This document shows positions 1 to 64,000 of a stretch of DNA of 64,000 nt, piece after piece. Origin of the DNA: Paraburkholderia largidicola. Its GTDB lineage: Bacteria; Pseudomonadota; Gammaproteobacteria; Burkholderiales; Burkholderiaceae. The stretch's first letter is position 1. Every line of letters starts with the position of its first letter. Made by a program: the position numbers and the translations under genes. The stretch covers positions 1,550,001 to 1,614,000 of the forward strand of contig NZ_AP023175.1 of the NCBI RefSeq assembly GCF_013426895.1, written 5' to 3'. The notes below the pieces were generated by a model. That model saw only the letters and a list, made by a program, of their open reading frames with translations. It ran no database searches and had not been told where the DNA came from.

Positions 1-1
1 A

Positions 2-67
2 GTGCGCGCAGAGCGTTTCATGCGCATCGAAGGCTCTGCGGCCTACATGAAGCACGCGAAACACTGA
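2..67 (+). CDS. 3' end of an unidentified gene (partial)
   Basis: An open frame enters from the left edge and stops at TGA 65-67, giving 21 residues that end in YMKHAKH. Codons are C/G-ending like the neighbouring genes, so it is probably a real C-terminus. It lies about 100 bp upstream of urea carboxylase on the same strand. A GntR-type regulator or another urea-cluster gene would fit the place, but this tail is too short to assign a family. Confidence 0.4.
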   Translation: MRAERFMRIEGSAAYMKHAKH

Positions 68-128
68 GCCCGCTTTCAAGACCTGAAACGAAGCGACCTG
101 CCGTGGACGACCTCGGCATGCATGCCCA

Positions 129-151
129 CGTGGCGGGACGACCCGCCCACG
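129..151. other. GC-rich stem-loop upstream of urea carboxylase
   Basis: Arms CGTGGCGGG (129-137) and CCCGCCCACG (142-151) pair around a 4-nt loop with one bulged base. The structure ends 16 bp before the urea carboxylase ATG. No T-run follows, so it is not a classical terminator. It could be a 5'-UTR element or a Rho-assisted end of the upstream gene. Function unknown. Confidence 0.4.
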
Positions 152-167
152 CATTGAACATCCACTC

Positions 168-3100
168 ATGTTCGATAAAGTCCTCATTGCGAATCGCGGC
201 GCGATTGCCTGCCGCATTCTGCGCACGCTGCGCGAACTGAACGTCGAAGGCATCGCCGTCTACAGCGAAGCGGACCGCGCGAGTCGTCACGTCAGCCTCG
301 CCGATACGGCATGCAGTCTCGGCGACGGCGCGGCGAGCGTCACCTATCTCGACATCGCGAAACTTCTGGAAATCGCGCGTGCACAAGGCGCGCAGGCGAT
401 TCATCCAGGCTACGGCTTCCTGTCGGAAAACGCGGCCTTTGCCGAGGCGTGCGAAGCCGCGGGCATCGCGTTCATCGGCCCGACGCCCGCGCAATTGCGC
501 GCGTTCGGTCTCAAGCACACGGCCCGCGCCATCGCGGCCGAACAGGGCGTGCCGATGCTCGAAGGCACGGGCCTGCTCGACGGCCTCGACGCTGCACTCG
601 AAGCGGCAGCGCGCATCGGCTATCCGGTGATGCTGAAAAGCACGGCGGGCGGGGGCGGCATCGGCATGCGCGTGTGCCGCTCGGCGGATGAACTCGTCGC
701 GCAGTTCGACAATGTGAAGCGACTCGGGCAGAACAATTTCAGCGACGCCGGCGTGTTCCTCGAAAAATACATCGAGAAAGCGCGGCATCTCGAAGTGCAG
801 GTGTTCGGCGACGGCAAAGGCGCGGCGATTGCGCTCGGCGTGCGCGACTGCTCGGTGCAGCGGCGCAACCAGAAGGTGCTCGAAGAAACGCCCGCGCCGA
901 ATCTGCCCGACGGCGTCGAAGCCGCGCTATGCAACGCGGCGATCCGGCTCGCGCAAGCGGTGTCGTATCGCTCGGCGGGCACCGTCGAATTCGTCTACGA
1001 CAGCGACGCCGCACGCTTCTACTTTCTCGAAGTGAACACGCGCTTGCAGGTCGAGCACGGCGTCACGGAACAAGTGTGGGGCGTGGACCTGGTGCGCTGG
1101 ATGATCGAACTGGCAGCGGGCACGCTGGCACCGCTGGATGTGCTGTCGCGCGATCTGAAGCCGCAAGGTCACGCGATCCAGGCGCGTCTGTATGCGGAAG
1201 ATCCGGGCCGCGATTTCAAGCCCTGCCCGGGGCTACTGACCGACGTGTCGTTTCCGCAAGCCGATGGCCGCGCGCTGCGCATCGACACATGGATCGAAGC
1301 CGGCTGTGAAGTGCCGCCGTGGTTCGATCCGATGCTCGCGAAACTGATCGCCTGGCAGCCGACTCGCGACGCAGCGCGCCACGCGCTCGACGCCGCGCTC
1401 GAAGCATCGCGCATCTACGGTGTCGAAACGAACCGCGACTATCTGCGGCAAATTCTTGCCGACGCACCGTTCGCAAGCGGCCATCCGTGGACGCGTTGCC
1501 TCGAAGGCCTGCGTTATCGCGCATCGACATTCGAAGTGCTCGGCGGCGGCACGCAGACGACTGTGCAGGACTATCCGGGCCGTCCGGGCTACTGGGCCGT
1601 GGGCGTGCCGCCTTCGGGACCGATGGACGATCGCGCGCTGCGTCTCGGCAACCGTCTGCTCGGCAACGACGCGCAGGCGGCCGCGCTCGAAATCACGATG
1701 AGCGGGCCCACGCTGCGCTTCAACACGGATGCCGTCGTCACGGTGACGGGCGCGACGTTGCCTGTGATGCTCGACGACATCCCGCAACCGATGAACACGA
1801 CGTTCCTTGTTGCAGCCGGTTCGACGCTCGCGCTCGGCACGATCCGCGGCGCAGGCGCGCGCGCCTATCTGTGCGTGCGCGGCGGGCTCGACGTCGCGCA
1901 GTATCTGGGCAGCCGCAGCACGTTCACGCTCGGGCAGTTCGGCGGCCACGGCGGACGCGCGCTGCGCGCGGGCGACGTGCTGCATCTTCATCCGTTGTCC
2001 GATCGCGATGCGGGGGCGACGTTGCCCGCCGCGCTCACCCATCGCCTCGACGACGTGCGCGAATTGCGCGTGATCTACGGTCCGCATGGCGCGCCCGAAT
2101 ACTTCAGCGCGCCTTATATCGACCAGTTTCTCGACACCGACTGGGAAATCCACTTCAATTCGAGCCGCACGGGTGTGCGGCTGATCGGCCCGAAGCCCGA
2201 ATGGACGCGCGCGGACGGCGGCGAAGCAGGACTGCATCCGTCGAACATTCACGACAATCCGTATGCCGTCGGCGCAGTCGATTTCACGGGTGACATGCCC
2301 GTGATTCTCGGCCCGGATGGTCCGAGCCTCGGCGGCTTCGTATGCCCCGTCACAGTGATCGAAGCAGACCTTTGGCAGATCGGTCAGTTGAAAGCGGGCG
2401 ACAAGGTGCGCTTCGTGCCTGTGGATGTCGCGACCGCACGCGCGGCGGCACTTGCACGCCGTGATGAAGCAGAAACGCTCGCTGCACAAGCGACGTCACT
2501 GCATACCGCAGAACAACGCGCAGACCTGCAGTCGCCCATCGTGCTGAACGTCGGCGAAGGCGATGACCGGCTCGTCGCGCGGTTGTCGGGCGACACGCAT
2601 CTGCTGCTCGAAATTGGACCGTCCGAACTCGATCTCGTGCTGCGCTTTCGCGGCCATGCGCTGATGCAATCGCTCGAAGCGTTGCAGTTGCCCGGCGTGA
2701 TCGATCTGACGCCCGGCATCCGTTCGCTGCAGGTTCACTATCAGCCGGAGCAATTGCCGCTCGCGACGCTGCTCGATCACGTCGCAGCGACATGGCAACG
2801 CGTGCTGCTGCAAAAGGATCTGCGCGCGCCGTCGCGTATCGTGCATCTGCCGCTGTCATGGGACGACCCCGCGTGCCAGCTCGCCATCGACAAGTACATG
2901 ACCACCGTGCGCAAGGATGCGCCGTGGTGTCCGAGCAATCTGGAGTTCATCCGCCGCATCAACGATCTCGATTCGATCGACGCCGTGAAGCGCATCGTGT
3001 TCGACGCGAGCTATCTGGTGATGGGTCTCGGCGACGTCTATCTCGGCGCGCCCGTCGCCACGCCGCTCGATCCGCGTCATCGCCTCGTGACGACGAAGTA

Positions 3101-3782
3101 CAACCCGGCGCGCACGTGGACGGCCGAGAACTCGGTCGGCATCGGCGGCGCGTATCTGTGCGTGTACGGCATGGAAGGGCCCGGCGGCTATCAGTTCGTC
3201 GGACGCACGCTGCAGATGTGGAACCGCTATCGCGAAGTCGCGGATTTCGCGGGACGTCCGTACCTGTTGCGCTTCTTCGATCAGATCCGCTTCTACGAAG
3301 TCTCCGCCGACGAATTGCTGCGCATCCGCGAAGCGTTTCCGCTCGGCCGTTATCCGTTGAAGATCGAAGAGACCGAGTTGTCGCTGGCCGACTATCAGGC
3401 GTTTCTCGAACGCGAGGCTGACGACATCGCGCAATTCCGCACGCGTCAGCAAGCCGCGTTTCAGGCCGAGCGCCAGCGTTGGCACGAAGCGGGCAGCAAC
3501 GAAGACACGTTGGAGCCGCCCGTCACCGCCGACGCGGAAATCGCGCCGCTCACCGACGGCCAGATCGCCGTCGACAGCGAGATCGCGGGCAACCTGTGGC
3601 AAGTGCGCGTCGAGCCAGGCGCAACTGTCGAAGCGGGCGATGTGCTGCTGGTGATCGAGTCGATGAAGATGGAGATATCCGTTATCGCGCCTTGCGCGGG
3701 CACCGTCGGCGAGATTCACGTCGCGCCGGGTTCGCCCGTTCGCGCGGGACAACGCGTCGTCGTGATCGAACAGCACGCATGA
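168..3782 (+). CDS. uca: urea carboxylase (biotin-dependent)
   Basis: Carboxylates urea to allophanate with ATP, bicarbonate and biotin in the cytoplasm; it is the first half of the urea amidolyase route. The 1204 residues show a biotin carboxylase/ATP-grasp half (starting MFDKVLIANRGAIACRILR, glycine-rich loop GGGGIGMR, about 1-450). A KipA-like AHS2 domain follows (about 460-760, starting FEVLGGGTQTTVQDYPGRPG), then a KipI-like AHS1 domain (about 800-1030). The C-terminal biotinyl domain carries ESMKME, with the biotinylated lysine at about residue 1167. Length and order match the family. No clear Shine-Dalgarno precedes the ATG, but the family N-terminus begins here. The next gene is allophanate hydrolase, which completes urea breakdown to ammonia and CO2. 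Confidence 0.96.
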   Translation: MFDKVLIANRGAIACRILRTLRELNVEGIAVYSEADRASRHVSLADTACSLGDGAASVTYLDIAKLLEIARAQGAQAIHPGYGFLSENAAFAEACEAAGIAFIGPTPAQLRAFGLKHTARAIAAEQGVPMLEGTGLLDGLDAALEAAARIGYPVMLKSTAGGGGIGMRVCRSADELVAQFDNVKRLGQNNFSDAGVFLEKYIEKARHLEVQVFGDGKGAAIALGVRDCSVQRRNQKVLEETPAPNLPDGVEAALCNAAIRLAQAVSYRSAGTVEFVYDSDAARFYFLEVNTRLQVEHGVTEQVWGVDLVRWMIELAAGTLAPLDVLSRDLKPQGHAIQARLYAEDPGRDFKPCPGLLTDVSFPQADGRALRIDTWIEAGCEVPPWFDPMLAKLIAWQPTRDAARHALDAALEASRIYGVETNRDYLRQILADAPFASGHPWTRCLEGLRYRASTFEVLGGGTQTTVQDYPGRPGYWAVGVPPSGPMDDRALRLGNRLLGNDAQAAALEITMSGPTLRFNTDAVVTVTGATLPVMLDDIPQPMNTTFLVAAGSTLALGTIRGAGARAYLCVRGGLDVAQYLGSRSTFTLGQFGGHGGRALRAGDVLHLHPLSDRDAGATLPAALTHRLDDVRELRVIYGPHGAPEYFSAPYIDQFLDTDWEIHFNSSRTGVRLIGPKPEWTRADGGEAGLHPSNIHDNPYAVGAVDFTGDMPVILGPDGPSLGGFVCPVTVIEADLWQIGQLKAGDKVRFVPVDVATARAAALARRDEAETLAAQATSLHTAEQRADLQSPIVLNVGEGDDRLVARLSGDTHLLLEIGPSELDLVLRFRGHALMQSLEALQLPGVIDLTPGIRSLQVHYQPEQLPLATLLDHVAATWQRVLLQKDLRAPSRIVHLPLSWDDPACQLAIDKYMTTVRKDAPWCPSNLEFIRRINDLDSIDAVKRIVFDASYLVMGLGDVYLGAPVATPLDPRHRLVTTKYNPARTWTAENSVGIGGAYLCVYGMEGPGGYQFVGRTLQMWNRYREVADFAGRPYLLRFFDQIRFYEVSADELLRIREAFPLGRYPLKIEETELSLADYQAFLEREADDIAQFRTRQQAAFQAERQRWHEAGSNEDTLEPPVTADAEIAPLTDGQIAVDSEIAGNLWQVRVEPGATVEAGDVLLVIESMKMEISVIAPCAGTVGEIHVAPGSPVRAGQRVVVIEQHA

Positions 3783-3823
3783 CGCGCACACTTCATACAA
3801 ACGCATTAAAGGAATCACCGAAC

Positions 3824-5626
3824 ATGGATTCATTCGATCTGCGTCTTCCCGCCGTGCGCGCCGCGTATCGCGAAGGCCGCGTCACACCGCGCGCGTTGAT
3901 TGGCGCATTGCGCGAGCGCGCCGCGGCGCTGAACCCGGACTATCACCTGTTCATTCATCTGCTGTCCGACGCGGAAATCGAGCCTTATCTCGCCGCACTC
4001 GACGGGCGCGATATCGATTCGCTGCCGCTCTACGGCGTGCCGTTTGCGCTGAAGGACAACATCGATCTCGCCGGCATTCCGACGACGGCCGCCTGCCCCG
4101 CTTTCGCCTATACGCCGGACGAATCCGCGACGCTGGCCGCGCAGCTGATCGCGCTCGGCGCGGTGCCGATCGGCAAGACGAATCTCGACCAGTTCGCGAC
4201 GGGCCTCAACGGCACGCGCTCGCCGTATGGCAAGTGCCGTAACAGTGTGCACGCCGCGTATCCGTCGGGTGGATCGAGCGCGGGGTCGTCGCTGGCCGTG
4301 GCGCTCGGCGTCGCCAGCTTCGCGCTCGGCACCGATACGGCCGGCTCGGGCCGCGTACCCGCCGCGCTGAACAACCTCGTCGGCACGAAAGGCACGAAGG
4401 GCTTGCTATCGACGGCGGGCGTCGTGCCCGCTTGCCGCACGCTCGACTGCGTGACCTATTTCACCGCGACAGCCAGCGAGGCGAGCGAACTGCTCGCGCT
4501 CACCGCCCGCCACGATCCCGCCGACGCCTATAGCCGCGCGAATCCGCAATGGAACGACGCCACGGCGTTCGGTGCTGTCACGCGCTTTCGCTTCGGCGTG
4601 CCGCGTCAGCTCGAATTTGCCGGCTGCGAAGAGAGCCCCGCGCTGTTCGCGCAGACGCGCGCCGCGCTCGAAGCGATTGGGGGCGAAGCCGTCGAGATCG
4701 ACTTCGCGCCCTTCGTCGAAGCGGCGCGACTGCTGTACGAAGGACCGTGGGTCGCCGAACGCTATAGCGTGGCAGGCGCGCTGATGGAGTCGCAACCCGA
4801 CGCCGTGCTGCCCGTCATCCGCGACGTGCTCGCGAAGGCGCCGGGCACGACGGCCGTCGATGCATTTCGCGCGCAGTACAAACTTCAGGCGCTGAAGCAG
4901 CGTTGCGACGCCGTGCTCGCGGAACTCGATTGCGTGCTGACGCCGTCCATTCCGCGCGCCGTCACGCTCGACGAGCTGGAGCACGATCCGATCGGTCCGA
5001 ACTCGCTGCTCGGGTACTACACGAACTTCATGAATCTGCTCGATTACGCCGCCGTCGCGTCGCCCGCTGGTTTCATGCGCAACGGGCTGCCGTGGGGCGT
5101 GACGCTGTTCGGCCGTGCATTTACTGATCAATATCTTTTGAGCGTCGCCGATGCGCTGCATCGCAAGCTAGACGTGCCGCTGATCGGCGGCGCGCAGCAG
5201 AGTGCGGATACGCCCGCGCGCGCGGCGCGCAACGACAGGATGAAGCTCGTCGTGTGCGGCGCACATCTGCAAGGGCTGGCGCTGAACGGACAGCTAGTTG
5301 CGCGTGGCGCGCGGCTCGTCGAGAAGACTGCCAGCGCGCCGCGCTACCGGCTCTATGCGCTGGCTGGCGGCGGCGCGACGCAGCGGCCGGGCATGATGCG
5401 AGATGCGACGAACGGCGCGGCAATCGAAGTCGAAGTGTGGGAACTGCCGGGCAGCGAAGCCGGTTCGTTCCTCGCTGGCATTCCGGCACCGCTCGCGCTC
5501 GGCAAGGTCGAGCTTGCGGACGGACGCTGGGAAACCGGCTTCGTTTGCGAGGCATACGGCCTTGAAGGCGCCGTCGATATCACGCAATACGGCGGCTGGC
5601 GCGCCTGGCTGCAACGCGCCGCCTGA
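3824..5626 (+). CDS. atzF: allophanate hydrolase
   Basis: Hydrolyses allophanate to ammonia and CO2, finishing urea assimilation begun by the upstream urea carboxylase. The 600-residue protein has an amidase-signature domain with the Ser-cisSer-Lys triad visible: Lys in ALKDNID (about residue 77), the cis-Ser in PSGGSSAG, and the nucleophile Ser in DTAGSGR. The last ~150 residues form the family's C-terminal domain. The ATG at 3824 is preceded by AAAGGA at a good distance. An ATG at 3779 overlapping the uca stop (ATGA) would add 15 residues and is the alternative. Both arrangements imply translational coupling in one operon. Confidence 0.95.
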   Translation: MDSFDLRLPAVRAAYREGRVTPRALIGALRERAAALNPDYHLFIHLLSDAEIEPYLAALDGRDIDSLPLYGVPFALKDNIDLAGIPTTAACPAFAYTPDESATLAAQLIALGAVPIGKTNLDQFATGLNGTRSPYGKCRNSVHAAYPSGGSSAGSSLAVALGVASFALGTDTAGSGRVPAALNNLVGTKGTKGLLSTAGVVPACRTLDCVTYFTATASEASELLALTARHDPADAYSRANPQWNDATAFGAVTRFRFGVPRQLEFAGCEESPALFAQTRAALEAIGGEAVEIDFAPFVEAARLLYEGPWVAERYSVAGALMESQPDAVLPVIRDVLAKAPGTTAVDAFRAQYKLQALKQRCDAVLAELDCVLTPSIPRAVTLDELEHDPIGPNSLLGYYTNFMNLLDYAAVASPAGFMRNGLPWGVTLFGRAFTDQYLLSVADALHRKLDVPLIGGAQQSADTPARAARNDRMKLVVCGAHLQGLALNGQLVARGARLVEKTASAPRYRLYALAGGGATQRPGMMRDATNGAAIEVEVWELPGSEAGSFLAGIPAPLALGKVELADGRWETGFVCEAYGLEGAVDITQYGGWRAWLQRAA

Positions 5627-5638
5627 AGTCTGCCCTGA

Positions 5639-6049
5639 TCAGGCCTCGTACTGGGCCGCGTACAGCCGCGCATGCCTGCCCGTCACCGTGCGGCTCCAGA
5701 TATCTTCGTCGTCGAGGATGGTCTGGATCAGCTCGACGGGCATGCCGCCGTCGATGATCGCGGCCACGCGGAAGCCATCAATCGGTTCGTACGGCCCGAG
5801 CACGACCTCCTTCCCTTCGATGGCCCGGTCGAGATCGTCGACCTTGAACGCCAGGTGCGGCATCCGGCGCATCAGTTCATGCAGCGGGCTATCCGCTTCG
5901 AAGCGGTGGTACTGGATGTGCGCGAGCTTGCAATCGCTGTCGCTCGTGTACATCCGGTACTGCGGGCTGTAGCGTTCGCCTTCGCGCACTTCGCTGGTCG
6001 GAATGCCGATGTGATGAAACTCGTAGATCACGTCGTCGCGCATGAACAT
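5639..6049 (-). CDS. VOC (glyoxalase-fold) family protein
   Basis: A 136-residue protein with a vicinal-oxygen-chelate-like pattern: FHHIGIPT near the N-terminus (possible metal His), then HLAFKVDDLDRAIEGKEV and MPVELIQ (possible metal Glu) near the C-terminus. The substrate cannot be read from the sequence. The start is well supported by AGGAGGT just upstream on the minus strand. It is convergent with atzF, with a 12-bp gap containing the palindrome CCTGATCAGG. A role in the urea pathway is not implied by this arrangement. Confidence 0.75.
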   Translation of the reverse strand: MFMRDDVIYEFHHIGIPTSEVREGERYSPQYRMYTSDSDCKLAHIQYHRFEADSPLHELMRRMPHLAFKVDDLDRAIEGKEVVLGPYEPIDGFRVAAIIDGGMPVELIQTILDDEDIWSRTVTGRHARLYAAQYEA

Positions 6050-6094
6050 GATGACCTCCTTCTTCCTTTACCTCAGTTGCTTCTGTTGCCGCGC

Positions 6095-6571
6095 TTACAG
6101 CGTCACGCGCGTCACGCCGCCTTCCGACAGCAGCCGCACACGTTCGCCTGCATAGAAGATCGGACCGTCGGTGCTTTGCGTGATGGCGCGCAGCGAGCCA
6201 TCGTCGAGCCGCACGGTGATTTCGACGCCCTGCTTCTTCTCGAAGTGGTTCTGTACCTCGTTGCCCGCCACCGCGCCCGCAATGCCGCCGATGATGCCCG
6301 TCAGGATCGAGCCGCGTCCGCCGCCGATCGCGCTGCCGGCAATGCCGCCAATCGCGCCGCCGCCAAGCGCACCGAGAATGCCGGGCTGACCGTTGCTCGT
6401 GTCGATCGTGACGGGGCGCACGCTTTCGATGGTGCCGAAGCGGACCGTTTCCTCGCGCTGAGCCTGCGACGCGCTATAGACGTTGGCGGAGCCGTCGAAG
6501 GTTGCGCAGCCGCTCAATGCGAGCGAAACGACGAGTGCCGATGCACATGCTGTAACGAATGACCTGTTCAT
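6095..6571 (-). CDS. glycine-zipper outer-membrane lipoprotein (SlyB-like)
   Basis: 158 residues. A lipoprotein signal ends in the lipobox LSGC (about residues 18-21). A glycine-zipper double hairpin follows (GALGGGAIGGIAGSAIGGG and GIIGGIAGAVAGNEV, about 75-120), typical of the SlyB/PcpY family associated with the outer membrane. The C-terminal ~45 residues form a small beta-type domain (EITVRLDDGSLRAITQ). The ATG at 6571 was chosen because AGAGGGGAAC precedes it and the signal peptide begins there; an upstream in-frame extension lacks these. It probably has an envelope-integrity role. Confidence 0.88.
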   Translation of the reverse strand: MNRSFVTACASALVVSLALSGCATFDGSANVYSASQAQREETVRFGTIESVRPVTIDTSNGQPGILGALGGGAIGGIAGSAIGGGRGSILTGIIGGIAGAVAGNEVQNHFEKKQGVEITVRLDDGSLRAITQSTDGPIFYAGERVRLLSEGGVTRVTL

Positions 6572-6773
6572 GATGTTCCCCTCTATGAGCAGCGCGCCGG
6601 CTTGTTCGGGGCGCTGCAGGTTCTTTCGATGTGTGGAATCGTAAGCTCGAAGAATGAGAGAAAAATGAGGAGCCCATTTGCGCATTCGCACCCGTCATTT
6701 CGTCTCAGCCTGAAACGTCGGTGCGGCGCGCGGCGCTACGATGGCAGCCAGATCATGCAAATGGAGCGCAGCC

Positions 6774-7166
6774 ATGAAACGGGAGATCATCCGGGTCGAG
6801 CCGCTGTCGGGCTGGCTCGAACGCTGGAAGGCACCGACTTCCGTCGTCACGCGGCACGGCGACACGATCTATGTGTCGGGCTTGCCGCCGTTCGATCCAG
6901 AAACGGGCGAAGTCGCCGATGTGCCGCTCGAACGGCAGACCGAACTGGTGCTGGAGCAACTGAAGCTGTGCGTCGAGACGGCGGGGTCGTCGCTCGAGAA
7001 CGTGCTCAAGTGCAATGTCTATTGCACGTCGGTCGAGCAGTTCGCGGCCGTCAATGCGATTTACGCGCGCTATTTCCCGAACGACCCGCCCGCGCGTATC
7101 TTTGTCTGCGTGCCCGCGTGGCCGGGGCGCTTCGATATCGAAATCGATTGCATCGCGGCGGTTTGA
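6774..7166 (+). CDS. RidA/YjgF family protein
   Basis: 130 residues with the RidA fold signature: SVVTRHGDTIYVSGLPPFDP near the N-terminus, a central CNVYCTSVEQF strand, and the C-terminal PPARIFVCVPAWPGRFDIEI with the conserved Arg that binds the carboxylate of enamine/imine intermediates. Archetypal RidA deaminates reactive 2-aminoacrylate; the exact substrate of this branch is unknown. The ATG at 6774 has a GGAG upstream. It lies 27 bp before an ABM-type gene on the same strand, so the two probably form an operon. Confidence 0.88.
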   Translation: MKREIIRVEPLSGWLERWKAPTSVVTRHGDTIYVSGLPPFDPETGEVADVPLERQTELVLEQLKLCVETAGSSLENVLKCNVYCTSVEQFAAVNAIYARYFPNDPPARIFVCVPAWPGRFDIEIDCIAAV

Positions 7167-7193
7167 ACCGCCTGCGCTTACGTGGAGAACACG

Positions 7194-7868
7194 ATGTTTT
7201 CAGTGCTGTTCGAAGTGCAACCGCGTGCCGACCGGTGGGACGCTTATCTCGGCTACGGGAAGATGCTGAAGCCGGAACTGGAGCAGATCGACGGTTTCGT
7301 CGACAACGTCCGTTATGGCAGTCTGACGCGCGACGGTGTGCTGCTGTCGCTGTCCGGCTGGCGCGACGAAAAGGCGCTGGTGCGGTGGCGCACGCAGGCG
7401 ACGCATCATGGCGTGCAGGAAAAAGGCCGCACGCAGACGTTTAGCGATTATCGGCTGCGCGTCGGGCAGGTGACGCGCGACACGCGTCTGCCCACTGGCC
7501 ACACGTTGCACGAGCAACGACTCGACGAAACGGAAACGGGGGACGCGACCACCATCGTGTTGATCGATGCGCGGCGCGACTCCGACTGGGTGAAACAGGC
7601 CGGCGCGGGCGAAGTCGCAGGCGAGTTGGGCTTGCGCGAAGACGCAGCGGGCCTCGTATCGTGGGACGTGTTCGATGCCGTGTTGACGCCGGGCGACGTC
7701 GTTCTGCTCACGGCATGGCGCGATGCCCGCGCCGCCGATGCATTTGCGAACGCCCTCACATTGCCCGATGGCGCACGCCTGCGCAGCGTGCGCGTGGTGC
7801 GCGACTATGGCATGTTCGACCGCCGCGAAGCGCCGCAATACTATCCGGACGCTTCGCGGCCTGCGTGA
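7194..7868 (+). CDS. two-domain antibiotic-biosynthesis-monooxygenase (ABM)-like protein
   Basis: 224 residues. The N-terminal half (about 1-105) has a dimeric alpha+beta-barrel ABM pattern (MFSVLFEVQPRADRWDAYL, later LLSLSGWRDEKALVRW). The second half (about 115-215) repeats the strand-helix-strand plan more weakly (VVLLTAWRDARAADAFANA), suggesting an internal duplication. Family members act on small aromatics, haem or quinones, or are uncharacterised. The ATG at 7194 follows GTGGAGAACACG with GGAG well spaced. Probably cotranscribed with the RidA gene; it converges with an SDR gene only 3 bp away. Confidence 0.75.
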   Translation: MFSVLFEVQPRADRWDAYLGYGKMLKPELEQIDGFVDNVRYGSLTRDGVLLSLSGWRDEKALVRWRTQATHHGVQEKGRTQTFSDYRLRVGQVTRDTRLPTGHTLHEQRLDETETGDATTIVLIDARRDSDWVKQAGAGEVAGELGLREDAAGLVSWDVFDAVLTPGDVVLLTAWRDARAADAFANALTLPDGARLRSVRVVRDYGMFDRREAPQYYPDASRPA

Positions 7869-7871
7869 CGC

Positions 7872-8735
7872 TTATTTCTCGCTGTCCGGAAAGTCCGCGC
7901 CGACACTCGTGTCACGCCACGCTTCGATATCGGCGAGCGTCGAATGCAGGCGCTTCGAGACAGCATCGACGCCGAACGCGCCCAGCACCAGATGACGTGG
8001 CGGCTGGTCGCTCTCCGTGATGCGGATCATCGCCTGCGCAGCACGCACGGGATCGCCGGCCTGATGGCCGCTGTTTTGCGCCGTGGCCTGCATGCGCTTG
8101 CCCGCCGTGTCCGCATAGTCGGCGATAAGGTTGGGCGTCTGCCTGAGCGACCGGCCGGCCCAGTCGGTGCGGAATGGTCCCGGCTCGACGCAGGTCACGC
8201 GGATGCCGAGCGGCCCGGCTTCCGTCGCGAGCGAATCGGACCAGCCTTCCACCGCATGCTTGCTCGCCGCGTAATAGCCCGAGCCCGGAAAGCCCGCAAT
8301 GCCCGCCACCGACGTGATGTTCAGCACGTGCCCTTTGCGCCGCTCACGCATGCCGGGCAGCACTGCGCGTGTCATCGCGAAGAGGCCGAACACATTGGCG
8401 TCGAACTGCGCGCGTATCTCCGCTTCGTCGCCCTCTTCGACCGACGACTGATAACCATAGCCCGCGTTGTTCACCAGCACGTCGATCGCGCCGAAGCGCT
8501 GTTGCGCGGTCTCGACGGCGGCGGCGATCTGCGCGGCATCCGTCACGTCGAGTTTCACGCGGGCCAGACGCGCATCGGCGTCGCTGCCCGGCTCCGCGAG
8601 ATCGGCGAGCGACGCGACGTTGCGCGCCGTCGCCACGCAGCGCCAGCCCCGTTCGAGCACCGCGCGGACCAGTTCCTTGCCGAAGCCGGTTGAACAGCCA
8701 GTGATGAACCAGACGGGTGTCGTGGACGTGGGCAT
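7872..8735 (-). CDS. short-chain dehydrogenase/reductase
   Basis: A classical SDR of 287 residues. The NAD(P)-binding motif TGCSTGFGKE lies near residue 13, the NNAGYG motif near 88, and catalytic Ser then YxxxK (SVAG, YYAASK) near 140-160. The Arg/Asn after the first strand (TARN) suggests NADPH preference. Substrate unknown. It stands alone, divergent from nothing obvious and followed closely by the convergent ABM gene. Confidence 0.9.
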   Translation of the reverse strand: MPTSTTPVWFITGCSTGFGKELVRAVLERGWRCVATARNVASLADLAEPGSDADARLARVKLDVTDAAQIAAAVETAQQRFGAIDVLVNNAGYGYQSSVEEGDEAEIRAQFDANVFGLFAMTRAVLPGMRERRKGHVLNITSVAGIAGFPGSGYYAASKHAVEGWSDSLATEAGPLGIRVTCVEPGPFRTDWAGRSLRQTPNLIADYADTAGKRMQATAQNSGHQAGDPVRAAQAMIRITESDQPPRHLVLGAFGVDAVSKRLHSTLADIEAWRDTSVGADFPDSEK

Positions 8736-8876
8736 TCAAAACCTCCTCGATGATGGAAATGAGCGATCTGGCATCGACGCACACACAGTACGTCGATGCT
8801 TCGAAAAAAATGGTAGCCGCTCGACGCGAAACCTGCAGGCGGTCTGACCAATTTCACCGGGCTGACGTCGCCGCGC

Positions 8877-9143
8877 CTATTTACGGCCGACCAGATACTG
8901 AACACCTTCGGGCCCGTAACGTTCCGAATGGTTTACATTAGCTTGCAGATGGAATACATCGCCCGTTCTGTAGATCTGCTGTGCGGCGCCGATGCTTATC
9001 ATCAGTTCGCCGTGCAGGATCAATGCCTTGGCTTCAAACGAGTGGACATGATCGTCCACCGTGCCGTTCGCGTCGCGCGTGACGCTCGCGATTTCCGCGT
9101 AGCCTTCGCGCTTCAATGCATCGATGAATTCGTTGCGTTCCAT
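8877..9143 (-). CDS. small cupin-domain protein
   Basis: 88 residues forming a single cupin barrel. The metal-binding His pair is seen in DDHVHSFEAKALILHGEL (motif 1), and motif 2 is represented by GDVFHLQANVNHSERYGPEG with further histidines. No other domain is present, so it may be a small dioxygenase-like or sensing protein. The ATG at 9143 has a GAAAGGAAG-type Shine-Dalgarno upstream. The 132-bp gap to the YjbQ gene holds divergent promoters but no distinct motif that I can name. Confidence 0.82.
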   Translation of the reverse strand: MERNEFIDALKREGYAEIASVTRDANGTVDDHVHSFEAKALILHGELMISIGAAQQIYRTGDVFHLQANVNHSERYGPEGVQYLVGRK

Positions 9144-9282
9144 GATAGCGACCTTCCTTTCTCGTGTTTGCGATGACGCTGAAGCATCAGCATAGCCGCT
9201 TTTGCATTAAGGGATCGGCAGCGCGGCTCGCGGTAAACTTGGCAACAACCGTCATTTCATATCGCACCACGGAGAACGATTC

Positions 9283-9702
9283 ATGCGCCAGGCCATTCGC
9301 CACGTGAACGTGCGGGCGCGCGCTCGCGGACTGTTCGAGTTCACCACGGAGGTCGCCGCGTTCGTACGCGACACGTCGATCGACACGGGCATCCTGACCG
9401 TGTTCTGCCGGCACACGTCGGCGTCACTATTGATCCAGGAGAACGCGGACCCTTCCGTGCAGCGCGATATCGAACGGCACTTCGCGATGCTCGCACCCGA
9501 AGATCCCAAGCGCTACGAACACGACACGGAAGGCCCCGACGACATGCCCGCGCATCTGCGCACTGCGCTGACGCAAGTGCAACTGTCGATACCCGTCGAA
9601 CATGGGCGCATGACGCTCGGCACATGGCAAGGCATTTATCTGTTCGAGCATCGCGCGCGGCCGCAGGAGCGCGATATCGTGCTGCATCTGATCGGCGAAT
9701 GA
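9283..9702 (+). CDS. YjbQ family protein (UPF0047)
   Basis: 139 residues with the full UPF0047 signature: FCRHTSASLLIQENADPSV in the first half, then MPAHLRTALT, LSIPVEHGRMTLGTWQGIYL and a C-terminal RDIVLHLIGE. Some family members have thiamine-phosphate-synthase activity in vitro; the cellular role is unsettled. An ACGGAG box precedes the ATG. It lies 35 bp upstream of a small lipoprotein gene in the same direction. Confidence 0.9.
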   Translation: MRQAIRHVNVRARARGLFEFTTEVAAFVRDTSIDTGILTVFCRHTSASLLIQENADPSVQRDIERHFAMLAPEDPKRYEHDTEGPDDMPAHLRTALTQVQLSIPVEHGRMTLGTWQGIYLFEHRARPQERDIVLHLIGE

Positions 9703-9737
9703 CTTTTCAACGCACAACACCAACAAGGAAGCGAATC

Positions 9738-10070
9738 ATGATTTTGCGTGCGCCTATTCTCGTCGCGGCGGCCTCGCTCGCGATGCTGACCACCGCCTGC
9801 ACCCACACCGGCCCCGTCGAGTTCTCGCTGTCAGGCGCGGACGCGCCGATGACCAACAACGCGAACGACATGGACTTCGGCCCGATGGACCGCACCATCG
9901 CGCAGTGCAAGACGGTCTCGCGCAACGCAGGTCAGGGGCAATGCACGAAGGTGCGCGCCTACGAGTCGTGTATGAAGAGCAAAGGCTATATCACCGTGCT
10001 CGGCCCGGAAAATCCGAAGGGCTGCGGCGATCCCGAATGGGAAAAAGACGTACGCAAGTGGCTCCAATAA
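9738..10070 (+). CDS. small putative lipoprotein, Cys-containing
   Basis: 110 residues with a lipoprotein signal (lipobox LTTAC, Cys21). The mature domain has four further cysteines (QCKT, QCTK, SCMK, GCGD), which suggests two disulphides in the periplasm. I do not recognise a named family. The start has AAGGA upstream; it is probably cotranscribed with yjbQ. Confidence 0.82.
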   Translation: MILRAPILVAAASLAMLTTACTHTGPVEFSLSGADAPMTNNANDMDFGPMDRTIAQCKTVSRNAGQGQCTKVRAYESCMKSKGYITVLGPENPKGCGDPEWEKDVRKWLQ

Positions 10071-10103
10071 CCACGCATCGGTCAAGGCCGATTTGCGCGC
10101 ATG

Positions 10104-10138
10104 TTATCCACAATTTCTGTTGAAAGACCTGTGGAAAA
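10104..10138. other. pair of DnaA-box-like 9-mers
   Basis: TTATCCACA at 10104-10112 is a perfect match to the bacterial DnaA-box consensus. An inverted near-match (TGTGGAAAA, 10130-10138) follows 17 bp later. They lie in a 245-bp intergenic stretch with no dnaA, dnaN, parAB or AT-rich unwinding element nearby, so this is not an origin. It is recorded only as a motif that may be chance or a titration site. Confidence 0.25.
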
Positions 10139-10189
10139 GTGCGGGGCTCGCGCGCTATCTGTCTGATCAATCAGGCTTTCTTCGCCCGT

Positions 10190-10216
10190 GACCTCGCCGC
10201 CCCGGTGCGGCGGGTC
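10190..10216. other. 10-bp GC-rich stem-loop
   Basis: GACC-t-CGCCGC (10190-10200) pairs with GCGGCG-GGTC (10207-10216) around a 6-nt loop with one bulge. It sits between the lipoprotein gene and the DUF3562-like gene. The next bases are CACCG, so there is no U-tract. It may be a processing or Rho-dependent stop for the yjbQ-lipoprotein transcript, or a leader element of the next gene. Confidence 0.4.
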
Positions 10217-10315
10217 CACCGATTGGGAAGTTCTATTGGCGCACGCGCGACGCATGTCCTTCAATTCAGGGTTCCGATTATCGAGTGATTGCCGACTGAC
10301 TCCAAGGAGCCTTGC

Positions 10316-10513
10316 ATGAAGACGGAAGATTCGCAGAAGATCGTGCACGAAATCGCAGAATCCACCGACAGCCCGGAAGAAGTCGTCTCCCAGATGTACA
10401 CCGACGCCGTGCAGGCGTATCAGCGCGACGCACGCGTTCTCGACTACGTGCCACTCTTCGCGGCCAGGCGCGTGCGCGAAACGTTGCGCTCGCGGACCGC
10501 ATCGCGGCGGTGA
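10316..10513 (+). CDS. DUF3562-like small protein
   Basis: 65 residues: EIAESTDSPEEVVSQMYTDA, then YQRDARVLDYVPLFAARRVR, which matches the layout of the DUF3562 family seen in Burkholderiaceae. The first half resembles a small helical, HTH-like unit. Function unknown. The start at 10316 has a strong AAGGAG; an upstream in-frame ATG at 10289 lacks one. It converges with the CHAD gene 24 bp downstream. Confidence 0.75.
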   Translation: MKTEDSQKIVHEIAESTDSPEEVVSQMYTDAVQAYQRDARVLDYVPLFAARRVRETLRSRTASRR

Positions 10514-10537
10514 CGAGCCCGTAACACCCCATCCGCA

Positions 10538-11371
10538 TCACAACAGCTTCGCGGCAGCGCGCATGCGGCGCTTGCGTTCTTTCGCAAGCGCATCGAGCGC
10601 GTGGCCGGCGGCTGCATCGTCGGCGAACAGCGTCGGGTTGTCGCGCAGCAGTTGCTCGCTCGCGACGACATCGTTCAATGCGCCGAAGCGCTTCTGTAGT
10701 TTCTTCAGCGGCTTGATGGCCTTCAGCTGTTTCCTGGCGAGCATCGGCTCGAAGAACTCGGTCAGATAGCGCAGTTTCTTGCCCGCCTTGCGGACCTCGT
10801 GATACGACGCGTAGTCGGAGCGTTTGGCGCGGGCCGCGCGCTTCATGCGCTTCGCCATCGACTTCTGCGCCGCCCCGAGACGCTTGCGGGCGAACTTCGG
10901 CAGCGGCGTGCGTTCGTGCGCGGTGTTCAGCTCGCGGTTCGCTTCCTTGAGCGTGTCGCGCAACGCGCCCTTCACGTCGGCCTGTTCGAGGGTCTCGCGG
11001 CTCGAATCGAGCGATCTGGAGCGGGCGGCGCGCATCGCGTCGCGGGGTTGCGCCTGCGCGTCTTCCGATTCATCGAGCAAACCGATCAGGATGTCCCAAT
11101 CGCGCGTCTTGCCTGCCGCGCTCGCGTAAAACTTGAAAAGCGCGCGCTGCTGGTTGTCGAACTGTTCGTCGAGCAGCGGCCGATACGCCCACAGCAACGT
11201 GCGCAGTCGCCGCAGCGAGACGCGCAGCTTGTGCAGGACTTCGGCGTCGGGATCCGCGCGCAATGCGGCTGCGCAAGCAAGCGCGTTGTCGATCAACGGC
11301 GCGGCGTAGTGCGAGAAATGGGCTTGCGCGTTGCCATCGTGCGGCAGCGCGGTCCGTGTGTCGTCTTTCAT
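10538..11371 (-). CDS. CHAD domain protein
   Basis: 277 residues, alpha-helical and rich in Arg, Lys and His. The CHAD signature HKLRVSLRRLRTLLWAY (about 45-61) and later SYHEVRKAGKKLRYLTEFF (about 190) supply the basic residues that bind inorganic polyphosphate in this family. There is no attached CYTH triphosphatase domain, so it is a stand-alone CHAD, probably cytoplasmic and polyphosphate-associated. The ATG at 11371 (MKDDTRT) has GGGA upstream; the longer open frame to 11476 has no family homology. Confidence 0.88.
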   Translation of the reverse strand: MKDDTRTALPHDGNAQAHFSHYAAPLIDNALACAAALRADPDAEVLHKLRVSLRRLRTLLWAYRPLLDEQFDNQQRALFKFYASAAGKTRDWDILIGLLDESEDAQAQPRDAMRAARSRSLDSSRETLEQADVKGALRDTLKEANRELNTAHERTPLPKFARKRLGAAQKSMAKRMKRAARAKRSDYASYHEVRKAGKKLRYLTEFFEPMLARKQLKAIKPLKKLQKRFGALNDVVASEQLLRDNPTLFADDAAAGHALDALAKERKRRMRAAAKLL

Positions 11372-11520
11372 GGTGGTCCCTGAATGGGTTGCTGACCCGT
11401 GTCTGTAATGATCGAGTAAGCAAGTCAGGTTCCTGCTAGTTCGCTGGTCCGCCAGTTCACGTCCGTTGCGGCGCACGATGCCGCACGGGCGTTGCCGTTC
11501 ATCGGCGGTTCATCGGCGAC

Positions 11521-12033
11521 TCATTGCCCGCTGAGCAGCAGATCGCAGGCGTCCGACGCGCAACTCGCCACGGCGGGCAGCTTCAGCGACGGCCACGGGC
11601 GGCGCTCGGCCGCGATGAAGTCCTCGACGCGCTTCAATATCTGCCAGAACGCGTTTTCGACCGCGCTCCCAGCGGCATAGGCGGAGGGCGTGAGCGTCCA
11701 GCGACGAAGCTCCGGCGCGCCATGGAACGCGCGCACGTCGACGCGCGCCGACTCGTCGCACAGCGTCACCACGAAATCCATCTGCGGCGCCCATTCGCTC
11801 GTGAATTCCAGCCAGCTTTTCGGATTCAGCAGTTCCAGACTGGAAAAGCCATGGCGCAACTCGCCCATCGCCGCCGCTTGAACCTTGTCGGCGGGTTCAA
11901 GACCTGCGCTGAATGCGTCGAAATGCAATCCGTCCAGCTCGCGTAGCAAGGCTTCCGCCAAAATGCTCAGCGCCGCGTTGTCCCTGCAAAGGAACAGCAC
12001 TCTTTGTTTTCTGGTCACCCTACACCCCGTCAT
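11521..12033 (-). CDS. ArsC/low-MW-phosphatase-like protein with degenerate active site
   Basis: 170 residues with the overall plan of thioredoxin-coupled ArsC and low-molecular-weight tyrosine phosphatases: a beta strand plus P-loop (VLFLCRDNAALS), then SAGLEPAD, DFVVTLCDESA, and a C-terminal RRWTLTPSA. In active enzymes the P-loop is C-x5-R and the acid loop is D-P. Here the Arg position is Leu22 and the Asp-Pro is Thr-Pro, so normal phosphatase or arsenate reductase chemistry is unlikely. The start is uncertain: ATG 12033 lacks a good Shine-Dalgarno, and GTG 12018, after GGGGTGTAGG, is an alternative. No arsenic genes are nearby. Confidence 0.78.
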   Translation of the reverse strand: MTGCRVTRKQRVLFLCRDNAALSILAEALLRELDGLHFDAFSAGLEPADKVQAAAMGELRHGFSSLELLNPKSWLEFTSEWAPQMDFVVTLCDESARVDVRAFHGAPELRRWTLTPSAYAAGSAVENAFWQILKRVEDFIAAERRPWPSLKLPAVASCASDACDLLLSGQ

Positions 12034-12272
12034 GCAGATTTTATTTTTTGCGGGATTCTGAGCGTACAGTTTTTCATATTGGTGACAGAATCCCAATCGT
12101 CCAACCGATTCGCCGCAAGACCGTTTAGTTATCACGCCAATTTGCGTTCAACCAGCCAGCGTTAACGATAATGAAGTGCCCGATCCCAATTGTCGGGTTG
12201 GGCAAGCATGGCGGACACCGGGTGTGGCGCGCTGCGCAAGGATGCGCGACGCTGCGCCGGGCGCTGCGCGGC

Positions 12273-12299
12273 CAACCCGGCGCCTGCGTTGCCGGGTTG
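12273..12299. other. 9-bp perfect stem-loop downstream of the FKBP gene
   Basis: CAACCCGGC (12273-12281) and GCCGGGTTG (12291-12299) pair around a 9-nt loop. It lies 23 bp past the FKBP stop in the minus direction. No T-run follows on the minus strand, so it would be at best a non-canonical terminator or mRNA 3'-end protector. The rest of the 288-bp gap shows no gene. Confidence 0.45.
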
Positions 12300-12321
12300 T
12301 CCGTGGGGATTGCTAGACAGG

Positions 12322-12726
12322 TTACTTGACGATTGCGAGCAGTTCGACTTCGAACGTCAGGTCGCTGTTCGGCGGAATCACGCCGACGCCGCGCGAACCG
12401 TACGCGGTCGCCGCCGGGCAGGTCAGCTTGGCTTTCTCGCCCACTTTCATCGTTGCGACGCCTTGCGTCCAGCAGGGGATCACGCGGCCGAGCGGAAACT
12501 CTGCGGGGCCGCCATGCTTGGCCGAGTTGTCGAACTCGGTGCCGTTCGCGAGCGTGCCGCGATAGTTGACGCGCACGACGTCGGCAGCCGTGGGTTGCGG
12601 GCCGCTTCCCTGCGTCAGGTGTTCGACGACGACGCCGGAGGGCAGTTTCTCCGTCGATGCAGCGTTTGCGGTGAACGACACTGATGCGAGCGCGGCCGCA
12701 GCGAGCAGGGCAACAACTGATTTCAC
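12322..12726 (-). CDS. FKBP-type peptidyl-prolyl cis-trans isomerase, exported
   Basis: 134 residues. A cleavable signal peptide (to about residue 22, SFTANA) is followed by one FKBP domain: VVRVNYRGTLANGTEFDNS, GRVIPCWTQGVATMKVGEKA, YGSRGVGVIPPNSDLTFEVELL. Most of the catalytic-pocket residues are present (Y, F, D, V-I-P, W, Y). It probably assists protein folding in the periplasm. No partner gene adjoins. ATG 12726 is preceded by AAGGAG. Confidence 0.93.
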   Translation of the reverse strand: MKSVVALLAAAALASVSFTANAASTEKLPSGVVVEHLTQGSGPQPTAADVVRVNYRGTLANGTEFDNSAKHGGPAEFPLGRVIPCWTQGVATMKVGEKAKLTCPAATAYGSRGVGVIPPNSDLTFEVELLAIVK

Positions 12727-12933
12727 GCGTATCTCCTTGGTGTGAATGCGAGCCTCATTCTAGCGGATCGCCCCTTAGCGGCAGGAGACCTGAATCAACT
12801 TGCTACAAATACACGCGCGTTATCCTGTTGCGCCGTTCCGATCGCTGTGCGCCTGAAACGGCAACGCCCGCGACGGGCCGACACCCGCCGCGGGAAACGA
12901 GCCGCGATTCGAAGCGGCCGATGTGCTCATCGT

Positions 12934-13467
12934 TTAGATCTTCGGGAAATCGACTGTCGTGTCGTTGACCCGGTTGAACAGGTTGGTGAACGTGATATCG
13001 GCGATCGCGAGCAATGTCTCCGTGATCTGCTGATCGCTATAACCCGCCGCCTTCACGGCATCGACCACTGCTGCGGGCACCGTGCCGCGCGACGTGAACA
13101 CGGTCCGCGCGAAAGTGGCGATGGCGTTCAGATGCGCGTCCGCCGAATCGCGTCCTTCGCGCAGCGCGGCGATATCGTCAGCCGCGATGCCGACTTTCTT
13201 CGACGCCAGCGAGTGAGCGGCGAGACAGTAGTCACAATCCGCGGCGCCGCTGATCGCGAGCTTGATCGCTTCGACTTCCTTGCGCGACAGCGCGCCCTTG
13301 CCGAGCACGTCGCCCGTTGCGAGCACGATCTGCAGCGCAGCCGGGCTATTCGAGCCGATCGCCGCGTAAGCGTTCGGCACCATGCCGACCGCGCGCTTGA
13401 TGCCTGCAAAGAGTTCCGCTGCCTGGCCGGTGGCTTCGCTGATGGGTTGGCGATTCAGACGTTCCAT
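12934..13467 (-). CDS. carboxymuconolactone decarboxylase/AhpD-like protein
   Basis: 177 residues, all-helical, with the AhpD-type redox motif CDYCLAAH (about residues 78-85) giving two active cysteines and a His relay. Members reduce peroxides or have unknown redox roles; the presence of CxxC favours a peroxidase-type activity over lactone decarboxylation. The start at 13467 is preferred because GGAGAAC stands 6-9 bp upstream, while ATG 13479 lies on top of that ribosome-binding site. Confidence 0.88.
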   Translation of the reverse strand: MERLNRQPISEATGQAAELFAGIKRAVGMVPNAYAAIGSNSPAALQIVLATGDVLGKGALSRKEVEAIKLAISGAADCDYCLAAHSLASKKVGIAADDIAALREGRDSADAHLNAIATFARTVFTSRGTVPAAVVDAVKAAGYSDQQITETLLAIADITFTNLFNRVNDTTVDFPKI

Positions 13468-13682
13468 GATGTTCTCCATATGTTGACGGGGTTTTTGCGT
13501 TGCGCGACTGGGTCAGCGCATGGAACACATTCTAGGAACGCGCGTTGCTACGGTGAATGCTGGTTCAAATCACGTTTATGCTCGAACGGCTCATCGGCGC
13601 CGTGCGCCGTCTCTGCTATATTCGTGCGACGTTTGCCCCAATGTTTGCCCCAATAACAGCGCCGTCAGCGGGAGCGCGTGCC

Positions 13683-14579
13683 ATGAGCACTCACGGGATC
13701 ATGCGGATAACAAAACGATTCGTACTGGTTGTGTTCGCGCTAATGGGCCTCACGCTCGGCGCGTTCAGCTGGGCCGACGACAACGCGCCAGCACTCAAGG
13801 ACAAGTACGACACGCTCGCGCCGCAGCTCAAGTCGAACGTCTTCAACCGGCCGATCTATCTGGACTCGGAAGAGACGTCGAGCACGCTGAAGGGCGACAT
13901 CTACGCCGTCGTCGACTATCCGTTCGCGACCGTCAACCGAGCGTTCAACGATCCGCAGCAAGGCCCGGCGAACTGGTGCGACGTGTTGATACTCCACTTG
14001 AACACCAAGTACTGTCGCGCGTCCGTTGGCGGCAACGGCGCGACCATCAGCATGAACGTGGGCAAGAAGACGGAGCAGGAACTGAGCGATACGTACCGCG
14101 TGCAATTCAGTTACCGGTCGGTGGCAACGAACCCGGATTATTTCCAGGTCGACCTGAGTGCGGCAACGGGCCCGCTCAGCACCAGGGACTATCGCATCGT
14201 GCTGGAAGCCGTCGATATCGGCAAAGGGCACACGTTCCTGCATCTCACGTATTCATATGGATTCGGCACAGCGGGCCGCATCGCGATGAAGACGTATCTC
14301 GCGACGATCGGCAGTGCGAAAGTGGGATTCACCAAAGCGTCGGGCGACTATGTAGGCGGTGTGCGCGGGCTGGTGGAGCGCAACACGATGCGTTACTACC
14401 TTGCTATCGACGCGTATCTTGCTTCGCTCGCTCTGCCCGCCGACAAGCGCGTCGATCAGCGTTTCGCGACGTGGTTCGATGCGACCGAGCAATATCCGCG
14501 TCAGTTGCACGAACTCGACCGGCAAGAGTACCTGCAGATGAAGAAGAACGAGTACCAGCGCCAGCAAACAGCGCAGTAG
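13683..14579 (+). CDS. conserved-looking exported protein of unknown function
   Basis: 298 residues with a signal peptide (positively charged RITKRF, hydrophobic core, cleavage near SWA-DD about residue 34). The mature part has alternating strands (GDIYAVVDYPFATV, YRVQFSYRSV, TFLHLTYSYGFGTAGR) and a helical end rich in Glu, Gln and Lys. The pattern would fit a periplasmic lipid- or ligand-binding barrel, but I do not recognise the family. ATG 13683 follows GCGGGAGCG; an upstream start at 13557 would bury the signal peptide. Confidence 0.75.
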   Translation: MSTHGIMRITKRFVLVVFALMGLTLGAFSWADDNAPALKDKYDTLAPQLKSNVFNRPIYLDSEETSSTLKGDIYAVVDYPFATVNRAFNDPQQGPANWCDVLILHLNTKYCRASVGGNGATISMNVGKKTEQELSDTYRVQFSYRSVATNPDYFQVDLSAATGPLSTRDYRIVLEAVDIGKGHTFLHLTYSYGFGTAGRIAMKTYLATIGSAKVGFTKASGDYVGGVRGLVERNTMRYYLAIDAYLASLALPADKRVDQRFATWFDATEQYPRQLHELDRQEYLQMKKNEYQRQQTAQ

Positions 14580-14592
14580 TTCTATCCATCAT

Positions 14593-14613
14593 CGCGCGGC
14601 GCACTGCCGCGCG
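14593..14613. terminator. 8-bp stem-loop between convergent genes
   Basis: CGCGCGGC (14593-14600) and GCCGCGCG (14606-14613) pair perfectly around GCACT. It fills the 47-bp gap between two convergent stop codons, the position of a shared terminator, but lacks a T-run on either strand. Confidence 0.4.
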
Positions 14614-14626
14614 GCGTGCTCCACGG

Positions 14627-14881
14627 CTAGCGGTCGATGGTCGCCATATCGTGGATACGCAGGAAGTCTTCCCGCTCGTCGTAAAGCGCGGCGAGTATCG
14701 AGTGTGCTTCCATGGGATCGAGATTGGGATCGGTGACGGTCATCATGATGTCGTACATGGCCACCGCGCCCGAATAGAACGCCGTCTCCGATTCGCGAAG
14801 CTGCACCTGCGATACACCACGCGAAATCTGACGCGCGCAAAATGCCTTCCAGAACGATTCAATGGTCAATGCCGCATTCAT
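14627..14881 (-). CDS. small hypothetical protein, helical
   Basis: 84 residues with a predicted helix-rich fold (SFWKAFCARQISRGV, YSGAVAMYDIMMTV, MEAHSILAALYDEREDFL) and no signal or membrane segment. ATG 14881 is chosen for the excellent GGAGAGGG upstream; a longer frame lacks one. Codon use matches the region. I recognise no family. Confidence 0.65.
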   Translation of the reverse strand: MNAALTIESFWKAFCARQISRGVSQVQLRESETAFYSGAVAMYDIMMTVTDPNLDPMEAHSILAALYDEREDFLRIHDMATIDR

Positions 14882-15486
14882 CGTGCCCTCTCCGCTTGAA
14901 CGCCATGGCTCGACCACACCGCTGCGGCGTTTGCTCTCTCAGGTTCCGTGTGCAAATGGGATTGCACTACAAATCCGTGCATCCATGCACATCTGTTAAG
15001 CGCGATTGAATTGAGTGCATCAAACGGCCGCGCATGTTTTCTCGACGCAGAATATGACAACGCAATTGCATCGCATAATGCTTGCGCCAGAAAAATACCG
15101 CCTGATTTGCCGATAAACCGCGCGCATGACGCGGCCCAACCGCCTTCGACACGCAGGCCCCAACAACGCAAAACCCCTTGAAACGCCGCAATACAAGGCG
15201 TTCATGAGCATTTGTATTGAGACTTGCGTGTTGTTCCTATCATAGTAGGTTTATACCGCACTGCAACCTGTTTGCAATGCAGATACGATTGGTATTTCGT
15301 TTTCTTTTCGAATAGAAAGAAAAGTGCATATATGACTCGATGATTTACCGGTTGTCGCGCGCGCAAACATGAAGCCGGAAAATCATTCGTCGTTTAGCGG
15401 TGCGATACGTGGGCGAATGCGCAACGCGGCGCGATTGAATCACGCCGCTTGCAACGTGTCGCGCGCGGGTCACGCGCACATCAAGA
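14882..15486. other. 605-bp intergenic region without a gene
   Basis: No credible coding frame. The stretch 15180-15340 is clearly more AT-rich than its surroundings (for example TTGTATTGAGACTTGCG and TTTCTTTTCGAATAGAAAG), so it may hold the promoter of the minus-strand small gene ending at 14627 or an RNA. I cannot identify a specific RNA family or a T-tract terminator for the chemoreceptor gene. Confidence 0.5.
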
Positions 15487-17049
15487 TCAGGCCGCAGCGA
15501 GCTTGAACGAAGAAACCGTATCGTCGAGTTCGAGGCCCTGATGCCGCAGCGATTGCGAGGCAGCCGCAGCCTGTTCGACCAGCGCCGCATTCTGCTGCGT
15601 CACCGTGTCCATCTGCGAGATCGCCTGGTTGATCTGTTCGATGCCGCGCCCCTGCTCTTCCGAAGCAGCTGCGATCTCTTCGATGATTTCGGAAACGCGC
15701 GCGACGGCCTGGTTCACATCGGCCATCGTGCGGCCCGCGTCATCGGCGAGAGAAGCGCCGTTCTGGATCTCTTGCACCGAGCGCGTAATCAGTTCCTTGA
15801 TCTCCTTCGCCGCTTGCGCCGAGCGCTGCGCGAGACTGCGCACTTCGCCCGCGACTACTGCGAAGCCGCGGCCTTCCTCGCCTGCGCGCGCCGCTTCGAC
15901 TGCGGCGTTCAGCGCGAGAATGTTCGTCTGGAACGAAATGCCTTCGATGATCCCCGTGATCTCGGCGATCTTGCCCGAACTCGAACTGATCGCTTCCATC
16001 GTCGTCACCACGCGCTCGACCGTGTGGCTGCCCCGCTGGGAAATCTCCGACGCATTCGATGCCAGCGACTTCGCGTGCTGCGCGCTATCGGCGTTCTGCT
16101 TCACGGTCGAAGTCAGTTGCTCCATGCTCGCCGCCGTTTCCTGCAACGATGCAGCCTGCGCTTCCGTGCGACGGCTCAGATCGCTGTTGCCCGTAGCGAT
16201 CTCATTGGTCGCCGTGGAGACGTTCGCGCTGCTCGATCGCACGCGGCCGACCGTTTCCGTAAGCCGGTCGTTCATGTCGCGCAGCGCCTTAAGCAGTTCG
16301 CCTGCTTCGTCATCGCGGTCGACAACGATACGGCTGGTCAGGTCGCCCGTCGCAACGGTGCGCGCGACCTCGACGGCACGAGTGATCGGTTGCGTGATCG
16401 AGCGCACCATGCGCACGGCCAGCACGAGCGATGCGAGTATCGCCAGCGCGCTCACGCCGAGAATCGCGTTGCGCAGCATCGCATAGCGTTCCTCGAAGTT
16501 CTGCACGATCTCGCTCTGGCGCGTCTTCGTGTAGGTGGCGTAGTCGTCGGTTGCCTTGACGAGCGCGGCCAGCAGCGGACGGCAATGATCGTCCATTTCC
16601 TTGATCGCCTCGTCGTGACGGTTGTTGAGCGCGAGGCCCACGATGTTCAGCGCAACGGGCCCATAGAGCCCTTCGACGCGATTCATCTCGGCGACCAGCG
16701 AGCGAGCCGATTCGCTCGTGTCGCTCGCGTTGTTGATCATGTCGTTGAGCTGCTTGAGCTTGATGCCGACATCCTCGTGCGCGCGTTTCACCGCTGCCGT
16801 CTCGAGATCGAGATCCGCCTGGCTCGTGACGAGCACGAGATTGCGCGCAGCGATCGCGCGGCGATCGACGGCCGCGCGTAGTTCGGCCGCCACCTGCGCG
16901 CGCGCGTCGATGCCATGCACATACTGGCTGAACGCTTGTGTCGTGCTGGCAAGACTGAACAGCGAAACAACGGAAATCACGACTGCTATGGCCGCCATCG
17001 ACAGAAAACCGACGAACAGCCTCGTCTTGATGGTCAAGTTCTTTTTCAC
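15487..17049 (-). CDS. methyl-accepting chemotaxis protein
   Basis: 520 residues, Tsr/Tar-like. First membrane segment about 11-31; periplasmic four-helix-bundle ligand domain about 35-188; second membrane segment about 190-212; HAMP about 213-265. The cytoplasmic signalling hairpin has its tip at about residue 380, [20 protein letters not shown]. Glutamate-rich methylation helices flank it. No C-terminal CheR/CheB pentapeptide is seen (it ends SSFKLAAA). The start is GTG at 17049 with GGGGG upstream. The gene is isolated from che genes, as usual for receptors. Confidence 0.95.
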
Positions 17050-17108
17050 TGCTGGCCCCCGGGTTTTTACCTAGAAAATCTGCTTCGCCTATGAATCTTT
17101 TATTTGCG

Positions 17109-17139
17109 AAAAAAGCGCCTGCTCTCAGGTTCAGGCGCT
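17109..17139 (-). terminator. Rho-independent terminator upstream of the chemoreceptor gene
   Basis: The stem AGCGCCTG (17114-17121)/CAGGCGCT (17132-17139) is followed on the minus strand by TTTTT (17113-17109). It lies between the small gene at 17388-17606 and the chemoreceptor. It most likely ends the former's transcript, leaving the chemoreceptor to its own promoter in 17050-17108. An attenuator in a long chemoreceptor leader is the alternative. Confidence 0.7.
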
Positions 17140-17387
17140 GTTCGTGCACGCCCGCGCTGCTGCACGCGGATTCGCTTCGACTTACTGGATATCGGCGCGC
17201 ATCTCCCCAATATTTAACATTTCCGGGTTTTCACGAAGATATTCGATGGTGAATGAGTGACAATCAGCAGGATTTCCTGGCCAAAGTACTCAATACTCGA
17301 AAAATACATGGGAGAAACGAACAACGCGACGCGCCGCCGGATGCGGCGGCAAAACGTACGTGTGTTGGTTTTCGTGAAAGGGAATGA

Positions 17388-17606
17388 TCAATCCCAGTTT
17401 TCGTCGATCCATTCGATCGCCCATGTGCGGGCGCATGTCATGGCGTCGGATTCGTCGACGAATGAATCGATATCACCCGATTGATGTGTTTCAGCAGGTG
17501 TATTCGCCGTTGCCCCGCGAGTGAGCTTGGCTTGGGCGACGTAGTGGCCGTCTTCGTCATGTCTGGCCCGGCAGTCGATGTGAAATCCCTTGTAGTCGAA
17601 ATGCAT
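17388..17606 (-). CDS. small conserved-looking protein of unknown function
   Basis: 72 residues: MHFDYKGFHIDCRARHDEDG, then YVAQAKLTRG, ending ARTWAIEWIDENWD. The pattern of a short beta strand, a variable acidic loop (THQSGDIDSFVDESDA) and a final helix suggests a compact cytoplasmic domain. It begins after a perfect AGGAGG, strong support for translation. I do not assign a family. It is followed by a GC hairpin at 17333-17350 and the terminator at 17109-17139. Confidence 0.72.
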   Translation of the reverse strand: MHFDYKGFHIDCRARHDEDGHYVAQAKLTRGATANTPAETHQSGDIDSFVDESDAMTCARTWAIEWIDENWD

Positions 17607-17862
17607 GGCAAACCTCCTGAAGCGAAGAAAGTGCGATGCAATCCGGGCTTGGGTTTCTCCCGGCGGATGAATCAATCGTAGCATGGCAAATCGCGTGTCC
17701 GAATTTCCTTTTGCGGTGCATTGCACGCTAACGCCCACCATTTCAGTCGTTGCAACCGTCGATGCCCAATGCAAACGGGATGCCTCCACCGCGTGGAATG
17801 CCCGTTGCTGCGTTCAATGGCGAGACATCCCTCAACCGCATCAGACGAACAGGGAGCACAGC

Positions 17863-18330
17863 ATGCACGAACGAACCTTCACACCAACCCGAAGTTGCGT
17901 CTGGACGGCGGCACGCTTCGCCGCGCATTCGATGCCGCCGCGCGTGCTGGTCGTCGACGACTTTATCGACTCCGCCGACGCGCTCGCCGCGTTTCTCGCC
18001 ACCAGCGGTTTCGACACGCGCGTCGCGTACAACGGCTGCGACGCATTGAAGGTCGCCAATGAATGGCACCCCGACAGCGTCGTGCTCGACATCGCAATGC
18101 CAGGCGTGTCGGGGCTTGCCGTCGCGCGCACGCTGCGAGAGTCGCCAGGAACGGCTTGCGTGCCGCTGCTCGCCTACACCGCCTACGAAACGGGCGACAA
18201 CTACGCCGAGTTGCGCGCGGGCGGCTTCGATGGCGTATGCGCGAAGCCCATCGACCCGCTGATGGTCGTCGAGATCCTCACCACGCTGCTGGCCATGCCC
18301 GCATTGAGGCGCGGGTACTACCACTCGTGA
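17863..18330 (+). CDS. orphan response-regulator receiver protein
   Basis: 155 residues. After a 25-residue N-terminal extension comes one CheY-like receiver: acidic pocket VLVVDDF, phosphoacceptor Asp in SVVLDIAMPG, conserved Thr/Ala in LLAYTAYE, and Lys in GVCAKPIDP. There is no output domain, so it would act by protein-protein contact or as a phosphate sink. No histidine kinase gene adjoins. The start has AGGGAG. PLD lipoprotein and lytic transglycosylase genes follow on the same strand after promoter-sized gaps. Confidence 0.88.
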   Translation: MHERTFTPTRSCVWTAARFAAHSMPPRVLVVDDFIDSADALAAFLATSGFDTRVAYNGCDALKVANEWHPDSVVLDIAMPGVSGLAVARTLRESPGTACVPLLAYTAYETGDNYAELRAGGFDGVCAKPIDPLMVVEILTTLLAMPALRRGYYHS

Positions 18331-18427
18331 TCGACTCGCGCCACCGCGCGCGACTACTGCGCATTCCGCTTGTAACGGGCGTTCCGTCCCGTTAATCTGA
18401 CGCGCATCGCCGTCGCGGAGCGCGCCC

Positions 18428-19993
18428 ATGATCACACTACGAAGTCTTGTCGCGGCTTTCACGGTCGCCCTGCTGACTTCGTGCGCGAGTCTGCCGCCGC
18501 AGGCGGACCGCATCCAGACGCACGCCGTCACCGACACGCAGAACACGCGGCTTGCCATCGCGTTCACACCGCAGGAAAAGCAGCATCCCGACGAAAGCGC
18601 GTTTCACCTGCTGCCCGACGCCGTCGATGCGCTCGTCGCGCGGCTCGTGCTGGCGGAAGCGGCGGACCGCACACTCGACCTGCAGTACTACATCTGGCAT
18701 GACGACCTGACGGGCCGCGGACTCGCGGCAGCCGTGCTGCGCGCAGCCGATCGCGGCGTGCGCGTGCGTATCCTGCTCGACGATCTCGGCACCAACGCCG
18801 ACGACAATCTGCTGCTCGCGCTCGACTCGCATCCGAACGTGCAGATCCGCCTTTTCAATCCCGTCGCCAACCGCACCTTCAAGAAGCTCGGCATGGCCGC
18901 CGAGTTCTTTCGCGTGAACCGGCGCATGCACAACAAGGCGATGATCGCGGACAACCAGGGCGCGATACTCGGCGGGCGCAATATCGGCGACGAATACTTC
19001 GGCGCTTCGAACGACGTCGCGTTCGGCGACCTCGACGTGCTCGTGCATGGGCCTGTCGTGCACGAAGTATCGTCGGCATTCGACCTCTTCTGGAACTCCG
19101 AGGCTGCGTATCCGATCGACGGGCTGATGGGCCGCAAGGCGGACCCTGCGGCGCTGGCCGACGTGCGCAAGCAGCTCGACGCGTATCTGGCATCCCAGGA
19201 CAACAACCCGTACGTCGTGAACGCGCGCGCACGGCTCACGCAGGTCATTCATTCGCAGGACGCCGTGTTTTCATGGGGCAAAGCCACGTTGCTCTATGAC
19301 GATCCCGCGAAAATCACGCGCGCGCCGGGCGACTCGCAAGGCCATCTGATGACGCAGTTCAAAGCGCTCGAATTGCAGCCGACGCAACAGATGCTCGTCG
19401 TCTCGCCGTATTTCGTGCCCGGAAAAGAAGGCGTCGCGTGGCTCTCGGGGCTCACGCAAAAGCAGGTGCACGTCACCGTGCTGACCAACTCGCTTGCCGC
19501 CACCGACGTCGCCGCTGTGCACGCCGGTTATCAGCGGTACCGCAAGGCGCTGCTCGAAGCAGGCGTGCGTCTCTACGAACTGAAGCCCGTCGCAGAAGAC
19601 AAAAGCGCGGGCAAAGCGGACGACAAGAAGCATGTGTTCGGCTCGTCGAAGGCATCGCTGCATGCGAAGACTTATGTGTTCGACCGCGACAGCATCTTTA
19701 TCGGCTCGATGAATCTCGATCCGCGTTCGGTCGAACTCAACACAGAGATCGGCGTGTACTGCGAAAGCGCGCCAGCCGCCGCGCAAGTCGTCGATACGCT
19801 CGAGCCGAACCTCGATCGCATTGCATGGCGGCTCGAACTGCGCGCGAACCCGAATGGCACGAGCAGCGTGGTCTGGATCGACACGGCGCCCGACGGCACC
19901 GTCAAGGTACTCGATAGCGAGCCTGACGTATCGGCGATGCGCAAGGCGGGCATCTGGTTTCTGGGCATTTTGCCGATTGAGTCGCAGCTATAG
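18428..19993 (+). CDS. phospholipase D family lipoprotein (cardiolipin-synthase-like)
   Basis: 521 residues. A signal with lipobox LLTSC (Cys about 18) is followed by two PLD halves with HKD motifs: HNKAMIADNQGAILGGRN (about 174-191) and LHAKTYVFDRDSIFIGSMN (about 411-429). Both catalytic His-Lys-Asp sets are intact. The layout resembles the periplasm-facing PLD proteins related to ClsC/YmdC, which join phospholipid head groups; substrate choice is inferred from the family only. The second lobe carries a Lys-rich insert (DKSAGKADDKKH). Confidence 0.9.
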   Translation: MITLRSLVAAFTVALLTSCASLPPQADRIQTHAVTDTQNTRLAIAFTPQEKQHPDESAFHLLPDAVDALVARLVLAEAADRTLDLQYYIWHDDLTGRGLAAAVLRAADRGVRVRILLDDLGTNADDNLLLALDSHPNVQIRLFNPVANRTFKKLGMAAEFFRVNRRMHNKAMIADNQGAILGGRNIGDEYFGASNDVAFGDLDVLVHGPVVHEVSSAFDLFWNSEAAYPIDGLMGRKADPAALADVRKQLDAYLASQDNNPYVVNARARLTQVIHSQDAVFSWGKATLLYDDPAKITRAPGDSQGHLMTQFKALELQPTQQMLVVSPYFVPGKEGVAWLSGLTQKQVHVTVLTNSLAATDVAAVHAGYQRYRKALLEAGVRLYELKPVAEDKSAGKADDKKHVFGSSKASLHAKTYVFDRDSIFIGSMNLDPRSVELNTEIGVYCESAPAAAQVVDTLEPNLDRIAWRLELRANPNGTSSVVWIDTAPDGTVKVLDSEPDVSAMRKAGIWFLGILPIESQL

Positions 19994-20121
19994 CGGCGTG
20001 TGCGCGACGGCAGTGGCTTCATGCTGTTTTTATGCGGTCTTTACGCGCACCATGCATTTCTTTTGAAAATCTCGACGGCGATGTTCGTAGAGTGCTTGCA
20101 TCCGGGCTCGTACCAGACGAT

Positions 20122-20745
20122 ATGCAAGAACAACAGGATCTCGCCAAAGCGCGGTGGACGTACACGCTTATCCGGCTCGCGTTGATGGCGGCGAGCCTCG
20201 CGCTATGCACGGCGCTGCCGTTCGGCCATGCGCAGGCGGAAACCGCGCCTCAGGCATCTCAAGCGCCTCTGGCACCTCAGATACCGCAGGCCGCCGATAC
20301 GCCCGCTCTTCCCTCTCCCGCCGACATCGTCGCCACCTTGCGTGCGCAATTCCGCGTCTCGGCCGCCGATGCGCTGACGATCGCGCAAGCCGTTCTCACC
20401 GAAGCCAACCGCTACTCGATGTCGCCCGTGCTGCTGTTGTCGGTGATGGCCGTCGAATCGGGCTTCGATCCGCGCGCCGTGAGCACGCTCGGCGCGCGCG
20501 GACTGATGCAGGTGCTGCCCGCCGCGCATCCGCGCGCGTTCTCCAATGTGAAAGAACTCGACGATCCCGCGATCAACGTGCGCATCGGCTCGTCGATTCT
20601 GCGCGGTTATCTCGATGCTGCGGGCGGCGATATCGATGCCGCGCTGTGGCGCTATAGCGGCGGCGGGAAAGGGTATGCGCGCCGCGTGGCGGTGCATATG
20701 CGGCGGTTTAGTGCGGTGTTGGGGAGCGGGCCAAAGCCAGAGTGA
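20122..20745 (+). CDS. lytic transglycosylase, exported
   Basis: 207 residues from ATG 20122. Signal sequence to about residue 37 (ALPFGHAQA), then a Pro/Ala/Gln-rich linker, then a C-terminal SLT/goose-lysozyme-like domain: LLLSVMAVESGFDPRAVS with the catalytic Glu, GARGLMQVLP, NVRIGSSILRGYL and the Tyr in ALWRYSGGGKGYARR. It would cleave peptidoglycan glycan strands in the periplasm. The start codon is uncertain, as no strong Shine-Dalgarno is seen and in-frame starts exist upstream from 20032. Confidence 0.88.
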   Translation: MQEQQDLAKARWTYTLIRLALMAASLALCTALPFGHAQAETAPQASQAPLAPQIPQAADTPALPSPADIVATLRAQFRVSAADALTIAQAVLTEANRYSMSPVLLLSVMAVESGFDPRAVSTLGARGLMQVLPAAHPRAFSNVKELDDPAINVRIGSSILRGYLDAAGGDIDAALWRYSGGGKGYARRVAVHMRRFSAVLGSGPKPE

Positions 20746-21169
20746 GTCTGACAGCATGGTTCGAATCTCGAGCGTTGCTGACATTGCGCAAGGCGTTCGG
20801 ACTAACCTTCTGAGGTTACTCATATTGGACCTTCACAAGCTGATCGAGGATGGAACGGGCATGCTTTGGCGGCCATAGCGCGGGTCTTTTGCCCCGCGTG
20901 GCGCGCAGGCATGAGCGCTTGCGCCCTGTCCATACATCAATACTTCAATGTCCGATCCGCTCACTACGGCAACCAGCATTCTGAATCCATCTACGATCGT
21001 AACGCGCTATAGCAGACGACTAACAAAGCCGTGGACGATCTCGAACGAGTCAATAAAGAAACGTACGAAACGATGTTCGACTTCATACGCTACTATCGGC
21101 GCGGACATCACCAGACACTCGCGTATCGACGTTACACCGAGGCAAAAATGTTCGCTGCAGGGGTGTACG
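20746..21169 (+). other. 424-bp intergenic region
   Basis: I see no coding frame with regional codon use. GGTTCGAATCT at 20758-20768 looks like a tRNA T-loop, but no acceptor or anticodon stem accompanies it. The stretch is less GC-rich than the genes around it and probably contains the promoter for the small secreted protein that follows. Confidence 0.45.
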
Positions 21170-21568
21170 ATGCCTCTCACCAGGCGACTCGGGCTAGTGT
21201 TTCTCTTACTCCCGTTGAGCCTCTCCGCATCGGCCAGCACAAGCCCCGAATGTCTCAAGCATCTGGGCGGTACAGGTTTCGACGTCAACTGCTATGGCGG
21301 GCTCACGACCGATATCAAGGCGGATTCCGAACGCATCTACAGGCAACTCGCCGATTCGATGCCACGAGGGAACGCGAACCGCCAGTTGCTGGATGAGTAC
21401 ATGTCAGCGCAAACGGCAGCCGAGAAGTTCTGCACGTTGGAAAAGAAAGCGGGAACGGGCTGGATGCCGTCGCCGTCACCCAACGCCTACAACATGTGGG
21501 ACGGCATTTACGCCGAGGTGTCTATGAAACACGCAAGCAGCAGAATGCCCGGTTACGCAGCCTGTTGA
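21170..21568 (+). CDS. small secreted Cys-containing protein, apparent C-terminal frameshift
   Basis: The open frame gives 132 residues: signal peptide MPLTRRLGLVFLLLPLSLSA, then ECLKHLGG, NCYGGL and FCTLEKKAG, a layout reminiscent of LprI/DUF1311-type lysozyme-inhibitor-like proteins. Near 21521 the frame runs into an atypical tail (SMKHASSRMPGYAAC). The +2 frame from 21523 reads YETRKQQNARLRSLLNRYKN and stops at 21591, with the Arg/Gln/Leu helix expected for this family. I infer a 1-base loss or 2-base gain there, either real or a sequencing error. ATG 21170 follows CAGGGG. Confidence 0.65.
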   Translation: MPLTRRLGLVFLLLPLSLSASASTSPECLKHLGGTGFDVNCYGGLTTDIKADSERIYRQLADSMPRGNANRQLLDEYMSAQTAAEKFCTLEKKAGTGWMPSPSPNAYNMWDGIYAEVSMKHASSRMPGYAAC

Positions 21569-21623
21569 ACCGCTACAAGAACGAAGAGTGACGGGATGGG
21601 CGGTAAGACGCTGTCCCGTGACC

Positions 21624-22520
21624 TCACCCCTCGAGCGTCATCAACTGCTGTGCGAGCGCATGCGCATGCGGCGTCAGCGCGGAAAAATCCCGCGCGCACA
21701 AATGCAGACGCCGCGTCGTCCACGCCTCCGACAACGGCAACACGACGATCTCCGCACTACGCAGCGGCTGCACGCAGGCCGCGGGCAGAATCGCGATGCC
21801 CACGCCCGCCGCGATCAGCCGGCCCAGATCCGCGACGTTGCGCAAGCGCACGCGGTATTGCAGCTGTCGTCCGAGTCGCGACGCGTGGTCCGTCAGATGA
21901 CGCTCCAGCGCCGCATCGGACAAACCCACGAAAGGCTCGTCGACGATATCGGCAAATGCAACCCGTTCGTCGTTCGCCACGCGATGCACGCGGTTCGTGG
22001 CCACCACCAGTTGATCGTCGGCGATCACATGTGTCTGCAGCGCCGCAAGATCGGCGGTATCCGCGACGATGCCGAGATCCGCGCGCCCTTCGGCGACGGC
22101 CCGCACGATGTCCGCGCTCGGACGCTCGTCGATATCGACGGAAAGATCGGGGTGCGCGGTGAGGAAGCGGCAAATCTGCTCGGGCAGAAACGACGCGAGC
22201 GCCGCGGTGTTCGACATCAGATGCACGCGGCCCTTGAGACCCTTAGCGTAGCTGCGCAGTTCGCCGCGCATCTGTTCGATCTGCCCGACGATCAGCCGCG
22301 CGTGACGCACGAGCGCCTCGCCCGCGGGCGTCGCGCGAACGCCGCGCCGCGTGCGTTCGAGCAGCGGCGCACCGAGCGCGGACTCCATGCCGGAGATGCG
22401 CTCGCTCGCGGAAGCGAGCGCGAGATGCATCGCCTGCGCGCCGCGCGTGAGGCTGCCATGCTCGACGACCATCAGGAATAGCCGCAGGTCGGTGAGGTCG
22501 AAACGCGACGTGGTCGTCAT
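21624..22520 (-). CDS. LysR family transcriptional regulator
   Basis: 298 residues. N-terminal winged HTH: LRLFLMVVEHGSLTRGAQAM, then ERISGMESALGAPLLERTRR; the periplasmic-binding-like effector domain covers about 90-298. It is divergent from the TauE/SafE exporter gene 63 bp away, so it is the natural candidate to regulate that exporter and itself from the shared region 22521-22583. The effector is unknown, possibly a sulfite-, sulfonate- or organic-acid-type compound. Confidence 0.93.
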   Translation of the reverse strand: MTTTSRFDLTDLRLFLMVVEHGSLTRGAQAMHLALASASERISGMESALGAPLLERTRRGVRATPAGEALVRHARLIVGQIEQMRGELRSYAKGLKGRVHLMSNTAALASFLPEQICRFLTAHPDLSVDIDERPSADIVRAVAEGRADLGIVADTADLAALQTHVIADDQLVVATNRVHRVANDERVAFADIVDEPFVGLSDAALERHLTDHASRLGRQLQYRVRLRNVADLGRLIAAGVGIAILPAACVQPLRSAEIVVLPLSEAWTTRRLHLCARDFSALTPHAHALAQQLMTLEG

Positions 22521-22583
22521 CTTCGTCTAAGGCGAACTCTGGCATCGGAGATTCCCGATTGTATCCGCGAAGCGCGCGCCGCT

Positions 22584-23354
22584 ATGATCCGTCGGATGAA
22601 CAATCTATTCCTCGTGGCGGGCGCCGGGCTGCTCGCGGGCGGCATGAACGCGCTAGCGGGCGGCGGCTCTTTCGTCACGCTGCCCGCGCTGATCGCGGCG
22701 GGCGTGCCTTCGGTTCAGGCGAACGCATCGAGCACCGTCGCGCTGTATCCGGGCGGGCTCGCGAGCGCGTGGGCGTATCGCGACGGGCTCGGTCCGATCG
22801 GCGCCGTGTCGTTGCGTGGGCTGCTGTTCACGACGCTCATTGGCGGGATAGTCGGCGCGATGCTGTTGCTGCTCACGCCGTCGACGACCTTCGATATCGT
22901 CGTGCCGTGGCTGTTGCTCGTCGCGTCGGTCGCGCTCGCGTTTGGGCGCCGCTTCGGCGAATGGATGCGCGCGCGCTGGCATATCGGGCGAGCGGCTGTG
23001 CTCGTCGTGCAGTTCGCACTGGGCGTGTATGGCGGTTATTTCGGCGGCGCGGTCGGGATCATGATGATGGCCGTGTGGGGACTGCTCGACAGCCGCGAGT
23101 TGAAGCTGCTCAATGCGCCGCGCACGCTGCTGGTGAGTGCGGCGAATACGATGGCCGTTGTCGTTTTCATCGCTGCGCGGGCGGTGCATTGGCAGGAGAC
23201 GATCGTTATGTTGGTCGGCGCGTTGTTGGGGGGATATGGCGGCGCGCTAGTGGGCCGACGGGCGCCCGCGGCCGTTATACGCTATGGCACGTTGCTCGTG
23301 ACGGGTTGCATTACGATTGCGTTTTTTTTGCGTGCGTATGGGGTAGGGAGATGA
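22584..23354 (+). CDS. TauE/SafE family exporter
   Basis: About 256 residues with roughly eight membrane segments and the family's repeat: GLLAGGMNALAGGGSFVTLP with N-terminal AxGGG, NASSTVALYPGG, and in the second half FALGVYGGYFGGAVGIMMMA. Members are proposed to export sulfite, sulfoacetate or similar anions. ATG 22584 or 22596 are both possible, and neither has a clear Shine-Dalgarno. The last ~150 bp of the gene become strongly G/T-rich on the coding strand toward the adjacent palindromic repeat. Confidence 0.92.
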   Translation: MIRRMNNLFLVAGAGLLAGGMNALAGGGSFVTLPALIAAGVPSVQANASSTVALYPGGLASAWAYRDGLGPIGAVSLRGLLFTTLIGGIVGAMLLLLTPSTTFDIVVPWLLLVASVALAFGRRFGEWMRARWHIGRAAVLVVQFALGVYGGYFGGAVGIMMMAVWGLLDSRELKLLNAPRTLLVSAANTMAVVVFIAARAVHWQETIVMLVGALLGGYGGALVGRRAPAAVIRYGTLLVTGCITIAFFLRAYGVGR

Positions 23355-23476
23355 TTTTTTTGCGCGTGCGGGTGGCTGCGATTTCGTGGCGCGGGCGGTT
23401 CTGGTTTTTTTAGGGCTTGCGCTGGCATCCGCGTTTCGTCTCTGGTTCGCTAGCGTTGCCCCTGTGCGGGGCGGCA

Positions 23477-24021
23477 CCTACTTTTCTTTGCCGCCGCAAA
23501 GAAAAGTAGGCAAAAGAAAGCGGCTAACACCGCTAGCCCGTGTTTCTATCCACGGGTCCCCAACGTCCCCACCCTTCACACCACAGTGCCCCCGTTGGTG
23601 CTCGTTGCCAACGCTTCGAACAAATGCCTCACCCGCTTCAGACACCCTCACAAGAGCAAGCGGCAGCGAACGGCTTGTGCCGCCCAGGTGGCAAACTGTG
23701 TGTAGGTTGTCGCGTCGTATAGCTCGGCGCTCTTACAGGGTGGAACGCGTGTGCTATCGGTCCGAAGTGAGGCGTGTGGAGTACTGCGACCTACACACAG
23801 TTTGCCACCTGGGCGGCGGTGGACTGTCTGGCACAGTGCGCCGCGACGCGGCCGCGTGAAGCGGGTGAGGCGTAGAGAGAGAACGTTGGCAACGAGCGCG
23901 AACAGAAAGGTTGCCGCGTGAAGCGTTGGACCGGTTGGGGGCCCTCAGGCAAACACTAGATCTGGCGGTGTGAGCCGCTTTCTTTTGCCTACTTTTCTTT
24001 GCGGCGGCAAAGAAAAGTAGG
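23477..24021. repeat. large nested palindromic repeat, copy 1
   Basis: 545 bp bounded at each end by the same 34-nt hairpin (arms CCTACTTTTCTTTG and CAAAGAAAAGTAGG): 23477-23510 and, reverse-complemented, 23988-24021. Inside, the two arms are diverged inverted copies of each other. They lead to a perfect 28-bp inverted repeat (23679-23706 and 23790-23817) around an asymmetric 83-bp core. Shared flanks (GTTGCCCCTGTGCGGGGCGG outside each hairpin, then CGCTGGCATCCGCG) carry the similarity out to about 23412 and 24081. It lies between the stops of convergent genes (23354 and 24140). No transposase is encoded. Confidence 0.93.
23679..23817. repeat. inner perfect inverted repeat with core, copy 1
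   Basis: The 28-bp arms begin GCCGCCCAGG and end CTGTGTGTAGG on the left (23679-23706), and are exactly mirrored at 23790-23817. They enclose 83 bp that are not palindromic. In copy 2 the matching arms are 24 bp (37731-37754 and 37847-37870), and the core is present in reverse complement. Confidence 0.9.
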
Positions 24022-24139
24022 TGCCGCCCCGCACAGGGGCAACGCTTGCGAACCAATAACATCACGCGGATGCCAGCGCAGAGGCAAACCGCGAATGCCA
24101 GCGCATACCCCCAAAAACCCAAACCAGCCGCGCAGCGCA

Positions 24140-24751
24140 TTACCCCGCGTGCCCCTGCCGATGCGGCGGCTGCTGCGCCTCCTCAACATGCGGCGGGTGA
24201 TTGTGATCCCGCGGACCCGCGTCATGTCCACGCGCACGGGCCACCCGCGCTGGCCCACCATCGCGATGATCCGACCGATGCGCCTCACGCGCATACACAG
24301 GACGCTCGCCATGCGAATGCGCACGATGCTCATCGCGCCGCGGCGGCATGGCAGCATGAACAGGCGGATGCCCCCCACGATGCGCCATCTCGACGCGCAG
24401 ATGCTCGCGTCGGCGGAACACTTCGGCGCGCCGGTCGCCGCGCGCATAAAAATGCCGATGACGCTTGCCATCCGGGCCCACCACCCACAGATACGTGCTG
24501 CCACCGACGAACACCACATCGCGATCCACCACACCCGCAATATAGACATCGCTCGGCGCAGATACATAAACAGGCTGCGCCGGCGCACGCACCACAACGG
24601 CAGGCGGAGGTGGCGGCGGCGCCTGCACGGCGACGACGGCGGGCTGCGGCCTCGGCCGCGTGGGCGCGGCGGAAATCTGCTGCTCGCTGGTGACGCAACC
24701 CGCCAGGGCGGCAAATGCGGCAACCGCCGCGAAAGATGTGGCCAGCTTCAT
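24140..24751 (-). CDS. His/Arg/Pro-rich lipoprotein
   Basis: 203 residues. Lipoprotein signal with lipobox LAGC (about residues 16-19), then a Pro-rich linker (VVAVQAPPPPPPAVVV). A short ordered region follows (YIAGVVDRDVVFVGGSTYLW, about 70-90, then VVGPDGKRHRHFYARGDRR). The tail of about 70 residues is extremely rich in His, Arg, Pro and Asp (DEHRAHSHGERP, DHNHPPHVEE), suggesting metal binding or disorder. ATG 24751 is preferred over a TTG three codons upstream. It is convergent with the tauE-like gene across the palindromic repeat. Confidence 0.8.
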   Translation of the reverse strand: MKLATSFAAVAAFAALAGCVTSEQQISAAPTRPRPQPAVVAVQAPPPPPPAVVVRAPAQPVYVSAPSDVYIAGVVDRDVVFVGGSTYLWVVGPDGKRHRHFYARGDRRAEVFRRREHLRVEMAHRGGHPPVHAAMPPRRDEHRAHSHGERPVYAREAHRSDHRDGGPARVARARGHDAGPRDHNHPPHVEEAQQPPHRQGHAG

Positions 24752-24925
24752 CGTGTTCAAATGCGGCTCCCCGTTTTATGTGGTCGTTCTGATTCGCTCG
24801 CATTAACGGCAAAGTCTTACAGAAGCTTTAGCGCGGCAGCTACCTGGCCACCGCCTGTATCATCGGTTTGTGTCGATCTTCGGCACCCCGCACGAGCACA
24901 ACGCAATGCCTTCGAGGAGCACAGC

Positions 24926-25597
24926 GTGAACGTCAGTGAAGCCGTCACGAGCCGCAAATCCGTCCGCCAGTTTCTTTCGACGCCCGTTCCACCCGACGCG
25001 ATCCGCCGCGTGCTCGCCACCGCCGCGCGCTCGCCGTCGGGCGGCAATCTGCAGCCCTGGCATATCCATGTGGTAGGCGGCGACGCGCTCGCGCGCCTCA
25101 AGCACATCATGCGCGAACGCGTCGCGGATGCGCCGGACGGCGAAGAGATGGAGTACAACGTCTATCCCCCCAGCCTTCATTCGCCGTATCGCGAGCGGCG
25201 CTTTCAGGTGGGCGAAGATCTTTACCGCAGCATCGGCGTTGCGCGTGAAAACCGGCCCGCGCGACTCGCGCAGTTCGCGCGCAACTTCACGTTCTTCGAT
25301 GCGCCGCTCGCGCTCTTTTGCACCGTCGACCGACGCATGGGGCCGCCGCAATGGGCCGATCTCGGCATGTTCATGCAGACGGTCATGCTGCTGTTGCGTG
25401 AAGAAGGGCTGCATAGCTGCCCGCAAGAATGCTGGGCGCAGTATCCGCAGACGATCGGCGCGTTTCTCGACCTGCCCACCGACCGCATGCTGTTCAGCGG
25501 CATGGCGATCGGCTACGAAGATACGGATGCTGCGATCAACCAGTGGCGCTCGCAGCGCACGCCGCTGGACGAATTCGCGCAGTTCATCGGCATCTGA
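24926..25597 (+). CDS. nitroreductase family protein
   Basis: 223 residues, a flavin-dependent nitroreductase: the N-terminal FMN motif TSRKSVRQFLSTPVP, SPSGGNLQPWHIHVV (about 36-50), MFMQTVMLLLREEGLHSCPQ, and the C-terminal glycine-containing FSGMAIGYED. Reduces nitro or quinone substrates with NAD(P)H; the natural substrate is unknown. The start is GTG 24926 with GAGGAG 7 bp upstream; no better ATG exists. Confidence 0.92.
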   Translation: MNVSEAVTSRKSVRQFLSTPVPPDAIRRVLATAARSPSGGNLQPWHIHVVGGDALARLKHIMRERVADAPDGEEMEYNVYPPSLHSPYRERRFQVGEDLYRSIGVARENRPARLAQFARNFTFFDAPLALFCTVDRRMGPPQWADLGMFMQTVMLLLREEGLHSCPQECWAQYPQTIGAFLDLPTDRMLFSGMAIGYEDTDAAINQWRSQRTPLDEFAQFIGI

Positions 25598-25613
25598 TTA
25601 TCCGCAGAAAGCG

Positions 25614-26705
25614 TCACGATCCCATCGCGGGCATGAAGTTGAACGACGGCGTCGGCACGAACTGTCTCGACACTTCGCCGGAATAGACCTGGCCTTTGTC
25701 GATGGTGAGCTTGAGCACGGGCGCGCCCGGCTTCAGGTTCAGCTTGTGCAGGTCGATCCAGAAGGTATCGGGACGCGTCGACGAATCGAAGTAGTAGACG
25801 AGGTTCGTCTGATCGGCGACAGTGCGCCAGATCGTCGACGACAGGTTCGGCTGGTCCGGCGTGCTGATGCCGAGCGGCACGCTGACGGAACGCATCACGC
25901 TCATCACGCTCGCCACGGCCTGATACGCATACGAACGGTTCGGCACGCCGACGATATAGTTCGGATCCAGTTGCTTCGGAATCGCCTCGAGCAGAAACGA
26001 CGCGCGCACGAAACGGTCGGCCGCGCGGTTCGTGCCGGGCAGGAACGTCAGGCCGCCGACGCCGCGCCAGTAGGTATCGAGCGCAAGCTGCTCGCTGTAG
26101 ATGGGCGAATTCGTCATGATCCTGTACGACTTGCCGTGGTGAATGACGAGCTTGCCGTCCAGATACTCCAGAATGGCGGAGTCGCCGCTCGCGTCGGAGA
26201 GCGACAGGTGAATCGTGAGCGGCTTGCCGTTGGGCAAAGGCGGCGCAATGATCTGAAACGGTTCCTTGCCGAACACGTCGACGGCTTCCGCGACGCTTGC
26301 GAAATTGTCGAGCGCATACTGCGCCCACAGGCTGATCGACATCGGCGCGCGCGTGGCGTCGGGCTTGCCGTAGTCGGTCTCCGCGAGATAGAGCGCGTTC
26401 GCCACCAGTCCGCGTTCGTTCATCCCGTCCACACTGCCGATCTCATAGCCCGACACGATCACGCTGCCGTACTTCGCTTTCCAGCGCGGCGAACGCGGCC
26501 CTGCGCGCCCATCGCGCTCGATACCCGCGGGAAACACCCACAGGTTCGACATCATGTCTTCGGACCAGTCCATCGAGCGGCCCGTAATGACGAGATTGCC
26601 GTCGCCGACATAGAGCGCGCGGGTGCACGCATCGGCCGCCAGCGCGATGAAAAGCGCGGCGATGGCCGCGAGCATCAGGGAGAACTTCGCAAACGGTTTA
26701 CGCAT
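25614..26705 (-). CDS. exported linear amide C-N hydrolase (choloylglycine-hydrolase-like Ntn enzyme)
   Basis: 363 residues. The signal peptide ends ALAADA and the next residue is Cys27, the catalytic N-terminal cysteine position of this Ntn family, followed by TRALYVGDGNLVITGRSMDW with the conserved Arg and Asp. Later family blocks include GMNERGLVANALYL, NFASVAEAVDVF and SNLW. Signal-peptide cleavage would itself expose the nucleophile. Family members cleave amide bonds in penicillin V, bile salts or acyl-homoserine lactones; the substrate here is not evident. Acts in the periplasm. Confidence 0.9.
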   Translation of the reverse strand: MRKPFAKFSLMLAAIAALFIALAADACTRALYVGDGNLVITGRSMDWSEDMMSNLWVFPAGIERDGRAGPRSPRWKAKYGSVIVSGYEIGSVDGMNERGLVANALYLAETDYGKPDATRAPMSISLWAQYALDNFASVAEAVDVFGKEPFQIIAPPLPNGKPLTIHLSLSDASGDSAILEYLDGKLVIHHGKSYRIMTNSPIYSEQLALDTYWRGVGGLTFLPGTNRAADRFVRASFLLEAIPKQLDPNYIVGVPNRSYAYQAVASVMSVMRSVSVPLGISTPDQPNLSSTIWRTVADQTNLVYYFDSSTRPDTFWIDLHKLNLKPGAPVLKLTIDKGQVYSGEVSRQFVPTPSFNFMPAMGS

Positions 26706-26886
26706 CAGCTGTCCTTTAGGCCCACGCCGGGCCGCTCATCGTGCCAATACGACTGCCAGGTTGACGGAGAGACAGCAACATTCTGTACTGTGTATGACGA
26801 AAGCGCACGCATCAGGCAGGCTGGCGCCGCGTTTTGCGCATTGATGCGAAAATCATGCTTTCCTGAAGCCAACACGAGTGCAACCG

Positions 26887-27375
26887 ATGTTCGAAGCCAC
26901 CATCAATACCGAGCTGCCCAAGGCCGAGTTCTATCAGGAGCTGGCGTCTCAGGCGCGCTCGCTGCTCGAAGGCGAATCGAACCAGATCGCCAATGCGGCC
27001 AATCTGTCGGCGCTGATCTTTCACAGCCTGCCGGAACTGAACTGGGCGGGTTTCTATTTCGCGCTCGACGGCGAGCTGGTCGTCGGCCCGTTTCAGGGCA
27101 AGCCCGCCTGCGTGCGCATTCCGATGGGCCGCGGCGTATGCGGCCGCGCAGCCGAAACGCGTGAGACGCAGGTCGTGCCGGATGTCGACGCGTTTCCGGG
27201 GCATATCGCTTGCGATTCGGCATCGCGCTCGGAGATCGTGATCCCGCTGCAAAAGGCGAACGGCGAACTGGTCGGTGTGCTCGATATCGACAGCCCCGTG
27301 CTCGCGCGCTTCGACGACGAAGACCGTCGCGGGCTCGAAGAAGTCGCGCAGATCTTCGTCGCATCGCTGCACTGA
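26887..27375 (+). CDS. msrC: free methionine-(R)-sulfoxide reductase (GAF domain)
   Basis: 162 residues, a single GAF domain with all three characteristic cysteines: KPACVRIPMGRGVCGRAAET and DAFPGHIACDSASRSEIVIP. Reduces free Met-R-sulfoxide in the cytoplasm with thioredoxin. ATG 26887 is chosen; a GTG three codons upstream is possible. Standing alone between the secreted amidase and a LysR gene. Confidence 0.94.
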   Translation: MFEATINTELPKAEFYQELASQARSLLEGESNQIANAANLSALIFHSLPELNWAGFYFALDGELVVGPFQGKPACVRIPMGRGVCGRAAETRETQVVPDVDAFPGHIACDSASRSEIVIPLQKANGELVGVLDIDSPVLARFDDEDRRGLEEVAQIFVASLH

Positions 27376-27466
27376 AAAGCTGAACACCTGGCGGGTTTCG
27401 CCTCCCGCCATCGCGAAGCGTTTGCACTAAGATCGCGATCACATCGTTTCGTCCGGGTGATACGCG

Positions 27467-28411
27467 GTGGACCTCAACGACGTCCGCATCTTCGTCAACG
27501 TCGTCCAGACTGGCAGTCTCCTGAACGCGGCCAGCCGGATGGGCATGCCGCTCGCCACCATCAGCCGGCGCATTCGTGCGCTGGAAAAAGAGCTGAACGT
27601 GCAACTGCTGGAGCGCTCGGCACGCGGCACCCGGCTCACCGACGCCGGCGCGCGGCTCTACCAGCACGCGAGTCTCGGCGTCGAGATTCTGAAAGACGGC
27701 GAGGAAGCCGTCGTCTCCGATCAGGCCATGCTCAAAGGTCGGTTGCGCCTGTCGCTGCCGCCCGCGTTCGATATCTGGTGGGATCTCCTGCACGACTTTC
27801 AGCGCCGCTATCCCGACATTCGCGTGCATGTGTACACGACCGAGCGGCGCGTCGATCTGATCGAGGAAGGCATCGACGTGGCGTTGCGCGTCGGCGCGAT
27901 CGCGCATGAGGCGATGGTTGCACGGCGCATGCTGTCGTATCGTCACGTGCTGGTGGCGAGCCCGCAACTGATCGCGCGCTTCGGCATGCCGCGCGAACCG
28001 TCCGCCCTCGCCCGTCTGCCCTGCGCGCTCTGGAACCGCGCGCCCAACGACGCCAACATATGGCACCTTGGCAAGACCACGGTGGAACCGCACATTTTGC
28101 TGACGACCAACGACTACGCGCAACTTCGATATCGCGCGCTGAACGGCGAGTTCGTCACCGAGCTTCCGCCCTTTCTCGCCGCCGAGCCGATCCGGCAAGG
28201 ACGGCTCGTCCCACTGCTGCCATCGCACCCGTTGCCGGATCAGCAGGTCAATCTGCTGTATCCGTCGCACCGGCATCCTTCCGCGATCGTGCGGACCTAT
28301 CTCGAGTTCTGTCAGTCGCGCATTGCGTGGTTCGTGGATGAGTGCGCGATCGAATGGAAACCTTCCACACAAGAAGCATCTGCGTCCGATTCTGTCGCGC
28401 AGTCGAAATAA
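27467..28411 (+). CDS. LysR family transcriptional regulator
   Basis: 314 residues from GTG 27467. HTH: VRIFVNVVQTGSLLNAASRM, LATISRRIRALEKELNVQLL, then a LysR effector domain. The short, direct N-terminus matches the family, so the unusual GTG start is credible. It is convergent with catalase, whose terminator hairpin begins immediately after its stop. The regulated gene is not clear; msrC upstream is on the same strand. Confidence 0.93.
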   Translation: MDLNDVRIFVNVVQTGSLLNAASRMGMPLATISRRIRALEKELNVQLLERSARGTRLTDAGARLYQHASLGVEILKDGEEAVVSDQAMLKGRLRLSLPPAFDIWWDLLHDFQRRYPDIRVHVYTTERRVDLIEEGIDVALRVGAIAHEAMVARRMLSYRHVLVASPQLIARFGMPREPSALARLPCALWNRAPNDANIWHLGKTTVEPHILLTTNDYAQLRYRALNGEFVTELPPFLAAEPIRQGRLVPLLPSHPLPDQQVNLLYPSHRHPSAIVRTYLEFCQSRIAWFVDECAIEWKPSTQEASASDSVAQSK

Positions 28412-28442
28412 AAAGCCCCGAAGGCCGTTCGACCTTCGGGGC
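28410..28442 (-). terminator. Rho-independent terminator of the catalase gene
   Basis: A perfect 10-bp stem GCCCCGAAGG (28415-28424)/CCTTCGGGGC (28433-28442) is followed on the minus strand by TTTTT (28414-28410). It is placed 50 bp past the catalase stop and abuts the stop of the convergent LysR gene, so it may stop both transcripts. Confidence 0.9.
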
Positions 28443-28491
28443 GGGTTCAGCGCGAGCGGCAACAGCCGTCAGGTGCTAGTCAAAACGCGTC

Positions 28492-29955
28492 TCACAGCGC
28501 GCGATTGGGCGTCGCGCTCGCCTTGCTCGCCGATTCGAGCGCAGCCGCGACGCCTTGTCCATACGCGGGATCGGCCTTCGTGCAGTGCTCGATGTGCAGC
28601 TTCCGGATCGGCTCCGACACGCCCGCCAACGCGCGCGCCGTGTTGTCGAACAGCGTCTGCTTCTGCTCCGGCGACATCAGGCGGAACAGATTGCCCGGCT
28701 GCGAGAAGTAGTCGTCGTCGGTGCGGTGGTTCCAGTGATCGGCGGCGCCTTCGATCGACAGCGGCGGCTCGCTGAAGTCCGGCTGATCGAGCCATTCGCC
28801 GCGCGTATTCGGGTTGTACGGCGTCGCGCCGCCCATGTTGCCGTCGACGCGCATCGAGCCGTCGCGGTGATAGCTATGCACGGGGCACCTCGGCGCATTC
28901 ACGGGAATCAGGCTGTGATTCACGCCAAGGCGATAACGCTGCGCGTCGCCGTACGAGAACAGGCGGCCTTGCAGCATCTTGTCCGGCGAGAAGCTGATGC
29001 CCGGCACCACGTTGGCGGGATTGAACGCGGACTGCTCGACATCGGCGAAATGGTTGTCCGCGTTGCGGTTCAATTCCATCACGCCGACTTCGATCAGCGG
29101 GTAATCCTTCTTCGGCCAGATCTTGGTCAGATCGAACGGGTTGTACGAAGTCTTCGATGCGTCCTTCTCCGGCATCACCTGCACGTACATCGTCCACTTC
29201 GGGAATTCGTTGCCTTCGATCGATTCGTACAGGTCGCGATGCGAGCTCTCGCGGTCCGCGCCGACCAGCGCCGTCGCTTCCGCATCCGACAGGTTCTGGA
29301 TTCCCTGCTGCGTATGCAGATGGAACTTCACCCAGAAGCGTTCCTTGTCGGCGTTGATGAAGCTGAACGTATGGCTGCCGAAACCGTGCATATGACGGAA
29401 CGACTTCGGAATGCCGCGATCGCTCATCACGATCGTCACCTGATGCAGTGCTTCGGGCAATTGCGTCCAGAAGTCCCAGTTGCTTTCGGCGCTGCGCAGG
29501 CCCGAGCGCGGGTCGCGCTTGATCGCGTGGTTGAGGTCGGGGAATTTCAGCGGATCGCGCAGGAAGAACACGGGCGTGTTGTTGCCAACGAGATCCCAGT
29601 TGCCTTCGTCCGTATAGAACTTCACGGCGAAGCCGCGGATGTCGCGCTCGGCATCGGCTGCGCCGCGTTCGCCTGCTACCGTCGAGAAGCGCGCGAACAG
29701 TTCCGTCTTCTTGCCGATCTGCGAAAAGATCTTGGCGCGCGTGTACTTCGAGATGTCATGCGTGACCGTGAACGTGCCGAACGCACCCGAGCCTTTCGCA
29801 TGCATGCGGCGCTCGGGAATCACTTCGCGGTCGAAGTGCGCGAGCTTCTCGAGGAACCACACGTCCTGCAGCAACGCAGGGCCGCGCGGCCCCGCCGTCT
29901 GGATGTTCTGATTGTCTACAACGGGTGCGCCAAAAGCAGTCGTCAGTTTGTTCAC
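28492..29955 (-). CDS. katA: catalase, small-subunit haem type
   Basis: 487 residues. N-terminal [16 protein letters not shown], the catalytic-His block [14 protein letters not shown], the distal Asn block [17 protein letters not shown], and the proximal haem Tyr block [14 protein letters not shown] are all present. Length fits clade-3 catalases that degrade H2O2 with NADPH protection. The real start is GTG 29955 (GTG AAC AAA CTG) with GGAGGG 6 bp upstream; the longer frame to 30087 has no catalase homology. It is terminated at 28410-28442. Confidence 0.96.
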
Positions 29956-30401
29956 GTCTAGCCCTCCAACACTGATAGGAAGCTCCGGGGACGCGCCACC
30001 GGATCGTACTGTGGGATTTCCAGCGACGGCGGTCGCCATGGCAGATCGGCAACCGCAGTCTCTGAAGGCGAAATCGGGGACGGTCATGCCGTCGTCATGT
30101 CAGTCTGCGCAGTGCTCACAACGCGCGGACCAGTTACTGCCGAGCGATCTTAGCGCCATTCGAACAAGCGAGCAGAGAAGGGGCGAGCCTCGAATGGCAA
30201 CGCATGCAGCACGTGCAAGTTGCAATGCCTGAAGCGGACGACGGATGAATGACGTTCAATGCGCACCGGGTCAAAGTGCTATGAGTTTGCGAAATCCGAT
30301 AAAAATTTTAAGTTAGCGCTGGCTTTATTGTCCCTGTCATATACATACCAGATTGCCGGACCATGACAGATAACTAACGAAGAACACGCCGACGACACTC
30401 G
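29956..30401. other. 446-bp divergent promoter region between catalase and the RpiR-type gene
   Basis: No gene is supported. The right end (30290-30370) is AT-rich (AAAAATTTTAAGTTAGC), suitable for the promoter of the ddp operon. An oxidative-stress regulator site for catalase would be expected near 29960-30060, but I cannot pick one out by eye. Confidence 0.5.
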
Positions 30402-31286
30402 ATGTCCACCGCATTCGCCCACACAGTCGAAGCCAGCTTCGCGACGCTGACGCCCACGGCCAAGCGCATCGCCAGCTACATGCTGGCGAATCTGGAACGC
30501 CTCGGCCTGGAAACGGCGGACCAGATCGCGCAGCAAACGGGCACGAGCGGTATATCGGTGGGGCGCTTTTTGCGCAGCGTCGGCTATCGCAATCTCGACG
30601 ACCTGAAGCGCGAGTTGCGCGGCGCGCAATCTCGCCCGTGGTTCATCACCGACCGGCTCGATGCTTACCGTAGCGAGCGCGATGACAACGATAACGGCGC
30701 AAACGGCGTCGATCCAGGCGACCTTGCCGTTTCGCACTCGCTCGATCTCGAAGTCGACGCCATCCGCTACGTTTATCAGCTGGCGCAAGGCGAGACGTTC
30801 GCGCGCATCGCGCAGCGCATTGCCGAGGCGGATGCCGTCTTCATCCTCGGCATTCAATCGACGCGCGGCATTTCCAACGCGTTCTACAGCTACCTGGAGT
30901 ACCTGCGCCCGCGCGTGTTCTATTCCGACGGGATGTCCGGCTCGTACGTCGACTCGCTCAATTCGGAGTTCGCGTCACCCTATCTGATCGTCACCGACAC
31001 GCGGGCGTATTCGCGCATCGCGCGGCGCTATTGCGAAGCGGCGACGCGGCGCGAATTGCCGTTTGCGCTCGTCACCGATCTCTACTGCCCATGGGCGCGC
31101 GAATTCCCCAGCGACCTGATTCAGGTGAAGACGGACGTTGGCCAGTTCTGGGATTCGCTCGCGCCGCTTACGTGCCTGTTCAACCTGCTGTTGACGTCGA
31201 TTGTCGAACGACTGGGTCCGGCTATCGACCAACGTGTTGCGCGCAACCGGGAGTTGCAGCGCGAACTCGATCAATTCGACCTCTGA
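30402..31286 (+). CDS. RpiR/MurR family transcriptional regulator
   Basis: 294 residues. N-terminal HTH_6 domain (LTPTAKRIASYMLANLERLG, then QIAQQTGTSGISVGRFLRSV, about 10-75) followed by a SIS sugar-phosphate-binding domain (about 135-270, ILGIQSTRGISNAFYSYLEY). Such regulators sense phosphosugars; in MurR the ligand is MurNAc-6-phosphate. Here the gene sits 5 bp before the D-Ala-D-Ala dipeptidase gene, so it most likely controls the ddp operon, and a cell-wall-derived signal would make biological sense (inference). Confidence 0.92.
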   Translation: MSTAFAHTVEASFATLTPTAKRIASYMLANLERLGLETADQIAQQTGTSGISVGRFLRSVGYRNLDDLKRELRGAQSRPWFITDRLDAYRSERDDNDNGANGVDPGDLAVSHSLDLEVDAIRYVYQLAQGETFARIAQRIAEADAVFILGIQSTRGISNAFYSYLEYLRPRVFYSDGMSGSYVDSLNSEFASPYLIVTDTRAYSRIARRYCEAATRRELPFALVTDLYCPWAREFPSDLIQVKTDVGQFWDSLAPLTCLFNLLLTSIVERLGPAIDQRVARNRELQRELDQFDL

Positions 31287-31291
31287 TTCTC

Positions 31292-31858
31292 ATGACCGAT
31301 ACCCCACAACTGATTCATATCACCCCGGAAACGCATGGCGTCGAACTCGACCTCGCCTACGCGACCGCCAACAACTTCACTGGCAAGCCGATCTATAAGG
31401 AAGCGCACTGCCTGTTGCTCGCGCCCGCTGAAGCGGGCTTGCGCAAGGCGGTCGAACTCGCGGCGAGTATCGGCATGAAGCTGCGCATTTTCGACGCGTA
31501 CCGTCCGCCGCAGGCGCAACAGGTACTGTGGGACTTCCTGCCTGATCCAACCTATATCGCGGAACTCGGGCGCGGCTCGAATCATAGCCGCGGCACTGCC
31601 CTTGATCTGACCTTGATCGACAGCCATGGAGAAGCGCTCGACATGGGCACGGGCTTCGACGCGATGGTGAAGGAGTCAGAGCATTTTCACCCGGGCCTGC
31701 CGCAGCATGTGCAGCGAAACCGCTTGCTGCTGCTCGGCATCATGCATGCCGCCGGCTTCACGCATATCGCCAGCGAGTGGTGGCATTACGAAATTCCCGG
31801 CTCGCGCGCGCTGCCCATTATCGACAACAGCGAAAGCGGCCCGTTCAAGCTGATGTAA
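31292..31858 (+). CDS. ddpX: D-alanyl-D-alanine dipeptidase
   Basis: 188 residues, VanX/DdpX family zinc peptidase. Zinc and catalytic blocks are SNHSRGTALDLTLID (SxHxxGxAxD) and SEWWHYE (ExxWH), plus FDAYRPPQAQQ. Hydrolyses D-Ala-D-Ala dipeptide in the cytoplasm. It precedes a full dipeptide ABC transporter, as in E. coli ddpXABCDF, so the role is probably scavenging of cell-wall D-Ala-D-Ala rather than vancomycin resistance. Confidence 0.93.
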   Translation: MTDTPQLIHITPETHGVELDLAYATANNFTGKPIYKEAHCLLLAPAEAGLRKAVELAASIGMKLRIFDAYRPPQAQQVLWDFLPDPTYIAELGRGSNHSRGTALDLTLIDSHGEALDMGTGFDAMVKESEHFHPGLPQHVQRNRLLLLGIMHAAGFTHIASEWWHYEIPGSRALPIIDNSESGPFKLM

Positions 31859-31913
31859 TCCGCCTCTTTTTTGCAGCCTTTCCCCGCATGTTCCCTCTCG
31901 ATACGGAGCAAGT

Positions 31914-33521
31914 ATGAATCTGGTTCTGCGCAATGCGCTAGCGGCAGTCGCCGTCGTTTCGGCACTGACGCTTACGATGACGACAACAAGCACCGCATTG
32001 GCGGCCACGCCGAAAGACATGCTGGTGATCGCCACCACGCTCGACGAGTTTTCCACGCTCGATCCGGGCGAAGTGTACGAGCTGGTGCCCGAAGAATATG
32101 TCGCGAACACCTACGACCGTCTCGTGCGTGTCGATCTGAAAGACCCGTCGAAATTCAATGGCGACGTCGCGCAGTCGTGGACGGTCAGCCCGGACGGACT
32201 CACGTTCACCTTCAAGATTCGCCCGGACCTCAAGTTCCATTCCGGCAATCCGCTCACGGCTGATGACGTCGCGTGGTCGATACAACGCTGTGTGCTGCTC
32301 GACAAGGGCGCGGCTGCCGTGCTGCAAGGCATCGGCCTGACGAAGGACAACGCGCTGCAAAACGTCAAGAAGGTCGACGACTCGACCGTCAGCATCACGA
32401 CCGATCAGAAATACGCGCCCACGTTCGTGCTGAACGTGCTGGGCGCGTGGCCTGCTTCCGTGCTCGACAAGAAGCTGCTGCTGTCGCACCAGAAGGGCAA
32501 TGATTTCGGCAACGAATGGCTGCGCACCAACGAGGCCGGCTCCGGCGCGTACAAGCTGGTCAAATGGACGGCAAACGACAGCATCATCCTGCAGAAGTAC
32601 GACGGCTACCGCATGCCGCTGGCGATGAAGCGCATCGTGATGCGTCACGTGCCCGAAGCTTCGAGCCAACGCCTGTTGCTCGAGAACGGCGACGCGGATG
32701 TCGCGCGCAATCTCAGCCCCGACGATCTCGCCACGCTCACGAAGGGCAACAAGGTGACCGTGACGTCCGTGCCGCAGGCGACGCTGCTCTATCTCGGCCT
32801 CAACGTGAAGAACCCGAATCTCGCGAAGCCGGAAGTGCAGGAGGCCATGAAATGGCTGATCGATTATGACGGCATCCAGAAGAACGTGACGAAGAACACC
32901 TTCAAGGTTCATCAGACGTTCTTGCCGGAAGGCTTTCTCGGTGCGCTGAACAGCAATCCGTATCATCAGGACGTCGCGAAAGCGAAGGCGCTGCTGGCGA
33001 AAGCGGGCTTGCCAAATGGCTTCAACGTGACGATGGACGTGCGCAGCGCGTATCCGTACAACGAAATCGCACAGGCCGTGCAGGCCAATCTCGCACAAGG
33101 TGGCATCAAGGTCGAGATCATTCCGGGCGACAACAAGCAGACGCTCGCAAAATATCGCGCGCGACAGCACGATATCTATATCGGCGAATGGTCGGCGGAT
33201 TACATCGACCCGCACAGCAATGCGCAGGGCTACGCGTGGAATCCCGACAACTCCGACAAGTCCTCGTACAAGATGCTCGCATGGCGTAATTCGTGGGACA
33301 TTCCCGATCTGACGAAAGAGACCAACGCGGCACTCGCTGAATCGTCGACGGCCAAACGCGCGCAGCTTTATCAAACGATGCAGAAGGAAATGCTCGCGAA
33401 GTCGCCGTTCGTCATCATGTTCCAGCAAGTGTCGCAAGTGGCGATGCGTCCGGGTGTGTCGGGCCTCGAAGTCGGTCCGATCAACGATCTCGTGTCGTAT
33501 CTGCACGTGAAGAAGCAATAA
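31914..33521 (+). CDS. ddpA: dipeptide ABC transporter, periplasmic binding protein
   Basis: 535 residues, solute-binding family 5. Signal peptide ends near residue 28 (TALA-AT). Family blocks VANTYDRLVRVDLKDP, NPLTADDVAWSIQR and a C-terminal VIMFQQVSQVAMRP are present. It captures the peptide in the periplasm and delivers it to the two permeases encoded next. Symbol assigned by operon order; substrate by association with the dipeptidase. Confidence 0.93.
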   Translation: MNLVLRNALAAVAVVSALTLTMTTTSTALAATPKDMLVIATTLDEFSTLDPGEVYELVPEEYVANTYDRLVRVDLKDPSKFNGDVAQSWTVSPDGLTFTFKIRPDLKFHSGNPLTADDVAWSIQRCVLLDKGAAAVLQGIGLTKDNALQNVKKVDDSTVSITTDQKYAPTFVLNVLGAWPASVLDKKLLLSHQKGNDFGNEWLRTNEAGSGAYKLVKWTANDSIILQKYDGYRMPLAMKRIVMRHVPEASSQRLLLENGDADVARNLSPDDLATLTKGNKVTVTSVPQATLLYLGLNVKNPNLAKPEVQEAMKWLIDYDGIQKNVTKNTFKVHQTFLPEGFLGALNSNPYHQDVAKAKALLAKAGLPNGFNVTMDVRSAYPYNEIAQAVQANLAQGGIKVEIIPGDNKQTLAKYRARQHDIYIGEWSADYIDPHSNAQGYAWNPDNSDKSSYKMLAWRNSWDIPDLTKETNAALAESSTAKRAQLYQTMQKEMLAKSPFVIMFQQVSQVAMRPGVSGLEVGPINDLVSYLHVKKQ

Positions 33522-33532
33522 GCGCGGCAGAC

Positions 33533-34603
33533 ATGTCGACACCGCTCACTCCCATCGATCAGATCCGCGCTGCGTCCGCGCGCAGCGCGGGCTTGCGCTG
33601 GACGTTGCGCGTGCTGCGCTGGGCGCTCACGCTTGCCATCACGTTCATAGGGCTGCTGGCCGTGACGTTCGTGATCGGCCGCAAGGTGCCGATCGATCCC
33701 GTGCTCGCGATACTCGGCGACCGCGCGTCGGCGAGCGCCTATGCGGCAGCGCGCATCCAGCTGGGCCTCGACAAGCCGCTTGCCGAGCAGTTCTTCATCT
33801 ATGTAAGCGCGGTGCTGCATGGCGATCTCGGCGTATCGCTGCTGACGGCCAACCCGGTGATCGACGACATCAAGCGCGTGTTCCCCGCGACGCTCGAACT
33901 CGCGACACTGTCGACGATCATCGGAGTACTGGTGGGCGTGCCGCTCGGCGTGATAGCCGCCGTTCGACACAACCGCTGGATCGATCACGTGGCGCGCTTC
34001 ATCGGTTTGATCGGCAGTTCGGTGCCGGTGTTCTGGCTCGGCCTGATGGGACTGTTGCTGTTCTATGCAAAGCTGCATTGGGTGTCTGGGCCGGGCAGGC
34101 TCGATCCAGTATTCGACGGCATGGTCGATACGCGAACGGGCAGCCTGCTGATCGATTCATTGATCGCAGGCGAATGGGATGTGTTCTTCAATGCGCTGTC
34201 GCATATCGCATTGCCCGCTGCGATACTCGGCTACTACTCGGTCGCGTATCTGAGCCGGATGACGCGCTCTTTCATGCTCGATCAGTTGAATCAGGAGTAC
34301 ATCACCACGGCACGCGCCAAAGGTCTGTCCGAGCGGCGCGTGGTGTGGGTGCATGCGTTCGGCAATATCGCGGTGCCGCTGCTCACCGTGATCGCGCTCT
34401 CATACAGCTTTCTGCTCGAAGGTTCGGTGTTGACGGAGATCGTCTTCGCGTGGCCCGGCATCGGCTCGTATTTGACGGGAGCGTTGCTCAACGCCGACAT
34501 GAATGCCGTGCTCGGCAGCACGCTCGTGATCGGCATCACCTTCATCGCGTTGAATCTGCTGACCGACGCGCTCTATCGCGTGTTCGATCCGCGCGCCCGC
34601 TGA
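33533..34603 (+). CDS. ddpB: dipeptide ABC transporter permease 1
   Basis: 356 residues, DppB/OppB type, six membrane segments, and the EAA loop with its Gly three residues after Ala (TTARAKGLSERRVVWVHAF, about 260-280). A ~35-residue cytoplasmic N-terminal extension precedes the first segment. It starts 11 bp after ddpA stops. Forms the inner-membrane channel with DdpC. Confidence 0.92.
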   Translation: MSTPLTPIDQIRAASARSAGLRWTLRVLRWALTLAITFIGLLAVTFVIGRKVPIDPVLAILGDRASASAYAAARIQLGLDKPLAEQFFIYVSAVLHGDLGVSLLTANPVIDDIKRVFPATLELATLSTIIGVLVGVPLGVIAAVRHNRWIDHVARFIGLIGSSVPVFWLGLMGLLLFYAKLHWVSGPGRLDPVFDGMVDTRTGSLLIDSLIAGEWDVFFNALSHIALPAAILGYYSVAYLSRMTRSFMLDQLNQEYITTARAKGLSERRVVWVHAFGNIAVPLLTVIALSYSFLLEGSVLTEIVFAWPGIGSYLTGALLNADMNAVLGSTLVIGITFIALNLLTDALYRVFDPRAR

Positions 34604-34622
34604 TGCAACGGAGACTTTCGAC

Positions 34623-35576
34623 GTGCGACCTCCTGTTGACCGTTCCACATCGGACTGGCCGATGAACGCGACCCGTCCCACCTGGAAAGAATGGCTGCTG
34701 ACGGACACGCCCGCATCGCGCCGGCAAGCTGCGTTCGGCCTCGCCTATCGGCGCTGGCGGCGTTTCAGGGGCAATCCGTTGTCGGTGTTCGGCTTTTCGA
34801 TTCTCGTACTGCTGGTGGTCGTCGCGATCATCGGGCCGTGGATCGCGCCGCACGATCCCTTGCAGCAGGTGTTGTCCGACCGGCTGTTGCCTCCCGGCTC
34901 GGCGTCTCACTGGCTCGGCACCGATCAGCTCGGCCGCGATATTCTCTCGCGCATCATTTACGGCTCGCGGCTGACGCTGTCGATCGCGATACTCGTCGTG
35001 GTGGTCGTCGTGCCCATCGGCCTGCTGATCGGCACGACGGCGGGCTTCTTCGGCGGCTGGGTCGACAACGTGTTGATGCGCGTGACCGACATCGCGCTCG
35101 CGTTTCCAAAGATCGTGCTCGCACTCGCCTTCGCGGCTGCGTTGGGGCCGGGCGTGTTCAATGCCGTGATCGCCATTTCGATTACCGCATGGCCGGCGTA
35201 TGCGCGGCTCGCGCGCGCCGAGACCTTGCGCCTCGTGCAGACCGACTTCATTCACGTTGCGCGGCTGCAAGGCGCGTCTAACCTGCGCATTCTGTTGCGC
35301 TATATCGTGCCGCTCTGTTCGTCGTCGGTGATCGTGCGCGCGACGCTCGATATGGCGGGCATTATTCTGACCGTCGCGGGCCTGGGCTTTCTTGGACTCG
35401 GCGCGCAGCCACCGAGTCCCGAATGGGGCTTCATGGTCGCATCGGGCCGCAACGTGCTGCTCGATTCGTGGTGGGTCGCCACACTTCCAGGCTTCGCGAT
35501 TCTGCTCGTGAGCCTCGCGTTCAATCTGCTTGGCGACGGACTGCGCGACGTTTTCGATCCGCGTCATGGAGACTGA
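34623..35576 (+). CDS. ddpC: dipeptide ABC transporter permease 2
   Basis: 317 residues from GTG 34623, which has GGAG 9 bp upstream; ATG 34662 (304 residues) is the alternative but lacks a ribosome-binding site. DppC/OppC type, with the N-terminal block WRRFRGNPLSVFGFSILVLL, HWLGTDQLGRDILSRIIYGS, and EAA loop DFIHVARLQGASNLRILLRY. Partners DdpB. Confidence 0.92.
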   Translation: MRPPVDRSTSDWPMNATRPTWKEWLLTDTPASRRQAAFGLAYRRWRRFRGNPLSVFGFSILVLLVVVAIIGPWIAPHDPLQQVLSDRLLPPGSASHWLGTDQLGRDILSRIIYGSRLTLSIAILVVVVVVPIGLLIGTTAGFFGGWVDNVLMRVTDIALAFPKIVLALAFAAALGPGVFNAVIAISITAWPAYARLARAETLRLVQTDFIHVARLQGASNLRILLRYIVPLCSSSVIVRATLDMAGIILTVAGLGFLGLGAQPPSPEWGFMVASGRNVLLDSWWVATLPGFAILLVSLAFNLLGDGLRDVFDPRHGD

Positions 35577-35577
35577 C

Positions 35578-36459
35578 ATGAGCACGCACGACACGACGCC
35601 CGCATTGTGCGAAATCGACGATCTGCGCATTGCGTTCCGCACGCACGACGGCACGATGAACGAAGCGGTGCGCGGTCTTTCGCTGACGCTGAACAAGGGC
35701 GAGCGGCTTGGCATCGTCGGCGAGTCGGGATCGGGCAAGTCACTGACGGGGCGCGCGCTGCTGGGACTGTTGCCGCCCGCCGCGCATTGCACGGCGAAGA
35801 CCATGCGCTTCGACGGAAGCGATCTGCTCGACATGCGCGCCGACAAGCGACGGAAGTTGTGTGGTCAGCAGATGGGCATGATCCTGCAAGATCCGAAATA
35901 CTCGCTGAACCCGGTGATGACCGTGGCGCAGCAGATGCGCGAAGCATTCGCCCTGCATGAGCCGAAGCTGAGCCGGCGCGCGATGCGCGAGAAGATCATC
36001 GCCGCGCTCGAGGCCGTGCACATCCGCAACCCGGAGCGCGTCGTGGATTCGTACCCGCATGAGCTTTCGGGCGGCATGGGGCAACGTGTGATGATCGCGA
36101 TGATGGTATCGACGGGGCCGCGCCTGTTGATCGCCGACGAACCGACCAGCGCACTCGATGTGCTCGTGTCGATGCAGGTACTGGCCGTGCTCGACGAGAT
36201 GATCGAGAAACATGATACTGGCCTCATCTTCATCAGCCACGACTTGCCGCTCGTGATGTCGTTCTGCGACCGCGTGGTGGTGATGTACGCGGGGCGCGTC
36301 GTCGAAACCTGTGCGGCGCGCGATCTCGTTCATGCGCAGCATCCTTATACGCGCGGCTTGCTTGCGGCGAATCCGCCGCTTGCCAATCCGCCCGCCGAGT
36401 TGCCCGTTCTCTCGCGCGATCCCGCGTGGCTCAACGATGTGCAAGGAGCACCCGCATGA
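35578..36459 (+). CDS. ddpD: dipeptide ABC transporter ATPase 1
   Basis: 293 residues. Walker A GESGSGKS, signature LSGGMGQRV, Walker B LLIADEPTSALD and the H-loop ISHDLPLV are intact. The C-terminal oligopeptide-transporter extension (HPYTRGLLAANPP) places it in the DppD/OppD group. The stop overlaps the next start (ATGA), implying coupled translation. Confidence 0.95.
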   Translation: MSTHDTTPALCEIDDLRIAFRTHDGTMNEAVRGLSLTLNKGERLGIVGESGSGKSLTGRALLGLLPPAAHCTAKTMRFDGSDLLDMRADKRRKLCGQQMGMILQDPKYSLNPVMTVAQQMREAFALHEPKLSRRAMREKIIAALEAVHIRNPERVVDSYPHELSGGMGQRVMIAMMVSTGPRLLIADEPTSALDVLVSMQVLAVLDEMIEKHDTGLIFISHDLPLVMSFCDRVVVMYAGRVVETCAARDLVHAQHPYTRGLLAANPPLANPPAELPVLSRDPAWLNDVQGAPA

Positions 36460-37223
36460 TCGATGTCGATGCAGTGACCGTGCGTTTCAAGACGGCCGCA
36501 GGTGCCGTGGATGCGGTACGCAATGCGAGCTTTCATGTCGCGCAAGGCGAAGTATTTGGACTTGTCGGCGAGTCGGGTTCCGGGAAGTCGACGATCCTGC
36601 GTGCATTGAGTGGGCTCACGCCGATCGCGCAAGGCACGATGCGTATCGCGCAGCACGAGCAGCCGGCGCAAAAGCGCGATGTGCAGATGGTGTTTCAGGA
36701 CCCGTATGGCTCGCTGCATCCGCGCTTCACCGTCGATCAGACATTGCGGGAGCCGTTACGTATCAATGGAATCGATCGGCATGAAGAGCGGATCGTGAAT
36801 GCACTGCGTGAAGTGGGGTTGAATGCGTCGTTTCGGTTTCGGTATCCGCATCAGTTGTCGGGTGGGCAGAGGCAGCGGGTTGCGATTGCGCGTGCGTTGA
36901 TTGTCGAGCCGCGTGTGTTGTTGCTCGATGAGCCGACCTCGGCGCTCGATGTGTCCGTGCAGGCTGAAATTTTGAACCTGCTTAAGCGGCTGCATCGGGA
37001 GCGTAATCTGACGATGATTCTTGTCAGTCACAATTTTGCTGTGGTCGGGTTTTTGTGTTCTCGCGTCGCGATTATGCGAAATGGTGAGATTGTCGAGGAA
37101 CTCGATATCGAGCGCGTTCGCGCGCAGCAGGTTGAGAGTGAGTATTCGCGGAGTCTTTTGCTTGCCACGGGCGGTTATCGACGCAAGGCTGTCGAGGGGA
37201 TTGGGGTTGATGCTTCGCTGTGA
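36456..37223 (+). CDS. ddpF: dipeptide ABC transporter ATPase 2
   Basis: 255 residues from ATG 36456 (AAGGAG upstream). Walker A GESGSGKS, signature LSGGQRQRV, Walker B VLLLDEPTSALD, H-loop VSHNF. DppF/OppF type, somewhat short at the C-terminus. From about 36780 to the stop the coding strand shifts to G/T-rich codons (for example GTG, TTG, GTT, CGG), unlike the C-ending codons of the first half, just before the palindromic repeat cluster. Confidence 0.93.
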   Translation: MIDVDAVTVRFKTAAGAVDAVRNASFHVAQGEVFGLVGESGSGKSTILRALSGLTPIAQGTMRIAQHEQPAQKRDVQMVFQDPYGSLHPRFTVDQTLREPLRINGIDRHEERIVNALREVGLNASFRFRYPHQLSGGQRQRVAIARALIVEPRVLLLDEPTSALDVSVQAEILNLLKRLHRERNLTMILVSHNFAVVGFLCSRVAIMRNGEIVEELDIERVRAQQVESEYSRSLLLATGGYRRKAVEGIGVDASL

Positions 37224-37257
37224 GCGAAATATGTTCCAGGGTTTTGGGTTTTTTGGG

Positions 37258-37526
37258 TTTTCGCTGGCATCCGCGGTTTGTTAACGCGCTTCACGCGTCG
37301 CCCCTGTGCGGGGCGGTACCTACGTTTTTGGTTGTCGGCGACGCTGGGTTGTTTGCCCGTGTTTTCGCTGGCATCCGCGATTTGCTTTCGTGCTTTAAGC
37401 GTCGCCCCTGTGCAGGGCGGCACCTACGTTTTTGGTTGTCGGCGACGCTGGGTTGTTTGCCCGTGTTTTCGCTGGCATCCGCGATTTGCTTTCGTGCTTC
37501 AAGCGTTGCCCCTGTGCGGGGCGGCA
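37258..37526. repeat. 104-bp tandem repeat abutting palindromic repeat copy 2
   Basis: Units begin at 37258, 37362 and 37466 with TTTTCGCTGGCATCCGCG. The period is exactly 104 bp for both the start and the downstream CCTAC landmark (37319, 37423, 37527). Each unit holds the outer flank of the palindromic element (CGCCCCTGTGCGGGGCGG-like) followed, in units 1 and 2, by an extra ~35 bp (GTTTTTGGTTGTCGGCGACG and on). Unit 3 runs straight into the element's left hairpin. It looks like tandem expansion of one end of the element. Confidence 0.9.
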
Positions 37527-38072
37527 CCTACTTTTCTTTGCCGCCGCAAAGAAAAGTAGGCAAAAGAAAGCGGCTCACACCGCCAGTGCTAGTTCCTGCC
37601 TGAGAGCCCCCAAAGGTTCTTACGCTTCACACGGCAACCACGTGACCCACGTTCGTTGCCAGCGCGCTTGCGGTGCGCCTCACCCGCTTCACGCTCCCGC
37701 ACTACAGCACGCCGTACCAGCTATTCCACCGCCGCCCAGGTGGCAAACTGTGTGTCGGCCATTCGTGCTGCACACGCCTTACTTCGGACCTGTAACGCAC
37801 GCGTTCCACGCTGTAAGAGCGCCACGCTATACGACGGGACCACCTACACACAGTTTGCCACCTGGGCGGCACAGACCATTCGCTGCCGCTTGCTCAAGTA
37901 CGGGTATTCGAAGCGGGTGAGGCATACATTCGAATCGATGGCAACGAGAACTGGCCAAGGCACTGCCGAGTGAAGCGTGGGGACGTTGGGGGCCCGTGGA
38001 TAGGAACATGGGCTGGCGGTGTGAGCCGCTTTCTTTTGCCTACTTTTCTTTGCGGCGGCAAAGAAAAGTAGG
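37527..38072. repeat. large nested palindromic repeat, copy 2 (inverted relative to copy 1)
   Basis: 546 bp bounded by the same 34-nt hairpins (37527-37560; 38039-38072), with inner 24-bp inverted repeats (37731-37754; 37847-37870). The left arm resembles the reverse complement of copy 1's right arm and vice versa, and the asymmetric core is likewise inverted; so the whole element, not just its core, is in opposite orientation. It lies between the stops of convergent ddpF (37223) and the MFS gene (38190). No protein is convincingly encoded. Confidence 0.93.
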
Positions 38073-38189
38073 TGCCGCCCCGCACAGGGGCAACGCTAGC
38101 GAACCAATAACATCACGCGGACGCCAGCGCAAACACAAGCAAACCAAACACAAAGACAACCCGCCCATGCGCTGCAAGCAAAAAACACT

Positions 38190-39554
38190 TCACTCCACCG
38201 CTGGCGCAAATTCAACCTCTTCGAGCCTCAACTCCCTCGCACGCCCCGCGACGACAAACACACCCGCCGCAGCAATCGCCGCTGGCACCGCCAGCAAACT
38301 AAACACCGATCCAAACTGCCAACCCAGCCCCATCAACGTCGCGCCCACGAGCGCCCCCGCCACACCACCAATCCGCCCCACCCCAAGCATCCACGCGACG
38401 CCCGTAGCCCGCCCTTCAGTCGGATAAAAACTCGCAGCGAGCGCCGACATCGACGTCACAGCGGACGTCACAACCGTGCCCGTCAGAAAGATCAGCGTAC
38501 CGAGCCAAACCTGATGCCCAAGACCGCGCCCCACGAGCATAACCAGCACGGCCGCCATGACATACGTGCACGCAATGACGCGATTCGCCCTGAAACGGTC
38601 CATCAACCAGCCTACACTCAGATTGCCGAGCACACCACCAAGCGGAAACAGCGAAGTCATCAGCGCCGCGTTCTGCCCGGAGAAGCCAGTGTCCTTGAAG
38701 AGCGTAGGCAGCCAGTTAGTCAACAGGTAATAGATCAACAGCCCCATGAAATACGCAAGCCACAGCATCAACGTGCCGAAGCGAAACCGCGAAGAAAGCA
38801 CCACGCGCAATGCAGACCCGCGATGTTCAACCAACTGCTCACCCGTAACGAACCGGCATTCGCCAAGACGCGCGTCCTTCGCAACACGCGAAAGTACCCG
38901 CGCAATGCTCGCGTCGCCGCGCTTTCTCGTCACCATGAATTGCGCGGATTCAGGCAACAACAGAATAAGCACGAGCGTCAACGCGATCGGTCCAACTCCG
39001 CCTGCAACAAGCACGCTATGCCAGCCGAAATGCGGAATAAGCCACGCGGACGCGATTCCGCCAATCGCAAGTCCGCACGAAAAGCCGCAGAACATGGCAT
39101 TCACGGCGACCGCGCGAATACGGGCTGGTGCGTATTCGGACATCAAGGTCACCGCGTTGGGCATCGCGGCGCCGAGTCCGAGTCCTGTCATGAAGCGCAG
39201 TGCGGTCAGCGACTCAATCGAGTTCGCCCGTGCCGCAGCGAGACTCCATAAGCCAAAGAAAAACACCGATAAAACCAGCACTGTCTTGCGGCCGACGCGA
39301 TCGGCCAACGGCCCCGCGCCCAATGCGCCAATGCCCAGCCCGACGAGCGCGGCGCTCATCACGGGCCCCAGCGCCGCGCGCGTGACGCCCCAGTCCAGCA
39401 CCAGCGAAGGCGCGATGAAACCGACTGCGGCCGTGTCGAAGCCATCGGCCGCGACGACCAGAAAACAGAGGACAAGTATCGTCCATTGAAAAGGCGAAAA
39501 ACGTTGGCTGTCGATGAAGTTCTGCACATCGACCGTGTGTTTGGGCTGCTGCAT
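38190..39554 (-). CDS. MFS transporter, aromatic acid:H+ symporter (AAHS) type
   Basis: 454 residues with 12 membrane segments. AAHS-type motifs are ADGFDTAAVGFIAPSLV in segment 1 (the Asp needed in PcaK-type carriers), GPLADRVGRKTVLVLSVF in loop 2-3, and the loop 8-9 block GGVLGNLSVGWLMDRFRA. Likely imports an aromatic or alicyclic carboxylate. ATG 39554 follows AAGGAG. It is the promoter-distal gene of a minus-strand cluster with the NIPSNAP, flavoprotein and SDR genes. Its 3' end is G/T-biased on the coding strand toward repeat copy 2. Confidence 0.9.
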   Translation of the reverse strand: MQQPKHTVDVQNFIDSQRFSPFQWTILVLCFLVVAADGFDTAAVGFIAPSLVLDWGVTRAALGPVMSAALVGLGIGALGAGPLADRVGRKTVLVLSVFFFGLWSLAAARANSIESLTALRFMTGLGLGAAMPNAVTLMSEYAPARIRAVAVNAMFCGFSCGLAIGGIASAWLIPHFGWHSVLVAGGVGPIALTLVLILLLPESAQFMVTRKRGDASIARVLSRVAKDARLGECRFVTGEQLVEHRGSALRVVLSSRFRFGTLMLWLAYFMGLLIYYLLTNWLPTLFKDTGFSGQNAALMTSLFPLGGVLGNLSVGWLMDRFRANRVIACTYVMAAVLVMLVGRGLGHQVWLGTLIFLTGTVVTSAVTSMSALAASFYPTEGRATGVAWMLGVGRIGGVAGALVGATLMGLGWQFGSVFSLLAVPAAIAAAGVFVVAGRARELRLEEVEFAPAVE

Positions 39555-39624
39555 TGCGTGTCTCCTTGAATGCGTCTGATACTTCCTGCGCATGTATCTG
39601 ATGTCGCTGCCTGTTCTTTTTCTT

Positions 39625-39963
39625 CTAGCGCAGCGCGGTAAGGCTTCTGAATTCGACGCGCCGGATAATCCTGCTTTCCTGCGCGACGATCAGATGCGCC
39701 GATGCCTGCAAATAGGCGGGCCATTCGGGGTCCGCGTCGCGTGCGGTACGGCGCTGGTCGTAATCGCCAATGCTCTCGTAGCCCCACAGATGCACGACCT
39801 GGTTGAGCGCACCGATATCGCTCATATAGAAACCAACCGGCGCGCCGAGGTACTTCAACTGAATCGGCATCGCAAGACGATCGAATACTTCGATGAACTC
39901 CGCCATGCCGCGCGGCCGGATCGTGTAAATGCGATGGTCGACAAAAGGTTTGCCGCTACTCAT
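39625..39963 (-). CDS. NIPSNAP family protein
   Basis: 112 residues: VDHRIYTIRPRGMAEFIEVF at the start, VVHLWGYESIGDYDQRRTAR in the middle, a dimeric alpha+beta-barrel pattern. Function in bacteria is unknown; genes of this family often travel with catabolic oxidoreductases. It lies 11 bp after the flavoprotein stop, so it belongs to the same transcript. Confidence 0.88.
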   Translation of the reverse strand: MSSGKPFVDHRIYTIRPRGMAEFIEVFDRLAMPIQLKYLGAPVGFYMSDIGALNQVVHLWGYESIGDYDQRRTARDADPEWPAYLQASAHLIVAQESRIIRRVEFRSLTALR

Positions 39964-39974
39964 GGTTCTATCCT

Positions 39975-41732
39975 CTATACCGTTTCGGATTGGCGCTTCT
40001 GTTGCGCGCTCGCCGCGTTGTCCGCGATACCCGCCAGGCGTCGTCCCGTGATGTAGCCGAAGGTCATGATCGGGCCGAGCGTGATGCCAGCGCCCGGATA
40101 GTTGCCGCCCATCACGCTCGCGCGGTCATTGCCGACTGCGTACAACCCGTCGATCACGGCGCCGCGCGCATCCAGCACCTCTCCCGTAACGGCCGTGTTG
40201 ATACCGTCGAAGGTTCCCAGGTCGCCCATCACGACTTTGAGCGCGTAGTAAGGGCCGTCGCCGATCGGTGCGACGCAAGGATTGGGCTTGCATTCGGGAT
40301 CGGCGAGATATTGGTTGAACGATGTCGAACCGCGCCCGAACTGGGGGTCTTCGCCGCGCACTGCGCTTTCGTTGTAGATGCGTACGGTGGCTTCGAGTGG
40401 TTCGGCATCGATGCCCGCGCGTTGTGCGAGTTCGGCAAGCGTGCGCCCTTTGACCAGATAACCATTGCGCAGCAGTGGCCCCAGAGGCACCGGCGCTGGC
40501 TTTGCGTAACCGAGTCCGTACTTGCGAATCGTCGCGTGATCGCAGATCAGCCACATCGCCGTGTCTTTTTCGCCGCGACATGCTTCGATCATCGCCGCGC
40601 CAACGTCGTGATACGAGTTCGCTTCGTTCGTAAAGCGCCTGCCTTTGCGCGTCACGCCGATGATGCCCGGCTTGTAGCGATCCAGCAGATGCGGAAACAC
40701 ACCGAACGTGCCGTCGCGCATCGGCACCCGCGACACAGGCATCCACGCAGCGGGCTGCGGATAGCGTATGGGCACCTGAGCGCCGACGCTTTCGGCCATG
40801 CGCGCGCCGTCGCCCGTGTTGCCTTTCGGCACGGGCGAACAATGCTCGCCGCCGCGCGTCACATGCGGATACGCTTTGGCAATGCGCGCGATGTCGTGCG
40901 AGAAGCCGCCGCATGCAAGCACGACGCCACGCCGCGCAGCGATACGCATCTCGCCTTGCGGACCTTTGACGATCGCGCCCGTTACGCGATTGTCCGAGAG
41001 CGTGAGTTCCTGCGCAGCCGTATTCGTGTGAATCGGAATACCCAGCGAAAGCGCTGTTTTCGCGAGCCGCGCCGCCAGCGCATTGCCGCTCGTGATCTGC
41101 ACACCGCGCCGATAAAGGGCGAGATCCTTCAGATGGCTCGCCAGGCGTTTCGCCACATAGGCGGCGGACTTGAGCGAGCGCGTCGCGTTGAAGAAATGCT
41201 TGAGATCGGCATTCGACGAATTGAACATCATGCCGATGAACGTGATCGTCTTTAGCGGCGGACGCAGACGCGCAATGTCGTCGCCAAGCCCTCGCGCGTC
41301 ATACGGTGCCGCGACCACCGAACGACCGATATCGACGCCGCCTTGCACATTCGGGTGATAGTCGGGATAGAGCGTCGGCACGAATTTGACTTCCGTTTCG
41401 CGTTCGAAGAAATCGAGCATGTGCGGGCCGGTGTCAAGGAATGCATCGACGGCCGCTTCGTCGTAGAACGCGCCTGTTTCGTTGCGCATATACGTCTTCG
41501 CAGCCTCGCGAGTATCGTTCACGCCGTTCGCGCGTGCGTGCCGGTTGCCCGGTATCCACAGCACGCCGCCCGAGAACGCCGTCGTACCGCCGAAATACGC
41601 TTCCTTTTCGATCACGACGACATCGAGCCCGTGCTTGCGCGCCGTGATCGCCGTCGATAATCCGCCGGCGCCCGAGCCGATGACGAGCACATCGCACGTC
41701 AGTGGCGCGGGTGATTGGGTGTTGGAATTCAT
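39975..41732 (-). CDS. FAD-dependent dehydrogenase, 3-ketosteroid-delta1-dehydrogenase-like
   Basis: 585 residues. FAD dinucleotide motif VLVIGSGAGGLSTAITARKH (about 15-34), then EKEAYFGGTTAFSGGVLWIP, typical of KSTD/fumarate-reductase flavoproteins. C-terminal FAD-binding block GLYAVGNDRASVMGGNYPGA. KSTD-type enzymes remove two hydrogens next to a ring ketone. Beside an SDR, an aromatic-acid transporter and pobA, a cyclic-ketone carboxylate (such as 4-oxocyclohexanecarboxylate) is a plausible substrate; a steroid substrate is less likely because no other steroid genes are present. Confidence 0.9.
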   Translation of the reverse strand: MNSNTQSPAPLTCDVLVIGSGAGGLSTAITARKHGLDVVVIEKEAYFGGTTAFSGGVLWIPGNRHARANGVNDTREAAKTYMRNETGAFYDEAAVDAFLDTGPHMLDFFERETEVKFVPTLYPDYHPNVQGGVDIGRSVVAAPYDARGLGDDIARLRPPLKTITFIGMMFNSSNADLKHFFNATRSLKSAAYVAKRLASHLKDLALYRRGVQITSGNALAARLAKTALSLGIPIHTNTAAQELTLSDNRVTGAIVKGPQGEMRIAARRGVVLACGGFSHDIARIAKAYPHVTRGGEHCSPVPKGNTGDGARMAESVGAQVPIRYPQPAAWMPVSRVPMRDGTFGVFPHLLDRYKPGIIGVTRKGRRFTNEANSYHDVGAAMIEACRGEKDTAMWLICDHATIRKYGLGYAKPAPVPLGPLLRNGYLVKGRTLAELAQRAGIDAEPLEATVRIYNESAVRGEDPQFGRGSTSFNQYLADPECKPNPCVAPIGDGPYYALKVVMGDLGTFDGINTAVTGEVLDARGAVIDGLYAVGNDRASVMGGNYPGAGITLGPIMTFGYITGRRLAGIADNAASAQQKRQSETV

Positions 41733-41765
41733 GATGACTGTCTCCTGCCAGATGTCTTTTGGTTG

Positions 41766-42596
41766 CTAGCGCGCCGGGTTGGCCTTTGCGTCGTAACCGG
41801 GTCGCGGCACCAGGTCCATCAGCATGCATTCCAGTCCGCCGTCGACGACGAGTTCCGTGCCATTCACGTAGCCCGCACGCGGGCTCGCAAGAAAGGCGAC
41901 CACTTCCGCGATATCGACCGGTTCGCCGATACGGCGGCTCGCCGTCATCGCGCTGCGGCGCTGTTCGACATCGCCTTGTGTGTAGAAAGACGCCGACAGC
42001 GGCGTGCGGATCATCCCCGGACAAACCGCGTTGCTGCGCACGCCGCGCGGTCCCCACTCGGCCGCGATCTGCTTCGACAGCATCGCGACGGCTGCCTTGC
42101 CGGGGCTATAAGCGCCGCTCCAGGTCTGCGGATGATGCGCAGCCACCGACGCGACGTGCACGATGCTGCCCGCGCCCTTGCGCAACATCGCGCGGCCGAA
42201 TGCCTGCGAGCACAGCATGTAGCCGGTGAGATTGACTTGCAGCATCGCGTTCCATGCATCGAGCGCGATGTCTTCGATGCCACCTGGCCGCAACAGCCCC
42301 GCATTGTTGACGAGCACATCCGCTGCGCCGAGTTTTGCTTCGACGCTTGCCGCTGCCGCTTCGACGCTTTTTACGTCGCCGATATCGCAGGCGAATGCAA
42401 ACGCTTCGATGCCGTTCGCGCCAAGTGTCTGAGCGAGGTCTTCGCACTTGCCTGCTTCGCGGTCCAGCAACGCGAGACGCGCGCCGCTTTCACCGAGCAC
42501 CTTCGCAATCGCACTGCCTATGCCGCCCGCTGCGCCCGTGACGACACAGACCTTGTCATTCAATGCGAGCCATTCGGCGCTGTTTTGTTTAGTCAT
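41766..42596 (-). CDS. short-chain dehydrogenase/reductase (classical, NAD-type)
   Basis: 276 residues from ATG 42596 (GGAG 6 bp upstream; ATG 42608 overlaps that site). TGAAGGIG cofactor motif, Asp in LLDRE indicating NAD(H), NNAG, catalytic Ser (ASVAAH) and YSPGK, with a C-terminal YVNGTELVVDGGL. It is first in the minus-strand cluster. In the proposed pathway it would oxidise a ring alcohol to the ketone used by the flavoprotein. Confidence 0.92.
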   Translation of the reverse strand: MTKQNSAEWLALNDKVCVVTGAAGGIGSAIAKVLGESGARLALLDREAGKCEDLAQTLGANGIEAFAFACDIGDVKSVEAAAASVEAKLGAADVLVNNAGLLRPGGIEDIALDAWNAMLQVNLTGYMLCSQAFGRAMLRKGAGSIVHVASVAAHHPQTWSGAYSPGKAAVAMLSKQIAAEWGPRGVRSNAVCPGMIRTPLSASFYTQGDVEQRRSAMTASRRIGEPVDIAEVVAFLASPRAGYVNGTELVVDGGLECMLMDLVPRPGYDAKANPAR

Positions 42597-42601
42597 CCCA
42601 A

Positions 42602-42659
42602 TCTCCATGTACTTATCTTTATCGGCGAACCCCGAAAGGGTCTGCTCGGTTCATGGAGA
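42602..42659. promoter_or_regulatory. inverted repeat in the divergent SDR/araC-type promoter region
   Basis: TCTCCATG (42602-42609) and CATGGAGA (42652-42659) are perfect inverted 8-mers 42 bp apart in the 145-bp region between the SDR and the AraC-type regulator. The left arm coincides with the SDR ribosome-binding site. It is a candidate operator or looping site; the regulator that binds is inferred, not shown. Confidence 0.4.
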
Positions 42660-42741
42660 AAAGTATAGGGACGCGCCGCTCGTCGAGATTGGACAAAGAG
42701 CACGCATCGCAGGACAATCCGTACACGGCAGAGGAAATAGC

Positions 42742-43635
42742 ATGAGGAAAATCCCTAACTACGATTTGTACGGCGAATCCGCGCGGCCACCGTGGTTCGA
42801 CGCGTTCAATTTCGAATGGATTCCCGAGCGCAGCCGGCCCAACGACTGGCATATCGCCGCGCATCGGCACGACGCGTTGCTGCAGGTTCTGTACATCCGA
42901 AGCGGCAGCGGGCATGTCGTGATCGAAAGCGAGAAGCACGCGCTCGCGCCGCCGTGCATCGTCGTTTTGCCCGCGCAAACGGTGCATGCTTTTGTGTTTT
43001 CGCCCGAGATCGACGGGCTAGTGATTACGGCTGCGCAGCGCGCGCTGGAGTCGATTTCGAAGGCGGTGTCGCCGGGGCTGCTGCCCGTATTTCAGCGCCC
43101 TGCCGTGATCCCCGTGAAGGCGTCAGCGGGCGACGACACCTTGATGCCGCTTTTTACGCTGCTCGAACAGGAATACCGCGGCAATGCACGCGGCCATATC
43201 GCCGCGGGCATGTCGTTGATGATTGCACTTTTCGTGCAAGTGGCGAGATTGGGCGACGCGGCGGCGATGCCCGCGACGAGCGCCGTCGCCGACCGTCGAA
43301 GCGGGCAGATCAAGCGCTTTCGCGAACTGGTTGCCACGCATTTCCGCGAGCATCGCACTGTCGAGTTCTACGCGGAAAAGCTCGGCATTACGACGGCGCA
43401 GCTAAGCCGCATTTGCCGCGACGAACTCGGCCATTCGCCGATGTCGCTCGTGAATGAACATCTGATACGCGAAGCGCAGCGCGATCTCGTCTATTCGGGC
43501 CTGACGATCAAGCAGATCGCGCACGCGCTCGGTTTCGAAGATGCGGCGTATTTCAGCCGCTATTTTCGCAAGCAGACGGGCGCGACGCCGAAGGAATTCC
43601 AGGCCGCCGCGCACACCGATCTGTCATTGAACTGA
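42742..43635 (+). CDS. AraC family transcriptional regulator (PobC/PobR-like)
   Basis: 297 residues. N-terminal cupin-like sensing domain (WHIAAHRHDALLQVLYIRSG, about 36-55) and C-terminal double HTH (YAEKLGITTAQLSRICRDEL and IKQIAHALGFEDAAYFSRYF, then RKQTGATPKEF). This N-terminus resembles regulators of 4-hydroxybenzoate hydroxylase. It is divergent from the SDR-flavoprotein-NIPSNAP-MFS cluster and tail-to-tail (11 bp) with pobA, so it may control both. The start has GAGGAAA. Confidence 0.9.
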   Translation: MRKIPNYDLYGESARPPWFDAFNFEWIPERSRPNDWHIAAHRHDALLQVLYIRSGSGHVVIESEKHALAPPCIVVLPAQTVHAFVFSPEIDGLVITAAQRALESISKAVSPGLLPVFQRPAVIPVKASAGDDTLMPLFTLLEQEYRGNARGHIAAGMSLMIALFVQVARLGDAAAMPATSAVADRRSGQIKRFRELVATHFREHRTVEFYAEKLGITTAQLSRICRDELGHSPMSLVNEHLIREAQRDLVYSGLTIKQIAHALGFEDAAYFSRYFRKQTGATPKEFQAAAHTDLSLN

Positions 43636-43646
43636 ATGCGTGCCGC

Positions 43647-44843
<1,197 letters not shown>

Positions 44844-44907
44844 TTAGCGCTTTAGCGCTTACTCCCGTCCCATGCAAAAAAAAATGTTTGCACTGCGTGG
44901 TGCGTGT

Positions 44908-44925
44908 CTTTGATGTGCGTCAAAG
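44908..44925. promoter_or_regulatory. palindrome upstream of pobA
   Basis: CTTTGA (44908-44913) and TCAAAG (44920-44925) pair around TGTGCG, about 90 bp upstream of the pobA ATG. A direct repeat, AGCGCTT TAGCGCTT, lies at about 44848-44862. Either could be an activator site; assignment is by position only. Confidence 0.35.
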
Positions 44926-45098
44926 TGTGCCGTCGGCGCCTCTATCGAGCAACGCAATAGCGTGAATAAGCGTTATCTCAATTTGAGATAGTGCATGGCT
45001 GCGGGTTTTCCCTGAGAAAGCAAACGCAGCTTTGGTGGAAGCGAATTGTTGGCTTATCTTTACTGAGCGGTCCCACAAGCAAACAAGGAGAAGCAATC

Positions 45099-45455
45099 AT
45101 GAAGATCCGCAACGTCCTGACGCTGCTCGCTGTCGCCGGTTGCGTCATGCTCACGTCGAACGTGTACGCGCAAGCCAGCGATTCGATGTCGATGGCCTCC
45201 ACTCCGGCGGCACCTTCGAAGAAGGCGACTCCCGCAGACAAGAAACTCGGCCGCGATGTGCGCAAGGCGTTGTCGAAGGCGCCCGGCTTCAACGTATCGA
45301 ATGTCTTCGTGAAAGCGCGCGGCGGCGCGGTGGTGTTGTCGGGCAGCGTCCCCGATGGAGCGCAGATTCCGCAGGCAGCAGAAGTGGCCAAGGGCGTACC
45401 CGGCGTCACGTCGGTCAGCAACAAGCTGACGTTGTACTCGCACGGAAACAACTAG
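45099..45455 (+). CDS. exported BON-domain protein
   Basis: 118 residues. Signal peptide ends SNVYAQA (about residue 26); a Lys-rich segment follows, then one BON domain (LGRDVRKALSKAPGFNVSNV, VVVLSGSVPDGAQIPQAAEV, GVPGVTSVSNKL). BON domains bind phospholipid surfaces; the protein is probably periplasmic and stress-related. Strong AAGGAG before ATG 45099. It converges with the molybdenum hydroxylase genes. Confidence 0.9.
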   Translation: MKIRNVLTLLAVAGCVMLTSNVYAQASDSMSMASTPAAPSKKATPADKKLGRDVRKALSKAPGFNVSNVFVKARGGAVVLSGSVPDGAQIPQAAEVAKGVPGVTSVSNKLTLYSHGNN

Positions 45456-45484
45456 ACCGTTGCAGCAGGCGAGACGGGGTAACG

Positions 45485-45946
45485 TCACGTACGTTTGGCT
45501 TGCCCCGTCGCTTCGAGAATCGCCTGCCTGATGCGTGGATAGGTGCCGCAGCGGCAAATGATGCCGTGCATCGCGCAGTCTATTTCCTTCACGCTCGGCG
45601 TCGGATTGCGCTGGATGAGCGCGCTTGCGGCCATGAGCTGCGCGCTCTGGCAATAGCCGCATTGCACGACATCGACATGCGTCCACGCTTCCTTCAGTGC
45701 GCGCGCTTGCGTCCCTTGCAGACCCTCAATCGTCGTGATGCGGTTCGCGCCGATATCCGAGAGCTTTTCCTGACACGAGGTCTTCGCCTCTTTGCCGACG
45801 TGCACGGTGCACGCCCCGCATACGCCAACGCCACAGCCGAACTTCGTCCCCGTCATTTTCAGTTCGCAGCGCAAGACCCAAAGCAGCGGTGTCGCGGGAT
45901 CAGAATGCACGTCCACTGTCTTGCCGTTGATGTTCAGCTTCAGCAT
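45485..45946 (-). CDS. molybdenum hydroxylase small subunit, two [2Fe-2S] clusters
   Basis: 153 residues. Plant-ferredoxin-type cluster GTKFGCGVGVCGACTVHVG and the second, helical cluster QCGYCQSAQ with CRCGTYPRI. IorA/xanthine-dehydrogenase small-subunit family. It passes electrons from the Mo centre of the large subunit, whose stop overlaps its ATG region (8 bp), to an unidentified acceptor. AGGGGG precedes ATG 45946. No FAD subunit gene is present, as in isoquinoline- or aldehyde-oxidoreductase-type two-subunit enzymes. Confidence 0.93.
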   Translation of the reverse strand: MLKLNINGKTVDVHSDPATPLLWVLRCELKMTGTKFGCGVGVCGACTVHVGKEAKTSCQEKLSDIGANRITTIEGLQGTQARALKEAWTHVDVVQCGYCQSAQLMAASALIQRNPTPSVKEIDCAMHGIICRCGTYPRIRQAILEATGQAKRT

Positions 45947-48240
45947 GTTGCGCCCCCTGAATACAGCCTCGTGTTCAGCGGCAACGCGTAGCTGCGCGTA
46001 CCCGTCAACGCGAATAGCGCATTCGCGACGGCCGGCGCGACAGGTGGCACCGCGGACTCGCCGACGCCTTGCGGATGACTTCTCGACGGCATGATCTCGA
46101 CAGTGATGTCGGGGCACTCGTCCATGCGCACCACGTCGAACTGGCTATACAGACCCTCAACGACCGCGCCGTTGCAGAGCGTGATTTCTTCTTTGAACGC
46201 GGCGGAGAGCCCGAACACGATCGCGCCTTCCACCTGTTGACGGATCAGATTCGGATTCACTGGCAAGCCGCAATCGATCGCGCAATACACGCGATTGACC
46301 TTCGCTGTGTTGCCCGCTTCGAGCGACACATCCGCGACTTGCGCCACTACGCTGCCGAATGCTTCATGAAGCGCGACACCGCGCGCATGCTTGATGCCTT
46401 TCTCTGACCACACGGCGGACGCTCGCCAGCCCGACATGCTCGCCACTTTCTGCAACACGGCGAGATGACGTGGATGCCGCGTCAACAGACTCGCGCGAAA
46501 CGCAACGGGGTCCTTTTGCGCCAACGCAGCCAGTTCGTCGATAAAGCTCTCGATAAAGAACGCCTGATGCGAATGCCCGACCGAGCGAAAAAAGCCGACG
46601 GGCATCGGCAATTCGATCACGCGTTGTCCGATCCACACGTTCGGCATTTCATAGGGTTGATCGAACGCGCCCTCTGAAATGGTCTTGTCCAGGTTGAGGC
46701 CGAGATCGGGAATGCGATAGTTGCGGGCCAGCCACTTCGCGACCACCGACTGGCTCACCGATGTGTTATGCCACGCAATCAGCTGTCCCTGCGCATCGAG
46801 TCCCGCCCGGAAGCGCGACAGGCACGCGGGACGATAGAAATCGTGTTGCATGTCCTCCTGACGCGTCCAGAGCGTTTGCACAGGGCGCCCGTCCGCTTCG
46901 CGTGCGATCGCGACCGACTGTGCAATGAAGTCGACTTCGAGTCTGCGTCCAAACGCGCCGCCCGGCATCTGCTGCTGCAAATCGACATCGTCCGTGCCGA
47001 TGCCGAGCACCCGCGCGACATGCATGCGCGCGACTGCGGGCACCTGCGTCGCCGCCCATACCGTCGCCTTGCCGTCTTTCACTTGCGCCGTGCAATTGAC
47101 GGGTTCCAGCGGCGCGTGCGCGAGATAAGGCGCGCGATACGTCGACTTCAACGAATGCGTGGCACGGCTCAGCGCATCATCGACGTCGCCATGGCGATAC
47201 CATGCGTGCCCTTCGCTCTCGTCGAGCGCCTGCACGAGGCGCCTGTCGACCTCGGCGTTGGTCAGCCCTTTGCTCGGCCCATCGTTCCAGTCGATCTTCA
47301 ACACCTCGAGTGCGTTCATCGCGATGAACAGGTTGTCCGCGATGACAGCAACGCCGCCCGTACCACCGTTGTATGCATCGACGGCCACGACCTTGTGCAC
47401 ACCGGGCAACGCCGCTGCTGCCGCGCCATCGACATGCCGCACCGTGCCGCCGAGTGTCGGACACATCTTGATGCTTGCGTAGAGCAGGCCATCGGGCACG
47501 ACGTCGATGCCGAAGATCGCGCTGCCGTCCATCTTCGAAGCGGCTTCGATGCGCGTAAGCGGCTTGCCGATCAGTTGAAATGTAGCGGGATCTTTCAGCA
47601 CCGGCCTGCGCGGCAATGGCTGGCGCGCGGCCTCCAGCGCGAGTTGCCCGAACGATGCGCGATGTCCCGCTTCGTGCACTACGATGCCTTTTTCGATGCG
47701 GCAATCGGCGGCCTTCACGCTCCAGCGCTCGGCCGCCGCGGCGATCAGCATGCTCCGCGCGCACGCGCCTGCTTCGCGCATCGGTTGCCAGAGATCGTTG
47801 ATGGTCGACGAGCCGCCTGTCATGACGGTGCCGAAATCGCGCGCGAGCTTGCGCGTGAGCCATACCGCGAGTTCCTTGACGACGCTGTCGTCGTCGGGAC
47901 GAAACGGCAGATCGCCAATCACGCTTTCGACGTTGTTATAGATCTGGTCGAGCGGCGCATTGGCGACGCGGATGTCCGCCCAGTTCGCATCGAGTTCTTC
48001 CGCGACGAGCATCGCGAGCCCCGTATGCACGCCCTGCCCCATCTCCGTCCTGCACATGAGGACCGTGATGGTGTTGTCGGCGGCAATCTTCACGTAGCCA
48101 TTGAGCGCCGCTTCGCCAGGACGCACCGGCAGCGGTTCCGACGCGACGAGCCGTTGACGCGGCGGCAGCGCCGACCATCCGACCACCAGCGCGCCGGCTA
48201 AGCCCGCGCCGCCCAACAGGAAGGTTCGACGCTTCAGCAT
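45940..48240 (-). CDS. molybdenum hydroxylase large subunit (IorB-like), Tat-exported
   Basis: 766 residues. Twin-arginine signal LKRRTFLLGGAGLAGALVVG; molybdopterin-binding blocks CRTEMGQGVHTGLAMLVAEE, QMPGGAFGRRLEVDFIAQS, and the catalytic Glu block PQGVGESAVPPVAPA near the C-terminus. Domain order matches isoquinoline 1-oxidoreductase beta subunits and related aldehyde dehydrogenases. It hydroxylates an N-heterocycle or aldehyde; the substrate is unknown. The Tat signal on the large subunit would carry the small one along to the periplasm (family knowledge). Confidence 0.93.
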   Translation of the reverse strand: MLKRRTFLLGGAGLAGALVVGWSALPPRQRLVASEPLPVRPGEAALNGYVKIAADNTITVLMCRTEMGQGVHTGLAMLVAEELDANWADIRVANAPLDQIYNNVESVIGDLPFRPDDDSVVKELAVWLTRKLARDFGTVMTGGSSTINDLWQPMREAGACARSMLIAAAAERWSVKAADCRIEKGIVVHEAGHRASFGQLALEAARQPLPRRPVLKDPATFQLIGKPLTRIEAASKMDGSAIFGIDVVPDGLLYASIKMCPTLGGTVRHVDGAAAAALPGVHKVVAVDAYNGGTGGVAVIADNLFIAMNALEVLKIDWNDGPSKGLTNAEVDRRLVQALDESEGHAWYRHGDVDDALSRATHSLKSTYRAPYLAHAPLEPVNCTAQVKDGKATVWAATQVPAVARMHVARVLGIGTDDVDLQQQMPGGAFGRRLEVDFIAQSVAIAREADGRPVQTLWTRQEDMQHDFYRPACLSRFRAGLDAQGQLIAWHNTSVSQSVVAKWLARNYRIPDLGLNLDKTISEGAFDQPYEMPNVWIGQRVIELPMPVGFFRSVGHSHQAFFIESFIDELAALAQKDPVAFRASLLTRHPRHLAVLQKVASMSGWRASAVWSEKGIKHARGVALHEAFGSVVAQVADVSLEAGNTAKVNRVYCAIDCGLPVNPNLIRQQVEGAIVFGLSAAFKEEITLCNGAVVEGLYSQFDVVRMDECPDITVEIMPSRSHPQGVGESAVPPVAPAVANALFALTGTRSYALPLNTRLYSGGATC

Positions 48241-48327
48241 GGCTTCTCTCGGAGGAATCCAGCATGGACACCAGTAAAACGCACCAGCCGCGGCTCAACT
48301 GAAACTGCGCATTCGAATACCAGCGTT

Positions 48328-48549
48328 ATGTCGCCTCGCGAGTCCGCGTTTGCCCGGTTCGACAAGCGTCAGTCGATCCCGTCAAAGTTCATATTAGTGC
48401 GCGTGGTGAATTTCGCCGCATTGAATGCGCGGGAACGACAGGGTGAAAAGATTGCGAAGAAGCGGCAATTCGCGCAGGGCCGACCCGTGCAAAGCGGTCG
48501 CAAAGCCTATCTGAAGCGCAATATGCGCATGCCGTCGAAGGGCGTTTAA
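48328..48549 (+). CDS. possible small basic protein
   Basis: An open frame of 73 codons whose last half is very basic (GEKIAKKRQFAQGRPVQSGR). No clear Shine-Dalgarno, no known domain. Coding is doubtful; the true start might be internal. It is listed because the region 48241-48695 otherwise holds no gene, only the putative promoter of the molybdenum hydroxylase operon. Confidence 0.25.
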   Translation: MSPRESAFARFDKRQSIPSKFILVRVVNFAALNARERQGEKIAKKRQFAQGRPVQSGRKAYLKRNMRMPSKGV

Positions 48550-48695
48550 AGCGTTCTGCGACAAGGCTTTAGCGTGTGCCTGCCATCATGCTGCGCTGCA
48601 ATTCGAGCGTGATGGCATATCGCTTGCATTAATCCCCATCACAGCGCTGTGTCACGACGACCGCCTGGTCTCGGCAGTCGCACAGGGAGAAAGAG

Positions 48696-48770
48696 ATGCC
48701 TTATCTGATCGGTTGGTTGCTAGGTGTGCCGCTTATCGTCCTTGTGATTCTGTATCTGATTTTCCACTAA
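48696..48770 (+). CDS. 24-residue single-span membrane mini-protein
   Basis: MPYLIGWLLGVPLIVLVILY followed by LIFH and TAA: one hydrophobic span with almost no polar residues. AGGGAGAAAGAG before the ATG gives a well-spaced ribosome-binding site, and it has its own upstream AT-containing region. Such mini-proteins often bind and tune a larger membrane complex, but no partner is evident beside it. It is tail-to-tail with acvB at 136 bp. Confidence 0.7.
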   Translation: MPYLIGWLLGVPLIVLVILYLIFH

Positions 48771-48906
48771 GGACTCGCAATACTGCGCACAGCAGCGGTC
48801 TTTGCGACCGCATCTTTTCAGCAGAATCGCGGGCTCGCCCGCGGTCCATGCAAGCGCGGCGACTGTGCATTCATCGATGCGCAGCCGCCGCACTGCTTTC
48901 CGTTTT

Positions 48907-50184
48907 TCAAACTCCGCCAGCCTGCTTTTTCAACGCGTTGAGAATGCGCTTTTCGAGTGCGGCATAGTCATGCCCGAAATGATGATCGCCGGACGTGCGG
49001 ATCACTTCGACACCCGTCTTCGTGAGCGTCGGGCACAGCGTGTCCTCTTCATGCTCGCCGTAGAAGCATTGCACGATCTTCGGCGGCAGACGCGCAAACT
49101 CGGGCTGCACTTGCAACGCCTTGTCGCTGGCGGGCATGCCGAGCCAGCCCGTCACGCGAATCTGGAAATCCGCCGAAGGCGCAAAGCCGAGCAGCGAGAT
49201 CAGCGAAACCTTCGCGCGCACGGCATCGGGCAAGCGGTTGTACGCGAACGGCATCACGTCGGCGCCGAACGAATAGCCGATCAATGCGACATGATCCGCA
49301 TGCCAGCGCGTCGTATAGGTTTTCAGCACGCGCGCGAGGTCGTTGCTCGTCTGCTGCGGCGAGCGCTCCGACCAGAAATAACGCAGGCTGTCCCAGCCGA
49401 TCACAGAGACGCCATCCTTCTGCAGTTCTTCGGCGATCGTCTTGTCGAGATCGCGCCAGCCGCCATCGCCGGAAATCACGATCGCCATCATGCCCGTCGG
49501 ATGCGCGGCGGGCAGTTCGATCAACGGCAGGTCCGAGACGTCCTCTTCTTTCATTGCGGCGACGCGCAGATGCGGCGTCGTCAGTTCGACGATGCGCTGC
49601 GTGCCGGCCGACGCGTTCGCGTCCGTTTCGGCAAAGCCGGGCAAACCGGGGCCGTGCGTCACGGTCGGGTCCGGCGCGCAGGGGCTGAAACGCTTGTCGA
49701 GATCGCGCTGCGCGGCAACGGATACCGCGCCCGCCACCGTGTTTTCCGGTGCCTGCTTCAGCACTTGCATCGCGAGCGTCGCGCCCTGGCCCGAGCCGGC
49801 GACGATCGGCATGAAGTAGCGGTTCGACTGCACCTGCCGTTCGAGTTGATGGCTCACGGCTTCGGCATCGCCCACCAGTTGATGACACGCCTCTTTCTTT
49901 GCAGCGAGATTCGCCGCGTACTTTGCGGTGTCGACACCCACCACCATCGCGCCGTTTTTCGCGAGGGCGTCGGCAGCCTGCTGGTCAGCCGGATTCCAGC
50001 CACTCTCGCGCGAGAACAGCACGACGAAGCCGCGCACGTCACCCACGGGCTTCGTCACCGTGACCTGGCCGTAACGGCCGCCTGATACGGTCTCGTAAGC
50101 GTGCGCCGTCGGCATCACGCCTGCGAGCGAGCACAACGACACGCTCGCCAATGCGGCGAGCCGGTAAAACTTTTGCATGATCAT
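48907..50184 (-). CDS. acvB: AcvB/VirJ family periplasmic lipase-like protein
   Basis: 425 residues. Signal peptide to about residue 29 (MPTAHA), then two alpha/beta-hydrolase-like halves. The second half, homologous to VirJ, has VISGDGGWRDLDKTIAEELQ, LIGYSFGADVMPFAYNRL (nucleophile-elbow GYSFG), and a final HHFGHDY with the catalytic His. AcvB proteins hydrolyse lysyl-phosphatidylglycerol in the periplasm. ATG 50184 overlaps the mprF stop (ATGA), so synthesis and breakdown enzymes are translationally coupled. Confidence 0.92.
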   Translation of the reverse strand: MIMQKFYRLAALASVSLCSLAGVMPTAHAYETVSGGRYGQVTVTKPVGDVRGFVVLFSRESGWNPADQQAADALAKNGAMVVGVDTAKYAANLAAKKEACHQLVGDAEAVSHQLERQVQSNRYFMPIVAGSGQGATLAMQVLKQAPENTVAGAVSVAAQRDLDKRFSPCAPDPTVTHGPGLPGFAETDANASAGTQRIVELTTPHLRVAAMKEEDVSDLPLIELPAAHPTGMMAIVISGDGGWRDLDKTIAEELQKDGVSVIGWDSLRYFWSERSPQQTSNDLARVLKTYTTRWHADHVALIGYSFGADVMPFAYNRLPDAVRAKVSLISLLGFAPSADFQIRVTGWLGMPASDKALQVQPEFARLPPKIVQCFYGEHEEDTLCPTLTKTGVEVIRTSGDHHFGHDYAALEKRILNALKKQAGGV

Positions 50185-52775
50185 GAACGCCGGCCCCCTG
50201 CCAGCAGCGAAAGGTCCGCGAGCGTGAAGAACACGCCGACAGAACCGGATGCAGCGAGATAGCGCGGCTCCCATTGAGGCTGGAATTTGCTCTTGAAAGC
50301 GCGCAGTCCGCGGAAGTTGTAGAAGCGGCCGCCGAAGCGCCACACGATATTCGCGAGCCGATGCCAGCGCGACGCGAGCGGCGTCGGCGACATGCCCGAG
50401 AACGGCGCGATACCAAGGCTGAGCGAGCGGAAACCCGCGTGCTTCAGATGCAGCGCGAGCTGCGTGAACAGATACTCCATTGCATACGCCGAAGCCTGCG
50501 GCACGTGGCGCATCACGCCGACGGTGGCCTCGGTGTTGAGGTCCGTCGTCATGAACGTGACGAACGCAACGGGCGCGCCGTTCTGACGCACCAGCATCAC
50601 CGATTGCGCGGCGAGATAGTCTTCCGTGAACGCGGCGACCGAGAAGCTCTTCTCGCGCGCATCGCGGCTATCGAGCCAGCCATCGGAAATCGCGCGCAGC
50701 GTCTCGATCGATTCCGGCACGCGCGCCGGCTCGATCACTTCGACGGCGAAGCCATCGCGCTCGCCGCGCTTGAGCGCATAGCGCAGATGCGCGCGGTGCG
50801 AGCCCTTCAGATCGAATTCGTCGAGCACGACATGCGCTTCCTCGCCGAGCTTCATCAGCGTGAGACCGGCGTCGAGATAGAGCGGCAGCGCATTCGCGCG
50901 CACCTGATAGAACGCCGCGCGGCCGCCGTGCGCATGCGCGAGCGCGACGAACTTGCTGATCAGTTCCGCCCACTCCGCGCGCGGACCGACGGGGTCGTGC
51001 AGCGCGGCCCACGTGCGGCCGTACTTCGCGTACATCAGGAACGCCTGGCGCGACTCGGAAAAGAGAAAACTCTTGTCGCCCATCAGCGCCAGGCCCGCGT
51101 CGCTGCGCTCCTGCGCGCGGAAGATGCGCGCGGCGTCGTCGAGGTCCTGCTTCACGGGCTTCACGAAGCGGCCCGCAGCGGGACGCAGCAATTGCCAGAA
51201 AGCGAACGTCGCGGCGAACAGGCTCGCGGCGAGTGTCGCGCGCAATGCACGGGGCGCGCGCTCATCGAATGCGAATTGCCACCACAGGTCACGCGTATAG
51301 GGCACGTCGCGGAACGCGAACAGCATCACCCACACGGCCAGCATCAACACCATTGCCACCGATACGAGCCAGCCTGCGGTGAACGGCTCGGCGAACAGCG
51401 ACGAGCGGCGATTGAAGCGCGAGCGCGTCGCGATCAGCAGCACGATCAGCGTCGTCAGCACGCCGGCTTCGACGAACGCGAGACCCTTGGTCAGCGACAG
51501 CGCAAGACTCAAGACCGCGAGACCCAGCGTGAGCCACCATGCGGCATCGAGACGGCGCGACAGGCCACGCGCGACGAACAGCAACGCGACACCTACCACG
51601 CTGCACAGCATCTGCGAGCTTTCGAGCACCCACAGCGGCACGAAGTCGCGCAGGATCGCGATGCGTTGCCAGAACGCGGGTGTCGCGCTCGAAATCACCA
51701 GCATGCCGCCGACCACGAAGGTCACGAGGCTCAGGAACAAGGGCGCGAGTTGCGACACGGTAGCCGCGTGATGCAGGGGCAGGTGCTTCTTCAGCGCGCG
51801 TCCTTCGAAACCGGCCAGCAGGCCCGCCGACACGATCAGCGGCAAGCCGAAATAGATCGCGCGGTACGCGAGCAGCGCCGCGACCATCGAATGTGTCGGC
51901 ACACTGCCGCCGAGCGCGAATACCATCGCCGCCTCGAACACGCCCACGCCGCCCGGCGTGTGGCCGATCAGGCCCAGCAGCATCGCGGCCGCGTAGATCG
52001 TGATGAACGACACGAAGCCCACATGCGCATGGGGCAGCAGCGCCCACAGCGCGAGACCGGCTGCGACGACGTCGAGCACGGCCAGCAGCACCTGTTCGAC
52101 GAAATCGCGGCGCGCGGGCACGTCGAACGACAGCCAGCTCCAGCGGGTGCGGATCTGGCGCGTCTGCTTGCCGCAGGCGAGCGTCAGCAGACCGAGCACC
52201 GTCAGAAGCGCCGCGCCGCCCCAGGCTAGCGCGCCCGTCGGGCTGTGCAGCATCGGCGCAAGCGTACCCGCGTCGCACAGCATGCCGAGCGCGGTCATCA
52301 GAACGAGGGCCAGGGCGAGCGAAACGCTCGTGAACACGGTCATGCGGCCGATTTGCGCCGGCGTCACGTCGGCGACGGCATAGACGCGCGCGCGCACCGC
52401 GCCGCCCGTCAGCGCGCCGAAACCGGTCGCGTTGCCGAGCGCCGAGCCCGCCGTCGCGCCGATCCACAGCGCGGCGCGCGGCACGGCCTTGCCGATGTAG
52501 CGCAGCCCGACGGCATCGCGTCCGACAAGGGCGATATAGCTGAGAATCGTCGCGCCGAGCGCGGCCGACCATTCGCCCGCCGTCAGATGGCGCAGGTGGC
52601 GGATCACCGAGCGGTAATCGACGGCCTGCGACAGGTGCTGCAGCACGATCAGCAGCAGCACGCAGACGCCGAGTGACAACGCAGGCGACAGCACGCGGCG
52701 GCTGCCGGCCGCGGCGAACGCTCGCTGAAGCAGCGCGGCGGCGCGGCTAGAAAAAGAACGGGGAAGGTCAGACAT
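50181..52775 (-). CDS. mprF: lysylphosphatidylglycerol synthetase/flippase
   Basis: 864 residues. The N-terminal ~13-14 membrane segments form the flippase domain (GNATGFGALTGGAVRARVYA, GVGVFEAAMVFALGGSVP). The C-terminal ~330 residues are the cytoplasmic GNAT-like aminoacyl transferase domain (DKSFLFSESRQAFLMYAKYG, YAMEYLFTQLALHLK, LGIAPFSGM). It transfers an amino acid, usually Lys, from tRNA to phosphatidylglycerol, lowering surface charge and raising resistance to cationic peptides. Known as LpiA when paired with AcvB. Confidence 0.95.
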   Translation of the reverse strand: MSDLPRSFSSRAAALLQRAFAAAGSRRVLSPALSLGVCVLLLIVLQHLSQAVDYRSVIRHLRHLTAGEWSAALGATILSYIALVGRDAVGLRYIGKAVPRAALWIGATAGSALGNATGFGALTGGAVRARVYAVADVTPAQIGRMTVFTSVSLALALVLMTALGMLCDAGTLAPMLHSPTGALAWGGAALLTVLGLLTLACGKQTRQIRTRWSWLSFDVPARRDFVEQVLLAVLDVVAAGLALWALLPHAHVGFVSFITIYAAAMLLGLIGHTPGGVGVFEAAMVFALGGSVPTHSMVAALLAYRAIYFGLPLIVSAGLLAGFEGRALKKHLPLHHAATVSQLAPLFLSLVTFVVGGMLVISSATPAFWQRIAILRDFVPLWVLESSQMLCSVVGVALLFVARGLSRRLDAAWWLTLGLAVLSLALSLTKGLAFVEAGVLTTLIVLLIATRSRFNRRSSLFAEPFTAGWLVSVAMVLMLAVWVMLFAFRDVPYTRDLWWQFAFDERAPRALRATLAASLFAATFAFWQLLRPAAGRFVKPVKQDLDDAARIFRAQERSDAGLALMGDKSFLFSESRQAFLMYAKYGRTWAALHDPVGPRAEWAELISKFVALAHAHGGRAAFYQVRANALPLYLDAGLTLMKLGEEAHVVLDEFDLKGSHRAHLRYALKRGERDGFAVEVIEPARVPESIETLRAISDGWLDSRDAREKSFSVAAFTEDYLAAQSVMLVRQNGAPVAFVTFMTTDLNTEATVGVMRHVPQASAYAMEYLFTQLALHLKHAGFRSLSLGIAPFSGMSPTPLASRWHRLANIVWRFGGRFYNFRGLRAFKSKFQPQWEPRYLAASGSVGVFFTLADLSLLAGGRRS

Positions 52776-53489
52776 GGATGAACCCGGGTATTGCCTGATG
52801 CAGTAGCAATGGTCTCGTTGCTATGGCATCGAATGAGGTTGGATTTCGGAGCGCGCCGGACGGGCGTTACAGCCGTCCTGATCTCGCCGTTTCAACTCTT
52901 TACAAATGGACAACGGCAATTTGTCCAAAAGGTTGACACCGGGAGCAACCCGGAGGCGAATATTTGCAGTTTTCGCTTAAGAAATCCTGATGTGGCCGAT
53001 GATCGATCGGAAATTGAGCTGAATCTTTCTGCGGGCTCAGCGCTGCGCGGCTCGCGCGCGTTATGCGGCGCCGCACGGCCGCAGGCCGCATGGACACTCG
53101 CTTTACATCCGGCGCGTTCGCGGCGGATGTACCGACTGGTACAAACCCTGACGGCATTCGCCTCGCGTTCCGGTTAATCGAGCCCGGACGCACGATACCA
53201 GATTTGACCTTGCGTTTAGCTTTATCGAAGATTCGACGGGCTTTCGTCGGCCTACGGTTCGCGAACGGCCGAGCCGTCCAAACCGGCTGTTTTATTTCAT
53301 ATTTGGCGCTCGGGTGGCCTGCGATATGACGTGTGTAATCCGACTCAACCGGGCGTAATGGTTGGAGCCGACCCAACATGCGCGGACGACCTTTTCCGCG
53401 CCCCCTTGCCCCGCAAGCGTCAGACGAATTGGCATGTTCGATGCCTTGTGACAGGTGCGCCAATCGCAGCGCGCCGCAAGGAGACCTGC
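52776..53489. other. 714-bp divergent intergenic region between mprF and the TPR gene
   Basis: No convincing gene. The composition is mixed and less GC-rich near 52900-53010 (ATTTGCAGTTTTCGC, AATTGAGCTGAATCTTTC), where the mprF-acvB promoter probably lies. The apparent open frames here lack ribosome-binding sites and regional codon use. I found no RNA motif that I can name. Confidence 0.5.
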
Positions 53490-55100
53490 ATGAAGCCTTT
53501 CGACAACCCGTTCGCCTCGCTGCTTTGGGCCGTCCGGTTCCTCTGCCGTCACGTGTTGTATCTCGGCATCGTGGTGCCGCTGATTCTCGTCGCCGCGTTT
53601 TACCTCGGGCCGCGCGTCATCGCGCTGTGCGGCGTGTGGTTCGAGCCGCTGACGCTCGTCCAGCCGATCGGGGTCTCCGACGACTTCAGGCGTCAGGGCT
53701 ACACCGATCAGACCTTGCAGCACCTGCTCGTCGATACGCTCAGCGACGTGCGCAAGGAAGCCGGATCCGTCACGCCCGCCAACGACACCGAAAACGTGCT
53801 CGCCGAGTTCAAGCTGCCCGACTTCACGGTCCCCGGTACGGGGTTGTCGGTGCGTCCGCTGATCGAATTTGCGCGCACGCTGCTCAAGCGCGATTCGTCG
53901 GTCTATGGCAGCGTCGTCGGCTCGCCGTCGTCGTTTGCCGTGATGCTGACGCTGCGCGACCCCGATGGGCGCACCGTCGCGCTCGGCAACGACGTGCCGC
54001 CCGACACGGGCGCGAAGCCCAACGTGACCAATGAATCGCTGGCCATGCGACATGCGCTGCGTCAGGCCGCCGCGACGATCCTTCAGCATCAGAGCCCGCT
54101 GCTGCATGCGTCGTATCTGACGCAGATGGAGCAGAAGCGCTGCCTGACAGGCGACGCGCCATGCCAGTTCGACGACGTACGCGAGCGCTTCGCGCAGATC
54201 CCGGCAGGCTCGGGGCGGGATGCGTCGGGTGCGTCGAGGGAAGAGGCGGCGTGGGCCTTGCTCGCGCTGTCGAAGCTCGACACCTATGCGCGCGACTACG
54301 AAGGCTCGATCCGTCACGCGCGCAGCATCGTCGACATGAGCGAAGAGTTGCACGCGTGGAAGCGCGTGCGTCCGTGGGCGTACTACAACTGGGGCGTTGC
54401 GCTGTCGGACATGGGTTGCTACCAGCAGGCCGCCGACGTGCTCAGGCGCGCGGCCGAACTGCACAAGGACTATGCGCCCGCACACAACGCGCTGGGCCGC
54501 GCATGGCTCGCGCTCGCGCAAACGCCGACGCTCGCGGGCGCAACATCGCAAGGGCATGGCGACTATCGCGCGGCCGCCGTGCGCGAACTGAGGCTCGCGA
54601 TCGAGAAGAATCCGGGTTATCAGGAAGCGTATGTGAATCTCGGCGACTCACTGCGGTTGCCGTCGATGAAAACGGGCCTCGTGTCAACAGCGACGCTAGA
54701 TGAAGCACGCGACGCGTACCGCACGGCCGTTGCGCTGAATATCGACGATGCCGGCCGCGCGTATGAGCGGCTTACGACGTTGCGCGACAGTGCGTTCGCG
54801 AAAGTCGCGGCGCGCATCACGCGCAGCCGTGCACAGTGCACGTCGGGCATGGCGCGCTCGCTACTCGAATCGTGGGGCTGCAGCGATGCGCAGATCGAAG
54901 CAGGCGCCAGCCGGGACGCACGCGGCATGCAGCCTGTCGCGATGCACGCCAATGCCAGCGATAAAACCTGCAGCAAGCCCGAACTGACGCTGCCCGCCAA
55001 AGGTACGGCCCGCAACGTGAACAAGACCAATGGCACGATCGACGTCAAGGGTACCGACGATCCTATCCGCAGCGCCATCGCGCAGCAGCAGCGCGGTTGA
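53490..55100 (+). CDS. membrane-anchored TPR-type protein
   Basis: 536 residues. One membrane segment at about 18-42 (HVLYLGIVVPLILVAAFYLG); a mainly beta/alpha region about 50-200; then helical TPR-like repeats about 245-440 (YYNWGVALSDMGCYQQAADV, PAHNALGRAWLALAQ, YQEAYVNLGDSLRL). A Cys-containing, low-complexity C-terminus ends the protein. Probably a periplasm- or cytoplasm-facing scaffold; no partner is identified. AAGGAG precedes ATG 53490. It is convergent with emrB across a terminator. Confidence 0.82.
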   Translation: MKPFDNPFASLLWAVRFLCRHVLYLGIVVPLILVAAFYLGPRVIALCGVWFEPLTLVQPIGVSDDFRRQGYTDQTLQHLLVDTLSDVRKEAGSVTPANDTENVLAEFKLPDFTVPGTGLSVRPLIEFARTLLKRDSSVYGSVVGSPSSFAVMLTLRDPDGRTVALGNDVPPDTGAKPNVTNESLAMRHALRQAAATILQHQSPLLHASYLTQMEQKRCLTGDAPCQFDDVRERFAQIPAGSGRDASGASREEAAWALLALSKLDTYARDYEGSIRHARSIVDMSEELHAWKRVRPWAYYNWGVALSDMGCYQQAADVLRRAAELHKDYAPAHNALGRAWLALAQTPTLAGATSQGHGDYRAAAVRELRLAIEKNPGYQEAYVNLGDSLRLPSMKTGLVSTATLDEARDAYRTAVALNIDDAGRAYERLTTLRDSAFAKVAARITRSRAQCTSGMARSLLESWGCSDAQIEAGASRDARGMQPVAMHANASDKTCSKPELTLPAKGTARNVNKTNGTIDVKGTDDPIRSAIAQQQRG

Positions 55101-55123
55101 ACGCGCGGCTGCGCAAGCGAAAC

Positions 55124-55157
55124 AAAAGCCCCGGCTGCATGTGCAGGCCGGGGCTTT
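55124..55157. terminator. bidirectional Rho-independent terminator
   Basis: The stem AAAGCCCCGGC (55125-55135)/GCCGGGGCTTT (55147-55157) encloses an 11-nt loop. A-runs on the left and T-runs on the right serve both strands. It lies between the TPR gene stop (55100) and the emrB stop (55177), so it ends both transcripts. Confidence 0.9.
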
Positions 55158-55176
55158 CTCGACTCAACGTGCAGGC

Positions 55177-56736
55177 TCAGTGCGCGCCCGCTGCCGCTGC
55201 GCCACCGCCGCCGCCCTTGCGCGGCTTCGTCAGCCAGATCAGCGGAATGATCACGATGAAGATCATCGCCGACAGCCAGAAGATGTCGTTCAAGCCGAGC
55301 ATCGCGGCCTGCGCGTTCAGCGAGCGCTCGAAGAACGCCATTGCCTGATCCGTGCTGCCGCCGAGCGTCGCGTGAATGGTGCCGAGCGCGTTGGTGTAGT
55401 CGGGGTTGTTCACGCTCGACTGTTCAGCAAGCTGCGCGTGATGCAGGATCGTCCGGTTGTTCCAGCCCGTCGAGATCAGCGACGTGCCCACGCCGCCCGC
55501 AAAGATCCGCACGAAGTTCGACAGGCCGGCCGCCGCGGGAATCTTCTCGGCGGGCAGCCCCGACAGGATGATCGCGGTGAGCGGCGTAAAGAAGAGCGCC
55601 ATGGGAATGCCTTGCAGCAGCGTCGGTACGATCAACGTATAAGGATCGACGCCCGTCGTGTAATGCGAGCGCATGATGAACACACCTGCAAAGCCGAGGA
55701 AAGCGAGCGTCGCGAGCACCCGTGCATCGGTCTTCGGCATGATCTTCGCCATGACGGGCGCGAGCAGCACGGCGAAGATGCCGAGCGGCGCGGTCACGAG
55801 ACCCGCATCCACCGAACGATAGCCGAGATAGCCCTGAATCCACTGCGGCAAAATCACGAGGTTCGCGAAGAACACGCCATACGCCACCGAAATCGCAATC
55901 GTCCCGCCGCGGAAATTCTTCACCGCAAAGAGCCGCAGATCGACGATCGGATTCTTTTCAGTGAACTCCCAGATCAGGAAAAAGATAAAGCTGACGGCCG
56001 CGACAGCCGTGAGCGTGCAGATCACGGGCGAGCTGAACCAGTCGAGATCCTTGCCCTTGTCGAGCATGATCTGCAGCGATGCCACCCAGACGATCAGCGA
56101 GAACAGACCGACCTTGTCGATAGGCAGCTTGCGCGTCAGCGATTCGCGGTCGCGATAGAGCATCCACGTCACGCCCGCAGCGAACAGACCGACGGGAATG
56201 TTGATATAGAAGATCCATGACCAGCTGTAGCTGTCGGTGATCCAGCCGCCGAGCGCGGGACCCGCAATCGGGCCGACCGTCGCCGTCATCGCCCACAGCG
56301 ACAACGCCGTCGAGCTTTTTTCCTTCGGATACGACGCGAGCAGAATGGCTTGCGAAAGCGGCGTCAACGGTCCTGCGACGAGACCCTGCAAGATACGCGC
56401 GGCGAGCAGCACGACCAGGTTCGGCGCGATGCCGCACAGCCACGACGAGAACACGAACAGCAGGATCGAGATCACGAACAGCTTGATCTGGCCGACGCGC
56501 TGCGTGAGCCAGCCCGTCAGCGGAATGGCAATCGCATTGGCCGCCGAGAACAACGTGATCACCCACGTGCCTTCATCGACGGAGACGCCGAGATTGCCGG
56601 AGATGGTGGGAATCGCAACGTTCGCGATGGACGAATCCAGCACGTTCATGAACGTCGCGAGCGCGACGGCGAGTGTCGCGAGGACCAGCTTGCCGCCTGT
56701 GAACGGGGCCGGTGCGGTTTGCGTCGAGGGATTCAT
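55177..56736 (-). CDS. emrB: DHA2-family drug efflux permease
   Basis: 519 residues with 14 membrane segments. EmrB motifs are FMNVLDSSIANVAIPTISGN in segment 1, WLTQRVGQIKLFVISILLF in loop 2-3, and RILQGLVAGPLTPLSQAILL. It ends in a Gly/Ala-rich tail. Works with the adjacent membrane-fusion protein and outer-membrane factor to expel toxic compounds (proton antiport). An operator-like motif lies 12 bp upstream of its ATG, so it may also have a separately controlled promoter. Confidence 0.95.
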   Translation of the reverse strand: MNPSTQTAPAPFTGGKLVLATLAVALATFMNVLDSSIANVAIPTISGNLGVSVDEGTWVITLFSAANAIAIPLTGWLTQRVGQIKLFVISILLFVFSSWLCGIAPNLVVLLAARILQGLVAGPLTPLSQAILLASYPKEKSSTALSLWAMTATVGPIAGPALGGWITDSYSWSWIFYINIPVGLFAAGVTWMLYRDRESLTRKLPIDKVGLFSLIVWVASLQIMLDKGKDLDWFSSPVICTLTAVAAVSFIFFLIWEFTEKNPIVDLRLFAVKNFRGGTIAISVAYGVFFANLVILPQWIQGYLGYRSVDAGLVTAPLGIFAVLLAPVMAKIMPKTDARVLATLAFLGFAGVFIMRSHYTTGVDPYTLIVPTLLQGIPMALFFTPLTAIILSGLPAEKIPAAAGLSNFVRIFAGGVGTSLISTGWNNRTILHHAQLAEQSSVNNPDYTNALGTIHATLGGSTDQAMAFFERSLNAQAAMLGLNDIFWLSAMIFIVIIPLIWLTKPRKGGGGGAAAAGAH

Positions 56737-56747
56737 GGCGCTTTCTT

Positions 56748-56763
56748 TATCTGACCTGTCAAT
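56748..56763. promoter_or_regulatory. MarR-operator-like site upstream of emrB
   Basis: TATCTGACCTGTCAAT, identical over 16 nt to the site upstream of the first marR-type gene (60163-60178, reverse complement). The half-sites TGAC/GTCA form the palindromic core at 56752-56761. See the related sites at 59661-59674 and 60777-60796. Confidence 0.65.
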
Positions 56764-56811
56764 GACTTGAACGAACGAGGACGCACTTGCCGCTGCGTCC
56801 TCCGGTGCGCC

Positions 56812-58116
56812 TTAGCCCGCGCGCTGCGGCCTGGCGCTCTTGTCGCCTGCTTCGCGCTTCGCGAGGGGCCGCGACGCGTCACGCGTCGACACCATGTTCT
56901 GCGAGATGATCCGGTCGATCTCGGCATCGGCCTGCGCGCCGTACTGCGCGAACACATCCGTGCGATACGTCGTGTTCGTCGCAGCGCCGAGTTGCGGGCC
57001 CGCGTTGTCGCGCGTGTCGACATCGACGTCCATCGACAGGCCGATCCGCAGCGGATGCGCCTCCAGCTCCTTCTGATCGAGCTGAATGCGCGCGGGCAGG
57101 CGCTGCACGACCTTGATCCAGTTGCCCGTTGCGTTTTGCGCCGGCAGCGTCGCGAACGCGCTGCCCGTGCCCGCCGAAAATCCGACCACGCGGCCGTGAT
57201 ACTCGACCTTGCCGCCGTACACGTCGGCCGTCAGCGTGACGGGCTGGCCGATGCGCATGTTGCGCAACTGGCTTTCCTTGTAGTTCGCGTCGACCCACAC
57301 GCCGTCGAGTGGTACGACGGCCATCAACGGCGTACCCGGCGACACGCGCTGGCCGACCTGCACCGAACGCTTCGCGACATAGCCGGTAACGGGCGCGGGC
57401 AGCGTGTTGCGCGCGTACGAGAGGTACGCGTCGCGTACCTTCGATGCCGCGGCCTGCACGTTCGGGTGGTCGGCGATCGTCGTGTGGTCGGTCAACGCGC
57501 GGTTCGCTTCCGCCTGCTGACGCGCGGCGTCGAGCGCGGCTTGCGCGGCGTTCACGGCGTCGCGTGCATGCGCGATGTCTTCGGCGGAGACCGCGCCTGT
57601 GCCCGCGACCGCCTGGCGGCGGCGCAGATCGTCCTGCGCGCGTGCCAGGTCCGATTGCTTCTGCGCGACGTTCGCCGCGTAGAAGTCGTTGTTCACGTAC
57701 AGGCTGCTCACCTGGCGCACGGTCTGTCCGAGCGCCGCTTCCGCGTTGCCGAGCGCGATTTTCGCGTCGGCGTTGTCGAGCGTCACGACGGGGTCGCCTG
57801 CCTTCACGATCTGCGTGTCGTCGGCGTTCACGGCAATCACGGTGCCCGTCACCTGCGGCGTCAGTTGCACGAGGTTGCCGCTGACATAGGCGTCGTCGGT
57901 GGTCTCGTGATAGCGCGCATAAGTCATGTAGTACGCGCCGTAAGCGGCAGCCGACACGACGACGGCCGCGCCCAGCAGCGACAGCAGCAACTTGCGCTTG
58001 CGCGTGTTGGGCTCGTTCGCTTCGACAGCTTTCGCCGATGCTGCAGCGGGCTTTGCATCGGGCTTCGAATCCGGCGCTTGCTTCGGCTCGCGTTCCGGGG
58101 TGTTTATTTCGCTCAT
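56812..58116 (-). CDS. emrA: membrane-fusion protein of the efflux system (HlyD/EmrA family)
   Basis: 434 residues. An N-terminal Lys/Pro/Ala-rich cytoplasmic stretch precedes one membrane anchor (LLLSLLGAAVVVSAAAYGAY, about 44-63). Lipoyl/barrel-sandwich halves follow (TDDAYVSGNLVQLTPQVTGT; later APVTGYVAKRSVQVGQRVSP) flanking an alpha-helical hairpin about 130-215, then beta-barrel. Length is a little above E. coli EmrA because of a charged C-terminal tail. It links EmrB to the NodT-like channel. Confidence 0.94.
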   Translation of the reverse strand: MSEINTPEREPKQAPDSKPDAKPAAASAKAVEANEPNTRKRKLLLSLLGAAVVVSAAAYGAYYMTYARYHETTDDAYVSGNLVQLTPQVTGTVIAVNADDTQIVKAGDPVVTLDNADAKIALGNAEAALGQTVRQVSSLYVNNDFYAANVAQKQSDLARAQDDLRRRQAVAGTGAVSAEDIAHARDAVNAAQAALDAARQQAEANRALTDHTTIADHPNVQAAASKVRDAYLSYARNTLPAPVTGYVAKRSVQVGQRVSPGTPLMAVVPLDGVWVDANYKESQLRNMRIGQPVTLTADVYGGKVEYHGRVVGFSAGTGSAFATLPAQNATGNWIKVVQRLPARIQLDQKELEAHPLRIGLSMDVDVDTRDNAGPQLGAATNTTYRTDVFAQYGAQADAEIDRIISQNMVSTRDASRPLAKREAGDKSARPQRAG

Positions 58117-58149
58117 TTCAGTTCTCCAGGCAATGCGATGAGGGGCCGC

Positions 58150-59658
58150 TCAATGTGCTGCGGCAGCAGGCGTTTCGGTGGTCGAGGCAACACTTGCGTT
58201 CTGATCGGCGTTCGACGTGTCGACGAATCCGCCGCCGAGCGCCGATGCGAGCACGATCTGCTGGTCGCGGCGATCCATGCGCAGGTTCGCGACGGATTGA
58301 TCGGCGGCGAGCGCGTTGACGTCGGCATTCAGTACGGTCAGCTGGTTCGTGAGTCCCGCCTTGTATTGCACGAGCGCAAGCTGGTCGGCCTGGCGCGCGG
58401 CCGTCTGCGCGGCTTGCGCGTCGACGAGTTGGCCGTCCGTCGAGCGCACGCCGGCCAGTTGCGTGGCGACTTCGCTCAATGCGGTCACGAGCGTCTGGTT
58501 GTAGGTCGCGACGGCGTAGTCGAAGTCCGCGTAACGGCCCTTCAGTTGCGCGCGCAGTTCGCCCGCGTCGAAGATGGGCAGATGGATCGCGGGACCCACC
58601 GACGCCGTACGGCTCGCCGCCGTCAGAAAGCGTCCGAAGCCGAACGCGTCGAGCCCGATTGCGGCGCTCAGATTGATGTCGGGATAGAACTCGGCCTTCG
58701 CTTCCTTCACGTCATGCGTCATCGCATCGACGCGCCAGCGCGCAGCGACGATGTCCGGGCGGCGGCTCACGAGATCGGCGGGCAGGTTGTCGGGCAGATC
58801 GACGGCGTCGCCGATACCCAGCGTCGGACGCGCGATTTGCAGGCCACGGTCCGGACCCGCGCCGAGCAGCGCGGCAATCTGATAGCGCGTGGCGAGAATC
58901 TGTCCGTCGAGCGCCTTCAGCGCGGCGCGGCTCGTCGCGAGATTCGCCTGTGCGGTCTTGCGTTCGACTTCCGTGTCGAGCCCCGTCGCAATACGCCCCG
59001 CCGTGATACGGTCGATCTGTTCGCGCTGCGTGATTTCCTGTTGTGCGATATCGCGCAACACGTAAAGACGCGCAAGCTGGTTATAGGTGCGCGCAATCGA
59101 CGTGGTGAGTGTCAGCTTGACGACTTCCGCATCGGCCTGGCTCGCCTGCAACTGCGAAATCGCCGCCTTCAGCGCTTCGCGGTTCTTGCCCCACAGGTCG
59201 AGATCGTACGAAGCGCTCAACAGGCCCTTGTTCTCCGTCTGCCACGAACCCCCTGCAGGCGGCGGCACCAGTGCCGTGCCCGAATACTGCTGGCGCGTGA
59301 GCGAGTAGCTGGCATCGACGCGCGGCATGGTGCTCGCCTTCGCCGTTTCGCTGTACGCCGAGGCGGCTGCCACGCGGGAACGCGCCTGGTCGAGCGTCGG
59401 GCTGCTCTTCAGCGCTTCGTCGATCAGCGCCTTCAGTTGCGCGTCGCCAAACTGGTCGGCCCAATCGGCGGCAGGCCAATGGCCCTGCCCGGCGGGAATG
59501 CTCTGCTGCGTCGCGTACTGCTGCGGCTCGGCCGTTTTCGCGTCGCTGTGGATGCCCGCGTAGTTCACACATGCCGACAGCACCGCCGCGAACATCACCG
59601 ACACACCGATTTTCAGTGCCCGTGAAGCGCCCCGCCTGGCGTTTAGTTGATTGCTCAT
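58150..59658 (-). CDS. outer-membrane efflux lipoprotein, NodT/OprM family
   Basis: 502 residues. Lipoprotein signal with lipobox LSAC (about residue 30). Two outer-membrane-efflux repeats begin near WWADQFGD-type WADQFGDAQLKALIDEALKS and RRPDIVAARWRVDAMTHDVK (about 310), with long coiled-coil helices between. Forms the trimeric exit duct for EmrAB. An operator-like palindrome lies directly upstream of the ATG. The gene follows the two marR genes in the same direction. Confidence 0.94.
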   Translation of the reverse strand: MSNQLNARRGASRALKIGVSVMFAAVLSACVNYAGIHSDAKTAEPQQYATQQSIPAGQGHWPAADWADQFGDAQLKALIDEALKSSPTLDQARSRVAAASAYSETAKASTMPRVDASYSLTRQQYSGTALVPPPAGGSWQTENKGLLSASYDLDLWGKNREALKAAISQLQASQADAEVVKLTLTTSIARTYNQLARLYVLRDIAQQEITQREQIDRITAGRIATGLDTEVERKTAQANLATSRAALKALDGQILATRYQIAALLGAGPDRGLQIARPTLGIGDAVDLPDNLPADLVSRRPDIVAARWRVDAMTHDVKEAKAEFYPDINLSAAIGLDAFGFGRFLTAASRTASVGPAIHLPIFDAGELRAQLKGRYADFDYAVATYNQTLVTALSEVATQLAGVRSTDGQLVDAQAAQTAARQADQLALVQYKAGLTNQLTVLNADVNALAADQSVANLRMDRRDQQIVLASALGGGFVDTSNADQNASVASTTETPAAAAH

Positions 59659-59660
59659 TG

Positions 59661-59674
59661 TCTGACCTATCAGA
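59661..59674. promoter_or_regulatory. MarR-operator-like palindrome at the nodT-type gene start
   Basis: TCTGA-CCTA-TCAGA, a perfect 5+5 palindrome, 3 bp upstream of the ATG in the 35-bp gap between the first marR-type gene and the efflux lipoprotein gene. It shares the TCTGACCT core with the emrB and marR sites. Confidence 0.65.
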
Positions 59675-59693
59675 TAATTGGGTAAAAAAATGT

Positions 59694-60131
59694 TCAATCG
59701 TTGAGAAACTTGAGAAGCAGACGGCGCAGTTCGTCGAACTCGTCTTTGGTGAAGCACTGAAGCCGCTCGTTCAGCACGTCGGGGGCGATCTCCGCAATGC
59801 GCAGCGCGACTTCGCGGCCCGCCTCCGTGAGTTCGAGATTCACGACGCGGCGGTCGTCCGCGCTGCGGGTGCGCGTCAGCATGCCGAGCGTTTCGAGCTT
59901 GTCGAGCGTGCGCGTCATCAGGCCCGTGTCGACACCGAGATGGCGCGACAGCGTCGCCGGTGTCGTGTCGGTGCCGCGCAACAGCGACATGAAAATCCCA
60001 ATGTGGTGCGCCCGCACGTTCAGGCCCTTCACCGCTGCATCCATCCGCCCCGTCAAGAGGTTGCGCGCCTTGGTGATCGCGAAACCGACGTTGTCGGTCA
60101 AATGAAAATCTTCCTTCGAATAGTGCGACAT
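59694..60131 (-). CDS. MarR family transcriptional regulator 1
   Basis: 145 residues with a winged HTH: AHHIGIFMSLLRGTDTTPAT, LGVDTGLMTRTLDKLETLGM, RTRSADDRRVVNLELTEAGR. It is the immediate upstream neighbour of the efflux genes (35 bp), so probably a ligand-relieved repressor of them. AGGAG before ATG 60131. It is a same-length paralogue of the next gene; both share GVDTGLMTR-like and DRRVVNL blocks. Confidence 0.92.
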   Translation of the reverse strand: MSHYSKEDFHLTDNVGFAITKARNLLTGRMDAAVKGLNVRAHHIGIFMSLLRGTDTTPATLSRHLGVDTGLMTRTLDKLETLGMLTRTRSADDRRVVNLELTEAGREVALRIAEIAPDVLNERLQCFTKDEFDELRRLLLKFLND

Positions 60132-60162
60132 CTCTGACTCCTCGCTATTTGCAAGAACAATA

Positions 60163-60178
60163 ATTGACAGGTCAGATA
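60163..60178. promoter_or_regulatory. MarR-operator-like site upstream of marR-type gene 1
   Basis: ATTGACAGGTCAGATA, the exact reverse complement of the emrB site. The core TGAC-AG-GTCA (60165-60174) is palindromic. It lies 32 bp upstream of the regulator's ATG, the place for autoregulation. Confidence 0.65.
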
Positions 60179-60313
60179 CAGTCAACAGCATTACGACGAA
60201 ACTCATTGTTTCATCAGATGCAGCAGTTCTTATCTTTCAGACGGATAATCGGCGGACACGCGCCGCCCGAAGGCGGCGGGAAGGAGGCTGAAGTGCTAGC
60301 GGTACCCGGTCGT

Positions 60314-60751
60314 TCAGTCGCTCAGAAACTTGCGCAGCAGGCGGCGCAGTTCGTTCAGTTCGGTTTTGGTGAAGTCTTTCAGGCGCGCATTGAGGACGTC
60401 GGGCGCGATCTCGGGAATCTGGTCGGCCACTGCGATGCCGGGTTTGGTCAGCGTCAGATTGACGACGCGGCGGTCCTCGTCGTCGCGCGAGCGCACTACC
60501 AGCCCTTTCGCTTCGAGCTTGTCGAGCATGCGCGTCATCAGCCCGGTGTCGATGCCGAGCATTTTCGACAGTTCGAACGGCGTCGACGCGAGTTTCTGCC
60601 GGAGCATCAGCATGATGCCCATTTGCTGGCTGGAGATGTCGAGATCCTTCAGCGCGGCGTCCATCTCCGTCGTGATCAGGTTGCGCGCCTTCACGAGCTG
60701 GTAGCCGACGCTCTCCGTGAGCCTGAAATTGTCTTTGGTGTAGTGACGCAC
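60314..60751 (-). CDS. MarR family transcriptional regulator 2
   Basis: 145 residues, winged HTH: SSQQMGIMLMLRQKLASTPF, LGIDTGLMTRMLDKLEAKGL, RSRDDEDRRVVNLTLTKPGI. Paralogue of regulator 1, with the same length and closely matching C-termini (DELRRLLLKFLND against NELRRLLRKFLSD), pointing to tandem duplication. It is separated from regulator 1 by 182 bp containing a further operator-like site. Confidence 0.92.
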   Translation of the reverse strand: MRHYTKDNFRLTESVGYQLVKARNLITTEMDAALKDLDISSQQMGIMLMLRQKLASTPFELSKMLGIDTGLMTRMLDKLEAKGLVVRSRDDEDRRVVNLTLTKPGIAVADQIPEIAPDVLNARLKDFTKTELNELRRLLRKFLSD

Positions 60752-60776
60752 GCGAAGCCTCCTGAACGAACGGCAA

Positions 60777-60796
60777 TCTGACTGACAAATCAGATA
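60777..60796. promoter_or_regulatory. MarR-operator-like site upstream of marR-type gene 2
   Basis: TCTGACTGACAAATCAGATA contains the palindrome CTGA-CAAA-TCAG (60782-60793) and the same TCTGA/TCAGATA ends as the other three sites. A further half-site, AAATCAG, follows at about 60802. It lies 26 bp upstream of ATG 60751. Confidence 0.6.
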
Positions 60797-60834
60797 CTAC
60801 CAAATCAGTTCTCGGCGGCCCGGCAAATTGTGGG

Positions 60835-62433
60835 TTATTTCAGGCCAAGACGCCTCGCGAGCCGGTTGAGGTTCGCGCGGTCCATGCCGAGCGAGCGCGC
60901 GACGGCCGCCCAGTTGTGGTTGTTGCGTTCCAGCGCATCGCTGACGAGCGTGCGCTCGTAGGCGGTGACGGCGCTGCGGAAGTCGGTCGCGCCTGCTTCG
61001 TCGGCGCCCGTCGACGCCGAAAGGGACGCAGCCGCTGACACTTCGCCGCCATTGTTCGCCGACATGCCCAGATCCGCCGCCGTCAGCGTGAGAATGCGCG
61101 GCCGCTCGCGATGACGCGACAGCGCCTTGAACGCGCTGCGGCCGATCATATGCTCGAGCTCGCGCACGTTGCCCGGCCAGTTGTACGCCAGCAGCGCGGT
61201 TTGCGCGTCGTGGCCGAGCCGGATGCTGAGCAGCCCGAGCCGCGCCCGGTTCTCTTCCAGGAAATAGCCCGCGAGCAGCAACACATCGCGCCCGCGCTCG
61301 CGCAGCGGCGGCACGCGCAAGGGGTACACGCTCAGCCGGTGATACAGGTCCGCGCGAAAACGCCCTGCGCGCACCTCTTCGGCGAGATCGCGATTGGTCG
61401 CGGCAATGAGCCGCACGTCCACCTTGTGCTCGCTATCCGAGCCGATCCGCTGCAACTGCCCGTTCTGCAACACGCGCAGCAGCTTGGCCTGCACGCCGAC
61501 CGGCAACTCGCCGACCTCATCCAGGAACAGCGTGCCGCCGTCGGCAAGCTCGAACTTGCCGCGCCGGTCCGACGACGCGCCCGAGAACGCGCCGCGCACG
61601 TGCCCGAACAGTTCGCTTTCCACCAGCGTGTCCGGCAGCGCAGCGCAGTTCAGGCTGATCATCGGCTTGTTCGCGCGCGGCGAGCCGGTGTGAATCGCGT
61701 TCGCGACCAGCTCCTTGCCGACGCCCGTTTCGCCCGTCACGAGCACGGTCAGCTCGCTGTTCGCGACCACGCGGATTTCGTTGACCAGCTGCTGATGCGC
61801 CGCGCTGCTGCCGATCAGCTCGCGGCTGCTCTGTCCGCTTGCCTGGCGGTACGCCTCGGCGCGCTGACGTTCTTCTTCGGTGTTGCGTTCGAGCGTATCG
61901 ATGCGCTCCGCGACGCTCACCGTCGCCGCCGCGAGGCTCAAGAACGCCTGCAGCGTGTTCATATCGATGCTGTCGAAACGCTCGGGGTCGAGCGAGTCCA
62001 GCGTCAGCAGACCCCACGGCCTGCCGCCGATCAGCAGCGGACAGCCGAGACAGTCGTGCACTTCCAGATGGCCGCTCACGCCCTGCACGAGGCCGTCGTA
62101 GGGGTCGGGCAAATCGGAGGCGGCGGGAAAGCGCGTGGGCTCTTCACTCGACAGCAGCGCTTCGAATCGCGGATGGTCGCTCACACGAAAGCGGCGGCCG
62201 AGCGTGTCGCTGGACAGGCCGTCGATGGCGAGCGGCACGAGGGTGTCTTCATCGAGACGCAACAGGGCCGCTGCATCGCCGGGGAAAAGCGTGCGCAGCG
62301 TCGTCAGAAGACGGCGATAGCGCTCGCGCTCCGGCAGGTCGCGCGACAGGTCTTCGACCAGCGGAATCAGCGCGTCGAGCACCTCGGATGCAGTCAGTTT
62401 AACCTCGGACGAGGTCGTTTTAACCCTTGTCAT
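60835..62433 (-). CDS. norR: nitric-oxide-responsive sigma-54 activator NorR
   Basis: 532 residues. N-terminal GAF domain (about 20-180) that in NorR carries the NO-sensing non-haem iron. Central AAA+ domain has Walker [15 protein letters not shown] in place of the usual GAFTGA, and Walker [13 protein letters not shown]-terminal Fis-type HTH ends [20 protein letters not shown]. It is divergent from the flavohaemoglobin gene, its expected target. The ATG at 62433 lacks a good Shine-Dalgarno and overlaps NorR-type boxes, so a start slightly downstream is possible. Confidence 0.94.
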
Positions 62434-62439
62434 ATTCAC
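62393..62439 (+). promoter_or_regulatory. three GT-N7-AC NorR-type binding boxes
   Basis: GTCAGTTTAAC (62393-62403), GGTCGTTTTAACC (62413-62425, the full GGT-N7-ACC form) and GTCATATTCAC (62429-62439). Known NorR enhancers consist of three such boxes upstream of a sigma-54 promoter. These lie 43-89 bp upstream of the -24 element of hmp, but extend into the first codons of norR as annotated. Confidence 0.7.
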
Positions 62440-62481
62440 GTCTGATGTTTCTAAGCTGCTGATTTTACGGTTGTTTGAAGC

Positions 62482-62497
62482 TGGCCCGATAGATGCA
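62482..62497 (+). promoter_or_regulatory. sigma-54 (-24/-12) promoter of hmp
   Basis: TGGCCCGATAGATGCA fits the consensus TGGCACG-N4-TTGCA at all but two positions, with invariant GG and GC at the right spacing. It is located 71 bp upstream of the hmp ATG and just downstream of the NorR-type boxes. Confidence 0.75.
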
Positions 62498-62567
62498 TAA
62501 GAGATTACCCGAAGCCCGCCGAATTCGCGCGGGACCCCCACTCACCCCAACTGCGAGGAATCAACTC

Positions 62568-63749
62568 ATGCTGTCAGCCGAACATCGCGCAATCGTCAAG
62601 GCAACTGTTCCGCTGCTCGAAAGCGGCGGCGAAGCGCTCACGACGCACTTCTACCAGACCATGCTGGCGGAGTACCCGAGTGTGCGCCCGCTGTTCAACC
62701 AGGCGCACCAGCAATCGGGCGATCAGCCGCGCGCGCTCGCAAATGCCGTGCTGATGTACGCGCGTCATATCGATCAACTCGAACAACTCGGCGGACTGGT
62801 TTCGCAAATCGTCAACAAGCACGTCGCGCTCAACATCCTGCCCGAGCATTATCCGATCGTCGGCGCATGTCTGCTGCGCGCGATCCGCGAAGTGCTCGGA
62901 GCGGAAATCGCTACGGATGCCGTGATCGAAGCGTGGGGCGCCGCGTATCAGCAACTGGCCGATCTGCTGATCGGCCTCGAAGAAAAGGTGTATGTCGAGA
63001 AGGAAACCGCGACGGGCGGCTGGCGTGGCACGCGCCCGTTCGTCGTGGCGCGCAAGGTCAAGGAGAGCGACGAAATCACGTCGTTCTATCTGCGTCCCGC
63101 CGACGGCGGCGAGCTGCTCGAATTCCATCCGGGCCAGTACATTGGCCTGAAACTGATCGTCGATGGAGAAGAAATTCGCCGCAACTATTCACTGTCGGCT
63201 GCGGCAAACGGCCGCGAATATCGGATCAGCGTGAAGCGCGAGCCGAACGGCAAGGCGTCGAATTATCTGCACGACTCGGTGAATGAAGGCGCGACGCTGA
63301 ATCTGCTCACGCCGTCGGGCGATTTCACACTGGAGCACAACGACAAGCCGCTCGTGCTGATCAGCGGCGGGGTCGGCATTACGCCGACGCTCGCGATGCT
63401 CAATGCCGCACTGCAAACGTCGCGTCCCATTCACTTCATTCACGCCGCGCGAGACGGTGGCGTGCATGCGTTCCGCGACCACATCGACGAACTGGCGGCA
63501 CGTCATCCGCAACTGAAGCGCTTCTATGTATATGAGAAGCCGCGTCAGGACGACGACGCGCATCACGCGGAAGGTTATATCGACGAAGCGCGCCTGATCG
63601 AATGGCTGCCGGCCACCCGTGATGTCGATGTGTATTTCCTCGGACCGAAGCCGTTCATGAAGGCAGTGAAGCGCCATCTGAAGGCGATTGGCGTGCCGGA
63701 AAAGCAGAGCCGTTATGAGTTCTTCGGTCCCGCTTCCGCACTCGACTGA
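62568..63749 (+). CDS. hmp: flavohaemoglobin, nitric oxide dioxygenase
   Basis: 393 residues. Globin domain about 1-138 with Tyr B10 (HFYQTML), Gln E7 (AHQQSGD) and proximal His (VNKHVALNI). FAD domain about 150-260 (RNYSLSAAANGREYRISVKR). NAD domain has GGVGITPTLAML and a C-terminal YFLGPKPFMKAV. Oxidises NO to nitrate with NADPH/NADH and O2. GAGGAA before ATG 62568. NorR and sigma-54 control is indicated by the upstream elements. It is followed by a strong terminator. Confidence 0.97.
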   Translation: MLSAEHRAIVKATVPLLESGGEALTTHFYQTMLAEYPSVRPLFNQAHQQSGDQPRALANAVLMYARHIDQLEQLGGLVSQIVNKHVALNILPEHYPIVGACLLRAIREVLGAEIATDAVIEAWGAAYQQLADLLIGLEEKVYVEKETATGGWRGTRPFVVARKVKESDEITSFYLRPADGGELLEFHPGQYIGLKLIVDGEEIRRNYSLSAAANGREYRISVKREPNGKASNYLHDSVNEGATLNLLTPSGDFTLEHNDKPLVLISGGVGITPTLAMLNAALQTSRPIHFIHAARDGGVHAFRDHIDELAARHPQLKRFYVYEKPRQDDDAHHAEGYIDEARLIEWLPATRDVDVYFLGPKPFMKAVKRHLKAIGVPEKQSRYEFFGPASALD

Positions 63750-63806
63750 TATAGCGTTTTTTTGCTGTAGTTGTTGTTGTCTGTTGGGCTACCCTGGTAG
63801 TGTTTT

Positions 63807-63841
63807 GGAAGAGACGGTACTCCGCGTCTCTTCCTTTTTTT
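63807..63841 (+). terminator. Rho-independent terminator after hmp
   Basis: The stem GGAAGAGACG (63807-63816)/CGTCTCTTCC (63825-63834) with an 8-nt loop is followed by seven T (63835-63841). Confidence 0.92.
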
Positions 63842-63855
63842 ATTTGCGTGAGCGC

Positions 63856-64000
63856 CTAGCGATCGTCTTCGTGAATCGACGAAGGATGGCGGCACATCGC
63901 ATCCACCGTCACTTCCATATACGGATAAAGCGGCAGCTGCATGAGGATGTCATTGAGTTGCGCGGGGCTTTCCACGTCGAACACGCTGAAATTCGCGTAC
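63856..64000 (-). CDS. catC: muconolactone delta-isomerase family protein, 3' part
   Basis: The last 47 codons of a minus-strand gene that runs off the right edge. The readable part, YANFSVFDVESPAQLNDIL, QLPLYPYMEVTVDAM, then RHPSSIHEDDR, matches the C-terminal half of muconolactone isomerases (beta-ketoadipate pathway, catechol branch). The family is clear; whether it is the true catC depends on its neighbours outside the window. The TAG stop is at 63856-63858. Confidence 0.75.
   Translation of the reverse strand, partial: YANFSVFDVESPAQLNDILMQLPLYPYMEVTVDAMCRHPSSIHEDDR

Follow-up and report, generated by a model that had tools for sequence, protein, structure and literature searches.

Introduction

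Enterobacterial BIMEs and REPs are extragenic sequences of high copy number that lie at gene 3′ ends, between convergent or same-strand genes, and whose hairpins alternate in orientation; a BIME is a mosaic of alternating REPs and short motifs in variable numbers. MITEs have identical terminal inverted repeats, no coding capacity and many copies. In concerted evolution, for example that of rRNA operons, the copies within a genome exchange sequence and orthology is largely lost. The GTAG families of REPs and REPINs, as two papers present them in their main texts, carry GTAG tags, are positioned at gene ends and are associated with RAYT genes (PMC3733652; PMC2817692); Burkholderia is mentioned in neither main text.

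We analyzed a palindromic element that occurs twice in a 64,000-nucleotide stretch of Paraburkholderia largidicola (the window). It resembles BIMEs and REPs in copy number, in extragenic position and in the alternating orientation of its hairpins, but it is ~593 bp long, with a conserved block order and a near-constant length, and no mosaic of REPs and short motifs in variable numbers was seen among 117 intact copies; the term “BIME-like”, used in a preliminary description of this DNA, suits its copy number and position, and not its construction as one long unit. Like the GTAG families it has GTAGG followed by a GC-rich hairpin and lies between convergent or same-strand genes, but its outer hairpin is seldom alone and is not a unit repeated in solitary or small-cluster form, no RAYT gene was seen beside its ends, and the descriptions of those families consulted here contain nothing like its long palindromic interior (PMC3733652; PMC2817692). 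With MITEs it shares terminal inverted repeats, the lack of a conserved ORF and many copies, yet no target duplication was seen, many sites are inherited, and contents are exchanged in place. As in concerted evolution, its copies exchange sequence and have largely lost orthology; unlike rRNA operons, its ~180 non-coding loci stay diverse (83% identity) and near linkage equilibrium rather than being homogenized. On our best reading the element is an unusually large, recombining cousin of the small extragenic palindromes, with BIMEs and GTAG REPs as the closest kinds.

Anatomy of the two window copies

The two palindromic copies first described, at 23477-24021 (545 bp) and 37527-38072 (546 bp), are real, and so are their 34-nt terminal hairpins (15-bp stem, 4-nt loop) and their opposite orientation (83.0% full-length identity when one copy is reversed, against 69.3% as read). 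Other details needed correction. The inner inverted repeat of copy 1 is perfect, as described, but measures 29 bp rather than 28, with 81 nt between its arms; that of copy 2 is present, but instead of a perfect 24 bp we found 28 nt at 96% complementarity, with 84 nt between the arms. The 545/546-bp span holds, but alignment of the 117 intact own copies together with their flanks shows that an outer GC-rich hairpin lengthens the conserved unit at both ends, to about 593 bp (Table 1). The palindromic copies are not a chance pattern: the folding z is -23.9 for copy 1 as RNA and -24.6 for copy 2 as DNA, and genome-wide counts of the element ends (below) agree.

Table 1. Features of the two element copies in the window
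Feature	Position	Strand	Basis or remark
Copy 1, whole element with both outer REP-like hairpins, A arm to B arm, 593 bp	23453..24045	+	
Copy 1, outer REP-like hairpin, terminator-like: GC-rich stem, then ACCTACTTTT	23455..23475	+	terminator scan
Copy 1, left terminal 34-nt hairpin	23477..23510	+	columns 1-40 round to 100% (117 own copies); compensatory changes elsewhere in the genus
Copy 1, A arm	23511..23707	+	
Copy 1, inner inverted repeat, left	23679..23707	+	
Copy 1, asymmetric core	23708..23788	+	
Copy 1, inner inverted repeat, right	23789..23817	+	
Copy 1, B arm	23789..23987	+	
Copy 1, right terminal 34-nt hairpin	23988..24021	+	
Copy 1, second outer REP-like hairpin, terminator-like on the - strand	24023..24043	-	
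Two extra units upstream of copy 2: outer hairpin without element, ~104 bp spacing	37300..37502		
Copy 2, whole element, 594 bp, opposite orientation	37503..38096	-	
Copy 2, terminal hairpin	37527..37560	-	
Copy 2, inner inverted repeat, one arm	37731..37758	-	
Copy 2, inner inverted repeat, other arm	37843..37870	-	
Copy 2, terminal hairpin, other end	38039..38072	-	

Going inward, an end consists of the REP-like hairpin (GCCCC-TGTGC-GGGGC), the 34-nt hairpin and the block GGCAAAAGAAAGCGGCTNACACCGCC; GTAGGTGCCGCCCCGCACAGGGGC, a short palindrome that carries GTAG as a tag on one side, is found at both element ends. The interior consists of A and B arms with common blocks in the same order, the inner inverted repeat (28-29 bp) and a core of ~81-84 bp. 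Because the two arms differ in sequence the element has a polarity, and 116 of the 117 intact copies are of the A-B type; within-copy exchange yielding A-A or B-B elements was considered and rejected, the single case among the 117 being weak. An outer-hairpin pattern (up to two mismatches) has 374 matches in the genome against 357 for the element ends (up to three), so few outer hairpins can be solitary; two such solitary units adjoin copy 2. Tandem units of this kind, starting CGCTGGCATCCGCG, are ~104 bp apart in the window and ~61 bp apart in a relative (left flank of L300), and their number varies among species. Elsewhere in the window, at 99-146 (+), there is a Guanidine-II (mini-ykkC) riboswitch (43.2 bits, gathering score 32).

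Abundance and distribution

The whole-genome search rules out that the genome contains only these two copies. An end pattern allowing up to three mismatches has 178 forward and 179 reverse matches, while the same pattern read backwards, as a control, has 0 and 0, which corresponds to about 178 copies. The pattern occurs in 20 of 34 other genomes of the genus and in none of 24 genomes from other families of the order; four close relatives have 133-185 forward matches each, and four more distant genomes 5-13. An exact match is found in 74 named stretches, every record being titled Paraburkholderia or Burkholderia sp. Full-length relatives (84-87%) come from six large replicons, which belong to P. 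largidicola, P. caribensis and two other Paraburkholderia strains, and partial matches (72-79%) from three further records (P. phymatum, P. terrae). A phage origin was also considered and set aside: copy 1 is unmatched in 50,697 phage records.

The first description recognized no named family, and neither did we: the element has no match in Rfam, and literature searches found no published description, since four of its end sequences match nothing in the text of 5.39 million papers, and no title or abstract opening among the matches listed by word searches describes it, both searches covering subscription journals thinly.

We fetched 133 of the ~178 own copies, 117 of them intact; the 16 others have foreign DNA joined inside a terminal hairpin (12), a missing hairpin, a split core, only half an element, or a diverged sequence (one each). 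From two relatives, genomes G094 and G160, 60 of the 64 pattern matches listed were fetched, and with 6 of these non-intact, 54 intact copies were left. Both samples are biased toward copies with the commoner A-arm sequence.

Conservation of ends and length

Ends and length are strongly conserved. The 117 intact copies span 542-548 bp between hairpin ends (exactly 545 in 54 of them) at a mean pairwise identity of 0.829; conservation rounds to 100% over the outermost 40 columns at the left end and 45 at the right, with a mean of 98.8% over the 20 columns that follow on the left, an end conservation that is partly selected for, since copies were found via their ends and both ends were required for a copy to be called intact. 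In 1500 sampled pairs of own copies we counted a mean of 93 substitutions and 1.7 indel events. The 32 orthologous element pairs (see below) have 2739 substitutions and 59 indels, or 46 substitutions per indel, against 302 and 32, or 9.4 to 1, in ordinary intergenic spacers from the flanks of same-orientation pairs, a comparison set of lower divergence and processed with a different aligner. Relative to substitutions, indels are thus about one-fifth as frequent as in ordinary spacers, and the near-constant length despite divergence that had been reported for two copies is real. A coding function was rejected: none of the six frames stays open across the copies (the longest stretch without a stop codon has a median of 65-88 codons, depending on the frame, with single copies reaching 155-181), and 3-base periodicity of conservation is absent.

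In other species the same ~66-bp ends enclose different interiors of different lengths: mostly 471-474 bp, but also 456 and 410, in P. silviterrae, 455-456 bp in P. tagetis, 513-722 bp in P. haematera and 420-598 bp in P. fungorum. These interiors are palindromic as well; with 68 bp trimmed per end, and with 6 of 51 elements omitted for undetermined bases, 44 of 45 have z > 5 against shuffled arms and the remaining one has 4.2. The interior of the present family is unalignable to 12 other representatives (at most 0.05 score per base), whereas its own two arms align with each other (0.30). Over the 13 representatives, the two arms are nearer each other than to any other representative in five, equally near in one and less near in seven (e.g., P. 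silviterrae and P. tagetis), which indicates that the palindrome has probably been rebuilt with new sequence in some lineages, and that an inherited palindrome would be enough in others. In P. bryophila, a 758-bp element (L110) has a further long inverted repeat nested within it.

Fixed sites and exchanged contents

Many copies occupy inherited sites: of the 54 intact copies from the G160 and G094 samples, 32 share their site with one of the 117 own copies (flank identity 91-96%), where about two thirds is the highest shared fraction to be expected because only 117 of the ~178 own copies were available. The contents of these sites are exchanged. Element identity at shared sites is 0.843, compared with 0.829 (G160) and 0.822 (G094) for all between-genome pairs, and the true ortholog ranks, at the median, 44th among 117 in similarity. 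The exchange is not complete, as 6 of the 32 orthologs rank 1-5; in seven 60-column windows along the element, the ortholog is in the top six 1-7 times of 32, against an expectation of 1.6. Linkage disequilibrium (r2) is 0.18 at <5 bp, 0.03 at 40-79 bp, 0.014 at 80-159 bp and 0.011 beyond, and is therefore near background past ~80 bp.

Conversion tracts were read by comparing this genome with the near-identical P. largidicola and strain 22B1P. The difference is confined to one stretch in L274/L277, takes in the first 350 bp and the adjoining flank in L272/L365, and covers almost the entire element in L275/L291; L273/L281 gives a mixed pattern, L275/L295 is unchanged, and L271/L289, L274/L278 and L271/L290 are nearly unchanged. 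A chain comparison of C1 site positions with G076 matched 30 of 72, but random positions gave up to 21 matches, and we do not rely on it.

At some sites the element is inverted in place, in counts for which the P. caribensis strains are not mutually independent. Inversion was found at 4 of the 32 shared G160/G094 sites, all of them convergent (4/18 convergent, 0/14 same-strand). The copy-2 site is inverted in both relatives and the copy-1 site in neither. On the chromid of P. caribensis and PGU19, the element is inverted at L283, L284, L285, L288, L294, L296 and L357, but not at L287, L292, L358, L361 and L363, nor, more weakly, at L279 and L280; L359 is ambiguous (0.800/0.784) and L282, L293 and L362 are unscorable. 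The L296 inversion is at a same-strand site (L274), contrary to the convergent-only pattern in G160 and G094. In the two near-identical genomes, orientation is unchanged at all eight scored loci.

Empty sites, insertions and mobility

Among the best 29 other loci for the gene at copy 1, the element is present in G094 and G160, G138 carries a 72% relative, and no element is seen there in the other 26; among the best 29 for the gene at copy 2, the element is again in G094 and G160, G076 and G137 have an end with other DNA, and 25 have nothing, counts in which one locus per site is partial and less similar loci may be different sites. In P. phymatum the element is absent at two sites, with an apparent decayed end at a third. 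Of the target-site duplications and empty sites proposed as a check, empty sites therefore exist, but no target duplication is readable, the flanks having been rebuilt by other repeats. At the copy-1 site of G137 a small perfect palindrome stands in place of the element, as expected from deletion between repeats or from an older state.

The element had been proposed to be a non-autonomous mobile element; current mobility is not shown, and many sites are common to relatives. In its fuller form, as a MITE-like element whose ends are recognized by a transposase encoded elsewhere while the interiors ride between them, this explanation accounts for the same ~66-bp ends around interiors of different length, for a copy number that depends strongly on the clade (133-185 versus 5-13 forward matches) and for the empty outgroup sites. 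We nevertheless consider it unlikely, because the few empty sites read show no target-site duplication, because nine loci of the two near-identical genomes, read at five chromid sites, all carry the element, and because no autonomous copy was met in passing, the single internal transposase seen resembling an inserted IS. In addition, the genome has two matches to the Y1-transposase family PF01797 (one above the curated cut-off and one just below), and within ~1.5 kb on each side of them there is no element end, barring one weak 13-nt match; over that distance no RAYT gene flanked by element ends was seen.

The element itself receives other DNA. In 8 of the 16 non-intact own copies (L144, L147, L173, L182, L200, L241, L246 and L276), and also in L298 of G076, DNA starting TGTACAGACTGGAGACA, of which there are two sequence variants, is joined at the same spot in the terminal-hairpin loop (position 15 or 531); it looks like an insertion sequence, perhaps one with a hairpin-loop target. 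At the base of this hairpin (position 32 or 514) other DNA is inserted; L175, L187 and L199 share its end sequence, and L151 has a different one. In L214 (2019-3384), a 425-aa transposase-like ORF, which we take to be IS256-like, splits one element in its core. The right end of L146 has lost the terminal hairpin and retained the outer one, as expected from a deletion across the hairpin.

Tests of the folded structure

The suggestion that it is the fold which is conserved finds no support as it was put, since the long stem lacks covariation within the family: among the 117 copies, long-stem pairs are formed in 0.945 of cells, against 0.943 expected if the two sides were independent, and at the 45 variable pairs in 0.834 against 0.824. 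Hairpin stability follows from the presence of the inverted repeat. There is no strand-specific wobble signal: of 101 pairs, one-sided changes give wobble at 36 for one strand and at 36 for the other, which favors neither as the RNA. Interior columns that are paired are more conserved (0.917) than unpaired ones (0.746), which fits conserved blocks as much as pairing.

The terminal hairpins behave differently in other species, where changes on both sides are seen at stem pairs 1, 2, 4 and 8 (4 of 15 pairs) and one-sided changes at pairs 2, 3 and 7, based on 125 hairpins read on both strands (250 readings) with species relatedness left uncorrected. In the outer hairpin, GCCCC/GGGGC becomes CCCCC/GGGGG in several species, and the one-sided ACCCC/GGGGC also occurs. 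Comparative evidence of this kind supports a probable structure for the terminal hairpins only, and indirectly through the palindromic interiors of elements with other interior sequence.

These results bear on the proposal of a structured RNA, in which the transcribed hairpin of one strand would be the functional molecule. The extreme folding stability (z -23.9), the location at gene 3′ ends, an orientation bias at same-strand sites (36:11, below) and the higher conservation of paired interior columns would suit such an RNA; the long stem without covariation, the wobble pairs balanced between strands (36:36) and the lack of an Rfam match on the element make it, in our view, highly improbable.

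Position relative to genes

The element is extragenic, lies downstream of genes and avoids divergent spacers. With gene contexts from a home-made caller, which missed annotated genes in 2 of 4 check loci, the 117 intact copies comprise 67 at convergent, 47 at same-strand and 3 at divergent positions, compared with 5, 75 and 28 for 108 other gaps in the same flanks; the 54 intact copies of the two relatives comprise 27, 26 and 1. No predicted gene spans an element, according to an earlier version of the caller and with ORFs mostly inside the element set aside. At the 47 same-strand sites the arm that points toward the upstream gene is B in 36 cases and A in 11 (P = 0.0003); the relatives, partly at the same sites, gave 17 versus 9 (P = 0.17), and the bias needs confirmation.

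Another possibility is that a nucleoid or recombination protein uses the element as its DNA site and binds the paired blocks in both arms, inversion and exchange being part of the site's role. Consistent with this are the shared blocks and block order of the two arms, wobble without strand asymmetry, A-B polarity retained in 116 of 117 copies, scarce indels and inversion in place. However, no protein is known to bind it, and the scarcity of copies between divergent genes suggests a link with transcription and not with chromosome structure, which leaves a protein site a distinctly doubtful candidate.

Terminator-like hairpins are found around copy 1, seven in all against 1.4 (sd 1.3) in shuffles, a count of consensus matches in one copy only. 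The T-run of copy 1 begins 6 nt after the outer stem rather than directly after it, so terminator strength is uncertain.

Discussion

We favor, with a probability of about 0.55, a reading in which the element is a 593-bp composite REP/BIME-like extragenic palindrome with a 3′-end function, likely that of a two-way terminator/insulator, and with contents exchanged by intragenomic recombination. Its original spread, near the base of the clade, would presumably have been brought about by a transposase or recombinase recognizing the ends. Exchange between sites would then proceed by homologous recombination (gene conversion), which the nearly identical sequence of up to ~80 bp at both ends would aid while also letting whole elements invert. 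A function at gene 3′ ends would preserve ends, length and position; it would most likely be that of a two-way terminator/insulator made of stacked terminal hairpins, such that RNA polymerase arriving from either side would meet terminator-like hairpins, and mRNA 3′ ends might also be protected. Two results do not follow from this reading: the same-strand bias of 36:11 is not expected from a symmetric terminator, and a terminator that works through the ends leaves the conservation of the interior unaccounted for.

More tentatively, and at clearly less than even odds, the ~180 loci may be viewed as a recombining sequence population within a single genome, with fixed addresses, near-invariant ends, and contents that can be swapped and inverted and are near linkage equilibrium. 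Long-term selection would then act on palindromic form and length, the interior being rebuilt from new sequence between unchanged ends in at least some Paraburkholderia lineages, while the sequence turns over.

The element family makes up ~1% of the 9.5-Mb genome (178 x 593 bp). Because its ends recur almost unchanged at hundreds of places, they may cause rearrangement and misassembly, and they appear to be a target of insertion sequences. Its ~180 comparable loci allow gene-conversion and inversion events to be counted as they occur in nature, so that rates of intragenomic recombination are directly measurable in a bacterium; and it poses the question of why length, ends and palindromic form persist while the intervening sequence does not.
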